From a virus, in IMG/VR virus record IMGVR_UViG_3300046734_000671, positions 1 through 64,000 of that record: a stretch of 64,000 bases of DNA, one strand, 5' to 3'. Under the pieces are notes generated by a model. It made no database searches, was not told the DNA's origin, and worked only from the letters and a program-made list of their open reading frames with translations. How positions within the stretch are numbered: the first letter of the stretch is position 1; each line of letters starts with the position of its first letter. Made by a program: the position numbers and the translations under genes. Shown here piece after piece: positions 1 to 64,000 of this stretch.

Positions 1-202
1 TATTGCTTCTTCATCACTACTCACAGAATGGGTTAGAGGAAAGTCCCTTGACGAAGCGGGAAAGATCAGCAATGTCCAAATTGCTCAAGAATTATCACTT
101 CCGCCAGTAAAAATACATTGTAGCGTATTAGCGGAAGATGCTATCAAAGCCGCCATCAAGAACTACAGGGGAAAGCATGATACAAGTAACACAGGCAGCT
201 AG
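1..202 (+). CDS. iscU: IscU-type iron-sulfur scaffold protein, C-terminal part (5' end outside window)
   Basis: Reading from base 2, about 66 codons remain up to a TAG at 200-202. They contain the IscU C-terminal signatures [18 protein letters not shown] and [20 protein letters not shown]. The cysteine in [11 protein letters not shown] is the last of the three conserved cluster-binding cysteines; the other two and the LPPVK chaperone-recognition site are a known arrangement in IscU, and LPPVK is visible here. IscU is the scaffold on which [2Fe-2S] and [4Fe-4S] clusters are built from IscS sulfur. The gene overlaps the start of iscA by 26 bases, which suggests translational coupling. The short tail after KNYRGKH appears to be phage-specific read-out into the iscA start. 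Only the N-terminal half is unseen, so completeness cannot be judged. Confidence 0.9.
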
Positions 203-497
203 TTCTTGGATACGAGAGCAGCTCTATCTACGTGGTAGAGGAAAGGGCATACGTTTGGGTATTGCTCCTGCAGGATGCACTGGATATAAGTATGTAATTG
301 AATTTGTAGATGAAGAAAACGAAGAAGATTACTATACAGATCAAAAGGGCGTAAGATTTTTTATAGACCCAAAAAGTCGACCCGCGTTATTAGACTCTGT
401 AGTTGAGTTTCGAACTGAAGGCCTCAACTCTGGATTAGACATTATAAATCCCAACACACGAGACAAATGTGGATGTGGTGAGAGCTTCAGTATATAG
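177..497 (+). CDS. iscA: IscA/HesB A-type iron-sulfur carrier protein
   Basis: This 106-residue protein has the usual length of the family. It carries the three invariant cysteines at 34 ([10 protein letters not shown]), 98 and 100 ([11 protein letters not shown]). A-type carriers receive clusters from the scaffold and hand them to target proteins. I chose ATG 177 because AGGGGA lies just upstream and the product then begins MIQVTQAA, as the family does; the upstream in-frame start at 138 would add 13 unrelated residues coming from the iscU frame. It overlaps the end of iscU and is followed 13 bases later by the lysozyme. The pair iscU-iscA without iscS suggests that the phage relies on host cysteine desulfurase. 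All family key residues are present, so activity is plausible. Confidence 0.92.
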
Positions 498-510
498 CTA
501 GGAATATAAA

Positions 511-954
511 ATGGATCGTGAAAGATTATATGAGGAAATTAAAGCAGATGAAGGAGAAGTTCTGGAAGTCTATAAGGACCACTTGGGATACGATACTATT
601 GGTATTGGACACTTGGTCACAGCAGAAGATGAAGAGTTTGGAAAGCCTACCGGGACACCCATTACAGCTGAGAGAAGCAGAGAGCTCTTCGATAGAGATA
701 TTGAATGTGCCATTAAGGACTGCGAACGACTATATGGACAATGGCATAACTGGCCAGAAGAAGTCCAACTGATAATGGTCAACATGGCGTTCAACCTAGG
801 CGCTACAAGACTTGAGAAGTTTCGACAGCTGCGATTTCATTTGTCCCAGCATAACTGGAAACAAGCTGCGGCAGAGGGCCGAGACTCTTTATGGTACCGA
901 CAAGTTACAAATCGAGCAGAAAGATTAATGACACGACTAGAAAATGTGACTTGA
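511..954 (+). CDS. T4-type lysozyme (endolysin, GH24)
   Basis: This 147-residue muramidase cleaves the N-acetylmuramic acid to N-acetylglucosamine bond of peptidoglycan at lysis. The catalytic triad of the T4 lysozyme family is visible: Glu14 in KADEGE, Asp23 in YKDHLGY and Thr29 in YDTIGIGH. The C-terminal half has the expected AFNLGATRLEKF and WYRQVTNRAERL stretches. There is no signal peptide, so it should need a holin; the two-helix membrane protein at 1748-2083 is a candidate but not proven. The ATG at 511 has AGGA eight bases upstream. Its stop codon (952-954) lies inside the -35 box of the next promoter. Confidence 0.93.
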   Translation: MDRERLYEEIKADEGEVLEVYKDHLGYDTIGIGHLVTAEDEEFGKPTGTPITAERSRELFDRDIECAIKDCERLYGQWHNWPEEVQLIMVNMAFNLGATRLEKFRQLRFHLSQHNWKQAAAEGRDSLWYRQVTNRAERLMTRLENVT

Positions 955-979
955 CTTTAATTATCAGTTAGTGTATAAT
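951..979 (+). promoter_or_regulatory. Sigma70-type promoter P1
   Basis: The -35 box TTGACT (951-956) and -10 box TATAAT (974-979) are separated by 17 bases. The -10 reads GTATAATAT like the other plus-strand promoters here. It overlaps the lysozyme stop codon and lies just upstream of the gene at 1000, which has GGAGG seven bases before its ATG. Confidence 0.85.
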
Positions 980-999
980 ATATTCTAACTGGAGGTAGT

Positions 1000-1596
1000 A
1001 TGAATCTTTTTTATCTTGACGAAGATTTAGATGCGTGTGCAGAATCTCACGTCGACAAGCATATTGTAAAAATGCCATTGGAAGTTGCCCAAATATGCTG
1101 TACCGCTGTTTGGGTAGATGTGCATTTGGGTTTTGTACCTCGGGCTTTGAATAAATCAGAGTCCGACCATCTCAACTCCTTGAAGAAGGAGATTAAACAC
1201 TTACCGCCTGAAAGCAGACCACTCACTCCCTACTTGCCTATGATGTACAATCATCCTTGTACTATATGGGCACGTAGTTCTTTGGATAATTATGAGTGGA
1301 CGCACTGCTATGGCAATGCTCTCGGAGAAGAATATAGATATAGGTATGGGAAACAGCACAAATCAGTCACAGTCATCAACGAACTGCCCGACATTATCAA
1401 AATGGAAAGACTTGGATTTACCACTTTCGGATTGGCAATGCCAGACGTGCTCAAAGACTATGACAATCCTATACAGTCTTATCGTGACTACTATCATCTC
1501 GACAAGGCTACTTTTGCCAGCTGGACTGGGAGACCTACCCCCTCATGGTGGGATGATTCTCTCGCAGATTACGAGACAAGGATCACGGCCAAATGA
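1000..1596 (+). CDS. Conserved phage protein of unknown function (DKH-VKM family)
   Basis: This 198-residue protein has features I recognise from many marine phage hypothetical proteins. These are an N-terminal MNLFYLDEDLDACAE followed by VDKHIVKMPLEVAQICCTA, a central NHPCTIWARSSLDNYEW and EYRYRYGKQHKS, GLAMPDVLKDYDNP, and a C-terminal FASWTGRPTPSWW. No function is assigned to this family as far as I know. The conserved His, Cys, Asp and Lys residues could form an active or metal site, but that is inference. It is the first gene after P1 and has a strong GGAGG site. Its end overlaps the next start by four bases (ATGA), so it heads a tightly coupled cluster of small genes. Confidence 0.8.
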   Translation: MNLFYLDEDLDACAESHVDKHIVKMPLEVAQICCTAVWVDVHLGFVPRALNKSESDHLNSLKKEIKHLPPESRPLTPYLPMMYNHPCTIWARSSLDNYEWTHCYGNALGEEYRYRYGKQHKSVTVINELPDIIKMERLGFTTFGLAMPDVLKDYDNPIQSYRDYYHLDKATFASWTGRPTPSWWDDSLADYETRITAK

Positions 1597-1751
1597 AAGA
1601 TAAAAGTTATAATCATCTAAAACTCGTAGCTTCTCGCTCTGGCCTATCAAAAGTGGACGATCAGTATTTAGAGTTAGAGAAGCAACAAGAAGAACTTGAA
1701 GAGCAAGCAAGATTAATTGCTGAACTGTATGGAGAACCGGACGAAGAATGA
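1593..1751 (+). CDS. Small acidic hypothetical protein (52 aa)
   Basis: The frame begins with an ATGA overlap on the gene before it and ends with an ATGA overlap on the gene after it, which is strong support for translation in a coupled cluster. The product begins MKDKSYNHLKLVASRSG and then has a heptad-like acidic helix rich in Glu, Gln and Leu (residues 24-46, LELEKQQEELEEQARLIAEL), so a short coiled coil is likely. No function is recognised. Confidence 0.7.
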   Translation: MKDKSYNHLKLVASRSGLSKVDDQYLELEKQQEELEEQARLIAELYGEPDEE

Positions 1752-2083
1752 AAAAACTAGGCTTTTGGGTGTATGACACCTACAATTTCTTTTTTAGTCT
1801 CAAAGCAAATCCTTTACGATTTATACCGAATGCGTTTACACAGTATATACTGATGTTTTATCTCTCGGTGATGTGGACTGTTGTGTTCACGCTTTGGACT
1901 GGATATAGTATTTATTTTGGTCTTGGAAGTGTTGGTGGGCACTTATTAGTAATTAGTGCATTTTTTATTACTGCTCTTACATTTCAAGATGCAGAAAAGA
2001 ATGGTCATTTGTGGGTACAGAGAGTTAAGCCCACCCCAGTAGAGAAAAGGAGAGGTGTGTGGAATTTAGAAAGCGAGGGTTAA
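1748..2083 (+). CDS. Two-helix membrane protein (possible holin)
   Basis: The 111-residue product has two hydrophobic segments, about residues 35-52 (MFYLSVMWTVVFTLW) and 62-80 (HLLVISAFFITALTF). Both ends are charged, and the C-terminal tail is basic (RVKPTPVEKRR). With two helices and both ends charged it resembles class II holins in layout, and the lysozyme lies about 0.8 kb upstream. There is no sequence signature for a holin, and it lies immediately before a cytochrome c lipoprotein, so a membrane partner for that protein is an alternative. It starts with an ATGA overlap and its last 25 bases overlap the next gene. Confidence 0.6.
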   Translation: MKKLGFWVYDTYNFFFSLKANPLRFIPNAFTQYILMFYLSVMWTVVFTLWTGYSIYFGLGSVGGHLLVISAFFITALTFQDAEKNGHLWVQRVKPTPVEKRRGVWNLESEG

Positions 2084-2478
2084 TTTTAGCATTAGGTATT
2101 GCTTTGGCAGGTTGTGGGCAGAATGACCCAGGTCTGGCAAAAACTATGGGCACCACAAAAGCACAGCGTGCTGCTATTGAAGATCGCATCAAACCCTTTA
2201 GTGTAGTAAATGTAATAGGCGGAACTGCTGTTGCTGCTGTTGCTGCATTGCCTGGCGAAGCAAAGTATGCTGCATGTGGAGCATGCCACGGTTCAAACGG
2301 GGGCGGGGGTGTAGGCCCTGCACTTGCTGGACAAACAGTCCAGTATATTGTTGGGAGGCTCAACCAATACAAAGCAGGTGAAAAAGTAGGTAATCAAAGC
2401 AATATGATGTGGCCTCAGGCGGCAGGACTATCTGATACTGATATTAATGATCTTGCGGAGTATATTGGAACATTATGA
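2059..2478 (+). CDS. c-type cytochrome lipoprotein
   Basis: The start is GTG 2059 with AGGAG just upstream. The 139-residue product begins with basic residues, a hydrophobic core and a lipobox (IALAGC, Cys19), so it should be exported and lipid-anchored on the periplasmic side. A heme-attachment motif CGACH is at residues 73-77. A cytochrome c fold follows: GVGPALAGQTVQYIVGRL, YKAGEK, a Met axial ligand candidate at 116/117 (SNMMWPQAAGL), and the C-terminal helix LSDTDINDLAEYIGTL. Class I cytochromes c of the c4/c553 kind carry one electron between membrane complexes. Heme attachment would need the host Ccm system. The gene sits inside a compact run of phage genes with overlaps at both ends, so it is a resident phage gene and not a host fragment. 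Confidence 0.85.
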   Translation: MEFRKRGLILALGIALAGCGQNDPGLAKTMGTTKAQRAAIEDRIKPFSVVNVIGGTAVAAVAALPGEAKYAACGACHGSNGGGGVGPALAGQTVQYIVGRLNQYKAGEKVGNQSNMMWPQAAGLSDTDINDLAEYIGTL

Positions 2479-2660
2479 AAAGTAGTACATATGAGATTGT
2501 AGAGGTATTCTATGCTGAAAATGAAAGAGTATATAGAGTAGTAGAAAAGAAAGCCGATGGAAAAATTCAAGATGTAGCACGACTTACTAGTAGAGAAAAA
2601 GCTCAATACTACATAGATGTACGTCAACAACAAACAGCACCGGAGCATAACCAATGGTAA
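2475..2660 (+). CDS. Small hypothetical protein (61 aa)
   Basis: An ATGA overlap with the cytochrome gene supports this frame. The product (MKSSTYEIVEVFYAENERVY at the start) alternates beta-type segments, then ends with SREKAQYYIDVRQQQ and a polar tail. It has no membrane segment, signal peptide or cysteine. Function is unknown. Confidence 0.65.
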   Translation: MKSSTYEIVEVFYAENERVYRVVEKKADGKIQDVARLTSREKAQYYIDVRQQQTAPEHNQW

Positions 2661-2794
2661 AGATGATAATATTAGTAGTAGCCCTCGTTTCTATAGCGAT
2701 GGTAGGCTCACAAGCAATAGTTAAAAATACAAATTTAGACACTCCAACAACCGTAAATGAAGCTCAAAAACTTTGGGAAAAGCGGAATGGCTAA
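2654..2794 (+). CDS. Small single-pass membrane peptide (46 aa)
   Basis: ATG 2654 overlaps the end of the preceding gene by seven bases. The product starts MVKMIILVVALVSIAMVG, a hydrophobic segment of about 15 residues, followed by a polar tail (NTNLDTPTTVNEAQKLWEKR). It could be an uncleaved membrane anchor or a signal peptide. It ends eight bases into the DUF3310 gene. No function is recognised. Confidence 0.55.
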   Translation: MVKMIILVVALVSIAMVGSQAIVKNTNLDTPTTVNEAQKLWEKRNG

Positions 2795-3161
2795 AAAATA
2801 TAATAGTAAATGGTTTAATGTATATCATCCCCCTCACTATAAAGCACACCCTAGCGGCGTAGAGTGTATTCAAATTACAGAACACATGAGTTTCTGTCTT
2901 GGAAATGCTGTAAAGTATATTTGGAGATCGGGGATAAAAACTGACGATCCTGTACATGATTTAAGCAAAGCAGTGTGGTATATAAATAGGGAGATAGCAA
3001 AAATTGAGAAGAATCAAGAAAAAAGAGTCAGAGAACTTGTCCGATACGAATATACGGAAAGTAATCGATCTTCTGAGTGGCAACAGTCCTATAACAAAAA
3101 AGGAAGCCTGTGGTATCCTGAATATAGCATACAATACAACCAGACTTCAGAGAATAGTTGA
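2787..3161 (+). CDS. DUF3310 domain protein
   Basis: ATG 2787 gives a 124-residue protein; an earlier in-frame start at 2757 would lie deep inside the previous gene. Residues 10-75 carry the DUF3310 pattern: YHPPHYKAHPSGVECIQITE, FCLGNAVKYIWRSGIK, and DLSKAVWYINREI. This small domain is common in phages near nucleotide-metabolism and replication genes and is sometimes annotated as a nucleotide kinase-like protein, without a proven reaction. The region after residue 75 overlaps the next gene in another frame for 158 bases and is not part of the known domain. It could therefore be a by-product of the overlap. Confidence 0.8.
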   Translation: MAKKYNSKWFNVYHPPHYKAHPSGVECIQITEHMSFCLGNAVKYIWRSGIKTDDPVHDLSKAVWYINREIAKIEKNQEKRVRELVRYEYTESNRSSEWQQSYNKKGSLWYPEYSIQYNQTSENS

Positions 3162-3696
3162 TGAATTTGAAGAGACGCAGGCGTATCGTTCAAAAAGAAA
3201 GAGTCAAAACAAAGGGAAAGCAGCCACAAAAGATGAAGTGGCAGATGCGGTTACTCGATTTTTATCCGGCGACGCCATCTCAGAAATCGCAGCGGGGTTG
3301 TACAGATCTTCAGGATTTGTCAAAGCCATCATCGAACGTACAGGAGTTCCCCAAAAAGGAGAAGGAACATACGACTACTTGCCGGACGAGTGCGTTGCAG
3401 AAAATTTTGCTGATGGAGAGATAGTATGGTCAGCTCGTTACCACGGCCCTGCTATAATTAAACAAGAATTGTCAATAGACTATCAGGCGGAGAAATCTGG
3501 AATCAAAGATGTAAACTACGAAAAGAAATATGGTAGTAAAGCGTACAACATCTGGGTAATTGAAAAAATTGACGATGATTACAGCGATCGCTGGACTACC
3601 TCTACAGGTGGGGGGTTTACCGCAACACAGCTTGCATACGATTTGGGAAAACTAACTCACCTTCAAGAATACGGTGTAGATTTATCACGTATCTAA
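3004..3696 (+). CDS. Helix-turn-helix DNA-binding protein
   Basis: The start is inferred as TTG 3004 because GGGAG lies about ten bases upstream and no ATG fits better. The 230-residue product has an N-terminal helix-turn-helix-like stretch (residues 27-56, PITKKEACGILNIAYNTTRL) and a second one around 76-110 (VADAVTRFLSGDAISEIAAG, SGFVKAIIERTGVP). The C-terminal half (about 125-230) reads like a compact beta domain with GEIVWSARYHGPAIIK and GSKAYNIWVIEK. A role as a phage regulator is inferred. It is the last gene of the cluster begun by P1 and is followed directly by P2. Confidence 0.65.
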   Translation: MRRIKKKESENLSDTNIRKVIDLLSGNSPITKKEACGILNIAYNTTRLQRIVDEFEETQAYRSKRKSQNKGKAATKDEVADAVTRFLSGDAISEIAAGLYRSSGFVKAIIERTGVPQKGEGTYDYLPDECVAENFADGEIVWSARYHGPAIIKQELSIDYQAEKSGIKDVNYEKKYGSKAYNIWVIEKIDDDYSDRWTTSTGGGFTATQLAYDLGKLTHLQEYGVDLSRI

Positions 3697-3705
3697 AAAA
3701 ATTTC

Positions 3706-3734
3706 TTGACTTTCACTTCATATGCAGGTATAAT
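3706..3734 (+). promoter_or_regulatory. Sigma70-type promoter P2
   Basis: The -35 box TTGACT (3706-3711) and -10 box TATAAT (3729-3734) are 17 bases apart, with TTC before the -35 and GTATAATAT at the -10 as in the other early promoters. It lies in the short gap after the helix-turn-helix gene and ahead of the small gene at 3764. Confidence 0.85.
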
Positions 3735-3763
3735 ATCTGTATAAATTGATAGGAGACTTACAA

Positions 3764-3850
3764 ATGGAATTTTTAGCAGGGTACTTCCTGTTTCTTACTC
3801 TCTCGCTTATTTCATTCTTATGGATTGAGCAGATTCAGAGTGGGCGATAG
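3764..3850 (+). CDS. Very small membrane peptide (28 aa)
   Basis: This is the first open frame behind P2. It has AGGAG seven to eleven bases before ATG 3764. The product is almost wholly hydrophobic (MEFLAGYFLFLTLSLISFLW) with a short polar end (IEQIQSGR), so it is predicted to be a single membrane helix. It was too short for routine gene calling. It may act as a membrane effector or as a leader peptide for the gene at 3927. Translation is supported only by the ribosome binding site and position. Confidence 0.5.
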   Translation: MEFLAGYFLFLTLSLISFLWIEQIQSGR

Positions 3851-3926
3851 GTTCTATCAACAACAATTAGCGGCCACGGGAAACTGTCCTGGGGCTACCA
3901 TTTCACAACGTAGAAGGAAACGAAGA

Positions 3927-4292
3927 ATGGCATGGGATGACGAAAAGAAAGCAGCAGTTATTGAGGCGTATGAAGCTGCAGAGCCAACTCCAGAGAACAG
4001 CATGGAGATCGTCGCGGAGCTTGCGGAAGAATTTGAAGAGTCACCAAACGGGGTTCGTATGATTCTTACTAAAGCAGGAGTGTATGTAAAGAAAGCCCCC
4101 GCTTCTGGTGGCAGCAAAGCTTCCGCGAGTGGTGGTAGTAGCGGTGGGCGAGTATCAAAAGCTGCTGCTATTGAAAGTTTGTCTGCTGCAATCTCTGATG
4201 CAGGTCAAGAAGTTGACCAAGAGATTCTTGACAAGCTGACTGGTAAAGCTGCTGTATACTTTACAGGTGTTATTTCCGCAATTAATTCATAA
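3927..4292 (+). CDS. Small helix-turn-helix protein (121 aa)
   Basis: I chose ATG 3927, which has AAGGA about ten bases upstream and gives MAWDDEKKAAVIEAY; the longer frame from TTG 3825 begins inside the preceding membrane peptide. Residues 2-55 form a helix-turn-helix unit (EIVAELAEEFEESPNGVRMI, LTKAGVYVKK) like those repeated in the protein at 6743-7462. A Gly/Ser/Ala-rich linker (about 60-80) joins it to a C-terminal helix (VSKAAAIESLSAAISDAGQE). A DNA-binding regulatory or nucleoid role is inferred. Confidence 0.7.
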   Translation: MAWDDEKKAAVIEAYEAAEPTPENSMEIVAELAEEFEESPNGVRMILTKAGVYVKKAPASGGSKASASGGSSGGRVSKAAAIESLSAAISDAGQEVDQEILDKLTGKAAVYFTGVISAINS

Positions 4293-4298
4293 AGTTTT

Positions 4299-4352
4299 GC
4301 TTCTAAGATGATGAGGACGGTAGAAAATTCTGCCAACCCGCTTCTTAGGAGC
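4299..4352 (+). promoter_or_regulatory. RNA hairpin that would mask a ribosome binding site
   Basis: GCTTCTAAG (4299-4307) can pair with CTTAGGAGC (4344-4352) over nine positions with one U-G pair. The 3' arm contains the AGGAG of the next gene, whose GTG start is at 4357. Inside lies a second stem, GGTAGAA (4319-4325) with TTCTGCC (4328-4334). The single-stranded parts are ATGATGAGGAC and AACCCGCTT. Such an architecture fits translational control by a ligand, protein, temperature or ribosome passage. I do not recognise it as a known riboswitch class. Confidence 0.5.
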
Positions 4353-4356
4353 ATTT

Positions 4357-4623
4357 GTGAAAAAAGAAGAACTAGCACGACTCGTAAATGAGTATGGTGA
4401 CGCGGTAATAAGTTACCGAAGTGAAAATAGTGGTAAACTCAAATATAATGTTTGCACGCTAGACTTCTCAACACCTTATATCCAAGACAAAAGAAATCGG
4501 GCAAAAGAGTCTGACAGTACTCTTTTGCTTTTTTGTTGGGATACTGACTCATATAGACTGTTAAAACCAAATAATGTAACTAGTGTTGTTCCTTTGGCTT
4601 CCGTTTTGAAGAACGGAGACTGA
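4357..4623 (+). CDS. Hypothetical protein (88 aa)
   Basis: Translation starts at GTG 4357 behind an AGGAG that sits in the hairpin described at 4299-4352. The product begins MKKEELARLVNEYGDAVISY. Its middle and end alternate polar and hydrophobic residues (DSTLLLFCWDTDSYRLLKPN, VTSVVPLASVLKNG), suggesting a small beta-rich domain. This resembles compact phage proteins that bind nucleic acid, but no family is recognised. It is followed after one base by the PC4-like gene and is probably co-transcribed from P2. Confidence 0.6.
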   Translation: MKKEELARLVNEYGDAVISYRSENSGKLKYNVCTLDFSTPYIQDKRNRAKESDSTLLLFCWDTDSYRLLKPNNVTSVVPLASVLKNGD

Positions 4624-4624
4624 T

Positions 4625-4927
4625 ATGGAACTGTATGAATCTCCAGAAATGTATGAAAAAATTGTACATTATGACGAAGAAAAAGAAGTTCAGATACGAT
4701 TGACGGTAAGTACGTTTCGTGGAATAGAATATCTACACCTTCGTAAGTATTATTTGAGTTTTGACGAAGAGTGGTGCCCTACTCCAGAAGGAGTGGCCTT
4801 TCCACTCGATTTTAATAATAGTAGAGAACTTTTTGCAGGGTTAGTCGAGATACTAAGCTTGGCGGAAAGTAAACAAATTATTGAAGAGAATTTTTTCGAT
4901 CTTATCCAGGACTTATACATAAAATAG
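4625..4927 (+). CDS. PC4-like single-stranded DNA-binding protein
   Basis: The 100-residue product carries a PC4-like pattern at residues 19-70: VQIRLTVSTFRGIEYLHLRK, then YYLSFDEEWCPTPEGVAFPL, then a helix (RELFAGLVEILSLAE). PC4-family proteins in bacteria and phages bind single-stranded DNA as dimers and act in transcription or replication. The assignment rests on the spacing of the sheet-forming R-x-YY and P-T-x-x-G motifs and is not certain. P3 begins three bases after its stop codon. Confidence 0.55.
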   Translation: MELYESPEMYEKIVHYDEEKEVQIRLTVSTFRGIEYLHLRKYYLSFDEEWCPTPEGVAFPLDFNNSRELFAGLVEILSLAESKQIIEENFFDLIQDLYIK

Positions 4928-4930
4928 TTC

Positions 4931-4959
4931 TTGACTTTTCTTTCTTCTTTCTGTATAAT
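4931..4959 (+). promoter_or_regulatory. Sigma70-type promoter P3
   Basis: TTGACT (4931-4936) and TATAAT (4954-4959) are 17 bases apart. The upstream AAAATAGTTC is identical to that at P4 and P6. It drives the ligase N-terminal gene, whose GAGGAA site (about 4972-4977) lies just downstream of the expected transcript start. Confidence 0.88.
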
Positions 4960-4982
4960 ATATGGTCTGAGTGAGGAAATAT

Positions 4983-5927
4983 ATGAAAGATTTTTTTGAA
5001 AAATGTGAAGCCGCGTACTTCTCGGGCTACCCGATAATCTCGGACGAAGAGTATGACGCGCTTGTAGCAAAGTGGAATCACCAATCTGTAGGCCATACGG
5101 TCACAGACGGTGTTCCTCATTTGTACAAGATGTATTCTCTACAAAAATATTTTGATCTTACTGAAGCCCCCAATACTTCAGAGTATGTTTGTACTCCGAA
5201 GCTAGACGGGGCTGCTGTGTCTTTACTGTATGTAAATGGACACTTTGCACTCGGATTGACACGAGGCGATGGTAACTTAGGCCGAGACGTTACCATAAAG
5301 CTAGAAGAGCTAGTACCTGTTACTATTCCTATGAAGGGTAGTGTGCAGATTACTGGAGAGGTAGTTTTGCCCTCGTTTGTCCCCAATGCTCGCAATGCTG
5401 CAGCGGGGTTGTTAAATGTCAAAGACATACAAGAGTTTCGAGAGCGATCTCAAGACTTGGTTTTTGTCGCTTACGACCTCCAGTTTGAAAAAGACTATTC
5501 AGACTATAAGTCAGCAATGTATGCATTGGCCCATGAAGGTTTCAATGTCGTAACAGACTTCGACGCTACTGATTATCCTACGGATGGTTTAGTATACCGC
5601 CTGCGCGATCAGAGAGCCTTTCAAAAAATGGGACATACAGCCCACCACCCTCGTGGCGCTTTTGCTCTCAAAGAGCAGAAAGAGGGGAAGATTACAGAAT
5701 TACTCGATGTTGTGTGGCAAGTAGGTAAATCGGGCGTAGTCAGCCCTGTTGCTCTACTTGATCCAGTCGAAGTAGAAGGTGCTCTTGTGGGCAGGGCAAC
5801 TCTACACAACATCGAGTACATTCGCTCTTTGGACCTGGAAATCGGTTGCAAAGTAGAGGTAATACGTAGTGGAGACATTATTCCGCGAATCGTTCGCAGA
5901 GCAGACCTTCAGAAAAATAGTTCTTGA
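4983..5927 (+). CDS. ligA: NAD-dependent DNA ligase, adenylation and OB-fold subunit (split ligase A)
   Basis: This 314-residue protein is the N-terminal part of an NAD-dependent ligase. It has a shortened Ia-type start (CEAAYFSGYPIISDEEYDAL), the catalytic lysine Lys73 in TPKLDGAAVSLLY, nucleotidyltransferase motifs LTRGDGNLGRDVT, GEVVLP and NARNAAAGLL, TDGLVYR, FALKE, and the OB domain (VWQVGKSGVVSPVALLDPVE, GATLHN-like GRATLHN, EVIRSGDIIPRI). It stops where the zinc finger should begin; that part is in the next gene. Phage T5 also has its ligase in two polypeptides. ATG 4983 follows GAGGAA; GTG 4971 is an unlikely alternative. The last residues KNSS and the stop are encoded by the P4 sequence itself. 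Confidence 0.93.
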   Translation: MKDFFEKCEAAYFSGYPIISDEEYDALVAKWNHQSVGHTVTDGVPHLYKMYSLQKYFDLTEAPNTSEYVCTPKLDGAAVSLLYVNGHFALGLTRGDGNLGRDVTIKLEELVPVTIPMKGSVQITGEVVLPSFVPNARNAAAGLLNVKDIQEFRERSQDLVFVAYDLQFEKDYSDYKSAMYALAHEGFNVVTDFDATDYPTDGLVYRLRDQRAFQKMGHTAHHPRGAFALKEQKEGKITELLDVVWQVGKSGVVSPVALLDPVEVEGALVGRATLHNIEYIRSLDLEIGCKVEVIRSGDIIPRIVRRADLQKNSS

Positions 5928-5952
5928 CTTTTACCTCAGTTTTTCGTATAAT
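5924..5952 (+). promoter_or_regulatory. Sigma70-type promoter P4 between the ligase halves
   Basis: TTGACT (5924-5929) overlaps the stop codon TGA (5925-5927) of the ligase A gene; TATAAT lies at 5947-5952 after 17 bases. AAAAATAGTTCTTGAC is identical to the P6 sequence. It gives the second ligase gene its own transcript. Confidence 0.88.
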
Positions 5953-5979
5953 ATATTCTACATTTTCGGAGTTATCTAA

Positions 5980-6768
5980 ATGCTAAGAGAGATCCTACCG
6001 CCAACGGAATGTCCGTCTTGTGGTGGCGAGCTTACTTCGGTCAATGATTTGTTCTACTGTTACAGTAGTAACTGTTCAGCGCAGAAACAAAAAAAGATCG
6101 AGCATTTTGCAAAAACTCTGAAGATTAAGGGGCTTGGCCCCGCAACAATAGAGAAGTTAAACATTGAAGACTTTGATGAAGTCTATATGTGTGACAAAGA
6201 AATACTTTGTGAGAGGTTGGGTGAAAAGATCGGTACAAAACTGTACAATGAGATTGATAACTCTGCTTCAGCTCCTCTTGATCTAGTATTACCTGCTTTT
6301 GGTATACATTTAATCGGAAAAACGGCAACGAAGAAGCTGTCTGAGACTGTACAATCTATTACTGAAATAACACCAGACACTTGTGAGCGTGCCGGATTAG
6401 GTCCAAAAGCAACCGAGAGTTTATTAGATTGGCTGAAAAAAGAGTGGTATGGTTTCTATGATGGATGCCTCCCATTCGATATGAAGTTTACACCTCCTGG
6501 TGCATTGCCACTCCCTATGGATAGAGGTGTTGTCTGCATAACCGGAAAGCTTAAGAGTTTTAAGACTAAGGCTCAAGCAGGCACAGCACTTGTTAATGTT
6601 GGCTATGTAGTAAAGTCAAGCCTAACAAAAGATGTAACGATTCTCGTAAATGAAAGCGGTATTGAATCGGCAAAAACTAAACAGGCCAGAGAATCTGGCA
6701 TTGAAATAATTACGGATTTACAATCCTATTTGGAGAAAAAATATGGCACTTCCCAAGTGGACAGATGA
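5980..6768 (+). CDS. ligB: NAD-dependent DNA ligase, zinc finger, HhH and BRCT subunit (split ligase B)
   Basis: The 262-residue product continues the ligase where the previous gene ends. A Cys4 zinc finger uses Cys11, Cys14, Cys27 and Cys32 (TECPSCGGE, FYCYSSNCSAQ). Helix-hairpin-helix units follow (HFAKTLKIKGLGPATIEKLN, LPAFGIHLIGKTATKKL, AGLGPKATESLL). A BRCT domain occupies about 180-258 (RGVVCITGKLKSFKTKAQAG, GYVVKSSLTKDVTILV). These parts clamp the ligase on nicked DNA and would have to assemble with the subunit at 4983-5927. It has GGAG before ATG 5980 and its last 26 bases overlap the next gene. Confidence 0.9.
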   Translation: MLREILPPTECPSCGGELTSVNDLFYCYSSNCSAQKQKKIEHFAKTLKIKGLGPATIEKLNIEDFDEVYMCDKEILCERLGEKIGTKLYNEIDNSASAPLDLVLPAFGIHLIGKTATKKLSETVQSITEITPDTCERAGLGPKATESLLDWLKKEWYGFYDGCLPFDMKFTPPGALPLPMDRGVVCITGKLKSFKTKAQAGTALVNVGYVVKSSLTKDVTILVNESGIESAKTKQARESGIEIITDLQSYLEKKYGTSQVDR

Positions 6769-7462
6769 GCGTACTGAAGCGCTCACTACCTTTGTCGGGG
6801 GCGAAAGCCCCGTATCTCAAGCTACTGTTGCAGAAGCAGCAGACCAGCTTGAAACCTCTACTCGTTCTATCTCTAGCAAGCTGCGAAAGATGGGTTACGA
6901 GGTAGAGCTTGCTTCTGCTGCTTCTGGTAAGTCTTTTACCGAAGCGCAAGAAGCTACCCTCCGCGCCTTTGTTACTGACAATTCTGGTCAGTACACTTAT
7001 GCTCAAATCGCTGAGCATTTCGAAGGCGGCTCTTTCTCACCTAAGTCTATTCAGGGTAAGATCCTGAGTATGGAGCTGACTGACCATGTCAAGCCTGCCC
7101 CTAAGGTAGAAAGCGTACGTACCTACACTCCTGAAGAAGAAACAACTTTTGTTTCTATGGTTAACGACGGTGCCTTTGTAGAGGCTATCGCTGACGCTCT
7201 TGGCCGTTCGGTCAACAGCATTCGTGGCAAGGCCCTGAGCCTTCTGCGTTCTGGCGATATCGACGCTATCCCTCGCCAGGAGAGCACTAAAGGTGCTTCA
7301 AATGCAGATCCTCTCGCAGACGTAGACGTTTCGTCTATGACTGTAGAAGCTATTGCAGAAAGCATTGGCAAGACTGCTCGTGGCGTTAAGACTATGCTTA
7401 CTCGTCGCGGTCTAACTGCAGCCGACTATGATGGTGCCGCTAAGGCAGCTAAGGCTCAGTAA
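6743..7462 (+). CDS. Protein with tandem helix-turn-helix repeats
   Basis: This 239-residue protein consists of about four related units. Unit 1 is KWTDERTEALTTFV...RSISSKLRKMGYEV (3-53); unit 2 is KSFTEAQEATLRAF...PKSIQGKILSM (63-113); unit 3 is YTPEEETTFVSMVN...NSIRGKALSLL (128-170); unit 4 is MTVEAIAESIGKTARGVKTM (199-218). Each ends in a recognition-helix-like S/R-I-x-K-x-L pattern. The protein at 3927-4292 is a one-unit relative. Codon use is richer in GC than in its neighbours, which suggests high expression. A strong terminator follows at once, so it may be an abundant DNA-coating or regulatory protein; this is inference. Confidence 0.75.
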   Translation: MALPKWTDERTEALTTFVGGESPVSQATVAEAADQLETSTRSISSKLRKMGYEVELASAASGKSFTEAQEATLRAFVTDNSGQYTYAQIAEHFEGGSFSPKSIQGKILSMELTDHVKPAPKVESVRTYTPEEETTFVSMVNDGAFVEAIADALGRSVNSIRGKALSLLRSGDIDAIPRQESTKGASNADPLADVDVSSMTVEAIAESIGKTARGVKTMLTRRGLTAADYDGAAKAAKAQ

Positions 7463-7478
7463 AATTTTTGATGTGGGC

Positions 7479-7507
7479 GGCTGACTCCTTCGGGAGTCGG
7501 CCTTTTT
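7479..7507 (+). terminator. Rho-independent terminator with TTCG tetraloop
   Basis: GGCTGACTCC (7479-7488) pairs with GGAGTCGGCC (7493-7502) around a TTCG loop, with one G-U pair, and is followed by TTTTT (7503-7507). It ends transcription after the tandem helix-turn-helix gene and lies just ahead of the helicase. Confidence 0.9.
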
Positions 7508-7523
7508 CTGTTCGGGGGAACGA

Positions 7524-8873
7524 TTGAATATTTCCAGTGCTTTAATAAAGCAATGTGTTGCTGTGGGCGACTTTGAGACGTGGACTTACCTGCGTAAAGA
7601 GTACTTGCCTGCAGAATATCATTTGCTTTATGATCACATTGACAAGCACTGTGAAAAACATCATGACTTCCCTTCGTTCGACGATCTTAAATTAAGTATT
7701 CGCCACGGTTTAACCCGAGATAAAGTATTTGCAATAGAAAATATCTCAGTAGATATTGATGCAGTTACTTTATTAGAATATCTCAAGAATGAATATGCAC
7801 AGAGAGAGATATTAAACTCTCTTGACAAGTACATTGATAACTCAGTATTGTTCGCAGACGCACAAGAGTCTGTAAATGAACTGCATCAGATTGTCCTTGA
7901 CGTAGAAGAAAAGGTTGATCTCGAACCTCCACAAGAGAGTATGCAACATATTGAGTTGTTCGAGAATGAAGAAGATATTGCAAAGTATCTTCCACTTGGT
8001 CTTAACCGTGCGTATGATAGTGAGATTACTTTCAGCCCAAGAGATTTGGTTCTCATTGGCGGAAAGCGGGGTCAAGGCAAGTCCTTAACTTGTGCTAATA
8101 TTGCAAACAATGTTGTCGAATCTGGCCGTTCAGCTATCTATTTTACCATTGAAATGGACAGTCGTGCAATACTGCAACGGTGTTGTGGGATCGCTACTGA
8201 CATACCTCAAAATCGTTTACGTTCAAAGAACTTGACCGTAGATGAGTGGGAACGAGTAAGCGCATGGTGGGCTGCTCGATATGATAGAGGCCTGGAAAGG
8301 TTGGAAGAATACAAAGAACATCGTAATTTTAGCGACTTACACCATAAGCTACGTACCGAGCATGAGCTTCTCCCGACTCAACAGCTCGACGTAGTTTATG
8401 ATCCAGGTCTAACTCTTGCCCGTATTCGTGCAGAGTTGGATAAGAAAGTTGGTAAAATTAATGCCGGTGTAATCATTGTAGACTATATCAACCAAGTACG
8501 TAGGTCACATCTTCCTTCGCGAGGTGGGCAGTACGACTGGACGGAACAGATCGAAGTGAGTAAAGCACTCAAATCTATGGCACAAGAGTATGATTGTACA
8601 GTAGTATCCCCCTATCAAACTGATGCTACTGGAGAGGCAAGATTCGCAAAAGGCATTCTCGATGCAGCAGATGCTGCTTTTGCTCTTGAAAGCTGGGAAC
8701 AAGAAGATAACTGTTTAACATTTAATTGTGTTAAAATGAGATCTGCCAGTATGGAGAGTTTTACTTCTACTATGAATTGGGAGACTCTGAAGATAGGGCC
8801 TGAGTCAGAGTTGACTCCTAAAGAACGAGATGCAGCTTCCGAGAAAAGCGACGAAGACATTCACGACCTCTGA
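7524..8873 (+). CDS. Replicative DnaB-like helicase
   Basis: The start is TTG 7524 with GGGGGAA upstream. The 449-residue product has an N-terminal helical domain (about 1-130) and a RecA-like core. Walker A is LIGGKRGQGKSLTCANIANN (about 178-197), the H1a-like IYFTIEMDSRAILQR follows, and Walker B is VIIVDYINQVRRS. VVSPYQTDATGEARFAKG matches the H3/H4 region, and an arginine-bearing loop comes after it. This family forms hexamers that unwind DNA at the fork, working with the primase gene at 9525. The C-terminal tail is acidic (SEKSDEDIHDL), as in other fork proteins. Confidence 0.88.
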   Translation: MNISSALIKQCVAVGDFETWTYLRKEYLPAEYHLLYDHIDKHCEKHHDFPSFDDLKLSIRHGLTRDKVFAIENISVDIDAVTLLEYLKNEYAQREILNSLDKYIDNSVLFADAQESVNELHQIVLDVEEKVDLEPPQESMQHIELFENEEDIAKYLPLGLNRAYDSEITFSPRDLVLIGGKRGQGKSLTCANIANNVVESGRSAIYFTIEMDSRAILQRCCGIATDIPQNRLRSKNLTVDEWERVSAWWAARYDRGLERLEEYKEHRNFSDLHHKLRTEHELLPTQQLDVVYDPGLTLARIRAELDKKVGKINAGVIIVDYINQVRRSHLPSRGGQYDWTEQIEVSKALKSMAQEYDCTVVSPYQTDATGEARFAKGILDAADAAFALESWEQEDNCLTFNCVKMRSASMESFTSTMNWETLKIGPESELTPKERDAASEKSDEDIHDL

Positions 8874-8885
8874 TAAAAATATTAC

Positions 8886-8914
8886 TTGACACTCCCGTTA
8901 TTTTCATGTATAAT
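8886..8914 (+). promoter_or_regulatory. Sigma70-type promoter P5
   Basis: TTGACA (8886-8891) and TATAAT (8909-8914) with 17 bases between. ATAAAAATATTACTTGAC resembles the other early promoters and the -10 reads GTATAATAT. GGGAG at about 8931-8935 then serves the gene at 8945. Confidence 0.85.
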
Positions 8915-8944
8915 ATATCTTGAAATTGATGGGAGTTTTTATTT

Positions 8945-9241
8945 ATGGGGATTTTATATGGATCGTTACGCCATGATGTCACGGGAAGAAAGAAGCGTAA
9001 TTATGCGCGAAAAACTAAGATTAGCACGAGAGGGAGTATTCATGACTCTCAACGAGTTAATTACCGCAGGTGTATGCCTGAGTACCCCTCAGCTCCCGAC
9101 ACAGCTGGAGTTGCCGCTAGGGTGGAGAGCCCACGTTATACGGGAACCCTCGTTAAGGGTATCGGAACCATGCATAAATCCAATGCGATACCAATTATCA
9201 ACGAAGAAGAAATGAAAGATATTGCCAGAATGAGAAGATAG
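8945..9241 (+). CDS. Conserved basic phage protein (98 aa)
   Basis: Two overlapping frames are open here. I prefer the one from ATG 8945: it is served by GGGAG, and its product has the basic start GRKKRNYARKT and the ending YTGTLVKGIGTMHKSNAIP and EEMKDIARMRR. I recognise this ending from many marine phage hypothetical proteins. The frame beginning at 8886 would start inside the promoter. High Lys/Arg content suggests nucleic acid contact. Function is unknown. It ends one base into the next gene. Confidence 0.75.
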   Translation: MGILYGSLRHDVTGRKKRNYARKTKISTRGSIHDSQRVNYRRCMPEYPSAPDTAGVAARVESPRYTGTLVKGIGTMHKSNAIPIINEEEMKDIARMRR

Positions 9242-9525
9242 TGCTTGAGTATGTACTATGGCACTTATTTGGATGGGAGAAGCCGGATATGCACGACGCA
9301 CTTATGGAACATTGGAATACTCGCGATACTTGCCCTAACTGTGGAGAAACTTTAGAAGGGGACGGATATAGTAATGGGAATCCTGTACGATGCCCCAATG
9401 CACACGAAGAAGATTGGTGGTACTCTGAGCCTGACAGTGGGCCTTGGCTGTGTAGTATTGATGAAGATAACTATGATGAGCCTACCGAAATGGATGAGTG
9501 GGCATCTTTTGATCCGGACTGTTAA
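9241..9525 (+). CDS. Small zinc-ribbon-like acidic protein (94 aa)
   Basis: GTG 9241 overlaps the preceding stop by one base and its own stop overlaps the primase start by one base, a tight coupling that supports the frame. The product has a CPNCGETLEGDG knuckle and a second VRCPNAHEEDWW element, a possible zinc ribbon, followed by a very acidic tail (CSIDEDNYDEPTEMDEW). No function is recognised. Confidence 0.6.
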   Translation: MLEYVLWHLFGWEKPDMHDALMEHWNTRDTCPNCGETLEGDGYSNGNPVRCPNAHEEDWWYSEPDSGPWLCSIDEDNYDEPTEMDEWASFDPDC

Positions 9526-10358
9526 TGAACGTAGAAGATTTACTTAGCACTAAAGATATTCCTTTCATACCAAAGGGAAAAGATTTTGTTGTTCGTTGTT
9601 TGAACCCTGAACACGATGATCGCAATCCTAGTATGAGAGTAGATCAAATCACAGGCATTTTTAACTGTTTTTCCTGCGGCTATAAAGGTAGCATCTTTAA
9701 GCACTTCGGAGAAAAAGCAGATAAAATGGAATTACGGCGGCAGCTTTTGAAAAAGAAGATACAAGAAAAAAGATTAGAAGGAGTAGGACTCTCTATGCCA
9801 GAGGGTTACGCTCCGTATGTAGGTAACTGGCGAAACATTCGTCCAGAAACTTATAAAGATTTCGAAGCCTTTATACATTCAGGTAAAGACTTCAACGGTA
9901 GAATCTGTTTCCCGATACGAGACAGATCTGGTAGAGTTATTGCATTTCAATCAAGAACAACAACAGATCAAACACCAAAATATTTATTCAGCCCTCCCGG
10001 AGTAAAGTTGCCCCTGTTCCCCGTAGTAGAACCAATACACGATACTATTATACTGGTAGAGGGAATCTTTGACGTTATAAATTTACACGACAAGGGATTG
10101 ATAAATGCTGTATGCTGTTTTGGAGTAAAAAATATAACTACAGAAAAGTTACAAGTATTATCTGTACAAGGTATACAAAGAATAGATGTATTTTTAGATA
10201 ATGATGAAGCAGGACAGAAAGGTTCAGAAGCAATAAGAAAGTTATGTGAAGAAGCAGACATAAGTACAAGAAACATTGCTTTTGGTGATAAGTATACAGA
10301 TGCAGGATCATTGTCACAAACACAAATTGATAAACTAAGGAATAAACTATATGGCTAA
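9525..10358 (+). CDS. DnaG-like DNA primase
   Basis: The 277-residue product has an N-terminal CHC2 zinc finger (Cys25, His30, Cys48, Cys51; VRCLNPEHDD and FNCFSCGYKG). A catalytic core with a TOPRIM domain follows: IILVEGIFDVINLHDKG carries the metal-binding Glu and VFLDNDEAGQKGSEAI the Asp pair. It is shorter than bacterial DnaG (about 580 residues) and lacks a helicase-binding C-terminal domain, as is common in phages. It makes RNA primers for the lagging strand and would work with the helicase encoded at 7524. Its end overlaps the polymerase start by eight bases. Confidence 0.9.
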   Translation: MNVEDLLSTKDIPFIPKGKDFVVRCLNPEHDDRNPSMRVDQITGIFNCFSCGYKGSIFKHFGEKADKMELRRQLLKKKIQEKRLEGVGLSMPEGYAPYVGNWRNIRPETYKDFEAFIHSGKDFNGRICFPIRDRSGRVIAFQSRTTTDQTPKYLFSPPGVKLPLFPVVEPIHDTIILVEGIFDVINLHDKGLINAVCCFGVKNITTEKLQVLSVQGIQRIDVFLDNDEAGQKGSEAIRKLCEEADISTRNIAFGDKYTDAGSLSQTQIDKLRNKLYG

Positions 10359-12618
10359 GGTAGCTATTGTTGAGAAACAACCTAGCAAAATTAAGTATGG
10401 ACAGTACTTTGATTTTGACTTTGACCAATATCAGTTGTGTTCAGACCCGACAATTAAAAGAATCTTAAAGCGGGATACTGATATTGAAATAGATATAGAT
10501 TCTTATGACTGGCTAGTCCTCGTTGGCTCTGAGCCAGTAAAACATTTTACTACTGTAAATTCAGTTCAAGAATACTCAGGTAAAAAGGTAGATAAGAAAT
10601 TTCTGCCTGTTATTAGTCCTGCTATGCTTGCATTTAAACCCGAAGCAAAGAAAGCGTGGGACGAAAGTGTAGAAAGTATTCACGGATATATCTCAGGCGA
10701 ATTAGAGGATGCAGTTATTGACGATAGTATCGCCTTTGGTATTCAAGATACGGAGGAGGCAAATGAATTTATTCGTCGTGCCATCAAAGATCCATGCGGA
10801 TACGTTGCTCTCGACTCTGAGACTACTGGGTTATACCCTAGAGATGGCTATATGTTGGGCATTAGTCTTAGTTATAATGGCAAGTGCGGGGCTTATATTG
10901 ATACCGACTGCTTTGATGACAGCACTGAGTCACTTTTACAAACTTTATTTAATCAAAAAACCGTAGTATTTCACAATGCCAAGTTTGATATGGCATTCTT
11001 TGAGTATCACTTTCACTTTAAGTTTCCTCAGTTTGAAGATACTATGTTACTACACTATCTTGTGGATGAAAACCCAGGTGGTCACGGTCTAAAGCAGCTC
11101 GCAATCAAGCATACTAAGTACGGAGACTATGAGAAGCCAATGTATGATTGGATTGCTCAGTACAGAAAAGAGCATGGAGTTCTCAAGGATCAATTTACTT
11201 GGGATAGTATACCTTTTGAAGTTATGAAAACTTATGCAGCTATGGATGCTGTAGTTACTTTCTTGCTGTATGAAAAGTTGCTCGTTGTAAAAACTAATAA
11301 AAAACTAAAGAGTGTATATGATAATATCTTAATTCCTGGAACTCGATTTTTAATTGATACTCAGGATAATGGTGTTCCATTTGATAGAACTAGACTGTTG
11401 TTTGCCCAAGAAGCAATGCAGACAGACATTGATAATGCTATCTCTACGCTTTATGAGAATGATAAAATACGGAGGTTTGAAGAATTAAATGGAAAATCTT
11501 TTAATCCTAACTCTACCGTTCAGCTTCGTGGTCTTATGTTTGATTATTTGGGCCTCAAACCGACTGGAAAAAAGACTGGCACGGGCGCAGACTCTACTGA
11601 CGCGGAAGTGCTCAAGGAACTCAGCTTTCAATCACCTGTACCGCAACTTATCTTGGACATACGACAAAAATCTAAAATCAAGAATACTTATCTTGACAAG
11701 ATCATACCTCAATTGGATAGAGATTCTCACCTTCGCACAGGCTTTAATCTGCATGGTACTACTAGTGGTCGTCTCAGTTCTTCTGGTAAGTTAAATATGC
11801 AGCAGTTGCCTAGGGATAATCCTACGGTTAAAGGGTGTATCAAAGCATCCGCAGGCCATAAAATCGTTGCCATGGATTTGACTACGGCTGAAGTATACGT
11901 GGCCGCAGTGTTAGCAAAGGATGAAGCTCTAATGGATGTCTTTCGTAGCGGAGGAAACTTCCATAGTACAATTGCACATAAAGTATTTAGACTGCCCTGC
12001 GCTGTAGAAGAAGTAGCAGAACTATATGCAGATCGAAGACAAGCAGCAAAGGCTGTTACCTTTGGTATTATGTATGGTGCAGGGCCCGCCAAGATTAGCG
12101 AACAAGTCACAAAAGATAGCGGAAAATTTTTCTCCAAGAACGAAGCAGCAGAAGTTATTAATGATTACTTTGCTGCGTTTCATAAGCTAAAAGCATGGAT
12201 AGAAAAAAATCAAAAATTTATTTTAACAAATGGCTTCACTTACAGCCACTTTGGACGCAAGAGGAGATTACCAAATGTTAAAAGTACCGATCAAGGCATA
12301 CGAGGTCATAGCGTTAGGTCTGGTCTCAATTTCTTGGTTCAGTCTGCTGCTAGCGATATTAACTTACTCGGGGCTATTGATATGGGAGAGTTTATAAAAG
12401 GGCAAAAAATGAAGTCTAAAATCTTTGCTTTAGTCCATGACTCGATTCTTGCGGAAGTGCCAGAAGATGAAGTTGATTTCTACTCAGAACATCTTCGTAG
12501 ATTTGTTCAAATGGACAGGGGTGTCTATATCTCTGGAGCTCCTGTAGGATGTGATTTTGATATAGGTGATGACTATTCTATGGGAAAATTTAGTAAACTT
12601 TATGGCGATCACGTATAA
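10351..12618 (+). CDS. Family A DNA polymerase with 3'-5' exonuclease
   Basis: The 755-residue protein has exonuclease motifs VALDSETTGLYPRDGY (about 151-166), HNAKFDMAFFEYHF and KTYAAMDAVVTFLLYE. The polymerase domain carries TTSGRLSSSGKLNMQQLPRD, motif A IVAMDLTTAEVYVAAVL, motif B RRQAAKAVTFGIMYGAG and motif C ALVHDSILAEVPED. Motif B has Phe at the site equivalent to E. coli Pol I 762, a form reported among lytic marine phages. Motif A is unusual in having DLTTAE instead of the common DYSQIE. Residues about 50-110 (DWLVLVGSEPVKHF, FLPVISPAMLAFKPE) resemble part of a uracil-DNA glycosylase fold, as in some other phage polymerases; this is tentative. Confidence 0.93.
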   Translation: MAKVAIVEKQPSKIKYGQYFDFDFDQYQLCSDPTIKRILKRDTDIEIDIDSYDWLVLVGSEPVKHFTTVNSVQEYSGKKVDKKFLPVISPAMLAFKPEAKKAWDESVESIHGYISGELEDAVIDDSIAFGIQDTEEANEFIRRAIKDPCGYVALDSETTGLYPRDGYMLGISLSYNGKCGAYIDTDCFDDSTESLLQTLFNQKTVVFHNAKFDMAFFEYHFHFKFPQFEDTMLLHYLVDENPGGHGLKQLAIKHTKYGDYEKPMYDWIAQYRKEHGVLKDQFTWDSIPFEVMKTYAAMDAVVTFLLYEKLLVVKTNKKLKSVYDNILIPGTRFLIDTQDNGVPFDRTRLLFAQEAMQTDIDNAISTLYENDKIRRFEELNGKSFNPNSTVQLRGLMFDYLGLKPTGKKTGTGADSTDAEVLKELSFQSPVPQLILDIRQKSKIKNTYLDKIIPQLDRDSHLRTGFNLHGTTSGRLSSSGKLNMQQLPRDNPTVKGCIKASAGHKIVAMDLTTAEVYVAAVLAKDEALMDVFRSGGNFHSTIAHKVFRLPCAVEEVAELYADRRQAAKAVTFGIMYGAGPAKISEQVTKDSGKFFSKNEAAEVINDYFAAFHKLKAWIEKNQKFILTNGFTYSHFGRKRRLPNVKSTDQGIRGHSVRSGLNFLVQSAASDINLLGAIDMGEFIKGQKMKSKIFALVHDSILAEVPEDEVDFYSEHLRRFVQMDRGVYISGAPVGCDFDIGDDYSMGKFSKLYGDHV

Positions 12619-13096
12619 AGATATACGTTTAGTTACTTTTCCTGTCTATGCTCTGCCTTCAGGTAATTGGCATGGTCAGGATGGATTATTGTTCTTGGAT
12701 GATAAAATATTGGATGATAAAAATATGAAAGGAGCTAGCTTAGGCATAAGAAGATTACAAACTCCTCATACAAATTTATTTCCTATAAAATACAAAATAA
12801 CAGATTTAACTGGTATAATAAAGTCAAGTAAGAAGCATTTTATAGATAGTATGGGAGCTATTTTTGAATACGAAAAAACTAACTTCTTAAAGCTATCTTA
12901 CTACAAAATAGAAAGAATAGAAACCTTAACAAAAGTGTCAAGACTACACTTACATAGAATTAAAAAACCTTTTATTGTACCCCGGCCTCCTCCTTCAGAA
13001 ATACAGTATGCAGGAGTTTTGCATAACGGAGCCAGGCCTTGGCTTCTATATGATTATTCAGAAACTAAACTAGAAGATACAAGAAGAAAAGTATGA
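12602..13096 (+). CDS. Conserved phage protein of unknown function
   Basis: ATG 12602 overlaps the polymerase end by 17 bases and gives 164 residues. Recognisable conserved stretches are LVTFPVYALPSGNWHGQDGL, KNMKGASLGIRRLQTP, HFIDSMGAIFEYEKTN, IKKPFIVPRPPPS and ARPWLLYDYSETK, ending in DTRRKV. Similar proteins sit beside DNA polymerase in other marine phages, as far as I can recall, but I know of no assigned activity. The position suggests a replication-associated role. It ends with an ATGA overlap. Confidence 0.7.
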   Translation: MAITYKDIRLVTFPVYALPSGNWHGQDGLLFLDDKILDDKNMKGASLGIRRLQTPHTNLFPIKYKITDLTGIIKSSKKHFIDSMGAIFEYEKTNFLKLSYYKIERIETLTKVSRLHLHRIKKPFIVPRPPPSEIQYAGVLHNGARPWLLYDYSETKLEDTRRKV

Positions 13097-13323
13097 AACT
13101 TAGTCAAAGACTAGACATAATAGTATTAGTATTATTAATACTTTATGTTCTTACAGGATGCACGATTACAACAGATCCTGATGATTTAGGTGCGTGCCTA
13201 CAATGGTCAGATGTTCAAGTAACTGAAAAAGAATGCACAATGCCTCTGTATGGAGGAGAAAGAATATGTGCATATACGCCCTATATAACTTCAGTTTGTA
13301 TTGCTCGTGAAAGCAGTACTTAG
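13093..13323 (+). CDS. Small cysteine-rich lipoprotein (76 aa)
   Basis: The ATGA overlap and a clear lipobox (LILYVLTGC, Cys23) support this gene. After the lipid anchor it has four further cysteines (GACLQW, KECTMP, RICAYT, SVCIAR), suggesting two disulfide bonds in the periplasm. It lies between replication genes, which is odd for an envelope protein. Possible roles include superinfection exclusion or lysis control, but nothing in the sequence decides this. Confidence 0.65.
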   Translation: MKLSQRLDIIVLVLLILYVLTGCTITTDPDDLGACLQWSDVQVTEKECTMPLYGGERICAYTPYITSVCIARESST

Positions 13324-14611
13324 TAATCGTATCTACATGGACGCAAACTTGGAACTTCGAGAGAAGTTATCCAAGGAATTGACGTACAAAATTGCACCTC
13401 AGAACCCTAATGATCCTCCGATCATTATTAAGAATCTGCAGCGGGTGCGCGAAAATCTGGTATCCATACCAATCGGACGAGGAGATCTAATACCAAATGC
13501 GTATGAAATGGTGGACAAGAGGGTTATGGTTCCTGTTAATTTTCCTGAGTTTCAGTTTGTACTCCGCGAATCTCAACAAGCCGTCTATGACGAACTCGAC
13601 GATAGCAGTATCATCAATGCGTGGGTAAGTTGGGGAAAAACATTTACAGGTCTTGCAATAGCAGGAAAGCTAAGACAAAAAACATTAGTTATTACACATA
13701 CAGTACCACTAAGAAATCAGTGGGCAAAAGAGGTAGAAAAAGTATATGGAATTACTCCAGGGATTATTGGTAGTGGTAGTTGGAACACCGATCCTTGTAT
13801 TGTGGTTGGTAATACCCAAACACTCTACAGAAACATCGATCGAATTCGAAAAATGTTTGGAACAATTATCTTGGACGAAATGCATCACGTATCTTCGCCA
13901 ACGTTTTCAAAAATTATCGATAGTAGTCACGCACGATACAAAATCGGACTGAGTGGCACAATCGAGCGAAAAGACGGAAAGCATGTAGTCTTTCGTGACT
14001 ACTTTGGTAGCAAACTGTTTCAACCTCCGAAAGAAAATTTTATGACTCCGAGCATTAATATTTATCGCTCGGAAGTACGCTTTATGGATGGTGCAAATAT
14101 TCCATGGGCAAATCGGGTAAATAACCTGGCAAACAATGAGGAATATGTTCATAGTGTCTCGTTACTTGCATCCTACTATGCAGCACGAGGGCATAAGGTA
14201 CTTGTAGTATCAGATCGCGTGCACTTTCTTAAGACTTGTGCACAATTAGTAGGAGAAAAAGCAATTTGTGTAACAGGGGAAGTGCCCCACGAAGAGCGCG
14301 AAAGCCTCATTGATGAGATAAATTATGGAAATAAAGAAATACTTTTTGGTACTCAAGCGATCTTTAGTGAAGGGATTTCAGTCAATTCCCTCTCTGTCCT
14401 TATACTCGGTACCCCTATCAACAACGAACCGCTCCTCACCCAGCTCATCGGAAGAGTTATACGAGAGCAAGAGGGAAAACGAGACCCTGTAATTGTTGAT
14501 ATTCATCTTAAAGGAAAAACTGCAACTCGTCAAGCCTCTAATCGTATGGGATACTATATGAAACAAGGGTATTCTATTAAAGAGCTTGGAGCCACGAAAA
14601 ATAGTTCTTGA
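13301..14611 (+). CDS. Superfamily 2 DNA/RNA helicase (UvsW-like)
   Basis: The TTG 13301 start overlaps the lipoprotein gene by 23 bases. The 436-residue product shows SF2 motifs: a Q-like FVLRESQQAVYDEL, motif I NAWVSWGKTFTGLAIAG (GKT kept, but with VSW in place of the usual T-G-x), motif Ia TLVITHTVPLRNQW, motif II TIILDEMHHVSS, motif III IGLSGTIERKDG, and motifs V-VI GTQAIFSEGISVNSL and QLIGRVIRE. UvsW-type helicases remodel recombination and replication forks in T4. It probably works with the gp46/47-like nuclease and the gp32-like protein downstream. Its last residues (KNSS) and stop codon are encoded by the P6 sequence. Confidence 0.85.
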   Translation: MLVKAVLSNRIYMDANLELREKLSKELTYKIAPQNPNDPPIIIKNLQRVRENLVSIPIGRGDLIPNAYEMVDKRVMVPVNFPEFQFVLRESQQAVYDELDDSSIINAWVSWGKTFTGLAIAGKLRQKTLVITHTVPLRNQWAKEVEKVYGITPGIIGSGSWNTDPCIVVGNTQTLYRNIDRIRKMFGTIILDEMHHVSSPTFSKIIDSSHARYKIGLSGTIERKDGKHVVFRDYFGSKLFQPPKENFMTPSINIYRSEVRFMDGANIPWANRVNNLANNEEYVHSVSLLASYYAARGHKVLVVSDRVHFLKTCAQLVGEKAICVTGEVPHEERESLIDEINYGNKEILFGTQAIFSEGISVNSLSVLILGTPINNEPLLTQLIGRVIREQEGKRDPVIVDIHLKGKTATRQASNRMGYYMKQGYSIKELGATKNSS

Positions 14612-14636
14612 CATTTACTTCAAATGTGTGTATAAT
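14608..14636 (+). promoter_or_regulatory. Sigma70-type promoter P6
   Basis: TTGACA (14608-14613) overlaps the helicase stop codon (14609-14611), and TATAAT lies at 14631-14636 with 17 bases between. AAAAATAGTTCTTGAC is identical to P4, and TTTAC-TCA follows in both. The ATG of the next gene begins one base after the -10 box, so its transcripts would start inside or after that start codon. Confidence 0.88.
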
Positions 14637-15038
14637 ATGTTGTTATATGATTGGAATAAAATCTTCGAAGTAGCCGATGGCAATACTTTTACTATATTTA
14701 TTATTTTTAAAATGATTACTGCAAAGTTAGTGCCTGAAAACAAATACGACCCTATCTTCGAATTAAGTAAAAAATCTTTTAACGGGGAATCTTTTATGCT
14801 TCACCCGGACATTCTTTTATTCAATGCATATAAACACGAGTACCGAGAGATAGCCCAGTATATCGCGTTGTGCTCTTTACGTCCAATTTCGGACTATTCA
14901 GCAACTGGGAAAATAGATCTGGATACATATCTTGTGGATCTAGATTACGAACTTTTTAAAGATAACAGTCTACTTCGTATAGAAGATGATACAATTCACT
15001 TTATATATGAAGAAGTCCCAAAGGAGAAATTACACTAA
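14637..15038 (+). CDS. Conserved hypothetical protein upstream of the single-strand binding protein
   Basis: The 133-residue product begins MLLYDWNKIFEVADGNTFTI; the motif SFMLHPDILLFNAYKHEYRE and the following IAQYIALCSLRPISDY look conserved and helical. The start is uncertain: ATG 14637 touches the promoter -10, TTG 14640 is next, and ATG 14712 has no ribosome binding site. Translation from 14637 would need read-through transcription from upstream. Its end overlaps the next start by one base. Function is unknown. Confidence 0.6.
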   Translation: MLLYDWNKIFEVADGNTFTIFIIFKMITAKLVPENKYDPIFELSKKSFNGESFMLHPDILLFNAYKHEYREIAQYIALCSLRPISDYSATGKIDLDTYLVDLDYELFKDNSLLRIEDDTIHFIYEEVPKEKLH

Positions 15039-15661
15039 TGGCACTATCATTTAACAAAGCCGCTGGCGGCGCAAAGAAGTCTAGCATTACATCTTACTCA
15101 TATCGTGACGGAGACAACGAAGTTCGTCTCGTAGGTGACGTACTTGCACGATATGTTTATTGGCTAGAAGGTAAGAATGGAAAGAACATCCCTTTTGAGT
15201 GTCTTTCTTTTGATCGTAACGAAGAGCGATTCAACAACATGGAAAAAGATTGGGTACGTGAGTACTACCCCGATCTAAAGTGTGGCTGGAGCTACGCTAT
15301 GCAGTGTCTTGACCAAGGAGAAGTCAAGATTATCAATCTTAAGAAGAAGCTCTTTGAAGCTATTCTTACAGCAGCAGAAGACCTGGGCGATCCTACAGAT
15401 CCCGAAAGCGGATGGGATGTTAAGTTCAAGCGAGTAAAGACTGGACCTCTGCCCTACAATGTAGAGTACCAACTCCAGGTCTTGAAGTGCAAGCAGCGAG
15501 CTCTTGGCGAAGATGAGATGACAGCTATCTCTGAGTTGAAGTCAATGGATGATGTTATGCCTCGTCCTACCCCTGATGCACAAAAGAAGTTGCTCGATGA
15601 AATTCGAGAAGAGGCAGCAGATGTTGACGAAGAACTAGGTGAAGAGTTTGACTTGACATGA
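15038..15661 (+). CDS. gp32-like single-stranded DNA-binding protein
   Basis: The 207-residue product has the layout of T4 gp32-type proteins: a basic N-terminal arm (FNKAAGGAKKSSITSYSY), a central OB-like core with DNEVRLVGDVLARYVYWLEG, FECLSFDRNEERF, DLKCGWSYAMQCLDQ and GDPTDPESGWDVKFKRVKTG, and an acidic tail (EIREEAADVDEELGEEFDLT). The acidic tail normally recruits partner replication proteins. It coats single-stranded DNA in replication and recombination. It is the main gene behind P6 and is followed with an ATGA overlap by the nuclease genes. GC-rich third positions suggest strong expression. Confidence 0.82.
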   Translation: MALSFNKAAGGAKKSSITSYSYRDGDNEVRLVGDVLARYVYWLEGKNGKNIPFECLSFDRNEERFNNMEKDWVREYYPDLKCGWSYAMQCLDQGEVKIINLKKKLFEAILTAAEDLGDPTDPESGWDVKFKRVKTGPLPYNVEYQLQVLKCKQRALGEDEMTAISELKSMDDVMPRPTPDAQKKLLDEIREEAADVDEELGEEFDLT

Positions 15662-16617
15662 TTTTATTTACGGCAGACTGGCACATAAAGCTAGGTCAGA
15701 AGAACGTGCCCAAAGAGTGGGCACTTAACCGTTATGGATTATTTTTCGAGCAAATACATAGTCTCGAAAAGCAGTGCGAAATGCACATTATTGGTGGTGA
15801 TCTTTTTGACCGTCTGCCGAACATGGAGGAACTGGAACTCTACTTCTCGTTTATTCGGGAAGTAGGGATTCCAACTCTTATCTATGACGGTAATCATGAA
15901 GCAACAAAGAAAAACAAAACGTTCTTTACTCAACTTAAGCAAGTGACTAGAGATATAAACCCACTTGTAAAAATAGCGGATATTTCATACTATGATTCCG
16001 ATCTTGGTTTTAGTATTCTTCCTTACGCCGATCTCCACAGAGAAGGAAGCATTGAAAAATTTATATCAACAGCACCACTCTTTACTCATGTACGAGGAGA
16101 AATACCTCCACACGTCAAGCCAGAGGTGGACTTAGACAGATTTGAGGACTTTCCCGTTGTATTTGCAGGAGATCTACACGCACACAGCAACACTCAAAGA
16201 AATATTGTGTACCCAGGGTCTCCTATGACAACATCGTTTCATAGAACAGAAGTTAAAACAGGATATTTGCTTATAAATCCAAACGATTGGTCTTGGATAT
16301 GGGAGCCTTTTGACCTTCCACAATTGATACGAAAAACTGTATCAGATCCAAGTGAAATGGTTTCTACCAACTATCACCATACGATTTATGAGATTGAAGG
16401 GGATATGCAAGAGCTTGCGAATGTAAAAAATAATGATCTCTTAGACAAAAAAGTAGTAAAGAGAAATACAGAAGCAACTTTAATTATAGATAATGAAATG
16501 ACTCTTGAAGAAGAGTTAGTTGAATATTTAACATATATACTAGAAATCTCAGAAGCGCAAATACCAAACATAATAGGTGTATTTAATGATTACTCTGCAA
16601 AAATTACGATGGAGTAA
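15658..16617 (+). CDS. SbcD/gp47-like recombination nuclease subunit
   Basis: The 319-residue product is a calcineurin-type metallophosphoesterase. The metal-binding motifs are in order: FTADWHIKLGQ (D-x-H), IIGGDLFDRLPN (GD), YDGNHEATK (GNHE), and VVFAGDLHAHSNTQR with IVYPGSP. With its SbcC/gp46 partner it processes double-strand breaks to make 3' ends for recombination-dependent replication. It starts by an ATGA overlap and overlaps the next gene by 32 bases. Confidence 0.9.
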   Translation: MILFTADWHIKLGQKNVPKEWALNRYGLFFEQIHSLEKQCEMHIIGGDLFDRLPNMEELELYFSFIREVGIPTLIYDGNHEATKKNKTFFTQLKQVTRDINPLVKIADISYYDSDLGFSILPYADLHREGSIEKFISTAPLFTHVRGEIPPHVKPEVDLDRFEDFPVVFAGDLHAHSNTQRNIVYPGSPMTTSFHRTEVKTGYLLINPNDWSWIWEPFDLPQLIRKTVSDPSEMVSTNYHHTIYEIEGDMQELANVKNNDLLDKKVVKRNTEATLIIDNEMTLEEELVEYLTYILEISEAQIPNIIGVFNDYSAKITME

Positions 16618-18379
16618 CTGCTTTAGCTATGGAGAAACCAATGAGTTAGATTTAAGCAGTAATACTGTTACTCAACTTGTTGGTACTAACGGGATGGGGA
16701 AGTCCTCCATCCCGTTAATTATAGAGGAAGCTCTCTATAATAAGAATTCCAAAGGCATCAAAAAAGCAGACATACCAAATCGATATGTTAATCAAGGTTA
16801 TAGTATACACTTAACCTTTACTAAGGATACCAAACACTATGAGGTTCTCATCGACCGAAAGTCCAGTATTAAACTTCGACTCCTCGAAAATGGCGAGGAT
16901 ATATCCTCACATACCGCAACCAATACCTATAAGACACTGCAAGATATTATCGGTATTGATTTCAAAACATTCACCCAATTGGTATATCAAAACACTAGCA
17001 GCAGCTTACAATTTCTCACAGCGACCGATACGAATAGAAAAAAATTCTTAATTGATTTGTTACACTTAGAGCACTATGTTAGATTATTTGAGTTGTTTAA
17101 AGAAGAGTCTAGGAAGCAGACTGTTAATCTTGCAAGCGTAGAATCAAAGATAGCAACAATAGAAAAATGGTTGCAAGATAATAAATTGACCGATACAACC
17201 ATACTGCCACTGAAAGAAATTTTAATCGACACATCAAAAGATGAAAAGGAATACGCTGAACTCTCATTAGAAATTAAAAATATTTCTGAAAAAAATAAAA
17301 AAATTAATCAGAATAATACGTATAAAGAAATGCTAAGCGAGATTGATCTACAAAAAGCACAATCTTGTACTGTAGCAGAAAAACAATCATATGATAGATT
17401 GCAATCAGATTTAGGTAATCTTCGCGGGGTCGTAGCGGGGTCAAAGAAACTACTGGCAAAGCTAGAGAAACTGGGGGATCATTGCCCTACTTGTGAGCAA
17501 GAAGTAGATCCTGGATTCAAACAAAAACTCATTGATGAAGAAAGTAGAAAGATTGCAGAAAATAGAAGGGAAGAATATGAAATTGAAGGAAGAATATCAG
17601 AAATTAAGCGAGACAATGCCGAGTATGACAATGCCAGAAAAATTGAAAGAGAGTGGCAAGAAATTTATCGAAGTATTGACCGAACTTTACCAGTGGCCCT
17701 CTTGGACAAAGGAGAGCTTGAAAGCCGCTTGGGAAGAATACGAGCTGACTTGGTTCAAGCACAAGAGTCTTTGGAGAAGATCACAAGAAGTAACGAAAAG
17801 ATCACAAGACATAACACAAGAATTCAAGTAATTCAAGAACAGACAGACAACTTCTTAGCCCAGCTTGAAGAGCAACAAGCACAGTTTGAAGTCTACAAAG
17901 AAACTGCAAATAATTTAGAAGTTCTAAAGAAAGCATTTAGTACAAATGGATTGATTGCATATAAAATTGAAAATCTTGTAAAAGACTTAGAAGAGCTTAC
18001 AAATCATTATTTGGCGGAATTATCAGATGGAAGATTCACACTCGAATTTGTTGTTAGCAATGATAAGCTTAACGTGCAGATTACTGATAATGGGAATATC
18101 GTTGACATACTTGCTTTATCTAGTGGCGAGCTTGCTAGGGTAAATACAGCTACTCTTATTGCTATTCGCAAATTGATGAGTAGTATATCCAAATCCAAAA
18201 TAAATATATTATTTTTGGACGAAGTCATTGCAGTTTTAGATGATGCAGGACGAGAAAAATTAGTAGAAGTATTGTTAGAAGAGGATCTAAATACTTATGT
18301 TGTTAGTCACGGATGGACACATCCTCTACTTGAAAAAGTAGAAGTTGTTAAATCAGGAAATATATCGAGGTTAGAATGA
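16586..18379 (+). CDS. SbcC/gp46-like recombination nuclease ATPase subunit
   Basis: ATG 16586 gives 597 residues; an in-frame GTG lies nine bases upstream. It is an SMC-type ATPase: Walker A QLVGTNGMGKSSIPLIIEEA near residue 30, long coiled-coil arms either side of a zinc hook DHCPTCEQEVDPG (about residues 298-310), an ABC signature-like ALSSGELARVNTATLIA, and Walker B/D-loop NILFLDEVIAVLDDAGREKL. It ends with the H-loop-like YVVSHGWTHPL. Together with the phosphoesterase encoded just upstream it forms the Rad50/Mre11-type complex. Confidence 0.92.
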   Translation: MITLQKLRWSNCFSYGETNELDLSSNTVTQLVGTNGMGKSSIPLIIEEALYNKNSKGIKKADIPNRYVNQGYSIHLTFTKDTKHYEVLIDRKSSIKLRLLENGEDISSHTATNTYKTLQDIIGIDFKTFTQLVYQNTSSSLQFLTATDTNRKKFLIDLLHLEHYVRLFELFKEESRKQTVNLASVESKIATIEKWLQDNKLTDTTILPLKEILIDTSKDEKEYAELSLEIKNISEKNKKINQNNTYKEMLSEIDLQKAQSCTVAEKQSYDRLQSDLGNLRGVVAGSKKLLAKLEKLGDHCPTCEQEVDPGFKQKLIDEESRKIAENRREEYEIEGRISEIKRDNAEYDNARKIEREWQEIYRSIDRTLPVALLDKGELESRLGRIRADLVQAQESLEKITRSNEKITRHNTRIQVIQEQTDNFLAQLEEQQAQFEVYKETANNLEVLKKAFSTNGLIAYKIENLVKDLEELTNHYLAELSDGRFTLEFVVSNDKLNVQITDNGNIVDILALSSGELARVNTATLIAIRKLMSSISKSKINILFLDEVIAVLDDAGREKLVEVLLEEDLNTYVVSHGWTHPLLEKVEVVKSGNISRLE

Positions 18380-18612
18380 CAGATGAAGGAATGACACTTA
18401 CTACGGGGCATCTTATGATAGAAAATATGAAGGAGTATTTGCTTGGTAAGTGTAAATACCACGAAACAAATGTTAAAGTTTACTTTTTAAATCCTGTTGG
18501 TATCGGAGAACATCCAGATATTCTTGGAGCTATCGAGACAGAGCTAGAAAAGCTCGCAGAGTATAAAGAAAAATTAGATGTACTTCGACAGATAGAGAGG
18601 AGCTTGTGGTAG
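18376..18612 (+). CDS. Small conserved phage protein (78 aa)
   Basis: It starts by an ATGA overlap with the nuclease subunit gene. The segment HETNVKVYFLNPVGIGEHPD followed by ILGAIETELEKLAEYKEKLD matches a small hypothetical protein I recognise from T4-like and other marine phages. Its C-terminal half is a predicted coiled coil. Function is unknown. It overlaps the resolvase start by seven bases. Confidence 0.65.
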   Translation: MTDEGMTLTTGHLMIENMKEYLLGKCKYHETNVKVYFLNPVGIGEHPDILGAIETELEKLAEYKEKLDVLRQIERSLW

Positions 18613-19052
18613 ACAGCAGAGCAAAGGGCGCTCGAGGAGAGTATCTAGTAAGAGATTTATTAAGAGAACATACCGGCCTTCAGTTTGAAAGAGTCCCGAG
18701 TTCCGGGGCTCTTGAGTATTTGAAGGGAGATTTGTATGTTCCGCATGAAAAAAATAAATATTGTATAGAAGTAAAAAACTATTCTGAGTCTCCTCTTACT
18801 GATAAAATTTTTACTGCGCCTAGAACAAATAATCTCATTCGGTGGTGGAATAAAGTAGTACAACAAGCGCACCGAGGTAATCAAGAACCGTTGTTGTTTT
18901 TTAAATATAATCGCTCTCCTATATTTGTAGTAGCAAAAGATAAGCCAGAAAATTTCTCTCTCTGGATAGATATAAATTTTTTGGGGTGTCATGTTATGGT
19001 TGCAGATGAGTGGTTAAAAAACGAAAAGCCGGAGTTTTTAAATGGCATTTAA
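18606..19052 (+). CDS. Holliday junction resolvase-like nuclease (PD-(D/E)xK fold)
   Basis: GTG 18606 with GAGAGGAG upstream gives 148 residues. The family pattern is clear: AKGARGEYLVRDLL (Glu12), ERVPSSGALEYLKGDLYV (Asp42), YCIEVKNYSES (Glu55, Lys57), then NNLIRWWNKVVQQA and PLLFFKYNRSPIFVV. This arrangement matches archaeal Hjc-type and related phage resolvases, which cut four-way junctions to free branched replication products. A general nuclease role of the same fold is also possible. Confidence 0.78.
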   Translation: MVDSRAKGARGEYLVRDLLREHTGLQFERVPSSGALEYLKGDLYVPHEKNKYCIEVKNYSESPLTDKIFTAPRTNNLIRWWNKVVQQAHRGNQEPLLFFKYNRSPIFVVAKDKPENFSLWIDINFLGCHVMVADEWLKNEKPEFLNGI

Positions 19053-19881
19053 TTTTGAGCATAGAATATCAGATACAAGAACAACACTGATAGTAGATGC
19101 ACTAAATCTTGCATTTCGATGGAAACATCAAGGCAGAACAGATTTTAGGTATGACTATCAAAAAACAGTACAGTCTCTTGCTTCTTCATATGGATGTAGC
19201 GAAGTAATTATAGCAGCAGATTGGGGATCTTCTTCATACAGAAAAGAACTGTATCCCGACTACAAACAGAATAGAAAAGAGAAGTTTGCAGAACAAAGTG
19301 AGGAAGAAAGAATTGCTTTTGAAGAGTTCTTTGAGGAGTTTGAAGCAACACTTGAAGTCCTTGCAGAAGATTATATACTACTTCGATACAAAGGTGTAGA
19401 AGCAGATGATGTTGCTGCACATCTAGTAAAGCATAAAAATGTTTATGATTTAGAGAATATATGGCTAGTATCAAGTGACCGAGACTGGGACTTACTTATT
19501 CAAGATACTGTAAGTAGATTTTCTTATGTGACGAGGAAGGAAGTCACGCTAGAAAATTGGCCAACTCATTATGATGTAAAACCCGAAGAATATATTTCTC
19601 TAAAATGTTTAACGGGAGATAAAGGTGATAATGTACCAGGAATTCCTGGAATTGGACCGAAACGAGCACAACAACTAATAGAACAATACGGAAATGCTTT
19701 TAGTATTTATGAAGCAATACCTATTAATAGTAAGTATAAATATATACAAACTCTTAATGAAAATGCGGATCAAATCTTAGCAAACTATGAACTTATGGAT
19801 TTAATAACTTTTTGCGATGATGCAATAGGTAAGGCTAATATAGTAGATATTGAGAGTAAAATAAATGAATATAGAAATTGA
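19042..19881 (+). CDS. 5'-3' exonuclease / flap endonuclease
   Basis: The 279-residue product has the FEN family elements: an N-terminal Asp in TTLIVDALNLAFRW, basic YPDYKQNRKEKF, the acidic cluster YKGVEADDVAAHLV, LVSSDRDWDLLIQD, and the H3TH region LTGDKGDNVPGIPGIGPKRA with QQLIEQYG. It removes RNA primers and flaps and resembles the separate 5' nucleases of T5 and T7; the phage polymerase at 10351 has no such domain. It overlaps its neighbours on both sides by 11 and 17 bases. Confidence 0.9.
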   Translation: MAFNFEHRISDTRTTLIVDALNLAFRWKHQGRTDFRYDYQKTVQSLASSYGCSEVIIAADWGSSSYRKELYPDYKQNRKEKFAEQSEEERIAFEEFFEEFEATLEVLAEDYILLRYKGVEADDVAAHLVKHKNVYDLENIWLVSSDRDWDLLIQDTVSRFSYVTRKEVTLENWPTHYDVKPEEYISLKCLTGDKGDNVPGIPGIGPKRAQQLIEQYGNAFSIYEAIPINSKYKYIQTLNENADQILANYELMDLITFCDDAIGKANIVDIESKINEYRN

Positions 19882-21640
19882 TTTTCGTAGAGATCGTTAT
19901 CTCTCCCAATTTAGTATAAGAACACTACAAGATAGATACCTAGTTGATGGAGAAGGCTCTCCACAGCAGGCATTTGCACGAGCAGCGGAGGCATTTGCAG
20001 ATGATGAAGGACATGCCCAGCGATTGTATGATTACGCTAGTAAGCTTTGGTTCATGTTCTCTACTCCCATCCTTAGCAATGGAGGTACTAAGCGGGGCCT
20101 TCCTATTTCTTGCTTTCTTAATTATGTGGATGATAGTAGAACTGGTATCACCGACCACTATACAGAAAATGCGTTTCTCAGTTCAGTCGGTGGTGGTATT
20201 GGTGGTTATTGGGGGGATATACGTTCAGTGGGTTCGAAAACCAGTAATGGATCTGAGTCTACAGGCGTTATACCATTTCTTAAAGTCGTAGATGCAGAAA
20301 TGCTTGCATTCTCACAAGGAGTAACAAGACGTGGAAGCTATGCTTCGTACTTACCGATGTCTCATCCAGAAGTCGAAGAATACTTGGATATGCGTAAACC
20401 TACTGGAGGCGATATTAATCGTAAGTCTACTAACTTGCACCACGGTATTATTATTCCTGACGATTTCATGCAGCTTATAGAAGGAGCTACAAAAGAAGAA
20501 GGATTCGATGATAGTTGGCCTTTGATTGATCCAAATAGCGGTATTACAACAAAAGTAGTATCTGCAAAAACATTATGGGTAAAACTTATTCAGAATCGAG
20601 TAGAGACTGGAGAGCCTTACATTATGTTTGGAGATACAGTACAAGAAGCACTTCCAGAGTGCCAAAAAGATCTTGGTCTGAAAGTAAACCAGTCAAATCT
20701 TTGTAGTGAAATTACACTTCCTACAGACGAAAATCGTACCGCAGTATGTTGTCTCTCAAGTGTAAACTTGGAAGAATACGATGAGTGGAGTAACGATCCT
20801 CAGTTTATTCCTGATCTTGTTCGTATGCTAGATAATGTACTCACTTATTTTATCGAAAATGCACCTAATGAACTAGCAAAAGCTAAGTATAGTGCAGAAC
20901 GAGAAAGAAGCATTGGCTTAGGAGCAATGGGATTTCATGCCTATTTACAAAGACATAGTATACCTTTCGAATCATTCCAAGCAAAAAACAGAAACATGGC
21001 AATGTTCTGGCACATCAAATCCTGTGCAGAAGCAGCAAGCGAAAAGCTTGCTCAAGAGCGCGGCGAAGCTCCTGATGCTATCGGGACTGGTCGTCGTAAT
21101 GTACATCTTCTTGCCATTGCTCCTAACGCTAGTAGTTCTATTATCTGTGGTAATACTAGTCCTAGTATTGAGCCATATCGAGCTAATGCGTTTACTCAAA
21201 AAACTAAAAGCGGATCTAGCTTACAAAAAAATGAGTATCTACAAGCTATACTACAAGAAATAGAAATGGATACAGAAGAAGTATGGAAAGATATTGTAAC
21301 AAATGGAGGTTCTGTTCAACATCTAGAATTTTTAGATGAATGGACAAAATATGTATTTAAAACCGCTGTAGAAATAGATCAGAGGTGGGTAGTAGATATG
21401 GCGGCAGACCGACAAAAACAAATTTGTCAAAGTCAATCTCTAAATATATTCTTTCCTTCGGATGTATCAAAACAAGAGCTGCACTCAATACATATGATGG
21501 CATGGAAGAAAAAAGTAAAAACACTTTACTACTTACGTAGTGAGGCCCATAAAAGAGCAGAAAATGTATCAGATGAAGTTCTACGACAAAGAATATTTGA
21601 GTCGATGGACGAAGACGCTTGTGTAGCGTGTGAAGGGTGA
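19865..21640 (+). CDS. nrdA: Ribonucleotide reductase class I, large subunit
   Basis: This 591-residue protein reduces ribonucleotides to deoxyribonucleotides. All active-site elements are present: first redox Cys in LPISCFLNYVDD, N-x-C-x-E catalytic motif in QSNLCSEITLP, second redox Cys in AVCCLSSVNLEEY, ERSIGLGAMGFHAYL, the PNASSSIICGNTSPSIEPY loop, and a C-terminal CVACEG tail with the pair that is re-reduced by thioredoxin or glutaredoxin. It is about 170 residues shorter than E. coli NrdA and starts past the ATP-cone region, so it should lack dATP feedback inhibition. It is coupled to nrdB. Confidence 0.94.
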   Translation: MNIEIDFRRDRYLSQFSIRTLQDRYLVDGEGSPQQAFARAAEAFADDEGHAQRLYDYASKLWFMFSTPILSNGGTKRGLPISCFLNYVDDSRTGITDHYTENAFLSSVGGGIGGYWGDIRSVGSKTSNGSESTGVIPFLKVVDAEMLAFSQGVTRRGSYASYLPMSHPEVEEYLDMRKPTGGDINRKSTNLHHGIIIPDDFMQLIEGATKEEGFDDSWPLIDPNSGITTKVVSAKTLWVKLIQNRVETGEPYIMFGDTVQEALPECQKDLGLKVNQSNLCSEITLPTDENRTAVCCLSSVNLEEYDEWSNDPQFIPDLVRMLDNVLTYFIENAPNELAKAKYSAERERSIGLGAMGFHAYLQRHSIPFESFQAKNRNMAMFWHIKSCAEAASEKLAQERGEAPDAIGTGRRNVHLLAIAPNASSSIICGNTSPSIEPYRANAFTQKTKSGSSLQKNEYLQAILQEIEMDTEEVWKDIVTNGGSVQHLEFLDEWTKYVFKTAVEIDQRWVVDMAADRQKQICQSQSLNIFFPSDVSKQELHSIHMMAWKKKVKTLYYLRSEAHKRAENVSDEVLRQRIFESMDEDACVACEG

Positions 21641-21642
21641 AT

Positions 21643-22602
21643 ATGAATTTATTAGCAGAAAGAGAGTATTACAAGCCTTTTAACTATCCTTGGGCTTATG
21701 AGCATTACAAAAATCAACAGCACATGCATTGGCTTCCTGATGAAGTCAATCTTGCTGACGATTTAAAGGATTATCGGGAGAAACTAACGCCGGGAAATAA
21801 GAAACTGATTAATCAAATCTTTCGTTTCTTTACTCAGGCAGACGTAGATGTTTGCTGTGGATATGCTACGCATTATCTACCTACGTTTAAACAGCCTGAA
21901 GTAAGAATGATGCTTTCTGCATTTGCTGCAATGGAGGCAGTACATCAAGAAGCGTATTCTTTACTTTTAGAAACTTTAGGGTTTGGAGACGACGAGTACC
22001 AAAAATTTATGGAGCATAAAGCCATGATGGATAAGCATGAACATTTATCTAACTTTGGTATGGATACTCCAATGAATATTGCAAAGACTATGGCTATCTA
22101 TTCTGGATTTACAGAAGGAGTACAGCTATTTAGTTCTTTTGCAATTCTACTGAACTTTCCTCGTCACAATCTTATGAAAGGTATGGGACAGATTGTAACT
22201 TGGAGTATTCGAGATGAGAGTTTGCATGTAGAAGGAATGTCTCAACTATTCCGAACCTTCATTGCAGAAAATCCAGAACTTTGGAATGACGATCTAAAGT
22301 ATGAAATTTATTGTGCAGCAGAGCGTACAGTAGAACTAGAGGATGCTTTTATTGATCTCTGTTTTGAAGGTGCTGATGTTCCTGATCTTACAGCAGAAGA
22401 AGTCAAAGAATATATTCGATATATTGCAGATCGAAGATTGCTTGGTCTTGGTATGAAAAAGATTTTTCATAGTGAAGATAATCCTTTGCCGTGGTTAGAC
22501 TATATGCTGAATGCAGTAGAACATACAAACTTTTTTGAAAATCGTGCTACCGAATATGCTCGAGCTAGCACTACAGGTAACTGGCAAGACATATTTAAAT
22601 AG
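21643..22602 (+). CDS. nrdB: Ribonucleotide reductase class I, small (radical) subunit
   Basis: ATG 21643 has GAAGGG just upstream; GTG 21637 is an alternative. The product (319 residues from the ATG) is a ferritin-like di-iron protein. Ligands are visible: Asp in FTQADVDVCCGY, Glu and His in AMEAVHQEAY with the radical Tyr four residues after that His, Glu in FTEGVQLFSS, and Glu and His in SIRDESLHVEGM. So it should be a standard tyrosyl-radical R2 protein and not a metal-free or Tyr-less variant. The C-terminal tail (NWQDIFK) would dock on NrdA. Confidence 0.93.
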   Translation: MNLLAEREYYKPFNYPWAYEHYKNQQHMHWLPDEVNLADDLKDYREKLTPGNKKLINQIFRFFTQADVDVCCGYATHYLPTFKQPEVRMMLSAFAAMEAVHQEAYSLLLETLGFGDDEYQKFMEHKAMMDKHEHLSNFGMDTPMNIAKTMAIYSGFTEGVQLFSSFAILLNFPRHNLMKGMGQIVTWSIRDESLHVEGMSQLFRTFIAENPELWNDDLKYEIYCAAERTVELEDAFIDLCFEGADVPDLTAEEVKEYIRYIADRRLLGLGMKKIFHSEDNPLPWLDYMLNAVEHTNFFENRATEYARASTTGNWQDIFK

Positions 22603-22610
22603 GAGAACAG

Positions 22611-22880
22611 ATGAAAATTATAAACGAAGACAATCCCACGCTTGTTCTCGGGGGAGAAGAGCATGAGATTGAAAAACTTAATGAGACCTCAAAGTATTAT
22701 ATTGATCAGGTACAGGATCTTAATACACAAATGCTACAAATTAAAGCAAAACTACACCAATGTGAAGTAGCTCGAGCAGGATTTGTAAGTCTATTGGCAT
22801 CAGAGATTGAAGCACAAAATAAAGTGTTTAAGGACGGAGAAAATGAAGAAGGAACTGGAGACGAAGTCAGCAGCGACTGA
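22611..22880 (+). CDS. DUF6447-like small protein (89 aa)
   Basis: It follows nrdB by eight bases with AGGAGA upstream. The product begins with a short beta part (KIINEDNPTLVLGGEEHEIE), continues in a helix pair with YYIDQVQDLNTQMLQIKAKL and HQCEVARAGFVSLLASEIE, and ends acidic. This pattern resembles the DUF6447 family found near replication or tail genes in marine phages; function is unknown. The next gene encodes a related helix pair. Confidence 0.6.
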   Translation: MKIINEDNPTLVLGGEEHEIEKLNETSKYYIDQVQDLNTQMLQIKAKLHQCEVARAGFVSLLASEIEAQNKVFKDGENEEGTGDEVSSD

Positions 22881-23106
22881 TTCTATAGAGCTTCGTCCGG
22901 AGTCGGAGTGGGAAAATGAGGGAGAGGGAGCTACCGAGCCTGCTCCTGCTCCTGCTCCTGACTTATCAGATAGAGCTATCTCATATCTTGCTCAGATTCA
23001 AGATTTACAAGAACAATTAGAGCAAGAGAAGTTAAAAGTTGAACGACTTGAAATGGCAATACGTGGATTCACAATGGCACTTCAAGAAGAAATAAAGGGG
23101 CTCTAA
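22843..23106 (+). CDS. Small coiled-coil protein, paralogue of the preceding gene (87 aa)
   Basis: ATG 22843 follows AGGACGGAGA and overlaps the previous gene by 38 bases; a longer frame from 22807 is less likely. After an acidic, Pro/Ala-rich part (GEGATEPAPAPAPDL) it has AISYLAQIQDLQEQLEQEKL and VERLEMAIRGFTMALQEEIK. These align in register with the helices of the preceding protein, so the two arose by tandem duplication. It is the last plus-strand gene before the convergent terminator. Confidence 0.6.
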   Translation: MKKELETKSAATDSIELRPESEWENEGEGATEPAPAPAPDLSDRAISYLAQIQDLQEQLEQEKLKVERLEMAIRGFTMALQEEIKGL

Positions 23107-23117
23107 GCCCCTTTTTT
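23094..23117. terminator. Bidirectional rho-independent terminator between the convergent arms
   Basis: AAAGGGGCT (23094-23102) and AGCCCCTTT (23106-23114) form a stem with a CTA loop. Six T follow on the plus strand and A-rich sequence on the other side gives a U run for the minus strand. It overlaps the last codons of the gene at 22843-23106 and lies two bases from the end of the last fibre gene, so it serves both transcription units. Confidence 0.88.
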
Positions 23118-23118
23118 A

Positions 23119-24462
23119 TTAGAAAGTTATACTACCGCTTGCAGTAAATTTATATACATTAAAAGATCCGTCAGTAGTTACAGTTGGAGATCCAGTGCTT
23201 GATGCAGCTGTCGAAGTAGTTCTAATAATAACAACTCCGGAACCTCCTGCGCCTCCAGTATTATTGTGCTCTGCACCAGCACCTCCACCTCCCCCAGTAT
23301 TTGCTGTGCCCGGGTAACCGTTACCACTATTTGTTGATGAGTTAACTCCAGCAGCACCACCGCCTTGGCCCCCATCAGCAGGAGATTGACTTGCGGGGTG
23401 GTGAGCACCAGCACCCCCACCAGCATAATAAGTAGCTGTGCCTGTTATGCTTGATTGTAGACCATCACCGCCATGTCCTGGCCCGTCAGTGTTTCCGGCT
23501 TCTCCAGCACCACCACCGCCACCACCAAAATCAGTAGCACTACCATTATCTACTCCGCCCGCAGCGCCGGCATTTCCTTGGCCCGATGTTCCTGTGCCCG
23601 CAGCGCCGCTATTTACAGCACCGCCTCCACCGGAACCTCCATTGCCTCCTGAACCGCCATTATATATTCCTCCTTTACCTCCTCCAATCGCTGTAAGAGT
23701 AGTAAATCCACTACCAGATACTACACTATTTCCACCGTCTGAAGCGGCCCCAGGACCTGTTGCAGAACCATTGCCTCCAGCCCCGACCGTAACTGTGTAG
23801 GTTGTTCCAATAGCAAGAGTACTAGTTCCAGTAAGAAGCCCTCCAGCACCACCTCCACCACCGGACTGGGTACCGCCTCCACCACCACCAGCTACAATTA
23901 AGTATGTAATATCTGGATTAAAAGAAAGACTAAAGTCAACAAAACGAGTAGCACTTGAAATCCCATCAGAAGCACTTAGTCTTGCTTTAAAACTTCCTGC
24001 GTGGCCAGCAGTTGTAGAGGGGTCAAAAGTAAACACTCCTGTACTTTGATTTATAGTTGTATCTGCAGTAAGTTGAGTGGGTCTTGCATTTGTAGCATTT
24101 GCATACGCTATAGCGTAAGTGATAGCAGTTCCTTCAGGATCTACTGCCTGCATTTGTACTGTACTAGTACTACCATCCTTATTTAAAGTATGAGTAGTAG
24201 GAGGCTCAGTATAAACAATCGGAGATTGCCCATCCCCTGCAGCTACACTAGCAAACTCCACTGCATTTGCAGCAGAATTTACTTTTAATGTTTTTCCGCC
24301 CTGCCCGCTAAAGGAAGAAGGAGTATCTGTTAATGCTGCAAAAGTAGTTGTTCCTGAAGCAGGAGCTGTCCACACACCTTTTGTAGAATTATAAGTATAA
24401 GTAGTCCCTCCAAACGTATGTGTGGCGCCGTTCGACGGACTATCTGGAAAGTTAGTTGCCAT
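23119..24462 (-). CDS. Glycine-rich tail fibre/adhesin paralogue (447 aa)
   Basis: Module order: an N-terminal F-P-(D/N)-S-P-S-N-G unit (ATNFPDSPSNGATHTFGG, to about residue 35), a linker (about 40-75), a cadherin/Ig-like domain at about 85-185 (STVQMQAVDPEGTAITYAIA, GSFKARLSASDG), then a glycine-rich domain at about 187-447 (YLIVAGGGGGG, YTVTVGAGGNG, AGGSGVVIIR) ending VYKFTASGSITF. Glycine-rich domains of this type occur in phage adhesins and receptor-binding tips. It is the last gene of the fibre operon and a paralogue of the genes at 29796, 31429 and 34284. Confidence 0.75.
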   Translation of the reverse strand: MATNFPDSPSNGATHTFGGTTYTYNSTKGVWTAPASGTTTFAALTDTPSSFSGQGGKTLKVNSAANAVEFASVAAGDGQSPIVYTEPPTTHTLNKDGSTSTVQMQAVDPEGTAITYAIAYANATNARPTQLTADTTINQSTGVFTFDPSTTAGHAGSFKARLSASDGISSATRFVDFSLSFNPDITYLIVAGGGGGGTQSGGGGGAGGLLTGTSTLAIGTTYTVTVGAGGNGSATGPGAASDGGNSVVSGSGFTTLTAIGGGKGGIYNGGSGGNGGSGGGGAVNSGAAGTGTSGQGNAGAAGGVDNGSATDFGGGGGGAGEAGNTDGPGHGGDGLQSSITGTATYYAGGGAGAHHPASQSPADGGQGGGAAGVNSSTNSGNGYPGTANTGGGGGAGAEHNNTGGAGGSGVVIIRTTSTAASSTGSPTVTTDGSFNVYKFTASGSITF

Positions 24463-24466
24463 TATT

Positions 24467-27130
24467 TTATCCTTGTAAAGCCGCTGTCGGCGCTGTGAAA
24501 TTACTTGTGTATCTTGCTAGACCTTTTGTAATACGAACATCGCTTTGATATCCATTAAAGACTTCCCCGCCTGTAGCACTTGCTCCAATCCTAAATAACT
24601 GAGAAGTATATGTTCTAGCACTTGTAGAGGAGCTGCCTGTTTGAGTGCCGTTCAAAAATAACTTGTGAGTGCCGCTTGCCCGCGTATAAGCCCAGTGATG
24701 CCAATTGTTTGCAGTGACTGCGCTTGACGCTCCTGTAATCAGAAATCCGCCGCTGTATATATAGAGCGCTCCAGCAGTACTGACCGCTACAGACCATCCG
24801 CCAGCATCAGTAAGACTACTCAGTCGGCCATCAACTACCGTGTATAATGCGGAGTTATTTGGTATCCAAAGCCAGCCCTCTATAGTAAAATCTTCAGTAC
24901 CAAAATTTCCTATATCTTGATCATCCGCTTCGATATAATCTCCAGTCCCATCAAAGTACATAGCAGAGCTTAAAAATTTATATTGAGTTGTAGATGATTT
25001 TGTATTTCCTACAAGTTTTACTTTCTTTGAACTTTGAGATTTGTCAATAATACCTGCATCTGTACTCTGTACAAGTAGTTTTGTATTTGTAATTGCTGTA
25101 AGTGGAGTAGTTGGAGGAGTAAAATTACTTGTATAAACTGCTGTGCCTTTCACAAAACGAAGATCTGCTAAAGTTCCTGCAAGTGTGCCGTTAGAGTTAT
25201 TCCATCGCATTATGTGTAAAGGATTTGTGCTATCAAAACCAGCATCAGCAGCATTAGTAACAGTAGCATCTGACTTACCATTTAGATAAATAGCCCACGC
25301 ATTTCCATTTCGGACTACTGCCCAATGAGTCCAAGTATTAAGTGCAATATCAGTTGCAGCAGTAATTATATATGCGCTTGCTGGAGACGAATAAAATTGC
25401 AATTTGCCAGAATTGATTTGAACAATACTTGAAAAATAAGTTTGTCCTACAAGAAAGTTTGCATTACCATATGCAGTGGGGTATACCCACCCTTCTATAG
25501 TAAAGTCAGAGGTTCCTAAATCAAAATCAGAGCTTGCTGCAACTGCCAAGTAATCTCCTGTACCATCAGAATGTAGAGAGCCTCCATGACTTGCTGCTGA
25601 ATATTCTTGGGCATCGTATGGAGAAATGGGTTCTATAGTTGGGTCACCCGCCACAGTTATAGCGTGACCGTCTGTAGAGCCATCAGCTATATAAGGTAAA
25701 TGACAAGTAAGTAACTTAGTATTTGTTACTGCTGTTAAAGGCTCTGTAGGTGCGGTAAACGCAGAAGTATATACAGCGGTGCCTTTTACAAATCTAACAT
25801 CTCTTATATAGCCATTTAAATTATTACCGTATTGATGTGACCCAATTCTAATTCTATTATTAGCATAATTAGTACTATTTGACGCACTATATTTTAAAGC
25901 CCCATCAATATATAAATATATAGTAGAGGCATCCCTAACAAGGGCTAAATGATACCACTTATTTAAATCAATAATATCGTGATTGGTACCACTTCCTACA
26001 TTTCCTGTTAACCAATCTGAGTCGACTATACCAATACTATCATTTGTGTGGTAATAAAAAATATTCATTACATTAGTTGAACCGCTCATAAGAGCAAGAA
26101 GAGTATACTGTGTATCTGTGTTAACTTTAAACCAGCATTCTAAAGTAAACTGTCCAGTACCGACTTGAAATGCTGAAGTATCTGTAGGAGTTTCTAAATA
26201 GTCCCCGGTACCATCAAAATAAGTAGAATAGCCACCATGTCGATAAGGACTAAATGTAGTTTGATGTGCATCTCCATTTGCTGTAATTGTATGGTTCGAA
26301 GTAGATTTATCGTCAAAAGAAGTATTTACTGCATTGTTTGCTCCTACTGAAGTGATAAGAGCTGTAGTATAATGACTATTTGGTACTGTAAATTGCAATG
26401 TAAATGAAGATGCTGCAGTTGCAATATTTACTCCATCACTTGCACGAAATGTAAGCGAGAAAGTTCCTGCGTAAGCTGTATTTGTTGATGGTGTAATCGT
26501 CCATACATTTGTACTTGCTCCTGTACCTTGAGCCACCGTTGCTATATTCCCCGAAGTATCGCTAGCAATACTGTACGTAATTGGTATTCCTTCCGGATCT
26601 GTAGCAACAATAGTTACAGTAGTTGCTGTACCATCAATTGCAAGATCATAGGTAGCATTTGCACCAGATATAGAAGGATTCGTATTTATAAGTGCAATTT
26701 TATACCATCCGCTACCATTGTAGAAGTATAAAGTATTTGTTGCAGTTACAAATGCTTGATCTCCTGCAGCAGGAGATGACAGGGCCAGAAGCGCAGTTAC
26801 ATTTGCTACAACTGTGGCACTTCCGTCTGCTCCAGCCGCTCCAGCCGCTCCAGCGGATCCTTGTTGTCCAACAACTTCTACCCATTGATTGGAAGAGCCA
26901 TCAGCATAGTATACAAACATACCTCCATCATCAGTATCATACCATAAATCGCCGTCTGAAGGACTAGAAGGAGCACTATCGCTTGTACTTACAGATGCAC
27001 CTCCACCGCTACCACTGGAACCTGCAGAACTTGTCCAGTATGCTTTTGTAGAATTGTAAGTATAAGTAATTCCATTTATAGTCACCGTATCTGCATTACT
27101 TGGACTATCTGGAAAATTATATAAAGCCAT
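24467..27130 (-). CDS. Tail fibre paralogue with three LamG-like domains (887 aa)
   Basis: The N-terminal unit (FPDSPSNADTVTINGITYTY) is shared with its neighbours. A carrier segment (PSSPSDGDLWYDTDDGGMF, about 50-90) and collagen-like GSAGAAGAAGADG follow. Next is a cadherin/Ig-like domain at about 150-250, then three concanavalin/LamG-like domains, each opening with a Y-x-x-x-FDGTGDYLE-type strand and FTLECWF or FTIEGWV (about 300-465, 500-685 and 725-885). LamG-like domains commonly bind glycans. The last about 75 bases are nearly identical to the end of the next gene, marking a duplication. Confidence 0.78.
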   Translation of the reverse strand: MALYNFPDSPSNADTVTINGITYTYNSTKAYWTSSAGSSGSGGGASVSTSDSAPSSPSDGDLWYDTDDGGMFVYYADGSSNQWVEVVGQQGSAGAAGAAGADGSATVVANVTALLALSSPAAGDQAFVTATNTLYFYNGSGWYKIALINTNPSISGANATYDLAIDGTATTVTIVATDPEGIPITYSIASDTSGNIATVAQGTGASTNVWTITPSTNTAYAGTFSLTFRASDGVNIATAASSFTLQFTVPNSHYTTALITSVGANNAVNTSFDDKSTSNHTITANGDAHQTTFSPYRHGGYSTYFDGTGDYLETPTDTSAFQVGTGQFTLECWFKVNTDTQYTLLALMSGSTNVMNIFYYHTNDSIGIVDSDWLTGNVGSGTNHDIIDLNKWYHLALVRDASTIYLYIDGALKYSASNSTNYANNRIRIGSHQYGNNLNGYIRDVRFVKGTAVYTSAFTAPTEPLTAVTNTKLLTCHLPYIADGSTDGHAITVAGDPTIEPISPYDAQEYSAASHGGSLHSDGTGDYLAVAASSDFDLGTSDFTIEGWVYPTAYGNANFLVGQTYFSSIVQINSGKLQFYSSPASAYIITAATDIALNTWTHWAVVRNGNAWAIYLNGKSDATVTNAADAGFDSTNPLHIMRWNNSNGTLAGTLADLRFVKGTAVYTSNFTPPTTPLTAITNTKLLVQSTDAGIIDKSQSSKKVKLVGNTKSSTTQYKFLSSAMYFDGTGDYIEADDQDIGNFGTEDFTIEGWLWIPNNSALYTVVDGRLSSLTDAGGWSVAVSTAGALYIYSGGFLITGASSAVTANNWHHWAYTRASGTHKLFLNGTQTGSSSTSARTYTSQLFRIGASATGGEVFNGYQSDVRITKGLARYTSNFTAPTAALQG

Positions 27131-27230
27131 TGTTTACCCCTTTAAAGCCGCTGTCGGCGCTGTGAAATTACTTGTGTATCTTGCTAGACCTTTGGTTATA
27201 CGAACATCGCTTTGGTATCCTGTAAAGAAT
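24478..27230 (-). repeat. Pair of near-identical gene ends in adjacent LamG fibre genes
   Basis: About 70 bases beginning AAAGCCGCTGTCGGCGCTGT at about 24478 recur at about 27142 with only a few changes. They encode the same C-terminal residues (SDVRITKGLARYTSNFTAPT). Longer blocks of similarity cover the third LamG domain of both genes. The feature spans from the first copy to the end of the second. Direct repeats like these allow gene conversion or deletion between paralogues. Confidence 0.75.
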
Positions 27231-29785
27231 TCAGATGCATCGTGTTTAGCTGCTATTGTAAAATTATTATCTGTGTAGTTTCGGACGGTTGTATAAGTAG
27301 TTCCTGTTTGAGTTCCATTTAAAAATACTTTTTGATTTGTGCCGCTTCTTGTAAAAGCCCAGTGGTACCATGTATTTGAAGAAATAGCACTTCCTTTTGC
27401 TCCGATAAATGCTCCGGAATAAACATAAAAGTCTCCTGCACTTATTGCCATAACCCAGCCAGTTGTAGACCCTCCACTAGTTCGTGTTTCTGCGATAGTA
27501 ATATAATTTGAAGGAGATGCTGTTAGATAAAACCATCCTTCTGCTGTAAAATCTGCACTACCAAAATTTCCTATATCTTGATCATCCGCTTCGATATAAT
27601 CTCCAGTACCATCAAAATACATAGAGCTTGAAAGAAACTTTGTTTGAGTTGTAGACGACTTTGTATTTCCTAAAAGTTTAACAAATCGGGGAGTTTGAGC
27701 TTTGTCAATAATACCTGCATCTGTACTCTGCACAAGTAGTTTTGTATTTGTAACTGCTGTGAGAGGCGAAGTAGTAGGAGTGAAATTAGAAGTATAAACT
27801 GCAGTGCCATTTACTACACGAACATCTGATATATTTCCGGTAAATGCTCGTGCTGCTATTGCAGGGTACTGTCCAATTTGTATAAATGTGGGTTGAGTTA
27901 CAGTTCCTGTTTTTGTAACTGTTGTTGCATCTGCTACACCATTTATATATAATTTACAGTTTCCTGAGCTACTTCCATTTCTAACTAAGGCTAAATGAGT
28001 CCATTGATTTAAAGGTAAAGACCCGGTCGCATCAGTATAAGTCATTCCTACATTAAAATGTAATTTTCCATTTGACCTAACAAGAATATTCCATCCTGTG
28101 CTTTGTCCATCGTGAGAAAAGGCCAATATCCCAGAATAATCATTTGTATGTGCAGTACAATAAACCCAACACTCTGCAGTAAAATCCCCTGTGAATGTAA
28201 AGTCAGATCCTCCAGTAATTTCTATACTATCTCCTGTGCCATCACAATTTAACGAGCCTCCATGACTTGCTGCTGCATATTCTATTTCATCAAAAGGAGC
28301 CCAAGGGGCTATAGTTGGATCACCACTAACAGTTAGTGCATGTCCTGTTTCTCCTTCATCTTTTAAATACGGCTTATTAAATATAAGTAGTTTTGTGTTT
28401 GTAACTGCGGTAAGAGTTTCTGTAGGAGCAGTAAAATTACTAGTATATAAACAAGTTCCTTTTATGATTCTAAAGTCTTTTAAATTAGCGGGGCCTAAAG
28501 TTTCTCCTGCACCCCAGCCAGATCTACCAATTCTTGCTCCCACCGTATTTCCGTACGTAAAGTCAAAAGCATTTGTATCTGTATTAGTAGCTACAAGAGT
28601 TCCTCCTTGAAACAATCTACACACATTACTACTATCTCGTGTCAGTGCACAGTGTGTCCAAGTATTTAATGGAATCAATGTAGCAGTTCCAGTAGCAGAA
28701 GTGCCAGTTTGATTGGCATGCATTTGAGGATTTCCTGCACCAACTGCTCTAGTTGCACAAAGAACTCCTGCCATTGCAGGACCTCCAGTAATCCCTGTAT
28801 CATTACCAATAGAAATATAAGGTGCAGTGCTATATCCACTACTATTTGGAGCTATCACTCTTTGAACAGTTCTTGCATAAGAATTTGGAATATAAACCCA
28901 AAACTCAATAGTAAATTCGCCATCTAAATCAAAATCTGCATGATTTGGAGTATCTATCCAATCGCCTGTGCCATCGAACTCCATTGAGTAGCCACCATGT
29001 CGATAAGGACTGAATGTAGTTTGATGAGCATCTCCATTTGCTGTGATTGTATGATTGCTGCTTGATTTATCATCGAATGTAGTATTTACAGCATTATTTG
29101 CACCTACAGATGTTATAAGAGCTGTAGTATATTTTTGATTTACAACTTTAAATTGTAGAGTAAATGATGCTGCTGAAGAAGCAATATTTACACCATCAGA
29201 AGCACGGAAAGTAAGTGAGAAAGTTCCTGCGTGTGCCGTATTTGTTGAAGGAGTAATTGTGAATACGTTTGTGCTTGAACCTGTTCCTTGTGCTACTGTC
29301 GCAGTATTTCCAGAAGTATCAGAAACAATACTATATGTAATTGGCAGTCCTTCGGGATCTGTAGCAGTTATTGTTACAGTCGTAGCAGTACCATCAATCG
29401 CTAAAGCATAACTTGAACTTACACCAGAAATAGTAGGATTGTTATTAATTAATGCAATATTGTACCATCCAGTGCCTGTCCAAATATATAAACGATTTGT
29501 AGCAGTTACATACGCCATATCGCCAGCAGTGCCGCTTGTAGGCAATGCTGCAATGTTTGCGTATACTGCGGTTCTTGCTGCGGATTCGCCAGCACCTATA
29601 AGAGTTCTAACCTCTGCTCCGGTAATACCAGATACTAGACTAGGAGTAGAGCCATCTGTTGTAATTGCTGGATTTCCCGTTGCAGTAGGATTCCACACTC
29701 CCGCAGTGCCGTCATATGTAAATGTCTGGCCTGCTGCTGTATGAGTTGCCCCGTTTGATGGGCTATTTGGAAAATTTATTGCCAT
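27134..29785 (-). CDS. Tail fibre paralogue with three LamG-like domains (883 aa)
   Basis: Layout is as in the gene at 24467: N-terminal FPNSPSNGATHTAAGQTFTY, a linker containing AEVRTLIGAGESAARTAVYA, a cadherin/Ig-like domain (about 100-220), and three LamG-like domains (YSMEFDGTGDWIDTPNHADF; LNCDGTGDSIEITGGSDF; MYFDGTGDYIEADDQDIG). The first two LamG domains differ much from those of its neighbour while the last is nearly the same. This indicates exchange of the binding domains on a shared frame. Glycan or surface binding on the host is inferred. Confidence 0.78.
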   Translation of the reverse strand: MAINFPNSPSNGATHTAAGQTFTYDGTAGVWNPTATGNPAITTDGSTPSLVSGITGAEVRTLIGAGESAARTAVYANIAALPTSGTAGDMAYVTATNRLYIWTGTGWYNIALINNNPTISGVSSSYALAIDGTATTVTITATDPEGLPITYSIVSDTSGNTATVAQGTGSSTNVFTITPSTNTAHAGTFSLTFRASDGVNIASSAASFTLQFKVVNQKYTTALITSVGANNAVNTTFDDKSSSNHTITANGDAHQTTFSPYRHGGYSMEFDGTGDWIDTPNHADFDLDGEFTIEFWVYIPNSYARTVQRVIAPNSSGYSTAPYISIGNDTGITGGPAMAGVLCATRAVGAGNPQMHANQTGTSATGTATLIPLNTWTHCALTRDSSNVCRLFQGGTLVATNTDTNAFDFTYGNTVGARIGRSGWGAGETLGPANLKDFRIIKGTCLYTSNFTAPTETLTAVTNTKLLIFNKPYLKDEGETGHALTVSGDPTIAPWAPFDEIEYAAASHGGSLNCDGTGDSIEITGGSDFTFTGDFTAECWVYCTAHTNDYSGILAFSHDGQSTGWNILVRSNGKLHFNVGMTYTDATGSLPLNQWTHLALVRNGSSSGNCKLYINGVADATTVTKTGTVTQPTFIQIGQYPAIAARAFTGNISDVRVVNGTAVYTSNFTPTTSPLTAVTNTKLLVQSTDAGIIDKAQTPRFVKLLGNTKSSTTQTKFLSSSMYFDGTGDYIEADDQDIGNFGSADFTAEGWFYLTASPSNYITIAETRTSGGSTTGWVMAISAGDFYVYSGAFIGAKGSAISSNTWYHWAFTRSGTNQKVFLNGTQTGTTYTTVRNYTDNNFTIAAKHDASEFFTGYQSDVRITKGLARYTSNFTAPTAALKG

Positions 29786-29795
29786 TCTTTACTCC

Positions 29796-31418
29796 TTAGA
29801 AAGTTATGGTACCGTTTGCATTAAATTGGTATACATAGTCACTGCCTACTGTTGTTGCTGTAGGAGAGCCCGTAGTTGATGTTGCCTGTGTAGAGCTACG
29901 AATAATAACTACACCGCTACCTCCAGCAGCACCTGTAACATTTTGACTTCCAGTAATACCTCCGGCACCACCACCGCCTCCAGTGTTTGCAGTACCTGCA
30001 GTACCATTTCCTGGAGAAGTTGCAGCTGCACCACCGCCTCCACTAGCTGTACCTGCGGAAGCACCACCGCCACCACCAGCTCTTTCAACAGAAGATCCAG
30101 TGATTGTAGAAGCTACACCGGCACCACCATTACCCCCGCTATAAGAATTAACGTGAGCATTCTGTCCTACAGCACCGGCTCCACCACCACCGCCTCCTCC
30201 ATAGGGCGCACCACCTGCAGTACCTCCGGCATAGCCTTGATTTGCAGTTCCAGTTCCTGCTGTGCCTTGATAATGGTTACCACCACCTCCGGAACCTCCA
30301 TTACCTCCTGCACTTCCACTAGCAAAACCACCTTTACCGCCTCCCACTGATGTAATTGTGGTCATTGACGCTCCAGTAGTTCTTGCTAAAGAACTGTCTG
30401 CTCCATCTGTTCCTACAGCACTAGCAGTTGCTCCAGTACCTCCTGCTCCTACTGTAATTGTATATACATTACCTGGAGAACCTACTATTGCTGCCTCTGC
30501 GGAGCCTCCTCCACCAGAAGCCTCATTGTTCCAAGAAGCACGATAGCCTCCTGCACCTCCACCACCACCATTTGCATAGGCAGGAAGTGAAGAACCGCCT
30601 CCGCCTCCACCAGCAATTACAAGCCAATGTAATGTATGAGTGAATGCCAAACTAAAATCTACGAAACGAGTAGCATGAGTAATTCCATCTGAAGCACTTA
30701 GCCGTGCTTTGAAACTTCCTGCATGAGCGTTATTTGTAGAAGGATCAAAAGTAAAAGTACCCGTACTTTGATTTATCGTTGTATCTGCTGCGAGTTGATT
30801 TGGTCGTGCATTTGTAGCATTTGCATATGCAATTGCGTAAGTAATTGATGTTCCTTCCGGATCCACTGCTTGCATTTGTACTGTACTAGTACTACCATCG
30901 TTATTCAAAGCATGAGCTGTAGGCGGCTCAGTGTAAACAATTGGAACTTGTCCATATCCAGTAGCAGCAGCTCCTGCGGCCCCCGCAGCCCCAGTAGCTC
31001 CAGCAGGTCCAGATATACCAACCCATTGACTTGAGTCTCCATCATTATAGTATACATATAATGCACTTGTATCTGACCTATACCATAAGTCTCCTGCACT
31101 TGGAGAGGAGGGAGCAGTATCCGATGCTGTTACAGATGCTCCCCCACTACCACCACTACCAGAAGGATTTGTTTGAACCCACTGATTTGAAGAACCATCT
31201 TGATAGTATAAAAATGTTTTTAGTACACTTGGGTCAAACCATAAATCTCCAGCAGAAGGACTAGTGGGAGCTGTTTCTGATACAGTTACAGATGCTCCGC
31301 CACCCGACCCTCCGGCCGGACCGGTCCATGCCCCCATTGTAGAGTTATACGTATAAGTATTTCCTCCAAAAGTATGAGTTGCTCCGTTGGCGGGGCTATT
31401 TGGAAAATCTGTTGCCAT
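29796..31418 (-). CDS. Glycine-rich tail fibre/adhesin paralogue (540 aa)
   Basis: After the N-terminal unit (FPNSPANGATHTFGGNTYTY) come two copies of a carrier segment (APTSPSAGDLWFDPSVLKTF and APSSPSAGDLWYRSDTSALY), a short collagen-like GATGAAGAAGAA, a cadherin/Ig-like domain (about 160-265) and a glycine-rich domain (LHWLVIAGGGGGG onward) ending YVYQFNANGTITF. An AGGAG site precedes its start; the same TTAGGAGTAAAGAATG-type leader precedes the gene at 27134. Confidence 0.75.
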   Translation of the reverse strand: MATDFPNSPANGATHTFGGNTYTYNSTMGAWTGPAGGSGGGASVTVSETAPTSPSAGDLWFDPSVLKTFLYYQDGSSNQWVQTNPSGSGGSGGASVTASDTAPSSPSAGDLWYRSDTSALYVYYNDGDSSQWVGISGPAGATGAAGAAGAAATGYGQVPIVYTEPPTAHALNNDGSTSTVQMQAVDPEGTSITYAIAYANATNARPNQLAADTTINQSTGTFTFDPSTNNAHAGSFKARLSASDGITHATRFVDFSLAFTHTLHWLVIAGGGGGGSSLPAYANGGGGGAGGYRASWNNEASGGGGSAEAAIVGSPGNVYTITVGAGGTGATASAVGTDGADSSLARTTGASMTTITSVGGGKGGFASGSAGGNGGSGGGGNHYQGTAGTGTANQGYAGGTAGGAPYGGGGGGGAGAVGQNAHVNSYSGGNGGAGVASTITGSSVERAGGGGGASAGTASGGGGAAATSPGNGTAGTANTGGGGGAGGITGSQNVTGAAGGSGVVIIRSSTQATSTTGSPTATTVGSDYVYQFNANGTITF

Positions 31419-31428
31419 TCTTTACTCC

Positions 31429-34269
31429 TTAAAAAGTTATGCTACCAGTGCCTGCTGTAAATGTATAAACATGCCATCCGGATCTGCCGCTAGTATCTAC
31501 ACTGTAAGTTCCTGATACAGAAGATGCTGCTTGTTGTGCTGCAATAATTACTACACCAGAACCACCGGCTTGACCAGCAACACTACTACCATTACCACCT
31601 CCGCCTCCGCCAGTATTTGCGGTGCCTGCTGATGCAGAAGCTCCGCCATTACCACCTCCGCCTGCGCCACCATTAGTGTACGTTTGGGAATTCCAAGTAG
31701 CACCACCTCCGCCCCCTGCGCGAGTTACAGAAGTACCAGTTATAGAGGAAGCTAAACCAGCACCTCCTGAACCTGCCGCTGTAGTGCCTGTACCGCCATC
31801 TGTACCAGCAGCGCCTGCACCACCACCACCACCTGAACCTCTAGCACCGCCATTTGTAGACGCACCGCCCGCATTCCCTTGTCCAGAAGTACCTGCACCA
31901 CCAGTACCCCCATAACGACCACCACCACCTGAGCCACCTACTAATCCATTTCCAGCGTACGAAGCACTCGCAGGGCCTGTACCGGCTCCACCACCTCCAC
32001 CTACAGCTGTTATACTTCCAAATACAGAGTCGCTTCCATTCGTTCCATTATTATTATCAGGACTTGTACTGCCTGCGCCTCCCGCCCCTACAGTAATTGA
32101 GTAGGCCGTGCCGGGCTGTAACGTAAATCCTGTAGCAGTACGGTAACCACCAGCTCCACCACCACCTCCAGCAGCTGATCCGGCTCCACTACCCCCGCCA
32201 CCGCCGATAACTAAGTATTCTACTAATACGGTGAAAGCTAAACTAAAGTCCACTAGACGAGTTGTAGTTCTTGCTCCATCAGAGGCGCTTAAGCGAGCTC
32301 GAAAGTTGCCTGCATGAGCTGAATTACTACTAGGAGTAAAAGTGTATACTCCTGTACTTTGATTAATAGAAGGAGCGGAAGCAAGCTGAGAAGGTAAAGC
32401 ATTATTTGCTGTTTTATATGCAATACCATAATTAATAGCAAATCCTTCGGGATCTTGAGCTGTCATTGTAACTGTGCTAGTACTTCCTGAGTTTGAAAGT
32501 GCTTGTGTACTTGTAGGGGGTTCAGTAGTAATTACAGGACTTTCGTCATTTCCAGAGGCTACTACTTCCCAAGATGTGCCATTATATAAGTATAAAGTAT
32601 TCGTATCATTTGCATAAGCCAAATCAGCGGCAGTTGGACTTCCTGGAAAACCTGCAACATTAGCATAACGAGTTATTGCAGCACTAGACCCATCAGCACC
32701 AGCAGCACCAGCAGCACCTGTAGCTCCTGTAGCTCCTGTAGCTCCTGTAGCTCCTGTTTTACCTACAATTTCTACCCATTGAGAAGAATTTGCATCAGTA
32801 TAGTATACAAACAAACCACCAGCATTTGTATTGTACCATAAGTCTCCTGCACTGGGACTACTTGGTGCAGCATCTGACGTAGTTACAGATGCTCCCCCAC
32901 CTCCTCCAGACTGTGCCACCCAGTCATAGTCACTGCCGTTCCAAGATAATACCTCTCCAGAGGACGCTGTGCTTCTATTTAAATGAGTATCTACAGATGC
33001 ATCATTATAGCTTCCACCTGCTGTAACTGCTGCCTGAACAAATGCAGTTGTTGCAATCTGTGTAGTATTTGTGCCACTAGAGGCTGTTGGAGCTGCTGGC
33101 GTACCGGTAAGTGTTGGACTTGCTAAAGGTGCTTTTGCAGCTAAACTATTTGTAACTGTTGTAGAAAAACTTGCATCATCATTTAGTGCTGCTGCAAGTT
33201 CATTTAATGTATCTAAAGTTGCAGGAGCAGAATCTACAAGAGCAGAAACTTGAGTATCTACATAACTTTTGTTTGAGAGTTCTATCCAGTTTCCGCCATG
33301 TGCAAAGTATGCCGCTCCAGTTGCGTGAACGTGTGCAAACATACCATGATAAGTTGTAGCGCTAGGTAAATCAGAAAGCGCTGAATACATATTTGCGAAT
33401 AAAACTTTACCTGTTGTAATAAAATCATTGCTACCAATATCAATATCTGCATTTTTATGTGCTATAGTAGTAGGTACCCCCGTTAAAGAGCTATAAGCGC
33501 CATTAAATAAAGCAGTATTTCCTGCAAGTGCAGTTGTAGCCGAAGTTCCTAATGTAAGTGCATCAGTAATACCATACCCTGCTATAGTAGTAGGCTTACC
33601 TGTAAGAGCACTAAATGCTCCGCTAAATAAAGCGGTGTTGCCAGCAAGTGCAGTTGTGGCCGAAGTTCCTAATGTGAGAGCATCAGTAATACCATACCCT
33701 GCTATAGTTGTTGGTTTGCTAGAAAGAGAAGCAAAAACTCCATCAAATGCATCTGTAATTCCGTATCCTGATATAGTTGTTGGCTTACCGCTGAGATCAC
33801 TAAATGCGCCACTAAAGGCGGCAGTATTTCCAATCTGTAAAGTATTATTTGTACCACCACTAAGAGTTACTTGATTATTTCCACTACCAATTTTTAATTG
33901 ACCTACAATTATATTACTACTATCCGCGGAGATAGTTTGGTTGCCAAGATTTATACTTGTACCACTTAAGTGTAGATCTTTAAATTTATTTGTACTTGAG
34001 CCCAAGTCTCGAGTTTCATTTCCATCTGGAATTAAATCTCCTGCAATAGAGCTTATATCTACATTACTTATTCCAGCTCCAATAAGAGTTCTCATTTCTG
34101 CTGCAGTAATACCAGTACCAAGACTAGGAACAGTTCCATTGCTAAGTATAGCAGGACTTAAACCAGTGCCCGTTTTCCAAGCATTGTCTGCTGAAATATA
34201 AGTATAGACAACACCGTTTACTGTAACGGTATCTCCATTACTCGGACTATTTGGAAAATTATATGCCAT
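31429..34269 (-). CDS. Large mosaic tail fibre protein (946 aa)
   Basis: It combines the N-terminal unit (FPNSPSNGDTVTVNGVVYTY), GYGITDA-type repeats (about 165-270), a segment SATTYHGMFAHVHATGAAYF with a putative metal-binding His-x-His (about 305-335), a LDTLNELAAALNDD helix, TASSGTNTTQIATTAFVQAA, the carrier segment, collagen-like GATGATGATGAAGAAG (about 540-560), the cadherin/Ig-like domain and a glycine-rich end (about 700-946). Every module has relatives in the adjacent fibre genes, so it reads as a recombinant of the gene at 35726 with the glycine-rich type. Confidence 0.78.
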   Translation of the reverse strand: MAYNFPNSPSNGDTVTVNGVVYTYISADNAWKTGTGLSPAILSNGTVPSLGTGITAAEMRTLIGAGISNVDISSIAGDLIPDGNETRDLGSSTNKFKDLHLSGTSINLGNQTISADSSNIIVGQLKIGSGNNQVTLSGGTNNTLQIGNTAAFSGAFSDLSGKPTTISGYGITDAFDGVFASLSSKPTTIAGYGITDALTLGTSATTALAGNTALFSGAFSALTGKPTTIAGYGITDALTLGTSATTALAGNTALFNGAYSSLTGVPTTIAHKNADIDIGSNDFITTGKVLFANMYSALSDLPSATTYHGMFAHVHATGAAYFAHGGNWIELSNKSYVDTQVSALVDSAPATLDTLNELAAALNDDASFSTTVTNSLAAKAPLASPTLTGTPAAPTASSGTNTTQIATTAFVQAAVTAGGSYNDASVDTHLNRSTASSGEVLSWNGSDYDWVAQSGGGGGASVTTSDAAPSSPSAGDLWYNTNAGGLFVYYTDANSSQWVEIVGKTGATGATGATGATGAAGAAGADGSSAAITRYANVAGFPGSPTAADLAYANDTNTLYLYNGTSWEVVASGNDESPVITTEPPTSTQALSNSGSTSTVTMTAQDPEGFAINYGIAYKTANNALPSQLASAPSINQSTGVYTFTPSSNSAHAGNFRARLSASDGARTTTRLVDFSLAFTVLVEYLVIGGGGGSGAGSAAGGGGGAGGYRTATGFTLQPGTAYSITVGAGGAGSTSPDNNNGTNGSDSVFGSITAVGGGGGAGTGPASASYAGNGLVGGSGGGGRYGGTGGAGTSGQGNAGGASTNGGARGSGGGGGAGAAGTDGGTGTTAAGSGGAGLASSITGTSVTRAGGGGGATWNSQTYTNGGAGGGGNGGASASAGTANTGGGGGGNGSSVAGQAGGSGVVIIAAQQAASSVSGTYSVDTSGRSGWHVYTFTAGTGSITF

Positions 34270-34283
34270 TGGTTACTCCTACT

Positions 34284-35726
34284 TTAAAACGTAATGCTGC
34301 CATTGCCTGTGAAAGTATATACATAATATCCAGACCTACTACTAGTACTTAGACTATATGTACCTGTAATTGTATTTGCGGCCTGTTGAGCAGCAATAAT
34401 TACAATTCCATTGTTTCCTGCGGATGAAACCAAACTACCGTTATTCCAGATTCCCCCCTTGCCTCCATTACCTACTACACTAGCGCCTCCTCCTGTTCCA
34501 TAAGAGCCCATACTCACATCATAGCCTCCTCCAGCACCGCCTCCTGCATAGTATGTTGCAACTCCAGTAATTGAAGATTGTTTTGCAGCTCCACCATTAC
34601 CACCTAAAGCAGCGGTGCCATCTGTACCTGCTCCGCCGGCTCCGCCGCCCCCTCCAGCACCTTCATTCGAATAATCATCTCCACCGTTATTACCAAAACC
34701 TTTTCCACTATATGAAGCCTGTAATCCTAACCCTGGGCCGTCTGAAGCTCGACCAGCGCCGCCGCCGGAGCCTCCATTTAAAGCAGTTGATAAATCACTG
34801 CCAGTAAAGTTACCTACACCACCGCCACCACCGCCTCCCGTAGCAACATAAATATCAGACCCTCCAGTAGCAAAAGTACTATTACCACCTCTTGACCCAA
34901 GTGTATCCTGTGCTGTTGCAACTGCTCCTCCTGTTCCTACTGTAATATTATATGTAGTGCCCAAAGAAAATGCATATGAAGCATCTTCAACATATCCACC
35001 ACCACCACCAGCACCGCCAGCAGAATGATTACCTCCTCCTCCGCCTGCAACCAGTAAAATTCCTGCAGTAACATCAAAGGTTAAACCAAAATCTACAAAT
35101 CGAGTTGTAGTATTTGCTCCATCAGATGCACTTAATCTAGCTTTAAAGCTTCCAGCATGTGCTTGGTTATTACTTGCTGTAAAAGTATAAACTCCAGTAC
35201 TTTGATTAATAGTAGTATCCGCCGATAATTGAGTAGGCCGTACATTACTTGCAGTTTTATATGCAATTCCGTATTGAATATCAAAACCTTCTGGATCTTG
35301 AGCTACCATTGTAACTGTGCTAGTACTGCCGCCGGTTAGTGTTTGCTGAGAAGTCGGAGGCTCTGTTAAAATTACTGGAGATTCATCTCCGCTATCAATT
35401 CTATCCCATGAAGAGCCCTTTCGCACATACAAAGCATCTGTATCGTTTGCGTATGCTAAGTCTCCTTCGCTAGGGCTACCAGGAAATGCAGCAAAGTTTG
35501 CGTATACAGTTACTCCTGCACCTGACCCGCTACCAGACCCGCTACCAGAAGGATTTGTTTGCACCCACTGATTTGAAGAACCATCTTGATAATATACAAA
35601 AGTTTTTAATACGCTAGGATCAAACCATAAATCACCCGCACTAGGACTAGTAGGTGCTGTTTCTGATACAGTTACAGATGCTCCACCACTACCTGAAACA
35701 TATCTTATACTTGAATAAGTTGCCAT
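34284..35726 (-). CDS. Glycine-rich tail fibre/adhesin paralogue (480 aa)
   Basis: This paralogue lacks the usual FPNSPSNG start and begins MATYSSIRYVSGSGG, going straight into the carrier segment (APTSPSAGDLWFDPSVLKTF). A Gly-Ser linker, FAAFPGSPSEGDLAYANDTD, the cadherin/Ig-like domain (about 120-225) and a glycine-rich domain (ILLVAGGGGGNHSAGGAGGG onward) follow, ending YVYTFTGNGSITF. It overlaps the end of the gene at 35726-38593 by one base. The truncated start may be a deletion that joined two modules. Confidence 0.74.
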   Translation of the reverse strand: MATYSSIRYVSGSGGASVTVSETAPTSPSAGDLWFDPSVLKTFVYYQDGSSNQWVQTNPSGSGSGSGSGAGVTVYANFAAFPGSPSEGDLAYANDTDALYVRKGSSWDRIDSGDESPVILTEPPTSQQTLTGGSTSTVTMVAQDPEGFDIQYGIAYKTASNVRPTQLSADTTINQSTGVYTFTASNNQAHAGSFKARLSASDGANTTTRFVDFGLTFDVTAGILLVAGGGGGNHSAGGAGGGGGYVEDASYAFSLGTTYNITVGTGGAVATAQDTLGSRGGNSTFATGGSDIYVATGGGGGGGVGNFTGSDLSTALNGGSGGGAGRASDGPGLGLQASYSGKGFGNNGGDDYSNEGAGGGGGAGGAGTDGTAALGGNGGAAKQSSITGVATYYAGGGAGGGYDVSMGSYGTGGGASVVGNGGKGGIWNNGSLVSSAGNNGIVIIAAQQAANTITGTYSLSTSSRSGYYVYTFTGNGSITF

Positions 35727-38593
35727 TATCGCTCCGTTAATAACCAGCCTTGGGCTGCGTTATAGTATACCAATCCAAATGCAGCTCTAGCAGTAGATAC
35801 TGTTAAGTCCTGCGTTGCTCCTTGAATTTTATGTCCGTTTCTTGCTATTGTAATACTATTTGTTCCGGCATTTCCTGTGCCATCTATAATTCTTACCTCG
35901 TCGCCTAATGTTGCACTTGTAGGTAAGGTTATAGTAACTGCACTAGAAGTATCTACTATTAGATTATTTCCTGCCACTGCTGTATAAGAACTAGTTTTTT
36001 CTGTCCAGGTTGCAGCAGCTCCACTATTTGATACCCAATCATAGTCACTACCGTTCCAGCTTAGTACTTCTCCAGTTGCCGCAGTACTTTTATTTAAGTG
36101 AGTATCTACATTTGCATTATTATACCCTCCTGCTGAAGATACTTCTTGTTGTACAAATGCTGTAGTTGCAAGCTGAGTAGTATTTGTTCCACTGCTTGCT
36201 GTAGGAGCAACTGGTGTTCCTGAAAATGTAGGAGAGTTTGCCGTTGCTGCATCTGTTATACCATAACCAGAAAGTGTTGTAGGTTTTCCTGATAAACTAC
36301 TAAAAGCTCCATCAAAACCACTTTGGTCTATAGAACTTGGATTAGTTTGTACCCATTGATTAGAGCTGCCATCAGCATAATATACATATAACACAAGAGC
36401 ATCATCATCAAACCATAAATCCCCTGCAGAAGGACTGCTAGGAGCGCTACCAGATACAGATACATTTGCTCCAGCACTAAATCCTGATATTGCTGATTGA
36501 ACAAAAGCTGTTGTTGCAAACTGAGTTGTGTTTGTACCGCTAGTAGCTGTGGGTCCTGAAGGAGTTCCTGTAAAAGTCGGACTAGCTAAAGATGCAGCAT
36601 CTGTAATACCGTATCCTGTTAGTGTAGTGGGCTTACCTGTAAGGGAGCTAAATGTGCCACTAAATACTTCTGATTGATTTGCTAGCCGTACCCAATTACC
36701 TCCATGAGCAAAATAAGCAGCACCTGTAGCATGTACATGAGCAAACATACCATGATATGTAGTAGCACTAGGAAGATTTGCAACCTGTGAAAACATATTT
36801 GCAAAATAAACTTTGCCTGTAGTAATAAAATCATTACTGCCAATATCTGCATCTGCACCTGTAGTAAGTGCATCAGTAATACCATACCCTGCTACAGTAG
36901 TGGGTTTACCTGTAAGATTTGCAAAATTTACGCTTGCAGGGGGAGTATACGAAAATACACCCGTAGAATTATTATAGCTTAAAGCTCCTGTTCCGGAAGA
37001 TGAGTTTTGTGTAACACTTAAATCAGTTAATTCAATTTTATTATTTACAAAAGCAGTTGTTGCAATTTGAGTACTATTTGTACCTGCTGTTGCTGTAGGG
37101 GCTGTTGGTGTTCCTGTGAGTGCTGGAGATGTTAGAGGTGCTTTTAAAGAAAGATTATTAGTAACTGTTGAAGCAAAACTAGCATCATCATTTATTGCTG
37201 CGGCTAATTCATTTAGAGTATCGAGAGCTCCGGGAGCAGAGTCAATTATTGCATCTATTTTTGCTTGTACATGAGACTCTTGTATTTGCCACTCAGGAAC
37301 ACCAGAAACAGTCAAAGTAATATGAGAAGTAGCAGAATTAGAAGTTCCTGTAGAAGTATAAGTAAAACTTTTTACTTTTTTATCAAAAGCATTACCACTT
37401 GAACGAGTAAAAGAACTTTGGTTCATTACTTGAGTAGTATTATCGTGGTAAGTAACTACTCCAATTGTTGGGACATTTACTCCTGTACTACTAAATGCTT
37501 CTAAAAATAAAGGAGGGTCTATATCTACAGTGCCCGTTGGCAGTCCTGTCGAAAGAACTAGTCTGGTATCTGAAGCTCCTTGAGCAGGAATTGTAATACT
37601 ACTAGAAGAATTTGAAACAAATCTACTGTCTAAGGGAGCTATTGTTGTTCCTGCTACCTGTTTGTATAATGCCCCGGAATTAGTATCTATCCAAATTTCA
37701 TCAAATGCGGAGAAAGTAGTAGGAGCATTATCTTGAAAATATATTTTTTGAGACGTTCCTACTGCTTCTTGTACTTTACTAGTTACAAATGCTGTAGTTG
37801 CAAGCTGAGTAGTATTTGTTGCAAGTGCTGGAGTAGGCGCTGCAGCAACTCCTGTAAAACTAGGGGAAGCAATAGGAGCAGCATCAGTAATACCGTATCC
37901 TGCTAGTGTAGTCGGCTTACCTGTTAAAGCAGCAAAAGCACCACTAAAAGCATCCGTAATCCCATATCCTGCAACAGTATTAGGTTTATTTGTTACTTGT
38001 GCGAAAGATACGCTTGTTAGTGCATCGGTGATGCCGTATCCAGATACTGTTGTAGGTTTATTTGTTAAATCAGCAAAAACACCACTAAAAGCATCCGTAA
38101 TTCCATATCCTGCAATAGTAGTTGGTTTGCCAGTAAGAGCACTAAAGATTCCGTTAAAAGCATCCGTAATGCCATACCCAGATATAGTAGTAGGCTTACC
38201 TGTTAAAGCAATGAAAGAACCATTAAAAGCATCCGTAATCCCATACCCAGATAAAGTACTAGGTTTATTTGTTACCTGAGCAAAAGATACAGTCGTTAAA
38301 GCATCTGTAATACCATAGCCTGCTAGAGTAGTGGGTTTACCTGTTAAATCTCCAAAGGAACCACTAAATGCATCAGTAATACCATAGCCAGCTATGGTTG
38401 TTGGTCTACTAAGTATATCTGAAAAAGAGGGAGTATAAATTACATACCCTAAATTATTCCAAGTAGTTGCTCCATCACCTATTTTAAACTTATCAGTATT
38501 AGTTTCATACCCTAGCTCACCTTGGCTCAAAGTAGGGTTAGTACTAGTCCAGTCTGCTGAAGTGTCCCGTCTTATTTGTATTCGTGCTACCAT
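35726..38593 (-). CDS. Tail fibre with GYGITDA repeats (955 aa)
   Basis: The N-terminus (RIQIRRDTSADWTSTNPTLS, GELGYETNTDKFKIGDGATT) is the phage fibre attachment-type domain also seen in tropism-determinant proteins. Eight tandem 23-24 residue repeats of the GYGITDAF-8-TGKPTTIA type follow (about 55-240), and single copies return later. The HVHATGAAYFAHGGNW segment and the carrier segment occur in the second half. The C-terminal domain (ITLPTSATLGDEVRIIDGTG, ending LVYYNAAQGWLLTER) is typical of trimeric fibre tips. Overlaps of one base on both sides show tight coupling. Confidence 0.8.
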   Translation of the reverse strand: MVARIQIRRDTSADWTSTNPTLSQGELGYETNTDKFKIGDGATTWNNLGYVIYTPSFSDILSRPTTIAGYGITDAFSGSFGDLTGKPTTLAGYGITDALTTVSFAQVTNKPSTLSGYGITDAFNGSFIALTGKPTTISGYGITDAFNGIFSALTGKPTTIAGYGITDAFSGVFADLTNKPTTVSGYGITDALTSVSFAQVTNKPNTVAGYGITDAFSGAFAALTGKPTTLAGYGITDAAPIASPSFTGVAAAPTPALATNTTQLATTAFVTSKVQEAVGTSQKIYFQDNAPTTFSAFDEIWIDTNSGALYKQVAGTTIAPLDSRFVSNSSSSITIPAQGASDTRLVLSTGLPTGTVDIDPPLFLEAFSSTGVNVPTIGVVTYHDNTTQVMNQSSFTRSSGNAFDKKVKSFTYTSTGTSNSATSHITLTVSGVPEWQIQESHVQAKIDAIIDSAPGALDTLNELAAAINDDASFASTVTNNLSLKAPLTSPALTGTPTAPTATAGTNSTQIATTAFVNNKIELTDLSVTQNSSSGTGALSYNNSTGVFSYTPPASVNFANLTGKPTTVAGYGITDALTTGADADIGSNDFITTGKVYFANMFSQVANLPSATTYHGMFAHVHATGAAYFAHGGNWVRLANQSEVFSGTFSSLTGKPTTLTGYGITDAASLASPTFTGTPSGPTATSGTNTTQFATTAFVQSAISGFSAGANVSVSGSAPSSPSAGDLWFDDDALVLYVYYADGSSNQWVQTNPSSIDQSGFDGAFSSLSGKPTTLSGYGITDAATANSPTFSGTPVAPTASSGTNTTQLATTAFVQQEVSSAGGYNNANVDTHLNKSTAATGEVLSWNGSDYDWVSNSGAAATWTEKTSSYTAVAGNNLIVDTSSAVTITLPTSATLGDEVRIIDGTGNAGTNSITIARNGHKIQGATQDLTVSTARAAFGLVYYNAAQGWLLTER
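37881..38411 (-). repeat. Tandem 69-72 base repeats encoding GYGITDA units
   Basis: Within the fibre gene, GCATC-GTAAT-CCATA-CC-type sequence (plus-strand view) recurs every 69 or 72 bases, about eight times. Each unit encodes 23 or 24 residues with GYGITDA and T-(G/N)-K-P-(T/N/S)-T. Two units have the variant TxVSFAQVTN. The repeats are a likely substrate for slipped or unequal recombination that changes fibre length. Confidence 0.8.
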
Positions 38594-40449
38594 TATGCAG
38601 AGCCCCCATCAAGAAATATTATCACATCACTAGATACGCTTGTAGCAGTACCCCCATCAACTACAAAATTTACAGTACCTCCAGTACCGCCAACTCCTGA
38701 TTGATTTACGTTACGAAAAGCGTTAGTAGAACTATCATATGCGATTACTTGATTTTGCTGTGGACTAGTTATTGTTACATCTGTTAGTCCGCCTAAAGTT
38801 TGAGAACCTGCTTGCTGTTTAACAAACGCAGTTGTTGCTACTGTAGTATCATTACTTGTTGTAGCAGGGGTAGGTGCAGTGGGGGCCCCTGTAAAAGCAG
38901 GGTTAGACAAAGGAGCCTTCAATACCAAACTTTGAGTTATAGAACTTGCAAAATTTTCATTATCATTAAGTGCAGCTGCTAGCTCATTTAAAGTATCTAA
39001 AGTTCCTGGAGCTCCATCTACTAAAGTATTTATTTGATTATTAACAAAAGTTTGAGTAGCAAAAGTGCTCAAGTCAGGAAATGTCATAGAGAAAACGCCA
39101 CTGAGACTATTATAGCTTAGAACGCCATCTCCTGAGGGGGTTGAGTTAATAACAGATAAATCTGATCTATCTATTTTTAACTCGTTTAATACATAAGTAT
39201 CTATAGAAGAGCTACTAAATAAAAATATTTCAGTAGTAGAAGTTGCTACACCTATTTTTATGGTTGTACTACTTTTTGTTTGAGTAACTCCACCAGAATT
39301 ATTTAAGTATACAAGACTGCCAGACGTAAGATTTGAAAAACCATTAATAAGTCCGTGTATAGTTACTGGAACACTGTTAGGAGCAGTTCCTCCTGCCGCA
39401 GCAAATCCTACAAAACCTTCAGTTCCGTTTGTAGCATTTACAATTCCTACTGTTCCATTTGAAAATAATTTTACGGGGTCCAAGAAAGAAACTTGCCCAG
39501 ATACTTGGAAATTTTTTCTTAAAACCTCTGTAGCATTTTCAGCAAATCTTTCCTCTATAAGAGTGTTAGCAAAGTTTGCAGGAATTTCATTATCTTCTGT
39601 TCCTACGGAACTATTTAAGGGTAAAAGAACTCCGCCCCCAGAAGTTGAAGATAAAGAAGCTTCTCCAATTGTGATTGTACTACCAGAAAATACTGCATCT
39701 TTTACAAATAATTTATCAAATGCTTGATTTTGGCTTCCAAGATTTGCTGGGCGAACACTAATTGTATTGCCATTATCGTCCGTAAAAGTGCTGCTTATAT
39801 TCCCTACAGGAAGAATATCACCTTTAATATGTAAATTATTCCAAGCGTTGGAACTACTTCCTAAATTTTTTGTGAGCCCAGTGCGCGGAGCTAAGTCTAC
39901 ACTCAGACTTTGTAGTTCTGTTTGTACCCAGTTACTATGTATAAAATACTGACTATTATCCCCTAAAGGGATAGATACGGCACCGCTTAACTGTATAGGA
40001 CCTAAAAAAGTACCCCCCGATATTGACATTTTACTAGCAACTGCACTATTTGCTGTAGTGCCAGCAGCATTTGCAGCTCCTTGAGCATTTCCTATCTTTA
40101 CATCTAAGTCGTGTGTAAAATATTTTAGTTCTTTTTCAAGACCTACAAGACCTTTCTTAAGAGAAGTAAAATTTGTATCAATTTCAGGTATTGTAAGCAG
40201 TTCTTCGTTCGGTTTATGAGGAACTGTTGTAGTTTGATTATTTTCATGCTCGTACGACTGGTCAGTAACTTTTGTAACAACAGTTACATTTTTACTAACT
40301 TGTGCCTCCCACTCGCCCGTACCAAATGCCCCGCCCTGTTTATCATAGATATACTGAATTCCATTCCGGAGGACCGGAATGGAGTATTGATCAGCAGGAT
40401 CTGCGTATGCAGGTACCGGCAATAAGGGAGATGTACGAGAATGAGCCAT
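38593..40449 (-). CDS. Tail fibre/structural protein (618 aa)
   Basis: The N-terminus (ADPADQYSIPVLRNGIQYIY) is polar and followed by a helical stretch near 90-150 (LKKGLVGLEKELKYFTHDLD). Later parts share LDTLNELAAALNDNENFASS and TAPTPATTSNDTTVATTAFV with the two large fibres at 31429 and 35726. It ends in a beta-rich segment (GTVNFVVDGGTATSVSSDVI). It is likely a fibre shaft or connector. It lacks the FPNSPSNG unit, the Gly-rich domain and LamG domains. No enzymatic motif is visible. Confidence 0.68.
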   Translation of the reverse strand: MAHSRTSPLLPVPAYADPADQYSIPVLRNGIQYIYDKQGGAFGTGEWEAQVSKNVTVVTKVTDQSYEHENNQTTTVPHKPNEELLTIPEIDTNFTSLKKGLVGLEKELKYFTHDLDVKIGNAQGAANAAGTTANSAVASKMSISGGTFLGPIQLSGAVSIPLGDNSQYFIHSNWVQTELQSLSVDLAPRTGLTKNLGSSSNAWNNLHIKGDILPVGNISSTFTDDNGNTISVRPANLGSQNQAFDKLFVKDAVFSGSTITIGEASLSSTSGGGVLLPLNSSVGTEDNEIPANFANTLIEERFAENATEVLRKNFQVSGQVSFLDPVKLFSNGTVGIVNATNGTEGFVGFAAAGGTAPNSVPVTIHGLINGFSNLTSGSLVYLNNSGGVTQTKSSTTIKIGVATSTTEIFLFSSSSIDTYVLNELKIDRSDLSVINSTPSGDGVLSYNSLSGVFSMTFPDLSTFATQTFVNNQINTLVDGAPGTLDTLNELAAALNDNENFASSITQSLVLKAPLSNPAFTGAPTAPTPATTSNDTTVATTAFVKQQAGSQTLGGLTDVTITSPQQNQVIAYDSSTNAFRNVNQSGVGGTGGTVNFVVDGGTATSVSSDVIIFLDGGSA

Positions 40450-40454
40450 CTAAA

Positions 40455-42503
40455 TTATATAGTACTGTCCTGTAGCTGTACAGACCAAGTAATTTGCAGA
40501 GTATCTGCTGTTGCTTTGTTTACGGGGTCAAAAGTTGTACGGCAAAGCATAGTTTGCGAAATAGGCCCTTGAGTAAAACCGTACGCGTGTGCTGAAATGC
40601 TTTTACCTTGAGAAGTCAAAACTCCATCTACAGGACCAATATTAGTATCTCCATTTGCAGTAAGAGTAAGTTGAGTTCCACTAGTAGGAGCTACTAATCC
40701 AGTTCGAGAATCAATATGAGCCAGTTCATTTACAACTGAATCAGTTGGAGTAGTGTACGCGCGGTCGGCAACATCAAAAATACCTAGGTCTGCTCTATGC
40801 TTATTAAAGATTCCCGCTTCAGTAATCGGATAAACTCGATTTTGAGGAGCTCTCGTTACATCATTCGAAGTTTGATGAATCTTTTTATAGTCTACTTCTG
40901 GGCGAGGGTTATTCTCTTTAAAAGTAGCAACATATACAATTCTGTCGCCATTTTTCTTTGCGCCCGCGACCGCATTTGGAGCATAAGAAGCTGCAGGATT
41001 ATACTTTACAAAATCTTTAACTGCAGTGTTATATCGAGCAATAGCTTCACCCCCTGTTCCAGTTACTGTCAGCCCTCCGATTTGACCATAATCATTTTCT
41101 TCTTCGGGGTACCCTTCTGGCAGTGTGTTTTTGCCGTCTGCAATAATGCTAGAACCTATTAAGGCTCCTTGGAAGATACCATCTACTGCTGTTCCAAATT
41201 GAACGAATTCTGTTCCTCGTGTAGTTGGATTATTTGCTGTAGATCCTGCTGCAATAACTCCGGTCGTTCCTGAAGGCTTGTCCTCTTCAGCTCCTAAGAA
41301 AGGAAATCTTGCTATAGAAGTTGAGTCAGCTGAAGTAGTTCCATCTAAAACTGCAAAGGCTGCTTCATCTACAGTAGTCACGATACCAGAAGTTCCAAAA
41401 CCAGTAGTTAGTGGGAGTCCGTTAGTATCTGTATTAAGTAATTCGATATTATACTCGATTTCTCTTTCATAAAAAGCACCAATCTGACCGCGAGTAATAC
41501 CAAGCAATCCTTTTCCATTTTCTTTATAAGGATTTGTTGAGGTAAAAGTATTACCTCGTGCTTGAGCTGCCCCGAAAGGCCCCATAATACCAGGATTGGT
41601 TGTAGTAGCAGTTCCATTAGGCTGAAAAACTGACTTGACACTCTCAGTTGTGGGATGATTTGGCATCAAAGAATTGGTACTGTAAGTAGTCAAAGAAATA
41701 CGATCTACATAGTCTATATCAACATTAACTTTTGTGGAGTTACTTGCAGGAGTATGACTTCCTGGAAGTGCACCACTTAAAGTAATTTTACTAGCAGAAG
41801 AACTTTCTGTAATACCTGTTTCAATTGCTTCAATTTTTAATGGGCTAGCGAGCTGAGCACTCGTAGCATTAGAGTTAGGAGTAGACCCATCACTTGTAGC
41901 AGCAATACCACTAATTTGTAGACCTACACGAAGCTTACTTAAAGTACTTGGGTTTCCTCCGCTTCCTGTTTCGAATCGAATAACACTTTTTCCGTTTTCT
42001 GTTGCATGCATAGGAACTGCGGCACTATTTGCATCAGTTGCTTGTGCTAGTGCTTGATTTTGTAAAGTAGCATAATCAGTGGCAAGAGTAGTGTCTTTCA
42101 TTAGCTGAACTCGAAACCCTCTTTCATCTTGAAGCATTTTATCATAAGATGCGGGAATCGCTGCCCTCTTTCTAGAAGACACTGTAGGAGCAGTACCAAC
42201 ATTGAAACCAGTATCTGTTACTCCGGGAATATTGTTCGGCAAAGAATCAAAATCTAATGCTTCGTAAGTATTTTGATCGTTTCGTGCGGCGGCTCCGATT
42301 CCGATTGCCATGTGGCTCATCATTCGGGGCATCTTATGTAAACCTCCACGATCTTGCCCATCATCAATCATTCGACCGATAATATGAGCGATACCTGCAC
42401 GAGTTACTTTATTTCGTATAGTTTTATGTTGCTTTACCTTTCCGTCTGCATCACGAAGGACTAGGTTCACAACACCTTTTAATCGACAATCGTCTAAATA
42501 CAT
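40455..42503 (-). CDS. Virion structural protein, probable tail fibre base (682 aa)
   Basis: The start (DCRLKGVVNLVLRDADGKVK, QHKTIRNKVTRAGIAHIIGR, then MMSHMAIGIG) resembles an N-terminal domain I recognise from many phage tail-associated proteins (K-G-x-x-x-L-x-L-x-D-x-x-G-K). The middle is Ser/Thr-rich. Near the C-terminus, NRVYPITEAGIFNKHRADLG and a beta strand ending TLQITWSVQLQDSTI repeat this theme. It has GGAGA before its ATG. A structural part at the base of the fibres is inferred from position and composition. Confidence 0.65.
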   Translation of the reverse strand: MYLDDCRLKGVVNLVLRDADGKVKQHKTIRNKVTRAGIAHIIGRMIDDGQDRGGLHKMPRMMSHMAIGIGAAARNDQNTYEALDFDSLPNNIPGVTDTGFNVGTAPTVSSRKRAAIPASYDKMLQDERGFRVQLMKDTTLATDYATLQNQALAQATDANSAAVPMHATENGKSVIRFETGSGGNPSTLSKLRVGLQISGIAATSDGSTPNSNATSAQLASPLKIEAIETGITESSSASKITLSGALPGSHTPASNSTKVNVDIDYVDRISLTTYSTNSLMPNHPTTESVKSVFQPNGTATTTNPGIMGPFGAAQARGNTFTSTNPYKENGKGLLGITRGQIGAFYEREIEYNIELLNTDTNGLPLTTGFGTSGIVTTVDEAAFAVLDGTTSADSTSIARFPFLGAEEDKPSGTTGVIAAGSTANNPTTRGTEFVQFGTAVDGIFQGALIGSSIIADGKNTLPEGYPEEENDYGQIGGLTVTGTGGEAIARYNTAVKDFVKYNPAASYAPNAVAGAKKNGDRIVYVATFKENNPRPEVDYKKIHQTSNDVTRAPQNRVYPITEAGIFNKHRADLGIFDVADRAYTTPTDSVVNELAHIDSRTGLVAPTSGTQLTLTANGDTNIGPVDGVLTSQGKSISAHAYGFTQGPISQTMLCRTTFDPVNKATADTLQITWSVQLQDSTI

Positions 42504-42515
42504 TTAATTTCTCCT

Positions 42516-45383
42516 TTAAAATTGGCGTGACCTGCCAGGGGGTATTGCGGCAACATACGGTTGTAAAAAATATGGGCCTTTTGTATATTCTTCATCTCTA
42601 ATAAAGGCGACTCCTTTTTCAGAGGATTGAAGAACGTTATCAATACTTCTTCTTGGGAGGTATTTTTTTCGCACTAAATCTTGTGCGGTCAAATCTAGTT
42701 CATGTATAATTTTATTCATGACCCAAGGGTTAAAATCATCATTTGTTGTAAAAGTAGACCTTTTTATAGCAATGCTTGCAGGAGCAGTTAAAAAGAAATC
42801 TTTTAAATCTCCAATTGTTTTTAAAGGCTTTTCTAAATCTTTTATAACTTCTTCATCATCTACGGCTATTTTATCGTTTTTAATACCTTTTCCCATTTTA
42901 AATGCAAAAATAATATCATCTACAAATGCTTTATTTCCTATAATTTTTGCTCTTGCTCTTTGCATTAAAACTTCTTTTGTTGCGGCAGAATCTATTGATA
43001 AAGGTTTAGTTACATCTTTTACAACTTTTTCATCGTCTACATCTATTTTGTCTTTTCTAAAAGCGGGCTTAAAAGTAAAAAATACATCGCCACTTCCTCC
43101 CGCGTCTCTATCTCTGCTTATTATACCCAGTACTTCTCCATGAATTAAAGAGTTTGCAGTTACTAATGTTATATCCTGTGTACTACTTTTTGATGCATGA
43201 TGTATAATTTTTTCAATATCTTTATTAAGTCTGCGAGCATCAAAATCTGCCTTGTCTAGCAGTTCAAACTGTCTAATTATATCTGTAAAACTTTTTAATA
43301 AAACTTTATCGCTTTCTACTCGTGCTTTTGTAGGGTTTACAGTATTTATTCTAAAGGCTCCGTTATCAGTAAATAAAGATTTTATTGAATCAAAAGTTTC
43401 TCTATGAGAAAGATCTACACCCTCAGATAAAGGTTTAGTTACATCTTTTGCTTCTGTACTTTGTAACAGTACTCTATCTGATTCTACCCTAGATTTAGCT
43501 GGAGTAAGTACAGGATCTTTTAAATCAAATATTTCAAATAAAGCCCTATTCATATTGAAAAATTCTATGTCAGAAAGATCAATACCCTCACGCAGAGGTT
43601 TTACAACTTTCTTTTGTTTTTCTGTGCTAGTCGATACTCGCTCACCTTTAATAATTGTTTCTGCAGGAGAATCAATAAGATGACTAAAGCTTTCAATATT
43701 TTCAGACCTTTTTCCTACTCCTATACCTTTACTATGCTTGTCTAAAAGTTTTACTTTTTGATTCGATAGTGCAGTAGTTATTTTCAATTTTTGCCTGTCA
43801 GAACTAAAGAATTTTGTAAGTAAAAAAATTACTTTTGGGGTAAGTACGTGTTCTTTTTGTACTAGTAGTTCTAATAGCCCTTTTCCTATTTTATCAGGGT
43901 GCTTTTCATCATCTACTTTAAATGTTTGGGGGCTTAATGTTATAGACTGGGCAAAAGTTATTACTTCTTCGAAGTCTACTTTTTCTGTTGGTAGAAATTT
44001 TCCTTTTGGAATAAGAGCCTCTGACAAAACATTTAATAATTCTTTGGGCCTTTGGAAAGACCGTTTCTTTATTTCTTTTATTTCAGAAACTATTTTTACT
44101 AGTGCTCCTTTAAAATCTTCTGTTTTTGCATTTTCTATATTTGCTAAAACCGGAGTATTTTCTGCTGTCAGCTCTCGCAAAAAATTTGCTAAATTTACTT
44201 GGAAACCAAATCCGCCACTTTGTATAGTACTTCCAGCACTCTTAGGCAAGTTAAAATTGCCAGTATCAAAAATTTCAGCAAATCTTATTGTGCCTATATT
44301 TAAGTGCTCTAGTGGAGTTCCTGTATCTTTGCTGTACTCTAAAGGACTTGCTGCAAATATTGAAGGTCCGCTCCAAGTTTGATTTCCTACTACAATAATT
44401 GGGGCAAATGCTCTATAATACCCCGGCATCCACCAATAAACATAAGAACCTGTTATACCGAGCTGGCCGCTAGGGTAAAAATTTTCAAGCTGGTACTTTA
44501 ATTCTGGCATGTATTTATCCCAGTCATACCAGTCGTTTGTAAAAAAAGACCATCTTGGTGTCAGCGAAGCCCCTTGAGCACTAATAGGTACAAATGCAGG
44601 AGCGTTTGATGGAATAAAATACGGACTTAATGTATAGTAGTTGTTTCCATATGGGCCGCTTGAGCTAAAAATTCCATTACCTCTATACTGATATTCCCAG
44701 TAATTCCATTTTGCATCATTTAAAGGCCAAGTATTCGCTGTATATCCAGTACCAAAATCACCTCTTGGTTTCAATCCTTGTTGTAAATTATTTGCGCCTC
44801 CCTGAGTTACTGGGTGAGACATTGCAATTGCTATGTCTGCTAAGGGATATCGTACGATTCCCCCTATCCCTCTATGCATAATTAACTTTTGTTCTTTAGC
44901 AACATGGTTAATTGCATTTATAATTTCTTTAAAGTTTCTATTTTGCAAATATATAACATCATCTACATTATCACTAATTTTAAATATATCTGCTATTGCT
45001 TTTTCTTGTTCGATTATAAACCTTGAAATAGCCTCTATTGATTCTTGTTTAAGGGTGGAAAGCTTTGTATCCAATAAGTCTTTTATACTTACAAAATTTA
45101 CTAATTTCTTTGAGTGTAATGTACTTACAACATCTGCTAGAGTTACGGTATTTGCAATTTCCTCTTGAAGAATTATAAAGATATCTATTGCAATATCAAA
45201 TAAACTTGGAGTATTTGATTGTACATTAAACAAAAGAGGCGCATTGCCTCCATCTACTCCTGAAACAATCGGGTCATTTGATAGGGCTGTAGATCCCATT
45301 CGTAACCCATTTGTAGTAATGTTTTGAAATCTAGGATCATCTTTTGCTTGGGCCAACAACACTTTTATATCAAAATCAGCCAT
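42516..45383 (-). CDS. Large virion-associated protein with internal repeats (955 aa)
   Basis: No family is recognised. The N-terminal 200 residues are helical (VLLAQAKDDPRFQNITTNGL onward). Residues about 200-350 are strikingly rich in Trp and Tyr (WPLNDAKWNYWEYQYRGNG; YVYWWMPGYYRAFAP). The second half is built of imperfect repeats: VVKPLREGIDLSDIEFF against VTKPLSEGVDLSHRETF; RVESDRVLLQS against RVESDKVLLKS; and DKIDVDDEKVVKDVTKPL against DKIAVDDEEVIKDLEKPL. Position between the tip protein and the fibres suggests a structural or adhesive role. Confidence 0.6.
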   Translation of the reverse strand: MADFDIKVLLAQAKDDPRFQNITTNGLRMGSTALSNDPIVSGVDGGNAPLLFNVQSNTPSLFDIAIDIFIILQEEIANTVTLADVVSTLHSKKLVNFVSIKDLLDTKLSTLKQESIEAISRFIIEQEKAIADIFKISDNVDDVIYLQNRNFKEIINAINHVAKEQKLIMHRGIGGIVRYPLADIAIAMSHPVTQGGANNLQQGLKPRGDFGTGYTANTWPLNDAKWNYWEYQYRGNGIFSSSGPYGNNYYTLSPYFIPSNAPAFVPISAQGASLTPRWSFFTNDWYDWDKYMPELKYQLENFYPSGQLGITGSYVYWWMPGYYRAFAPIIVVGNQTWSGPSIFAASPLEYSKDTGTPLEHLNIGTIRFAEIFDTGNFNLPKSAGSTIQSGGFGFQVNLANFLRELTAENTPVLANIENAKTEDFKGALVKIVSEIKEIKKRSFQRPKELLNVLSEALIPKGKFLPTEKVDFEEVITFAQSITLSPQTFKVDDEKHPDKIGKGLLELLVQKEHVLTPKVIFLLTKFFSSDRQKLKITTALSNQKVKLLDKHSKGIGVGKRSENIESFSHLIDSPAETIIKGERVSTSTEKQKKVVKPLREGIDLSDIEFFNMNRALFEIFDLKDPVLTPAKSRVESDRVLLQSTEAKDVTKPLSEGVDLSHRETFDSIKSLFTDNGAFRINTVNPTKARVESDKVLLKSFTDIIRQFELLDKADFDARRLNKDIEKIIHHASKSSTQDITLVTANSLIHGEVLGIISRDRDAGGSGDVFFTFKPAFRKDKIDVDDEKVVKDVTKPLSIDSAATKEVLMQRARAKIIGNKAFVDDIIFAFKMGKGIKNDKIAVDDEEVIKDLEKPLKTIGDLKDFFLTAPASIAIKRSTFTTNDDFNPWVMNKIIHELDLTAQDLVRKKYLPRRSIDNVLQSSEKGVAFIRDEEYTKGPYFLQPYVAAIPPGRSRQF

Positions 45384-45566
45384 TTAGATCACTATATTTA
45401 TTTGATTGGACCCCACCTCTTTTAGTTTAGGAGAATCTTCTATCAAAGAAAAGAATACCGCAGTATTAGTTTTTCGAGTTGCTAAGTCCGGAGTTGTTAA
45501 AGTTGTTTTTTTCAGTACAGGAGTATTTCCTGCATTTGCTCCAAACAGTATTAAATTCTTTTTCAC
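45384..45566 (-). CDS. Small hypothetical protein (60 aa)
   Basis: GTG 45566 forms a GTGA overlap with the stop of the preceding gene, and its own stop abuts the next ATG, which supports translation. The product (MKKNLILFGANAGNTPVLKK at the start, NTAVFFSLIEDSPK in the middle) is beta-type, with no cysteine and no clear membrane helix. Probably a minor structural or assembly protein of the fibre complex; function unknown. Confidence 0.55.
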   Translation of the reverse strand: MKKNLILFGANAGNTPVLKKTTLTTPDLATRKTNTAVFFSLIEDSPKLKEVGSNQINIVI

Positions 45567-45910
45567 GATCCAAAATCGTCTCTGACTTTTATATCAATTA
45601 ACTCAAAAACACTCATTACCTCTCCATTTGCAAGAGTAAATTCAATTTCTGCTTCATAAAACCCTTCTTCTGGCCCCGTGCCGCTTGAAGGCGCCAAGAA
45701 ACTAGAAAGAGGAAAGACTAAGAGTCCTGCTGCTAGATTAGAGGTAACGGTGTCTAAAGGAATAGTTGCTAGTATTGTGGTCGTAGCTTTTTTACGAATA
45801 CGTAAATTTATAGTGCCAGACCCTACAAAAGCCTCTCCAGTATCTGAGCGAGTCACAGTCGCTTTTAGCTGTGGTCCTGTGTCTCCTTTTACTACTTGAA
45901 TTATATCCAT
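45563..45910 (-). CDS. BppU-N-like baseplate/tail Ig-fold protein (115 aa)
   Basis: The pattern VVKGDTGPQLKATVTRSDTG, NLRIRKKATT, AAGLLVFPLSSF and GFYEAEIEFTLANGE followed by a V-R-D end matches the Ig-like N-terminal domain of BppU/DUF2479 baseplate proteins, here as a stand-alone protein. In lactococcal phages that domain holds receptor-binding proteins to the tip. It is the first gene behind P8, so it could be the adaptor that links the fibre set to gpJ. That role is inferred. Confidence 0.65.
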   Translation of the reverse strand: MDIIQVVKGDTGPQLKATVTRSDTGEAFVGSGTINLRIRKKATTTILATIPLDTVTSNLAAGLLVFPLSSFLAPSSGTGPEEGFYEAEIEFTLANGEVMSVFELIDIKVRDDFGS

Positions 45911-45957
45911 TTACTTTAACGTACTCCTAGAGGAGGCTTTTATTACAAGTTAAAATG

Positions 45958-45986
45958 ATTATATCAATCCTCACATGAAATGTCAA
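45958..45986 (-). promoter_or_regulatory. Sigma70-type promoter P8 for the fibre operon (minus strand)
   Basis: On the minus strand, CTCTTGACA has its -35 hexamer at 45981-45986 and TATAAT at 45958-45963, with 17 bases between. The region after the -10 (TATAATCATT) differs from the plus-strand GTATAATAT type. It sits in the gap after the gpJ-like gene and lets the fibre operon be expressed apart from the tail core. The transcript leader carries CTCCTCTAGGAG, a small hairpin that includes the probable AGGAG site. Confidence 0.82.
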
Positions 45987-46012
45987 GAGTTATTTTTTAG
46001 AGGGTAATTATT

Positions 46013-49000
46013 TTAGTTTAACCTACCAAGTTTTACACGAAGGTTAGTTCCGTCGCGTATTTCTATAACTGGACCGGTATTTGCGCTACCATCCATAAAT
46101 ATTCCTTCGTTGCCACTACCACTATTAGAAATTTGTAATTCCGTTGCAGTAATACTTCCATCGACAATCGTATCCCCTGTAATAAATAGAGCGGCCGAAA
46201 CCCAGCTACTGCCGTTATATCTATGGGCGGATGAAGTTTCAGAGCCTGATGCACCCTGAACAACAATTAATATATCGTTAGCTATAGCAGATCTGCTTGC
46301 CTCTGCTGCAAAAGCTGTGTTAAGAGCGGATTGGCTCGATGTATTTAAGCTGCCCGAAGTAACGTGAGTAATAAAAGAAGACCCCGGGGTGCCGGTTCCC
46401 TCAACTTCTACATATGTTAATCCATTAGGAATTTGACTATCGCTAGTAAGTTTATTGCCTCCGGTATACTCATAAAAATTTACAAAAGTTCTGGTGCTTT
46501 GAGTAAGACTTGCATTTGTACCCGAAGAACTTGTTGCATAAATTGGCTGTACTCCGCCCCCGTCATCACCGTCATCACCTGTAAGTTTTATAAAAGTTTG
46601 CCCTGAAACTGGAAGCTGCGGCGTAGTTGCAGTTGTGTATTCAAAGAAGGTTACAAATTCTCTAGTGCTTTGAGTGTAGCTTTGATTAGCTCCATTCGAA
46701 CTTGTTGCATATATCGCTACTACTTTTGTTCTGGCAGCTCCTCCTGTAACTGTAATTGTCTGCGCGGGGGTTTGATCAGTAGTAAGTATTAACGTGCCGC
46801 TAGAATCAAAGGATGCGCTTGCAATTCCAACGCCTGGGTCTCCTTGAATTGTGGCATTACCTCCCATTGAAAAACCAGCATTAGCTCCGGTTCCGGGAGT
46901 AAATCTTATAAAATTACTGTTGTTTCCTACTACAAAGTTACCGGATCCATCTAAGTAGAAACCGTCATTACTATTAGCAAAACTGCTTTTCAGTCTACTA
47001 TGAATTTTTCCGTCTGCTTCACTTCCTGACGTTCCGACTGTTAATCTTTCTCCAACGTTAATATCCTTAGAAATAGTTGTATTTGCTGCAAGAGTCTCGG
47101 CAGATACAGTTCCATTTACAAGCAAGCTTCCGTCAATTTCTTCAGTTACGACTGTACTCCAACTTGATGCAGACACATTACTTGTTTGATTTGTTCGAGA
47201 GCCTACATAAATTCGAGTTGCTACAGTTGTTCCTTGAATAAAAGTGACTCTATCATTTGGAGCAAGATGACCATCTGGAGAAGCTCCTGTTGATGTTTGC
47301 ACACCACTTGAATTAATTACACCAATAACTCTAGAAGCCGCTTCTCTTGCAGTGGTATCTGTCAGCGAAGAGCTTGCCCAGTTATTGGCGGTAGAGGTTC
47401 CCACACCTGAGAATGAGAAACCTCCTCCAGATCGTAAAACTGAATTTACTTTCTCAAATCTTATTGTATAAAGGGTGATGGTAGAGTTTCCGTCTCCTCT
47501 ATCTTGAATTACTGCATCAAAAGAAGCACTAGTAACAGCTCCGCTTGTAAATATATTTGAATTCGAGTCTAGAACTATTTGTCCCGTGGTTGAATTTACA
47601 CTTGCAGAACAATTAGTCTCATTTTGAATAAGTATACCGTAAGTTTCAGCCGTAGTACCGCTGCTGGCAAAGTTAAAAGTTGTGTCTCCTTTCTTTACTA
47701 CAAATCCAGTACTAAAGGCACTTTGTTCAGCAGCAGAAACTATACCACTTGTATTTGCAACAAATAAGTGATAAGTCTGGCCCCCAGATACTGTAAACCC
47801 GTCGGCGCCGCTGTCTCCTGTTACTGAAAGACCCGTCGGCCCAGGTTTGTTTTTGAACAAAGATTGTTGAACGTTAGTAGTGAGAGTCGTTGAAGAAGAA
47901 TCCGCGCCGGTTATAGTCCAAGTGATTGTTTCGGAATTATTGAGACTTCCTTGAGTATTAAAACTAGCATCAGCAATAGTAATAATTTGATTACCATTTG
48001 CTCCTCCACTATATGTAATTACTCCTGCAGTTAAATCGGCATCAGAGGATTGTACGTCCGAAATATACCACTCACCAGGACTTAAATTAATAGCATTATC
48101 TTTATTTGCTGTGCCATTATTTGTACCTACATACTTTCCTACTTGGTTTCCTATGAATACTTCCATAGCTCCACCGGAGCCGGAAAGAGTAGAGGTTGAA
48201 ATAGTCCCGTCACTTGCAGAGTCGATTGGGTAAGTATTATTTGGAAAGTTTACATTTAGCCCAGTTGAATTATCTGTTATGTAAAGAATAGGAGTACTAT
48301 CAGTTGCGGATGCAACTTTAGGCGTTACATTTAAGGACGCTTCTGCTTCTATAGATTTTGGTCGATTATCAGGACTGGGCCGTGCGTTTGCATAGTCTGA
48401 AACTGAAGATGCATCTAAAGTATAAGTTGCTTCGCCATTTGAATCAACTTGTGAATAAGCTTGTAAAACAGTTCCTGTATGATCTTTAAACTGTATAAAT
48501 GCATCAGTTGGAAAATTAAATGCTTTAGCTGTAAATACTATTGAACTAGGATTTGGATTAGCATTTGTATCATCATAAACTACTGAACTGTCATTTCCAA
48601 GTACAGATACAGTTCTGCCTTCTGTGCCAGAAGCTCCATCCTTTACACCAAAAATTTTAATTGTTTGAGTTACTTGCTTCGCCGTATTATCAGGATCAAA
48701 TTTTTCACGAACAATTACTGAAAATTCTAAAGGGAGAGAAGAAAATGCGGGTACTTCATTTGAATTTGAAGAAGCACCTGCTATTTGTTTCGTAAATTGT
48801 CCGGTGGCAAAATTAGTAACATCAGCAAATGCAGTATCTTCACTATACGCTGAATTTGGTAAAAAGTTCCCTGTTACTTTAAATTGAGGGGCTTCAAAAC
48901 CAATTGCTACGCCAGTTAAAGTAAGATCTGTGTAAGGACTTTGCAATTCATTGGTTATAGTCCCTCCGCTAGCTCCTACAGTATTATAGTTAAGAGTAGA

Positions 49001-52000
49001 AAAATTAGAATCAAGAACAACTGCTCTTGGCCTGCCAATATCCGGGTCTAAAGTACAGTAATTAGTAAATGTTCCTGTACTAGTAATTCTTCCTATTAAA
49101 AAATCTCGAGAATAATCTACACTTAGTTCATCCTTAAAGTGGTTTGAACGAACAGCATCGTTTCCAGTTTTTCCATTTCCAATAGCAGTAGTTGCGTTAG
49201 CGCCTGTATTTACTGCTGAAGATCCAGTAAGAGACTGGTTATTAGAACCAAGTCGTGGACCCGTTTCAAAGTAGCCATTAGTTGTTAAACTTCCTGCATC
49301 ATTATATTGGTTATACTGTACTGCAACGATTTTAAACTTTGAATGATGAGTTGTCTGATTTGAGTTAAAATCAGAGGTACTCATACCTTCAATGGTTACA
49401 TAATCTCCTACAACAAAATCATGTCCCGGTGCTGTATACTTAACATTTCCGACATTTCCACTTGTTAGAACCTGCGCAGCAGTTATTGAATGAGTTTTAA
49501 AAGTAAATACTCTATCAATATATAGGCATGTATCATCTTCTACATAGGCTACTTTTGCGGCCATGCCATCATTGAATTTTATTACATTTGTGGGAGAGTA
49601 TTGAGACAAGAAAGCAGTGGTTGCTCCTGTAACTTTAGGAGACCCGCTTTCTAGTGTGACTTGCCCATTTTGCTGATCCCATATATTAGGATTATTAGGA
49701 AAATGATTAAAAACTTCATTATCGTTATAACGTTTTTGGGTAGCTAAAGATTGATCATACCAATAATCTAGTCCTAAGACACTGTCTTGCACATAATTTA
49801 TTAGTCGAAGATTAGGTGTTGTTTTATAATTACGTAGAAATACATACGCTTCAGTTTTATCAATCTGCTCTTCGCCAAACCAAGGGGAGCCGGCAAAATC
49901 TCCTAATATACTATAGTCAAGTCCAGTACCCCCTAGTAGACTAAGTTCTTTTCCTACAGTAGAAGTGTCATTATTGGAAAGAATATATAAAGGATCTTGT
50001 TCAAATCTAAATCTTAAATTTTTGGGAGTTGATGTCGGATCATTAGTAACTACCGAGGGTGCGCTAACCTTTCCCCCTTTTAAAACGTACTTATATCTTT
50101 CTGCTGTTCCTCCGTATACATCATATACAAAAAAAGTAATTGAAATAGGTCGAGATTTTTTGCCTGTTGTAGAATACGCTTGTATAGAAACAGTATATTT
50201 TCCATCAGGAACTTTACTAAATTCTTTATAGGTTTCTGCTGTGGTTTCTTCTTCTAATATTCCTGGAATGTTACAAGAGATAGAATATCCTGATACAGTT
50301 TCTGCATACTCCCCCACAGGGGGCTCCCATTTTATAACTAGCTCTTCTCCTGGGTCTGCAGCTCGAGGAGAACGAAATACTCGAAGGCCTGTAGGCACGG
50401 GCAAGACGCTACCAGGATCTTCGACTGGGAATAAAGGATCAGGAAGTGCGGTAGTAAAGTTTGTTTCAATTATATCAAACTTTGCCTCAAAATATTCAAC
50501 TGCTGTAATTGCGTAGTTATTGTCATCTTCATGAACAATATTTAAAACTTTATAAGTTTTATAAGAGGCTACTGTTTCGTTTTCATCTTTAAGAGCCCAA
50601 ATACCCCCTTCAACAACTCTGTTTGCTTCTGCTTGACTTCCAAATACAGGAACACTAGCAGGATTTTGTATTGTTAAAACATTACCATTTGGATCATCTG
50701 CTGTACAAGTTACCTCTTGTATTCTGTGAGCATCTGCGTATTCTAAATGTAAAGGAACTGGCTGGTCATTGTTAGGAGTATTACTAATAGTGGTGGGAGC
50801 AGACCAAGCATCTGCCGTATGTTGCTCAAATTCATCATTGCTCCAACCAGTCGGGCTATCAACCTCTTTTTGAGTAGTACCATTCCACCACTTAGTTACA
50901 ACATCTCCTTTCTTGAAGTTTTTATATGCTGCTGGATTAGTACTAGTATCCCAAATTTTACAGTCTTTTGCTGCAATAACTTTTCTTTCTGCTACCAAAA
51001 GTGCAAGAGTATAAGTTCCGGCATTTCCTATATTTGTATCAGTTCCAGTTTCAGGATCTACAGAAATATCTCGATCAAGAGTTAAAGTAGTATTTCCCCC
51101 TGAAAAACTTGCATTTGAAACTCTACCCCCAAAAGAAAATCCATAATCATGATTATCTTGAATATTTACAATATCACCCGGAGAAATAAAAGCAGCATTT
51201 ATTGCAGTATTAAAAGAAACTACCTCTGTTTGATTTAGAGCAGTCCATAACTTCCATCTTCCATATCTAATCGCCTGCCCTTCAGAAGTGCATCCGAAAG
51301 CCACGGACTCAGACTTTACAACTTGTCCTGTTTTAACAATGTTTTCTCTATCTTCTACAAATAAAGGTTCAAGCTTATAATCATTTTCTGGATTATTCCA
51401 CTGTACTACAACTTGATTTGTTCGTGTTTTACTGCCTGTTTGCTCATAGCTGAAAGCACCATCTATTATATTAGCTCTATTAAAGGTATAGGTAGGAGCT
51501 TTCGCCTCGTCAATTACAGGAGTAAGTTGACCGTCCATCCAGTAAAGCATGCCTCTAAAAATAGTAGCCATGTCTTTTATTACTTTATATACATCTGTAG
51601 CTTTTTGAAGATATAAATTTGCTCTAAATCGTGGTTCTACTCCTCCTTTTCCGTCGGGTACGAGCTCGTCACAATATCTTGCAATTTTATATAAAGAGTA
51701 AATATCAATATCAGAAACTTGTACATACTCTCCTACACCATATCTATTATTTGTAAGAATATCAAAAAATACCCATGCAGGATTATCCGTCCATACTTTT
51801 TCTTCTCGAAATTGTCCTGTAAAAAGTCCGCTATATAATCTATGGGGGGAAGGTAAACCTCCATTTTCTTCTAAAGTTCCTGCGGCAGGAGTACCTACAG
51901 CCCCTACTTCTTCTCTCGTGGTATAGTTTGAGGGCACACGTACAAGCATGCCATAGCATTCATACATTCGAGTAGGAACACTATCAAACTGTTTACTACT

Positions 52001-53686
52001 AAAAGTTACATTTGCTAAAGCAGTATAAGGAAAATTAAGTTTTTCTTTTATAATTCCAAAAGCACCGCTAATTCCGCCTGCTTGAATAGCTTGCCATTTA
52101 TCTACATCGCTTCCTCTATAGCCAAGTTTAGTTCTTTGATCTCTATTTCCCCAAGTATGTGCCCGTCCAAAGGCATTATCAGTGGTATTTTGGCTTGCAG
52201 TAATTCTACATACTTTAAGTCTAAATCCGCTATAAGGCTGAAATTCTTCTAAGTTAATAGTATGAGTAAAAGATACTGGACCAATATGCTTTCCTCCATG
52301 ACCAAAAATAGGAGTTCCTTCTACTAATACATCTGTGTTAGGGCCGCTCGGCCCATCAAATTTTATTTGTTCTAAATTTACAGGGGAGCCTGAGTCTCCT
52401 CCGCTAACTCCATCATATCCATTTTTTAATTGATTTCGTAGACTATAGGCTCCTGTGGTCATTTCCATATTACCTTGAAGGAATCCTTGATCTTCCCAAG
52501 TAATAGTTCCACCAGAAATACCAGTTTGAATTTCTAGCTTAATTACATAGCCTGCACCTGCAGCTTCTTTATCTCCACTTTCGGTATTTATTGTATATAA
52601 ACCGTTATTGTACCGAAAAAGAAGCTGCATTTCATCAATTTCCCCTGCTTGAGCTCCAGTATGAGTTATAGTTTCAACCACTCCTAACTCAAGCTGAGGA
52701 AGTGCCGGCAAAGCAACAGTACTAGAGCCGGGAGTTCCTGCTAAAGTTTTTAAAGGAGCTTGATCTTTTATTCCAGGGGCAAATTGATAAGTAGAAGATC
52801 TTATTTTTCTATTATAAGAATTTGAAGAAGAGCCATCCTCATATTGAGGCTTTGTGAGACTAAATCTTTTATTTGCAAAAATTCCAACTTGAGTATCTAG
52901 TGTGATAATATTCCCACTAATTGATTGAATGCTTTTAAAAATAGAAAGTTTTATTTTTATATTGTTACTTACATTTCCGTTTGAATGTGTAGTTGTTTCA
53001 CTAATCCAAGGATGGTTATCCAAATTTGAAAGAAGCACTTTTACAGTTAGCTTATTTTTATTGGTATTAATCGCTACAGGAAATCCTGTTAATTTTCTAT
53101 CGGAAGATCGATCGTGCAAAGTTACAAGACCATCGCTATCCGTAATATTTTGTAGTGTAAAGTTTCTTAGATCTACTACAGCTGCGTTAGGAAATAGAGA
53201 AAAGTCCCCATCAATTACTATATTAAATCCGGCAGGCTGTGCATATCCGCCTATAGGTCCGCTTTCTGTCGCATTAAATGTATACTCATCGTTAGTATTG
53301 GAAACTCCTCCTTCTGGCTCTGAAAACTCTCTATGATTATGAATACAAATAAATCTTTTTGACGTTCTTAGTTCTTCTTGGGCAGGAGAAAAATCAAAAG
53401 TCTTTTTATCAAAATCATTTATACGTATATTATGACCGCTTCCGGTAGTGTGAATAGAGCTAGTAGTTAATCCAACGGTGGATGCAAATATAGTCTCTTC
53501 ATCAGTAAATAAAGAGTCATTATTTAAGAAAATACTGCCCCCTCCCTTTACTAAGCCTGCGATTGGCCCTTCTGAGATTATATCAGTAATACCTATAACT
53601 TGTTCTGTACTAGAGGCTCCTTGAGTACTACCGGGCTGCACCCAAAGAGGCAGCCCGTTCCATCTTCCTATCCCACCGAATGACAC
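46013..53686 (-). CDS. gpJ-like central tail tip / host specificity protein (2557 aa)
   Basis: The N-terminus (SSTEQVIGITDIISEGPIAG, GGGSIFLNNDSL) and the central part (ENIVKTGQVVKSESVAFGCT, GQAIRYGRWKLW, FISPGDIVNIQDNHDYGFSF) are diagnostic for lambda J-type tip attachment proteins. An FN3-like domain (TGLRVFRSPRAADPG, YSISCNIPGILE) follows at about 1140-1240. The C-terminal half is a long beta-rich region with internal repeats (IYATSSNGANQSYTQSTREF against IYATSSSGTNASLTQSTRTF near 2400-2460), ending in TNLRVKLGRLN. It is over twice the length of lambda J (1132), which suggests a longer central fibre. It forms the tip that contacts the host and guides DNA ejection. Confidence 0.9.
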   Translation of the reverse strand: MSFGGIGRWNGLPLWVQPGSTQGASSTEQVIGITDIISEGPIAGLVKGGGSIFLNNDSLFTDEETIFASTVGLTTSSIHTTGSGHNIRINDFDKKTFDFSPAQEELRTSKRFICIHNHREFSEPEGGVSNTNDEYTFNATESGPIGGYAQPAGFNIVIDGDFSLFPNAAVVDLRNFTLQNITDSDGLVTLHDRSSDRKLTGFPVAINTNKNKLTVKVLLSNLDNHPWISETTTHSNGNVSNNIKIKLSIFKSIQSISGNIITLDTQVGIFANKRFSLTKPQYEDGSSSNSYNRKIRSSTYQFAPGIKDQAPLKTLAGTPGSSTVALPALPQLELGVVETITHTGAQAGEIDEMQLLFRYNNGLYTINTESGDKEAAGAGYVIKLEIQTGISGGTITWEDQGFLQGNMEMTTGAYSLRNQLKNGYDGVSGGDSGSPVNLEQIKFDGPSGPNTDVLVEGTPIFGHGGKHIGPVSFTHTINLEEFQPYSGFRLKVCRITASQNTTDNAFGRAHTWGNRDQRTKLGYRGSDVDKWQAIQAGGISGAFGIIKEKLNFPYTALANVTFSSKQFDSVPTRMYECYGMLVRVPSNYTTREEVGAVGTPAAGTLEENGGLPSPHRLYSGLFTGQFREEKVWTDNPAWVFFDILTNNRYGVGEYVQVSDIDIYSLYKIARYCDELVPDGKGGVEPRFRANLYLQKATDVYKVIKDMATIFRGMLYWMDGQLTPVIDEAKAPTYTFNRANIIDGAFSYEQTGSKTRTNQVVVQWNNPENDYKLEPLFVEDRENIVKTGQVVKSESVAFGCTSEGQAIRYGRWKLWTALNQTEVVSFNTAINAAFISPGDIVNIQDNHDYGFSFGGRVSNASFSGGNTTLTLDRDISVDPETGTDTNIGNAGTYTLALLVAERKVIAAKDCKIWDTSTNPAAYKNFKKGDVVTKWWNGTTQKEVDSPTGWSNDEFEQHTADAWSAPTTISNTPNNDQPVPLHLEYADAHRIQEVTCTADDPNGNVLTIQNPASVPVFGSQAEANRVVEGGIWALKDENETVASYKTYKVLNIVHEDDNNYAITAVEYFEAKFDIIETNFTTALPDPLFPVEDPGSVLPVPTGLRVFRSPRAADPGEELVIKWEPPVGEYAETVSGYSISCNIPGILEEETTAETYKEFSKVPDGKYTVSIQAYSTTGKKSRPISITFFVYDVYGGTAERYKYVLKGGKVSAPSVVTNDPTSTPKNLRFRFEQDPLYILSNNDTSTVGKELSLLGGTGLDYSILGDFAGSPWFGEEQIDKTEAYVFLRNYKTTPNLRLINYVQDSVLGLDYWYDQSLATQKRYNDNEVFNHFPNNPNIWDQQNGQVTLESGSPKVTGATTAFLSQYSPTNVIKFNDGMAAKVAYVEDDTCLYIDRVFTFKTHSITAAQVLTSGNVGNVKYTAPGHDFVVGDYVTIEGMSTSDFNSNQTTHHSKFKIVAVQYNQYNDAGSLTTNGYFETGPRLGSNNQSLTGSSAVNTGANATTAIGNGKTGNDAVRSNHFKDELSVDYSRDFLIGRITSTGTFTNYCTLDPDIGRPRAVVLDSNFSTLNYNTVGASGGTITNELQSPYTDLTLTGVAIGFEAPQFKVTGNFLPNSAYSEDTAFADVTNFATGQFTKQIAGASSNSNEVPAFSSLPLEFSVIVREKFDPDNTAKQVTQTIKIFGVKDGASGTEGRTVSVLGNDSSVVYDDTNANPNPSSIVFTAKAFNFPTDAFIQFKDHTGTVLQAYSQVDSNGEATYTLDASSVSDYANARPSPDNRPKSIEAEASLNVTPKVASATDSTPILYITDNSTGLNVNFPNNTYPIDSASDGTISTSTLSGSGGAMEVFIGNQVGKYVGTNNGTANKDNAINLSPGEWYISDVQSSDADLTAGVITYSGGANGNQIITIADASFNTQGSLNNSETITWTITGADSSSTTLTTNVQQSLFKNKPGPTGLSVTGDSGADGFTVSGGQTYHLFVANTSGIVSAAEQSAFSTGFVVKKGDTTFNFASSGTTAETYGILIQNETNCSASVNSTTGQIVLDSNSNIFTSGAVTSASFDAVIQDRGDGNSTITLYTIRFEKVNSVLRSGGGFSFSGVGTSTANNWASSSLTDTTAREAASRVIGVINSSGVQTSTGASPDGHLAPNDRVTFIQGTTVATRIYVGSRTNQTSNVSASSWSTVVTEEIDGSLLVNGTVSAETLAANTTISKDINVGERLTVGTSGSEADGKIHSRLKSSFANSNDGFYLDGSGNFVVGNNSNFIRFTPGTGANAGFSMGGNATIQGDPGVGIASASFDSSGTLILTTDQTPAQTITVTGGAARTKVVAIYATSSNGANQSYTQSTREFVTFFEYTTATTPQLPVSGQTFIKLTGDDGDDGGGVQPIYATSSSGTNASLTQSTRTFVNFYEYTGGNKLTSDSQIPNGLTYVEVEGTGTPGSSFITHVTSGSLNTSSQSALNTAFAAEASRSAIANDILIVVQGASGSETSSAHRYNGSSWVSAALFITGDTIVDGSITATELQISNSGSGNEGIFMDGSANTGPVIEIRDGTNLRVKLGRLN

Positions 53687-53702
53687 TAATTATCTCCTAT
53701 GC

Positions 53703-54419
53703 TTATGCTGACTTTGAAAACTCAAAATCTTTAGAGGTGCTTAAAACACTGTAAGAAGATCCGCCTACGCTTTCTCCATCTAACCCCATGATTCCGAATC
53801 CTTGAGTTGCTGTCTCCCCTATTATTTCAAAACTTATAGGTTGTCCCGGAACTTTTAGTCTACCATACAGCACTGGAACTGGATCTCCTGATTCAATATT
53901 TTGTTGGGCACCATTAAATAAGTAAGCCTCATCGTTTGCTTGTGTATCTACAGAAGGGTCTGGTGCCATCATTTCTTGTACGCCCGCTATTGCTAAATTG
54001 GCCGCAAAACCTATAGCTATTTTGCCCATTACGGTAGACGCCGAAGCTCCTAGTGCAGTTCCAAAAGAGATGGCAGAATTACCAAAAAATACAAATCCTC
54101 CCATTTTAGCCATAATTACAACTATAGCAATAGCTGCTATAATTTTTCCTATACCCTTGGATCCTGCTGGAACAGGAGTTATAATTATATCTCCCTCTTT
54201 TATATCCATTAATAGTTCTTCTGCGTATTCTAACTCTACTCCTGCTACCTCTATGTGATATCCTACTCCTTCATCTGCTTTTTGAGTAAAGTACTGTGTA
54301 AAATCTGGATAGTTTGCGCTTAGACATTTGAATACATCTGCAGGAGTATCGCAATCAATTTGAAAATGAGGAACAAATTTATCCCCAAGCTCTCCATGTA
54401 AGTAAGCGTTACGCAACAT
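53703..54419 (-). CDS. gpI-like tail assembly protein (238 aa)
   Basis: The N-terminal domain (RNAYLHGELGDKFVPHFQID, TPADVFKCLSANYPDF) is beta-grasp-like as in lambda gpI. A hydrophobic central region (IIAAIAIVVIMAKMGGFVFF, about 105-160) is typical of the family. The C-terminal part (GDPVPVLYGRLKVPGQPISF) is like the conserved G-x-P-V-P-x-x-Y-G-R motif. gpI is needed for assembly of the tail tip and is not found in lambda virions. It overlaps the K-like gene by 11 bases. Confidence 0.87.
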   Translation of the reverse strand: MLRNAYLHGELGDKFVPHFQIDCDTPADVFKCLSANYPDFTQYFTQKADEGVGYHIEVAGVELEYAEELLMDIKEGDIIITPVPAGSKGIGKIIAAIAIVVIMAKMGGFVFFGNSAISFGTALGASASTVMGKIAIGFAANLAIAGVQEMMAPDPSVDTQANDEAYLFNGAQQNIESGDPVPVLYGRLKVPGQPISFEIIGETATQGFGIMGLDGESVGGSSYSVLSTSKDFEFSKSA

Positions 54420-55113
54420 ATCTATATGCTCTATCTAAATACTTTATCCAAAAAGGATATAAATTTTCTCTACAAGAAAGACGTTCTACTGCATGATGAT
54501 AAAAAGAGTCTGCCCCTAAATACACTCCGCAGTGATTTGCAACATTTGATTGAACACAAAAAGTAAGAACATCGTTTTTTTGTATTTTATCTAAAGAAAT
54601 TTCTTGGCCTCCCCATTCTTTTATTACATCAGGGCAAAAATAATCTAAGTCTTTATTAAACCAGTTGTCTTCAAAAGGTATTCTAGGAGGAATTTCAATA
54701 TTTTGTGTAATTAGGTAATCCCTCATTGCTTCAAAACAATCTGCAACTCCAAAAGAATATTCTCTACCATACAGTTCTGTTACATTTCTTTCTGGAGTGA
54801 GAATACTAAGTTCCATATCCGGGTAAGAAAATATATAGTAAGGTATACCTAGTGCATTGCAATTTTTAATATCATAGTCACTTGGCTCTGAACTTGCATC
54901 TGGGTGATTATGTATAATTCCTATAATATCTGAAGTTAAAGAAATTTTAAGATACTCTTTTGAGTCAAATAAAAAATCATCATCGTCTTGAGCTATATTT
55001 GTACAAGGAATCCACTTAGCTTTTCCTTTTTGTACTGCTAAGACTCCGCAAGCTTCTTTTGGGTATTCTCTAAAAAAATGGGGTTCTATTTCATGTATAA
55101 AGTCTTGAATCAT
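54409..55113 (-). CDS. gpK-like tail protein with JAMM and NlpC/P60 domains (234 aa)
   Basis: Two predicted hydrolase domains are fused as in lambda gpK. The N-terminal JAB/MPN domain has Glu20, the zinc site His68-x-His70-Pro, Ser78 and Asp81 (IHNHPDASSEPSDYD). The C-terminal NlpC/P60 domain has the catalytic Cys126 (GVADCFEAMRDYL) and His194 (NHCGVYLGADSF). Such proteins help assemble the tip and may cut peptidoglycan cross-links during DNA entry. The catalytic residues are intact. Confidence 0.9.
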   Translation of the reverse strand: MIQDFIHEIEPHFFREYPKEACGVLAVQKGKAKWIPCTNIAQDDDDFLFDSKEYLKISLTSDIIGIIHNHPDASSEPSDYDIKNCNALGIPYYIFSYPDMELSILTPERNVTELYGREYSFGVADCFEAMRDYLITQNIEIPPRIPFEDNWFNKDLDYFCPDVIKEWGGQEISLDKIQKNDVLTFCVQSNVANHCGVYLGADSFYHHAVERLSCRENLYPFWIKYLDRAYRYVA

Positions 55114-56300
55114 CTAAAGCTTCGAGTTCCAGGGAACCCTCCAAAAGGTAAAGTTATTGCTGTATTAAATTTTGCTGTAGCCATTCCGTGTTTTATAGTG
55201 CCTACTTGTTCGAAGTCTAAAATATTTCCTCCACTGGAAATATTTGTAGCTTGGTAACGAGCTTTACAAGAAGACAATAGCTTTCCACAAACATCTGCTT
55301 GTACCCAGAATCCTGGGTTTTGTGAAGGCTGTTTATTGGTATGGTCTCTTACACATCGAAAAACAACAGGAGCTCCATTTATTAATTCTACTGCATAATC
55401 ACTTTTTCTTCCATCTATAGAATTTGTTTGATAAGCAGTTGCAATATTATAAGTTCTATATGTTCTTACAATTCTCCAGTGTGGGCTGTGTTCATTTGGA
55501 GTATTACCTGTATTGTCATCAGAAAAAGACTGCCATTTAAGATTATCATGAGTAATAACTGAATCTAATGAGTATGTGGTCCCTGCACTCCAATTAGGAG
55601 CAGCAGTGATTATATCTTCATGTACCAAAGGTTCATCATCTATTGTAAAAAATAAATGTACATCTTTTACTTCGTTGCCGTTCGTATCCAGCCCACTTAC
55701 TTTTGAAGTCCAATGGCAAGCACTTTTTACATCAACATTTCCAGTTGTCCATCCTTTATATATCCAAGGACAGTATTTTCCAGTTACAACCCTGCTAGGA
55801 ACTTTAACATTCTGTAGTTCAAAGGGGCTTGCTAATTCTACTGTTAAAGAAATAGAAGTTTTTTGTGCAATTCTATCAATTACGTATTCAGCCTTCGGAA
55901 ATTCAAAAGGGCTTTGATTTGTATTTGTACCTTCACTAACATACTTAGAAAGTGTTTTTCTAATTGTTACTCTTTTTCCTAATAAGTCATCTGCCAAAAA
56001 AGAATTTTGGTTTGGTACTCCATCTGTATCAAATTTTGATCCTGATTTAAATAAACTTTCAACATTTGGCATCATTAATGTAGGTCGAGCAGACGCTCCA
56101 TCTGCGTGTTTTTCAATACCTTCTATAAGCATAGGAAAAGCTTCATACGCATTTCCATTCCAATAAATATCTGCTTGAGTATTTTCTGAATGAAAGTACA
56201 AGGGAGTACCAAATCCAGAAAACTCAAATAAAGTTACAAGAGCTTCGTCAGAAGCAAGTTGCAGTGCTTGTGCTTCTTTTGCAATTATATTCTGACTCAT
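55110..56300 (-). CDS. gpL-like tail tip protein, enlarged (396 aa)
   Basis: The N-terminal part (ALVTLFEFSGFGTPLYFHSE, WNGNAYEAFPMLIEGI, RPTLMMPNV, YVIDRIAQKT, ASPFELQNVKVPSRVV) follows lambda gpL. The C-terminal domain of lambda gpL binds an iron-sulfur cluster through four cysteines. Corresponding cysteines here are 177 (GKYCPWIY), 195 (KSACHW), 338 and 345 (ADVCGKLLSSCKARY), before LPFGGFPG. The last pair keeps a seven-residue step. At 396 residues it is much longer than lambda gpL (232), because residues about 200-335 are inserted between the cysteine pairs; that insert holds two units resembling chitin/carbohydrate-binding modules (APNWSAGTTYSLDSVITHDN; FRCVRDHTNKQPSQNPGFW). Confidence 0.88.
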   Translation of the reverse strand: MSQNIIAKEAQALQLASDEALVTLFEFSGFGTPLYFHSENTQADIYWNGNAYEAFPMLIEGIEKHADGASARPTLMMPNVESLFKSGSKFDTDGVPNQNSFLADDLLGKRVTIRKTLSKYVSEGTNTNQSPFEFPKAEYVIDRIAQKTSISLTVELASPFELQNVKVPSRVVTGKYCPWIYKGWTTGNVDVKSACHWTSKVSGLDTNGNEVKDVHLFFTIDDEPLVHEDIITAAPNWSAGTTYSLDSVITHDNLKWQSFSDDNTGNTPNEHSPHWRIVRTYRTYNIATAYQTNSIDGRKSDYAVELINGAPVVFRCVRDHTNKQPSQNPGFWVQADVCGKLLSSCKARYQATNISSGGNILDFEQVGTIKHGMATAKFNTAITLPFGGFPGTRSFR

Positions 56301-56788
56301 ATTTCATATACTCTTGAAAGTTCTGCACTAATTGACTGTACATCATCGTGGCCAACCATTACAGAGTAGGTATCAACTACAACTCTAAAGTTTTCTCTTT
56401 CCATATTTATTTGAAAGCTTTGAGGATGAACTACATCAAAAAATGAAGAAATTAATGCAATTTCTTGCCAAATTCTATTTGATAAAGTTACACTGAACTT
56501 ATCTATTTTTGTATTTATGCCATCTCTAACTCTTTGCTGATAGCCATCTCCAAAACTTGCAGTAAGAACTCTATGACTTGATTCTCTTGAAAATCCTCGA
56601 TCAAAAGTAATTTCCCTATTTGTTGCTGCTCCGGGAAATAGCTTAGTTATCATATTTAAGTAGCCATCTTCATCAGTATAGGAATAATCAGATTGAGGAT
56701 ACTTAGTTTGTAAATCACTAAGAATTTTTCCTCGAATTCCTACAGTTCCTAAAGGCCTCTCTATATTAAATCCGAATGCTCTTGACAT
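56297..56788 (-). CDS. gpM-like minor tail protein (163 aa)
   Basis: The position between the tape measure and gpL genes and the motifs RVLTASFGDGYQQRVRDGIN and KFSVTLSNRIWQEIALISSF identify a lambda gpM-type protein (F-G-D-G-Y-x-Q is the family mark). The first about 60 residues are a variable extension. The C-terminal part (NFRVVVDTYSVMVGHDDVQS) is beta-rich. gpM joins the tip complex to the tail tube. It overlaps both neighbours (by one and four bases). Confidence 0.85.
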   Translation of the reverse strand: MSRAFGFNIERPLGTVGIRGKILSDLQTKYPQSDYSYTDEDGYLNMITKLFPGAATNREITFDRGFSRESSHRVLTASFGDGYQQRVRDGINTKIDKFSVTLSNRIWQEIALISSFFDVVHPQSFQINMERENFRVVVDTYSVMVGHDDVQSISAELSRVYEI

Positions 56789-59700
56789 TATGCTACTCCG
56801 TGCGGATTAAGTATTCCGCCCGATCTTTTTTGATTTTGTAGTTCTTTCTGGACTGCCGCTGCTACAAGATTACCAACGTTAGTTGCATCTTGACTATCCG
56901 ATGCAGTACTAGATTGCGCATTTCCTTGATTATCAATACTTACATTTACAGTCACATTATTTTGTTGACCGCCACCACCCTGCATACGTACAGGAATTGT
57001 TTTTCCATCAGGCAAAGGAACTACAGCTTCATTTCCATGCAACACTGCAGGGTATCCTGATTTTGGTCCTCGTGCAATGCCTCCTGTATTGTAAGCCTCG
57101 CTTACCATACCACCTTTTCTGAACCCTCCAATACCTAAGAAACTTTTGGCAGCATCCATTGCTAGTTTTATAGCAAGTTCTTTTAAGAAACCAGAGCCCC
57201 ACTGATCAAGGCCTCCAACGATTCCTTTTCCTTCTTTTCCAAACTTACCTGAAATACTCTCTGCTACAATACCACCTACATCTCCAAATTTTTCGGATAT
57301 TTCAGTACCGGCATCTGTTATTGAATCAAATAAAGAGGGTCCTTCTTCTGATCCTACATCTTTTTTCTCTGCGGTTACGGTTACAGGCTCTAAAATACCT
57401 GAAGTTAAACTGTCCAATACTTGTTTGGTTGCAGGACTCTCTTGGGGAGAGCCATCAGGATTAGTGCCTTCAGGTCGTGCAATATAAGGAAAAGAGCGAG
57501 TAAAGGCAGAGTCTCCGTCAGTTGCTCCTCCAGGGGCCGTAATTGGTAATGGGTTAGGAGTAACACTAATATCTGCATTAGCTAAAACTTCTTTTATTCT
57601 ATCAGCTAAACTATCTCCGCCCTCTTTAATTGCCATTCCAAGATCTTCGGCTTTTTTCTGCATATCTGCTGCAGTAAGTTCTTGGATTCCTTCTGCTGCA
57701 GATACAACGCCTTCATCAACTGCAGTTTTTAGTGCAGTTGCTCCAACCATATGAGCATCCTGCATTTTTGCTGCAGGGTCTTTTTTCTTTCCTGGAATTA
57801 GATCCAATAAAGGATCTACAATTAGTCTTTGAGTTACTTCTTTTTGAATAGTGCTTAATACACCTTTGAACGCATCTTTTAGTGCTTGTGATGCAGTTTT
57901 ACTACCATCTACAAGAGCATCAAAGACTCCGTTGATTGCATCTCCAAGTCCTGTACGAATGGCTTCGGCAGATTTATCAAATACTTGCTCTATAGGATCT
58001 AGCTCGTCTACAATTCTTTGGGCGTCACGAACTCCTCGATCCATATCAAGTAGTTTTGCCCCAAGAGTTGCTTCATTTAACTTAAGTGCTGCTTCTTTTG
58101 CAGGACCGTAATCAATAGTATCAAGTGCATTTGCAGCATTTGCAATATCTGCTGCTTCTCCAAAACGATTTTCGCGCATGAGCTGGCCTTGCAGCAATCT
58201 CATGTCTGCAATAGTTTGTTTTCTTTTTGCGTCTAAAAGCTTGAACTCAATATCTATCTGAGACTTTTTAAAGTTAGCTTCTCTGATTGCTTCACTTTTT
58301 CTTGCATTTAATGTTTTTTGCTCGAACTCAAGTCTAGCTTTTGCTCTTGCTCGCTCCATGTCTCTAAATGGATTATTTGCAGCCATATTATCAAGATTTT
58401 CAGTCATTGCCTTTTGTTCTTGATCTCTCTGTATTCGCGCAAGTTCTATTTGAGCCCTTACCATTTTTTCTCGTATGCCTAGCTGCTCTTTTAGCATATT
58501 TGTAATTTGATTTTCAGTTTGTAGCTCTGCTATATTTTTTCTAAACTCCAGCATTCTTTCTTCAAATTCTGTTTTACGTCGAGCAATTTCAAGCTCTTGC
58601 TGAGCAAGTGCTATATTTGCCGCAAGCTGTGTAGCAGTATTTTCATTTATGCTGCCTTGTTGTTTCATTTCAGCATTTTTTAAAGCCATCATTTCTTCTT
58701 CAAGCTTTAATTGCTTTGATCTTTCATCAAATGCTGCTTTATTTAAATCTCTTTCAAAGCTAGCTTGAGTTTCAGTAATTTTATTTTGGTCAAATTTTAA
58801 TTGTTTTTTTCTTGTCTCAAGACCCATTGCTTCTTTTAAGAGTTTTAATTCTTCTCTGTGTATAACTAAAGCTAATTGATCTAAAGTTAATTGTTCGAGT
58901 TTAGCTGTAACCGTCCTTTCACTCCCGTCTGCTAAAGTTTCGGTAATTGTGACCATGCCGTCTTGAACATCGCTTGATTTTTCAAGAACTTTAAATAAAG
59001 ATTCGAATTGAGCTTGTGTAACAGAAGCTTGTCCATCTGTTTTTAAAAGTTTTTTGATTGGTTCATCTTTTGCTGATAGAGCCAAAGTCTTAATATTTAG
59101 CCTTATCTTTTTAAAAGCATCAAAAACAGGTTGAAACTTACTATCTTTTGGCAGATATACATCAGTAGCAGTACCAAACTCTGTAACCCCATCAGCAAGT
59201 CCTTTAAAAGCCTGTTGTTGAGCCATAGATTGTGTAGCTATATTTCTAGCTTCTTTTGTTACCTCTCTGCTAGCTCTTATAAGACTTTCAAAAGTCTTTA
59301 TTAAACCATCAATATTTTCTTGTGTACCCGGTGCGTCTAGTCCTGCTTCGAGGGCGGCTATTGCTTTTTTAACTGCTGATTGACCTTTGACAAAATCAGC
59401 AGTATCAAGTCCTGTTTCTGCTGCTATTTCTGCTTGCAGTTGCATAGAATTTAAACCTGATCGAACACTATCTACATAAGCCAGTGCTTCTGTTGCAAAC
59501 TCTCCAAATTGATCTCGTACAGTTACCATTCCTGCATCTTCTGCAACTTTTTTTAAGCTATTTAAATTATCTTTTGCTTCTTGCAACTCTTCATTTAAAA
59601 GCGCAATCTCCATCTTATCACGAATATTTCCCTCTTGACCTGCTTGTTTTTGTGCTGTTTGTAATAAACTTACTTCTTCGCTTGCAGCTCGTATTGCGAC

Positions 59701-61455
59701 GGTAAGATCTTCATACGATTCTATTCCTTCTCTAGCTAAACTATGAACTCTGCTATCATTGGCCATCGTTGAGTCGGCATCCACCATATTCGGGACTGCA
59801 ATTTGAGGAAGATTTATTGCTCCTGAAAGAGAATCAATACCTTGGCCTTCTAGAGCTTTTGCTGCTCTTTCGGCGGTTTGTGCAAGCTCATGCACAGCAG
59901 CATTTATTTTTGAATAGTTAAAATTAGTTAATAATCCAAATTGTTGCTGTAAAGCTTCCATTTCATTTGCTGCAGGAACAAGTTCACTTCTAAGACTGCG
60001 AATTTCTTCTACTTGTTCATTCATGGCTTTTGTAATATCATCAAAAGCATCTAAAGCGTCTCTTAAATTTTTTGGTAAAAATGCTCTTTTTATTTCTTTG
60101 CCAATTTCAAAAATAAGAGCAGCAATTCCAATACCTGAAATTACTTTTAATATTTTATTTAGTCCTGAAGAAACTGCTGCTGTTGCTGCTTTAATTCGAC
60201 CCATTCCTTTACCATATTCAAGCTCAAATCGTGCAAGATCTGCTTTCATATTTAAAAACATCTTTTTAAAAGAAGTAGCATTTTCAGCAGCAGTTCGAGC
60301 ATTGTCTGCACGAATAATTGCAAGACTTCTTTTTATTTCTGCTTCTTCGACTTTGTGAAGATTTACTACTTTACTTGTTTTTTGTTTAAATGCTCTTTCT
60401 ACAGCTTTTAAGTTAGCTTCCGTCATTTTTCCAGCACGTATCTCAGCTGCAATGCCTTTCTTTGTGCCTTGAATTACGCCATCAGTTATATTTTTACGGG
60501 CTCTTTTAGCAGTAGCTTCTAAATCTATAGTAGAAGTCATCGCAGGAGCAAAACTTTTTACAACACTTAATCCCAGTAACCCCATTACTGCGCCAACTGC
60601 AATAATACTATCTTTTAATGCTCCAGAAATAAAGTTTGCTACAGCTGCAATAGGCTCTGATAATTCTTTAAATGTGTCTTGAAAGGCGGCGCCAAACTGA
60701 GCTACTTGATTTACCGAGTTACCAACGTCTTGAAATTTTTGCTCGCCTTGTTCCAAAACTGCATTAACAACAGCTTGGCTTTTTTCAAACTGTGTTAAAT
60801 CTTTTGCGTTTTTGCCAATGGTTCTTGCATAGTTTTGTGCGGCATCGTCAATTCGAACAATAATACCCAATTCATCCAAAAGTTCTGGCTCTGCTTTGAT
60901 AGCACCTCGAGTCAGTCGATTGAATGAATCAGTAACATCTCTACCTAGTATAGTACCGGCATTTTTTGCTACAGAGCCAAGCCTCTCTAATTGATCGGCA
61001 GTAAGACCTGCAGCTTGTCCAATCGCAACAGCTTGCGCCGCTTCTTTAAATGCTACTAATCCTCCTGTTGCTTCTTGAACATTTGAGGTCATCAGTTTCA
61101 TTGATACCCCTGTTCTTTGTGCAAACAGTTCTTGACCCTGTGTTAATGCAGCAAGATCAGCAGCGGTTTTAAAGAATTGAAACGCAGCAGAAAGAGCAAA
61201 TACGCTAGCAGCTACAGTTGCGTATGCACCTACCAGGCCTCCCATGCCTTGAGCCATCTTAGAAAATTCTTTTGTACTATTTGAAGTCGTTCTAGCCGCG
61301 CCTTTCATATTACGGTCTTGAGTGCGTGCAGACTTTCCAACTTTATCTTGGGCTTGGTCTACCTCGTCTAAAGCACCACGAAGTTTTTTAACAGAAACTG
61401 TTGCTTTCTGCATCTTGCCATTAACTTCGATATCAAGTGTAATTTTTTTAGCCAT
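56788..61455 (-). CDS. Tail tape measure protein (1555 aa)
   Basis: This long, mostly helical protein has a typical N-terminus (KKITLDIEVNGKMQKATVSV, GMGGLVGAYATVAASVFALS, FFKTAADLAALTQGQELFAQ), extended Ala/Glu/Lys/Gln coiled-coil parts (about 880-1150) and hydrophobic stretches near 270-290 and 440-460 (IGIAALIFEIG). A C-terminal element (YNTGGIARGPKSGYPAVLHG, NEAVVPLPDGKTIPV) is often seen in tape measures. At about 0.15 nm per residue it would set a tail of about 230 nm; that is an estimate. Its ATG overlaps the stop of the chaperone extension (TAATG). Confidence 0.93.
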   Translation of the reverse strand: MAKKITLDIEVNGKMQKATVSVKKLRGALDEVDQAQDKVGKSARTQDRNMKGAARTTSNSTKEFSKMAQGMGGLVGAYATVAASVFALSAAFQFFKTAADLAALTQGQELFAQRTGVSMKLMTSNVQEATGGLVAFKEAAQAVAIGQAAGLTADQLERLGSVAKNAGTILGRDVTDSFNRLTRGAIKAEPELLDELGIIVRIDDAAQNYARTIGKNAKDLTQFEKSQAVVNAVLEQGEQKFQDVGNSVNQVAQFGAAFQDTFKELSEPIAAVANFISGALKDSIIAVGAVMGLLGLSVVKSFAPAMTSTIDLEATAKRARKNITDGVIQGTKKGIAAEIRAGKMTEANLKAVERAFKQKTSKVVNLHKVEEAEIKRSLAIIRADNARTAAENATSFKKMFLNMKADLARFELEYGKGMGRIKAATAAVSSGLNKILKVISGIGIAALIFEIGKEIKRAFLPKNLRDALDAFDDITKAMNEQVEEIRSLRSELVPAANEMEALQQQFGLLTNFNYSKINAAVHELAQTAERAAKALEGQGIDSLSGAINLPQIAVPNMVDADSTMANDSRVHSLAREGIESYEDLTVAIRAASEEVSLLQTAQKQAGQEGNIRDKMEIALLNEELQEAKDNLNSLKKVAEDAGMVTVRDQFGEFATEALAYVDSVRSGLNSMQLQAEIAAETGLDTADFVKGQSAVKKAIAALEAGLDAPGTQENIDGLIKTFESLIRASREVTKEARNIATQSMAQQQAFKGLADGVTEFGTATDVYLPKDSKFQPVFDAFKKIRLNIKTLALSAKDEPIKKLLKTDGQASVTQAQFESLFKVLEKSSDVQDGMVTITETLADGSERTVTAKLEQLTLDQLALVIHREELKLLKEAMGLETRKKQLKFDQNKITETQASFERDLNKAAFDERSKQLKLEEEMMALKNAEMKQQGSINENTATQLAANIALAQQELEIARRKTEFEERMLEFRKNIAELQTENQITNMLKEQLGIREKMVRAQIELARIQRDQEQKAMTENLDNMAANNPFRDMERARAKARLEFEQKTLNARKSEAIREANFKKSQIDIEFKLLDAKRKQTIADMRLLQGQLMRENRFGEAADIANAANALDTIDYGPAKEAALKLNEATLGAKLLDMDRGVRDAQRIVDELDPIEQVFDKSAEAIRTGLGDAINGVFDALVDGSKTASQALKDAFKGVLSTIQKEVTQRLIVDPLLDLIPGKKKDPAAKMQDAHMVGATALKTAVDEGVVSAAEGIQELTAADMQKKAEDLGMAIKEGGDSLADRIKEVLANADISVTPNPLPITAPGGATDGDSAFTRSFPYIARPEGTNPDGSPQESPATKQVLDSLTSGILEPVTVTAEKKDVGSEEGPSLFDSITDAGTEISEKFGDVGGIVAESISGKFGKEGKGIVGGLDQWGSGFLKELAIKLAMDAAKSFLGIGGFRKGGMVSEAYNTGGIARGPKSGYPAVLHGNEAVVPLPDGKTIPVRMQGGGGQQNNVTVNVSIDNQGNAQSSTASDSQDATNVGNLVAAAVQKELQNQKRSGGILNPHGVA

Positions 61456-61883
61456 TAGCCTTTAACATTATGGGTGTACTGTTTTCCACCGCTTTTAGCT
61501 TTACGTTTCTCAGCATCTCTCTTTCGTGACTCTTTTTCTGCTCTATAAGAAACTAGCTTATTTTCATACAATTTCATTAAATGTAAAATTGTTTTTCTAT
61601 CTTGCACTTCATACAGTTTAAAATAATATTCTATACCGTCCCAGTATTTGCCCATGTATGTTCCGCTCATTCCTTCCCAATGATCTGGAAGAAGGCTAAA
61701 CATAAAAAATGCCACTTGAACTTCTTCGGGAAAGTCCGAAGGCTCGAGCGGCATTTTGGCGGGATCGGGTTCTTGACCAAGTTGTTCACAGACAAGCAGA
61801 TACTTTTCTGTATCAAACTTAGAGTCTGCCTCTTGAATAAGTCTTATGAATAAAGACTCTATTCTGGCGATTTGCTCCCAGTA
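61455..61883 (-). CDS. Tail assembly chaperone extension (gpT-like), made by -1 frameshift
   Basis: This frame is open without a stop from the slippery site at 61883-61889 to a TAA at 61455-61457 and would give YWEQIARIESLFIRLIQEAD and so on after the shift. Its later part (EPDPAKMPLEPSDFPEEVQV, LLPDHWEGMSGTYMGKYW) resembles chaperone sequences I recognise next to tape measure genes in other phages, and the end is very basic (KESRKRDAEKRKAKSGGK). Fused to the gene at 61859-62290 it makes a 278-residue G-T-type protein that would bind the tape measure during assembly. An internal ATG at 61754 has no good ribosome binding site, so independent translation is unlikely. Confidence 0.85.
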   Translation of the reverse strand, partial: YWEQIARIESLFIRLIQEADSKFDTEKYLLVCEQLGQEPDPAKMPLEPSDFPEEVQVAFFMFSLLPDHWEGMSGTYMGKYWDGIEYYFKLYEVQDRKTILHLMKLYENKLVSYRAEKESRKRDAEKRKAKSGGKQYTHNVKG

Positions 61884-62290
61884 AAATTTTCGAGATCACC
61901 GACCGACTCTGTAACCCAAGTGTCAAAACCATTTGAGTTTTTCATGAGCAGCTCAGCATTCTCCTGGGTGTAGGGGAGTACATCATCAGGGTCAAGGTTT
62001 GATATATCTACCAAAAGAAGCTCTTCTAGGTAACGATACTTTAAACCTGACCATCCTTTGATGACAGCTTTGCAGTATTCAACAATAAATTTTTCTTCGT
62101 CTAGAGTTTCTTCGGGCTGGCGTGTTTTTTTATCAAACTTTGTAATTACACATCGTTTACGAAGTTTAAGTAGTTCTTCTCTTGCAAGATAGCAAAGAGA
62201 AACTGCCATTCCAGAGTACCCCGGAAAATCAATAGCAACAGTTTTGCTTGCAGTCATAAGACTTGCAAGTGAAATGGGTGTATCAGACAT
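61859..62290 (-). CDS. Tail assembly chaperone (gpG-like, 143 aa)
   Basis: The protein lies between the tail tube and tape measure genes, where lambda gpG is. It begins MSDTPISLASLMTASKTVAI and has GMAVSLCYLAREELLKLRKR and YCKAVIKGWSGLKYRYLEEL, a helical chaperone-like pattern. AAAGGAACC lies before its ATG and P7 is about 40 bases upstream. The frameshift signal A AAT TTT occurs ten codons before its stop, so most ribosomes would make this short form and a few the G-T fusion. Confidence 0.85.
   Translation of the reverse strand: MSDTPISLASLMTASKTVAIDFPGYSGMAVSLCYLAREELLKLRKRCVITKFDKKTRQPEETLDEEKFIVEYCKAVIKGWSGLKYRYLEELLLVDISNLDPDDVLPYTQENAELLMKNSNGFDTWVTESVGDLENFTGSKSPE
61883..61889 (-). 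promoter_or_regulatory. Programmed -1 ribosomal frameshift site (A AAT TTT)
   Basis: In the reading frame of the G-like gene the sequence is GAA AAT TTT ACT, which contains the heptamer A-AAT-TTT of the X-XXY-YYZ form. A slip by -1 enters the frame of the T-like extension, open for 142 codons. About 22 bases downstream AGTCTT (61858-61853) can pair with AAGACT (61845-61840), or AGAGTCT with AGACTCT (61827-61821), as a possible stimulatory structure. Position matches the conserved frameshift of lambda-type tails. Confidence 0.85.
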
Positions 62291-62328
62291 CTTTGGTTCC
62301 TTTTATTAAATGAAATTTATATTTTGTA

Positions 62329-62357
62329 ATTATAAGGGAGAAGAGGTAAAAAGTCAA
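62329..62357 (-). promoter_or_regulatory. Sigma70-type promoter P7 for tail genes (minus strand)
   Basis: On the minus strand GTTCTTGACT has its -35 hexamer at 62352-62357 and TATAAT at 62329-62334, 17 bases apart; TTTACCTC in the spacer matches P4. The -10 is followed by TACAAA and not by the AT of the plus-strand class. It starts a new transcript for the chaperone to gpJ genes behind the tail tube terminator. Confidence 0.87.
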
Positions 62358-62381
62358 GAACTTTTTTTGAGAGGAGAAAAG

Positions 62382-62405
62382 AAAAACCCGCCGAAGCGGG
62401 TTTTT
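62382..62405 (-). terminator. Rho-independent terminator after the tail tube gene
   Basis: AAAAACCCGC (62382-62391) and GCGGGTTTTT (62396-62405) form a perfect ten-base stem around CGAA. The A and T tracts make it usable on both strands. It lies 20 bases after the end of the tail tube gene and 25 bases ahead of P7. This would give the tail tube protein a separate, abundant transcript. Confidence 0.92.
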
Positions 62406-62424
62406 GTGTAAAGTATAAAAGTAA

Positions 62425-64000
62425 TTATACTCCGAAATACTCAAGTTGAACTTCGTTTGCAACGTTAAAGTCTGTTGTATATGCTGCAAAGTTAGTTTCA
62501 AGAGAAATAACATCCTCTACTGAGTGAGTTGGTACGTCAATGTGACACTTGGGAATTAAAACGTTAAGTCGAGGAGTATTGACAACTGCACCACCAATTT
62601 GGAAAGTTACATTAAAGTCGTTTACAACTTTATCCAAGCCTCCCCCTGAGGTAGTCATATCATTAAATAGTTCTACTGAAGTACCGTTATTGCCGGTCGC
62701 AGTATCAAGAGTCAAGTAACAAGTAAAGTTTCCATTTACTGTTCGTCCACCTGTTACGTGCTCAATTGGAACGTTTACAGAACCAAGTTCTTCTGGCACC
62801 AGATAAGAAATATTGTTTGAAATAGTAATATTTCCACCTGTCAATGTCAGGTTATAGGAGCCCGAGGGGAATGCACTAGTATCACTACTATTGTCAGATA
62901 CGAGAAGCTGAGTCAAACGATTTCGAATAAAGGTATTTGTATTATTTACTGCATCATCCTTTGCAAAGTCTGCCGCACTTACACTTGCTGCGACGGTGGC
63001 GATACCCATTTTAAATCCATCTGAGTTATCAAGCATAATGTTACCATCTGCTAGAGCTGACTGTGCAGGACTTTGAGTTGCAAGAGTTCCGGTTTTATTA
63101 GTTGTAACTCTTACACTACCAGCTGACTGCAAGTCTTTGACCTGCTTAGCAAAACCAGACCAGTTGATTGTAGCAATACCGTCTACTTCAAAATCAATAG
63201 AAGCTTCGTTAAATGCAGCAGCCTCTAGCTTATAGACCATAGGGTTAGTAGAACTTGTTTCCATTACAAAGTAAAGGTTACAGACTCCGAGTACCGCTCG
63301 GTTAGATTGTGCAAAGTTAATTGATTGCTTTGAAGTGCTTGGAGTTGCAACAGCGGGGCCAAAAGGCGAGTTCTTATCTGCGTCTGTGCCACGATAGAAG
63401 TTTGCACCTTGCTTTTCCAAATCAGAAGCTCCACTTCCGATTGTTAAAGTTACATTACCTCCACCACCAACGGCAGCACTTGGAACAATAATTGTTTTTC
63501 CGCCTGTAAATCCAGCACCTGCGGACACTACTGTAGCTGAAGTAATTGCTCCAGTAGCCATTACAATATCGACTTCCCAGCCGTCTGCATGTGCACTTGC
63601 ACTTCGGCCGCTGCCACCTACATGTTCTCCGGTACCTGTGAGGCCTGCCGTTTCATTGTTAATTGTGTATGTACCCGCAGTGGCGCTACTAATACTACCA
63701 CTTTCAGTAATCCCTGAAGTTTTCAAACCGCCACCATCAGTAGAGTCTTGATACTTATCTGCACCTGCCATTACTGCCCAAAGGGCTTCTTCTACTGCAT
63801 GATGCTCTTTAGGGCTTTGAGCGTCTTGGAAAGGACGTACATAAGTACTAAAAGACCACTCTGCCGGAGCAAGAGAGTCTGTAAATACTCTGTTACCTCG
63901 TCTACTCAAACCGTCTGAACCTTGCATTTCTGAAAGGGAGATTTCGGACTGGTTAGTAGACTGAGAGAAACTAAAACCGTCAAGCACAGGAACTTCCCAT
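62425..64000 (-). CDS. Major tail tube protein (N-terminus outside window)
   Basis: The frame stays open to the right edge and reads EVPVLDGFSFSQSTNQSEIS as the first seen residues, so the true start lies beyond 64000. GTG 63987 is probably not the start. The motifs EWSFSTYVRPFQDAQ and EHHAVEEALWAVMAGADKYQ are of a type I recognise from tail tube proteins of marine siphoviruses. The C-terminal part has a second beta domain (VPIEHVTGGRTVNGNFTCYL, DFNVTFQIGGAVVNTP, ending EVQLEYFGV). The N-terminal insert with GGGGNVTLTIG may be an Ig-like surface decoration. A position just upstream of the G/T chaperones supports the call. Confidence 0.82.
   Translation of the reverse strand, partial: WEVPVLDGFSFSQSTNQSEISLSEMQGSDGLSRRGNRVFTDSLAPAEWSFSTYVRPFQDAQSPKEHHAVEEALWAVMAGADKYQDSTDGGGLKTSGITESGSISSATAGTYTINNETAGLTGTGEHVGGSGRSASAHADGWEVDIVMATGAITSATVVSAGAGFTGGKTIIVPSAAVGGGGNVTLTIGSGASDLEKQGANFYRGTDADKNSPFGPAVATPSTSKQSINFAQSNRAVLGVCNLYFVMETSSTNPMVYKLEAAAFNEASIDFEVDGIATINWSGFAKQVKDLQSAGSVRVTTNKTGTLATQSPAQSALADGNIMLDNSDGFKMGIATVAASVSAADFAKDDAVNNTNTFIRNRLTQLLVSDNSSDTSAFPSGSYNLTLTGGNITISNNISYLVPEELGSVNVPIEHVTGGRTVNGNFTCYLTLDTATGNNGTSVELFNDMTTSGGGLDKVVNDFNVTFQIGGAVVNTPRLNVLIPKCHIDVPTHSVEDVISLETNFAAYTTDFNVANEVQLEYFGV

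Follow-up and report, generated by a model that had tools for sequence, protein, structure and literature searches.

A T5-like phage, represented by IMG/VR record IMGVR_UViG_3300046734_000671, encodes a lipoprotein class I c-type cytochrome that is probably part of a movable phage respiratory module. The module would combine the cytochrome with an undescribed membrane protein with two transmembrane helices (2TM) and, in many relatives, an alternative oxidase (AOX), and would tune quinol oxidation during infection. The trio of cytochrome c, AOX and the conserved 2TM protein is found repeatedly in both T5-like and T4-like marine phages, and these partner genes, not the cytochrome alone, are the main point of the locus; a first-pass annotation of the cytochrome had been made without them. 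The DNA analysed here (the window) comprises the first 64,000 bases of the 70,437-bp record, and the features discussed are the following.

2..202, + strand: C-terminal part of an iscU-like scaffold gene; the record begins inside the gene
177..497, + strand: A-type Fe-S carrier (IscA/HesB-like; Pfam Fe-S_biosyn, 7.3e-13)
1748..2083, + strand: undescribed two-TM membrane protein (2TM), 111 aa; overlaps the cytochrome start by 25 nt
2059..2478, + strand: lipoprotein class I c-type cytochrome, 139 aa, GTG start; assigned from Pfam, PDB, AF2 and dN/dS
2104..2115, + strand: lipobox LAGC, with Cys19 expected to be lipidated, then conserved G-x-N-D
2116..2250, + strand: linker of ~45 residues from lipid anchor to heme domain; low AF2 confidence except for a short helix at 34–43
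2275..2289, + strand: heme attachment motif CGACH, residues 73–77; Cys73, Cys76 and His77 invariant
2407..2412, + strand: invariant Met117-Trp118 (MW)
2475..2660, + strand: 61-aa protein with no assigned function, 3' of the cytochrome; ATGA overlap (4 nt) with the cytochrome stop

The phage and its cytochrome gene

The left arm of the window carries replication genes (primase, DnaB-like helicase, DNA polymerase, SbcCD, exonuclease and ribonucleotide reductase) and the right arm carries tail genes (tape measure and major tail protein). A split NAD-dependent DNA ligase and a D5-like regulator are also present, and the DNA polymerase is approximately 45% identical to Vibrio and Klebsiella phage enzymes, for example those of pVp-1 and Sugarland, which we take to be T5 kin. 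On these three grounds the phage is T5-like. Kinship with pelagiphages through ribonucleotide reductase matches was set aside as uninformative, given that the DNA polymerase gives the kinship of the phage. As a clue to the host, tRNA genes were searched for and none is present in the window.

Cytochrome homologues with 61–97% identity are carried by at least 14 further IMG/VR contigs, and the gene order of the window is repeated in the viral loci L016, L020, L021 and L009. The expectation of viral homologues in the same gene context was thus confirmed in many independent contigs, several with the same flanks. An assembly chimera, or host DNA misbinned as viral, would fit the ordinary chromosomal location of the nearest named cellular relatives, but this explanation can be dismissed almost entirely: the same phage flanks surround the gene in contigs assembled from other metagenomes, T5-like replication and tail genes lie in the window, and the host copies differ in leader and context. 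Chimeric assembly is therefore rejected. Pairwise dN/dS of the cytochrome is 0.08–0.27, with synonymous changes far outnumbering amino-acid changes between relatives, which indicates purifying selection on a real and maintained gene.

Four viral loci (L091, L093, L094 and L089) match the window at 80–98% on both sides and lack positions ~2090–2484, which correspond to the cytochrome gene; a second, smaller gap in the same comparison spans ~2660–2790. Between L021 and the window, the flanks are ~85–99% identical and the 3' half of the cytochrome ~65–70%. Near-identical phages thus either have the gene or cleanly lack it, and together with the drop in L021 this indicates a cassette subject to gain, loss and exchange at a site immediately 3' of the 2TM gene. 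The otherwise different phage cytochromes of L006, L009 and L012 have in common a variant N-terminal linker containing CSYDGNDCFLPIM, with two additional Cys, which suggests that recombination may also occur inside the cytochrome gene.

The cytochrome reading frame starts at GTG 2059, approximately 6 nt downstream of AGGAG, and its stop ends at 2478. The first-pass annotation had called the product a c-type cytochrome lipoprotein and had noted overlaps with both phage neighbours, and both observations hold. The product matches Pfam Cytochrom_C (E 1.7e-10) and monoheme c552/c554/c4 proteins in the PDB (E down to 4e-16). Confidence in the AF2 model is restricted to the heme domain (residues 66–139, block pLDDT 75–91), with pLDDT <50 at residues 6–31 and 45–61, and the best PDB matches of that domain in Foldseek are all monoheme cytochromes, the same ones as in the sequence search. 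Across 12 aligned phage homologues, Cys19, Gly20, Asn22 and Asp23 are invariant, as are Cys73, Cys76, His77 and Met117-Trp118; CxxCH and Met-Trp stay invariant in a wider 14-member alignment with bacterial and divergent phage relatives. Met116 and Met117 had both been put forward as heme ligands. Met117 is invariant in 14 diverse relatives and is likely the sixth ligand, whereas position 116 is often Leu or another residue and Met116 is rejected on that ground. With a single CxxCH, a C-terminal Met ligand and the cytochrome c fold, the protein is a class I c-type cytochrome, predicted to be loaded with heme, and its short leader, lipobox and Cys at +1 mark it as a predicted lipoprotein.

SoxCD has been reported in IMG/VR phages as a claimed phage-encoded periplasmic redox protein (PMC8190135). 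There, SoxD partners the SoxC enzyme and the two viral copies are without cytochrome motifs, whereas the present cytochrome has its motif intact, and soxC was not seen. Identity with SoxX or SoxD was rejected (SoxX 19.5 bits against a cut-off of 61), and no sox genes were seen in the loci read; identity with cbb3 subunit III was also rejected (ccoP 18.7 bits against a cut-off of 180). PHROGs gave weak chance matches only for the cytochrome, and INPHARED gave no match to it or to the CxGECY-type cytochrome described below. The gammaproteobacterial c552/c554 proteins (1cno, 2zzs and 8yts) share fold, CxxCH and Met ligand with the phage cytochrome, at 43–49% identity in structural alignments, but they are cellular and have neither the lipid anchor nor the 45-residue linker.

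A cell-surface role for the lipoprotein, for example in superinfection exclusion, with the heme fold as a relic, is highly unlikely. The T5 lipoprotein Llp acts in superinfection exclusion, and Gly at +2 after Cys19 would favour the outer membrane by the E. coli Lol rule, away from the inner-membrane oxidases; hence a T5-like phage with a lipoprotein that could be directed to the outer membrane would suit such a role. However, every heme ligand is conserved without exception in a gene under purifying selection, and a surface role does not account for why this gene is linked to AOX and to 2TM, which is found paired with cytochromes in bacteria.

The 2TM partner and linkage to an alternative oxidase

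The 2TM protein has an N-terminal helix and two helices of transmembrane length (29–51 and 55–85), with the motifs NPLRxIP, TM2 His65, DAEKNGHLW and WxLExE. The histidine in the second transmembrane helix is near-invariant. The protein gave no Pfam, NCBIfam, PDB-sequence or fold match. It has 153 viral relatives and is common also without the cytochrome. Loci with the lipoprotein cytochrome almost always contain the 2TM gene as well, including those otherwise almost unlike the window; the exception is L026, in which the match falls at the edge of the sequence examined.

Many 2TM loci encode an AOX (Pfam AOX, 1e-47), and the AOX diiron motifs LET, NERxHL, EEEA and DExxH are found in 100 of 115 viral rows (small variants allowed, duplicates included). 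After removal of duplicates there are 110 distinct genotypes, with all three genes in 12, 2TM and AOX in 17, cytochrome and AOX in 9, 2TM and cytochrome in 5, and a single gene in the others (2TM in 41, AOX in 21, cytochrome in 5). Among the 31 distinct cytochrome-bearing viral genotypes, 26 also have 2TM and/or AOX in the fetched stretch and 12 have all three; the loci were sampled through these same genes, partly redundantly, with at most 80 per search and many stretches short, and these co-occurrence frequencies are therefore not population estimates. The association of cytochrome, 2TM and AOX is not obligatory.

Counted over the distinct genotypes, 17 neighbour pairs place AOX immediately beside a cytochrome or 2TM gene; there are several gene arrangements among them, and two subfamilies of cytochrome are involved. 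Overlapping or near-contiguous 2TM-cytochrome-AOX operons contain a lipoprotein cytochrome in L017 and L024 and a divergent, TM-anchored CxGECY cytochrome in L228, those of L024 and L228 being gap-free, and the gene order in L215 is 2TM-AOX-cytochrome. As cytochrome-AOX neighbours, a carrier gene beside a diiron quinol oxidase is thus found in phage genomes of several lineages outside the window.

A search that started from AOX alone gave at least 233 viral relatives; the cytochrome family is present in 27/79 and the 2TM gene in 29/79 of the viral loci fetched via AOX. Many of the AOX loci look T4-like; the neighbours of AOX there are ribonucleotide reductase and glutaredoxin, clamp loader or SbcCD genes. 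The cytochrome of the T4-like phages differs in having a TM anchor and a CxGECYEEY motif. In a tree of 87 columns, weakly resolved and with many unresolved forks, most CxGECYEEY phage cytochromes group with bacterial CxGECY cytochromes and the type in the window lies near Halieaceae G102 and G110, so that on this short alignment the two phage types fall mostly on separate branches. Finding two cytochrome types in the same gene company argues for a functional link, at the weak resolution of this tree.

In T4-like phages a gene for a small protein with a single TM helix is found repeatedly next to AOX (L228 6622–6885, L215 6995–7327 and L274 5636–5929) and is a possible fourth cassette member. 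In the viral contig L251, genes for a cupredoxin, a ferredoxin, a CxGECY cytochrome and AOX lie close together.

Among 50,697 INPHARED records AOX is present in one, phage C48C1 (OQ984149.1), whose complete public genome lists the gene at 26279–26830 as a hypothetical protein. Five INPHARED records match 2TM; C48C1 is the closest, and its AOX and 2TM genes are 21 kb apart.

No AOX is present in the window's own record. In L016, whose cytochrome is 96% identical to that of the window, the homologue of the iscU-like gene is immediately preceded by AOX. Because the record starts inside this same gene, the AOX of the window phage is likely to lie just beyond the left contig end. Fe-S assembly genes (partial IscU-like and IscA/HesB-like, 2–497) open the record where a close relative has AOX nearby.

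Cellular relatives and likely hosts

Near full-length orthologues of the cytochrome occur in approximately 18 of 140 Halieaceae genomes (55–67% identical, homologous well beyond the heme domain). In Halieaceae (OM60/NOR5, Luminiphilus) this chromosomal orthologue lies between GST and comM genes, as seen in all four genomes read, with no adjacent 2TM gene. The nearest cellular orthologues have an apparent signal-peptidase-I leader (AFA-QTDEQ) and no lipobox, and the predicted lipobox is what distinguishes the phage version from them. AOX is present in 27 of the 140 genomes, 12 of which have the cytochrome orthologue (uncorrected for kinship), and the 2TM gene in 28. In seven Halieaceae (G009, G031, G032, G034, G115, G119 and G128) 2TM is next to or within ~2 kb of a cytochrome c gene, and in G009 the two overlap as in the window; the other Halieaceae 2TM genes stand apart. 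The 2TM gene is also present in 47 of 99 genomes of a family with 0.8–1.5 Mb genomes that we infer to be SAR86-like. Both 2TM and AOX are rare in Gammaproteobacteria at large (one 3/369, the other 9/369). Halieaceae and SAR86-like bacteria are the likely sources or hosts.

Two bacterial loci from this survey show further arrangements. In L290 (6277–7361; genome G423 of the family with small genomes) the AOX gene overlaps a pseudoazurin-like cupredoxin gene. In L291 (G485) 2TM and a c554-like cytochrome lie beside a MerR-type regulator (LitR/CarH-like by eye), a DCC-type protein and a photolyase-related gene, and light regulation of this pair is possible.

The bacterial pairs bear on what the unit is. 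It could consist of 2TM and cytochrome c only, as a membrane-docked shuttle to a proton-pumping host oxidase, with AOX a separate auxiliary gene in the same variable region. Bacteria such as G009, G031, G115 and G485 have 2TM next to a cytochrome c gene. Bacterial pairs of this kind occur with no AOX alongside, and several viral genotypes have the pair with no AOX in the stretch examined. We give this a small though real chance, as the 17 AOX neighbour pairs, in their several arrangements and with both cytochrome subfamilies, speak against it, as do the nine genotypes with cytochrome and AOX without 2TM.

A possible role in the respiration of infected cells

The closest parallel is the mobile petE (plastocyanin) and PTOX cassette of cyanophages, which is thought to stop electrons backing up in infected cells (PMC3037559). 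Both combine a gene for a one-electron carrier with a diiron quinol oxidase in a movable cassette of marine phages, and PTOX and AOX belong to one superfamily. Unlike in petE/PTOX, the carrier here is a cytochrome c, the oxidase is of the respiratory AOX type and a 2TM protein is added. The AOX query gave no cyanophage PTOX match in INPHARED. Viral AOX are 63–76% identical to gammaproteobacterial AOX, the nearest among the relatives tested, and no cyanophage record was found, which argues against a photosynthetic host with PTOX. Given the different oxidase type and likely hosts that are not cyanobacteria, the locus is not a member of the petE/PTOX cassette. The cytochrome-AOX cassette is best read as its counterpart in phages of heterotrophs, and may work in a similar way.

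In the module that we favour, host Sec/Lgt/Lsp would export and lipidate the single-heme cytochrome and the host cytochrome c maturation system would load its heme. The cytochrome would most likely shuttle periplasmic electrons from the quinol/bc1 side to a host terminal oxidase. Where present, AOX would pass electrons from quinol directly to oxygen without proton pumping, and the 2TM protein would dock or couple cytochrome and AOX to the membrane. As with cyanophage plastocyanin and PTOX, quinol would be oxidised, NAD+ regenerated and damaging back-pressure kept low during phage DNA and protein synthesis. Several points count against this reading: AOX needs no cytochrome c partner, Gly at +2 would favour a site away from the inner-membrane oxidases, the window record contains no AOX, the three genes are not always together, and 2TM gave no relative or fold match that would hint at its role. 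The linkage to AOX and 2TM nevertheless lends support to the first-pass suggestion that a membrane-anchored phage cytochrome c may maintain or redirect respiratory electron flow.

More tentatively, 2TM could be a new respiratory subunit that binds heme b or quinone through the TM2 histidine and joins cytochrome c (or a cupredoxin) and AOX in one phage quinol-oxidising complex. We regard this as unlikely; if true, such a complex would add a branch to respiration that neither cells nor viruses are known to have.

AOX is commonly tied to lower ROS formation, and the heme protein and AOX could instead serve stress protection by removing oxygen, NO or peroxide or limiting radicals, with no part in respiratory electron transfer. 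C48C1, which has AOX and 2TM, carries a peroxiredoxin gene two genes after its 2TM gene, in keeping with such a role. However, class I cytochromes with His/Met ligation carry electrons and do not act as peroxidases. The kind of carrier also differs between loci (a cytochrome, or the pseudoazurin-like protein beside AOX in G423), which makes stress protection distinctly improbable.

The main text of an ocean AMG survey names neither a cytochrome nor an alternative oxidase (PMC11360552), and PMC8115048 reports no electron carriers in its phages. No named prior case emerged from searches of plasmids and of the main texts of published papers. Steering of photosynthetic electron flow is known for cyanophages, and no description of respiration steering as a gene system in phages of heterotrophic marine bacteria was found in the main texts searched. 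Our findings suggest a role for a currently unnamed 2TM gene family and make the way in which phages of heterotrophs manage host respiration a directly testable question. They also suggest that phages may bring part of a respiratory chain with them to control the energy supply of the infected cell.
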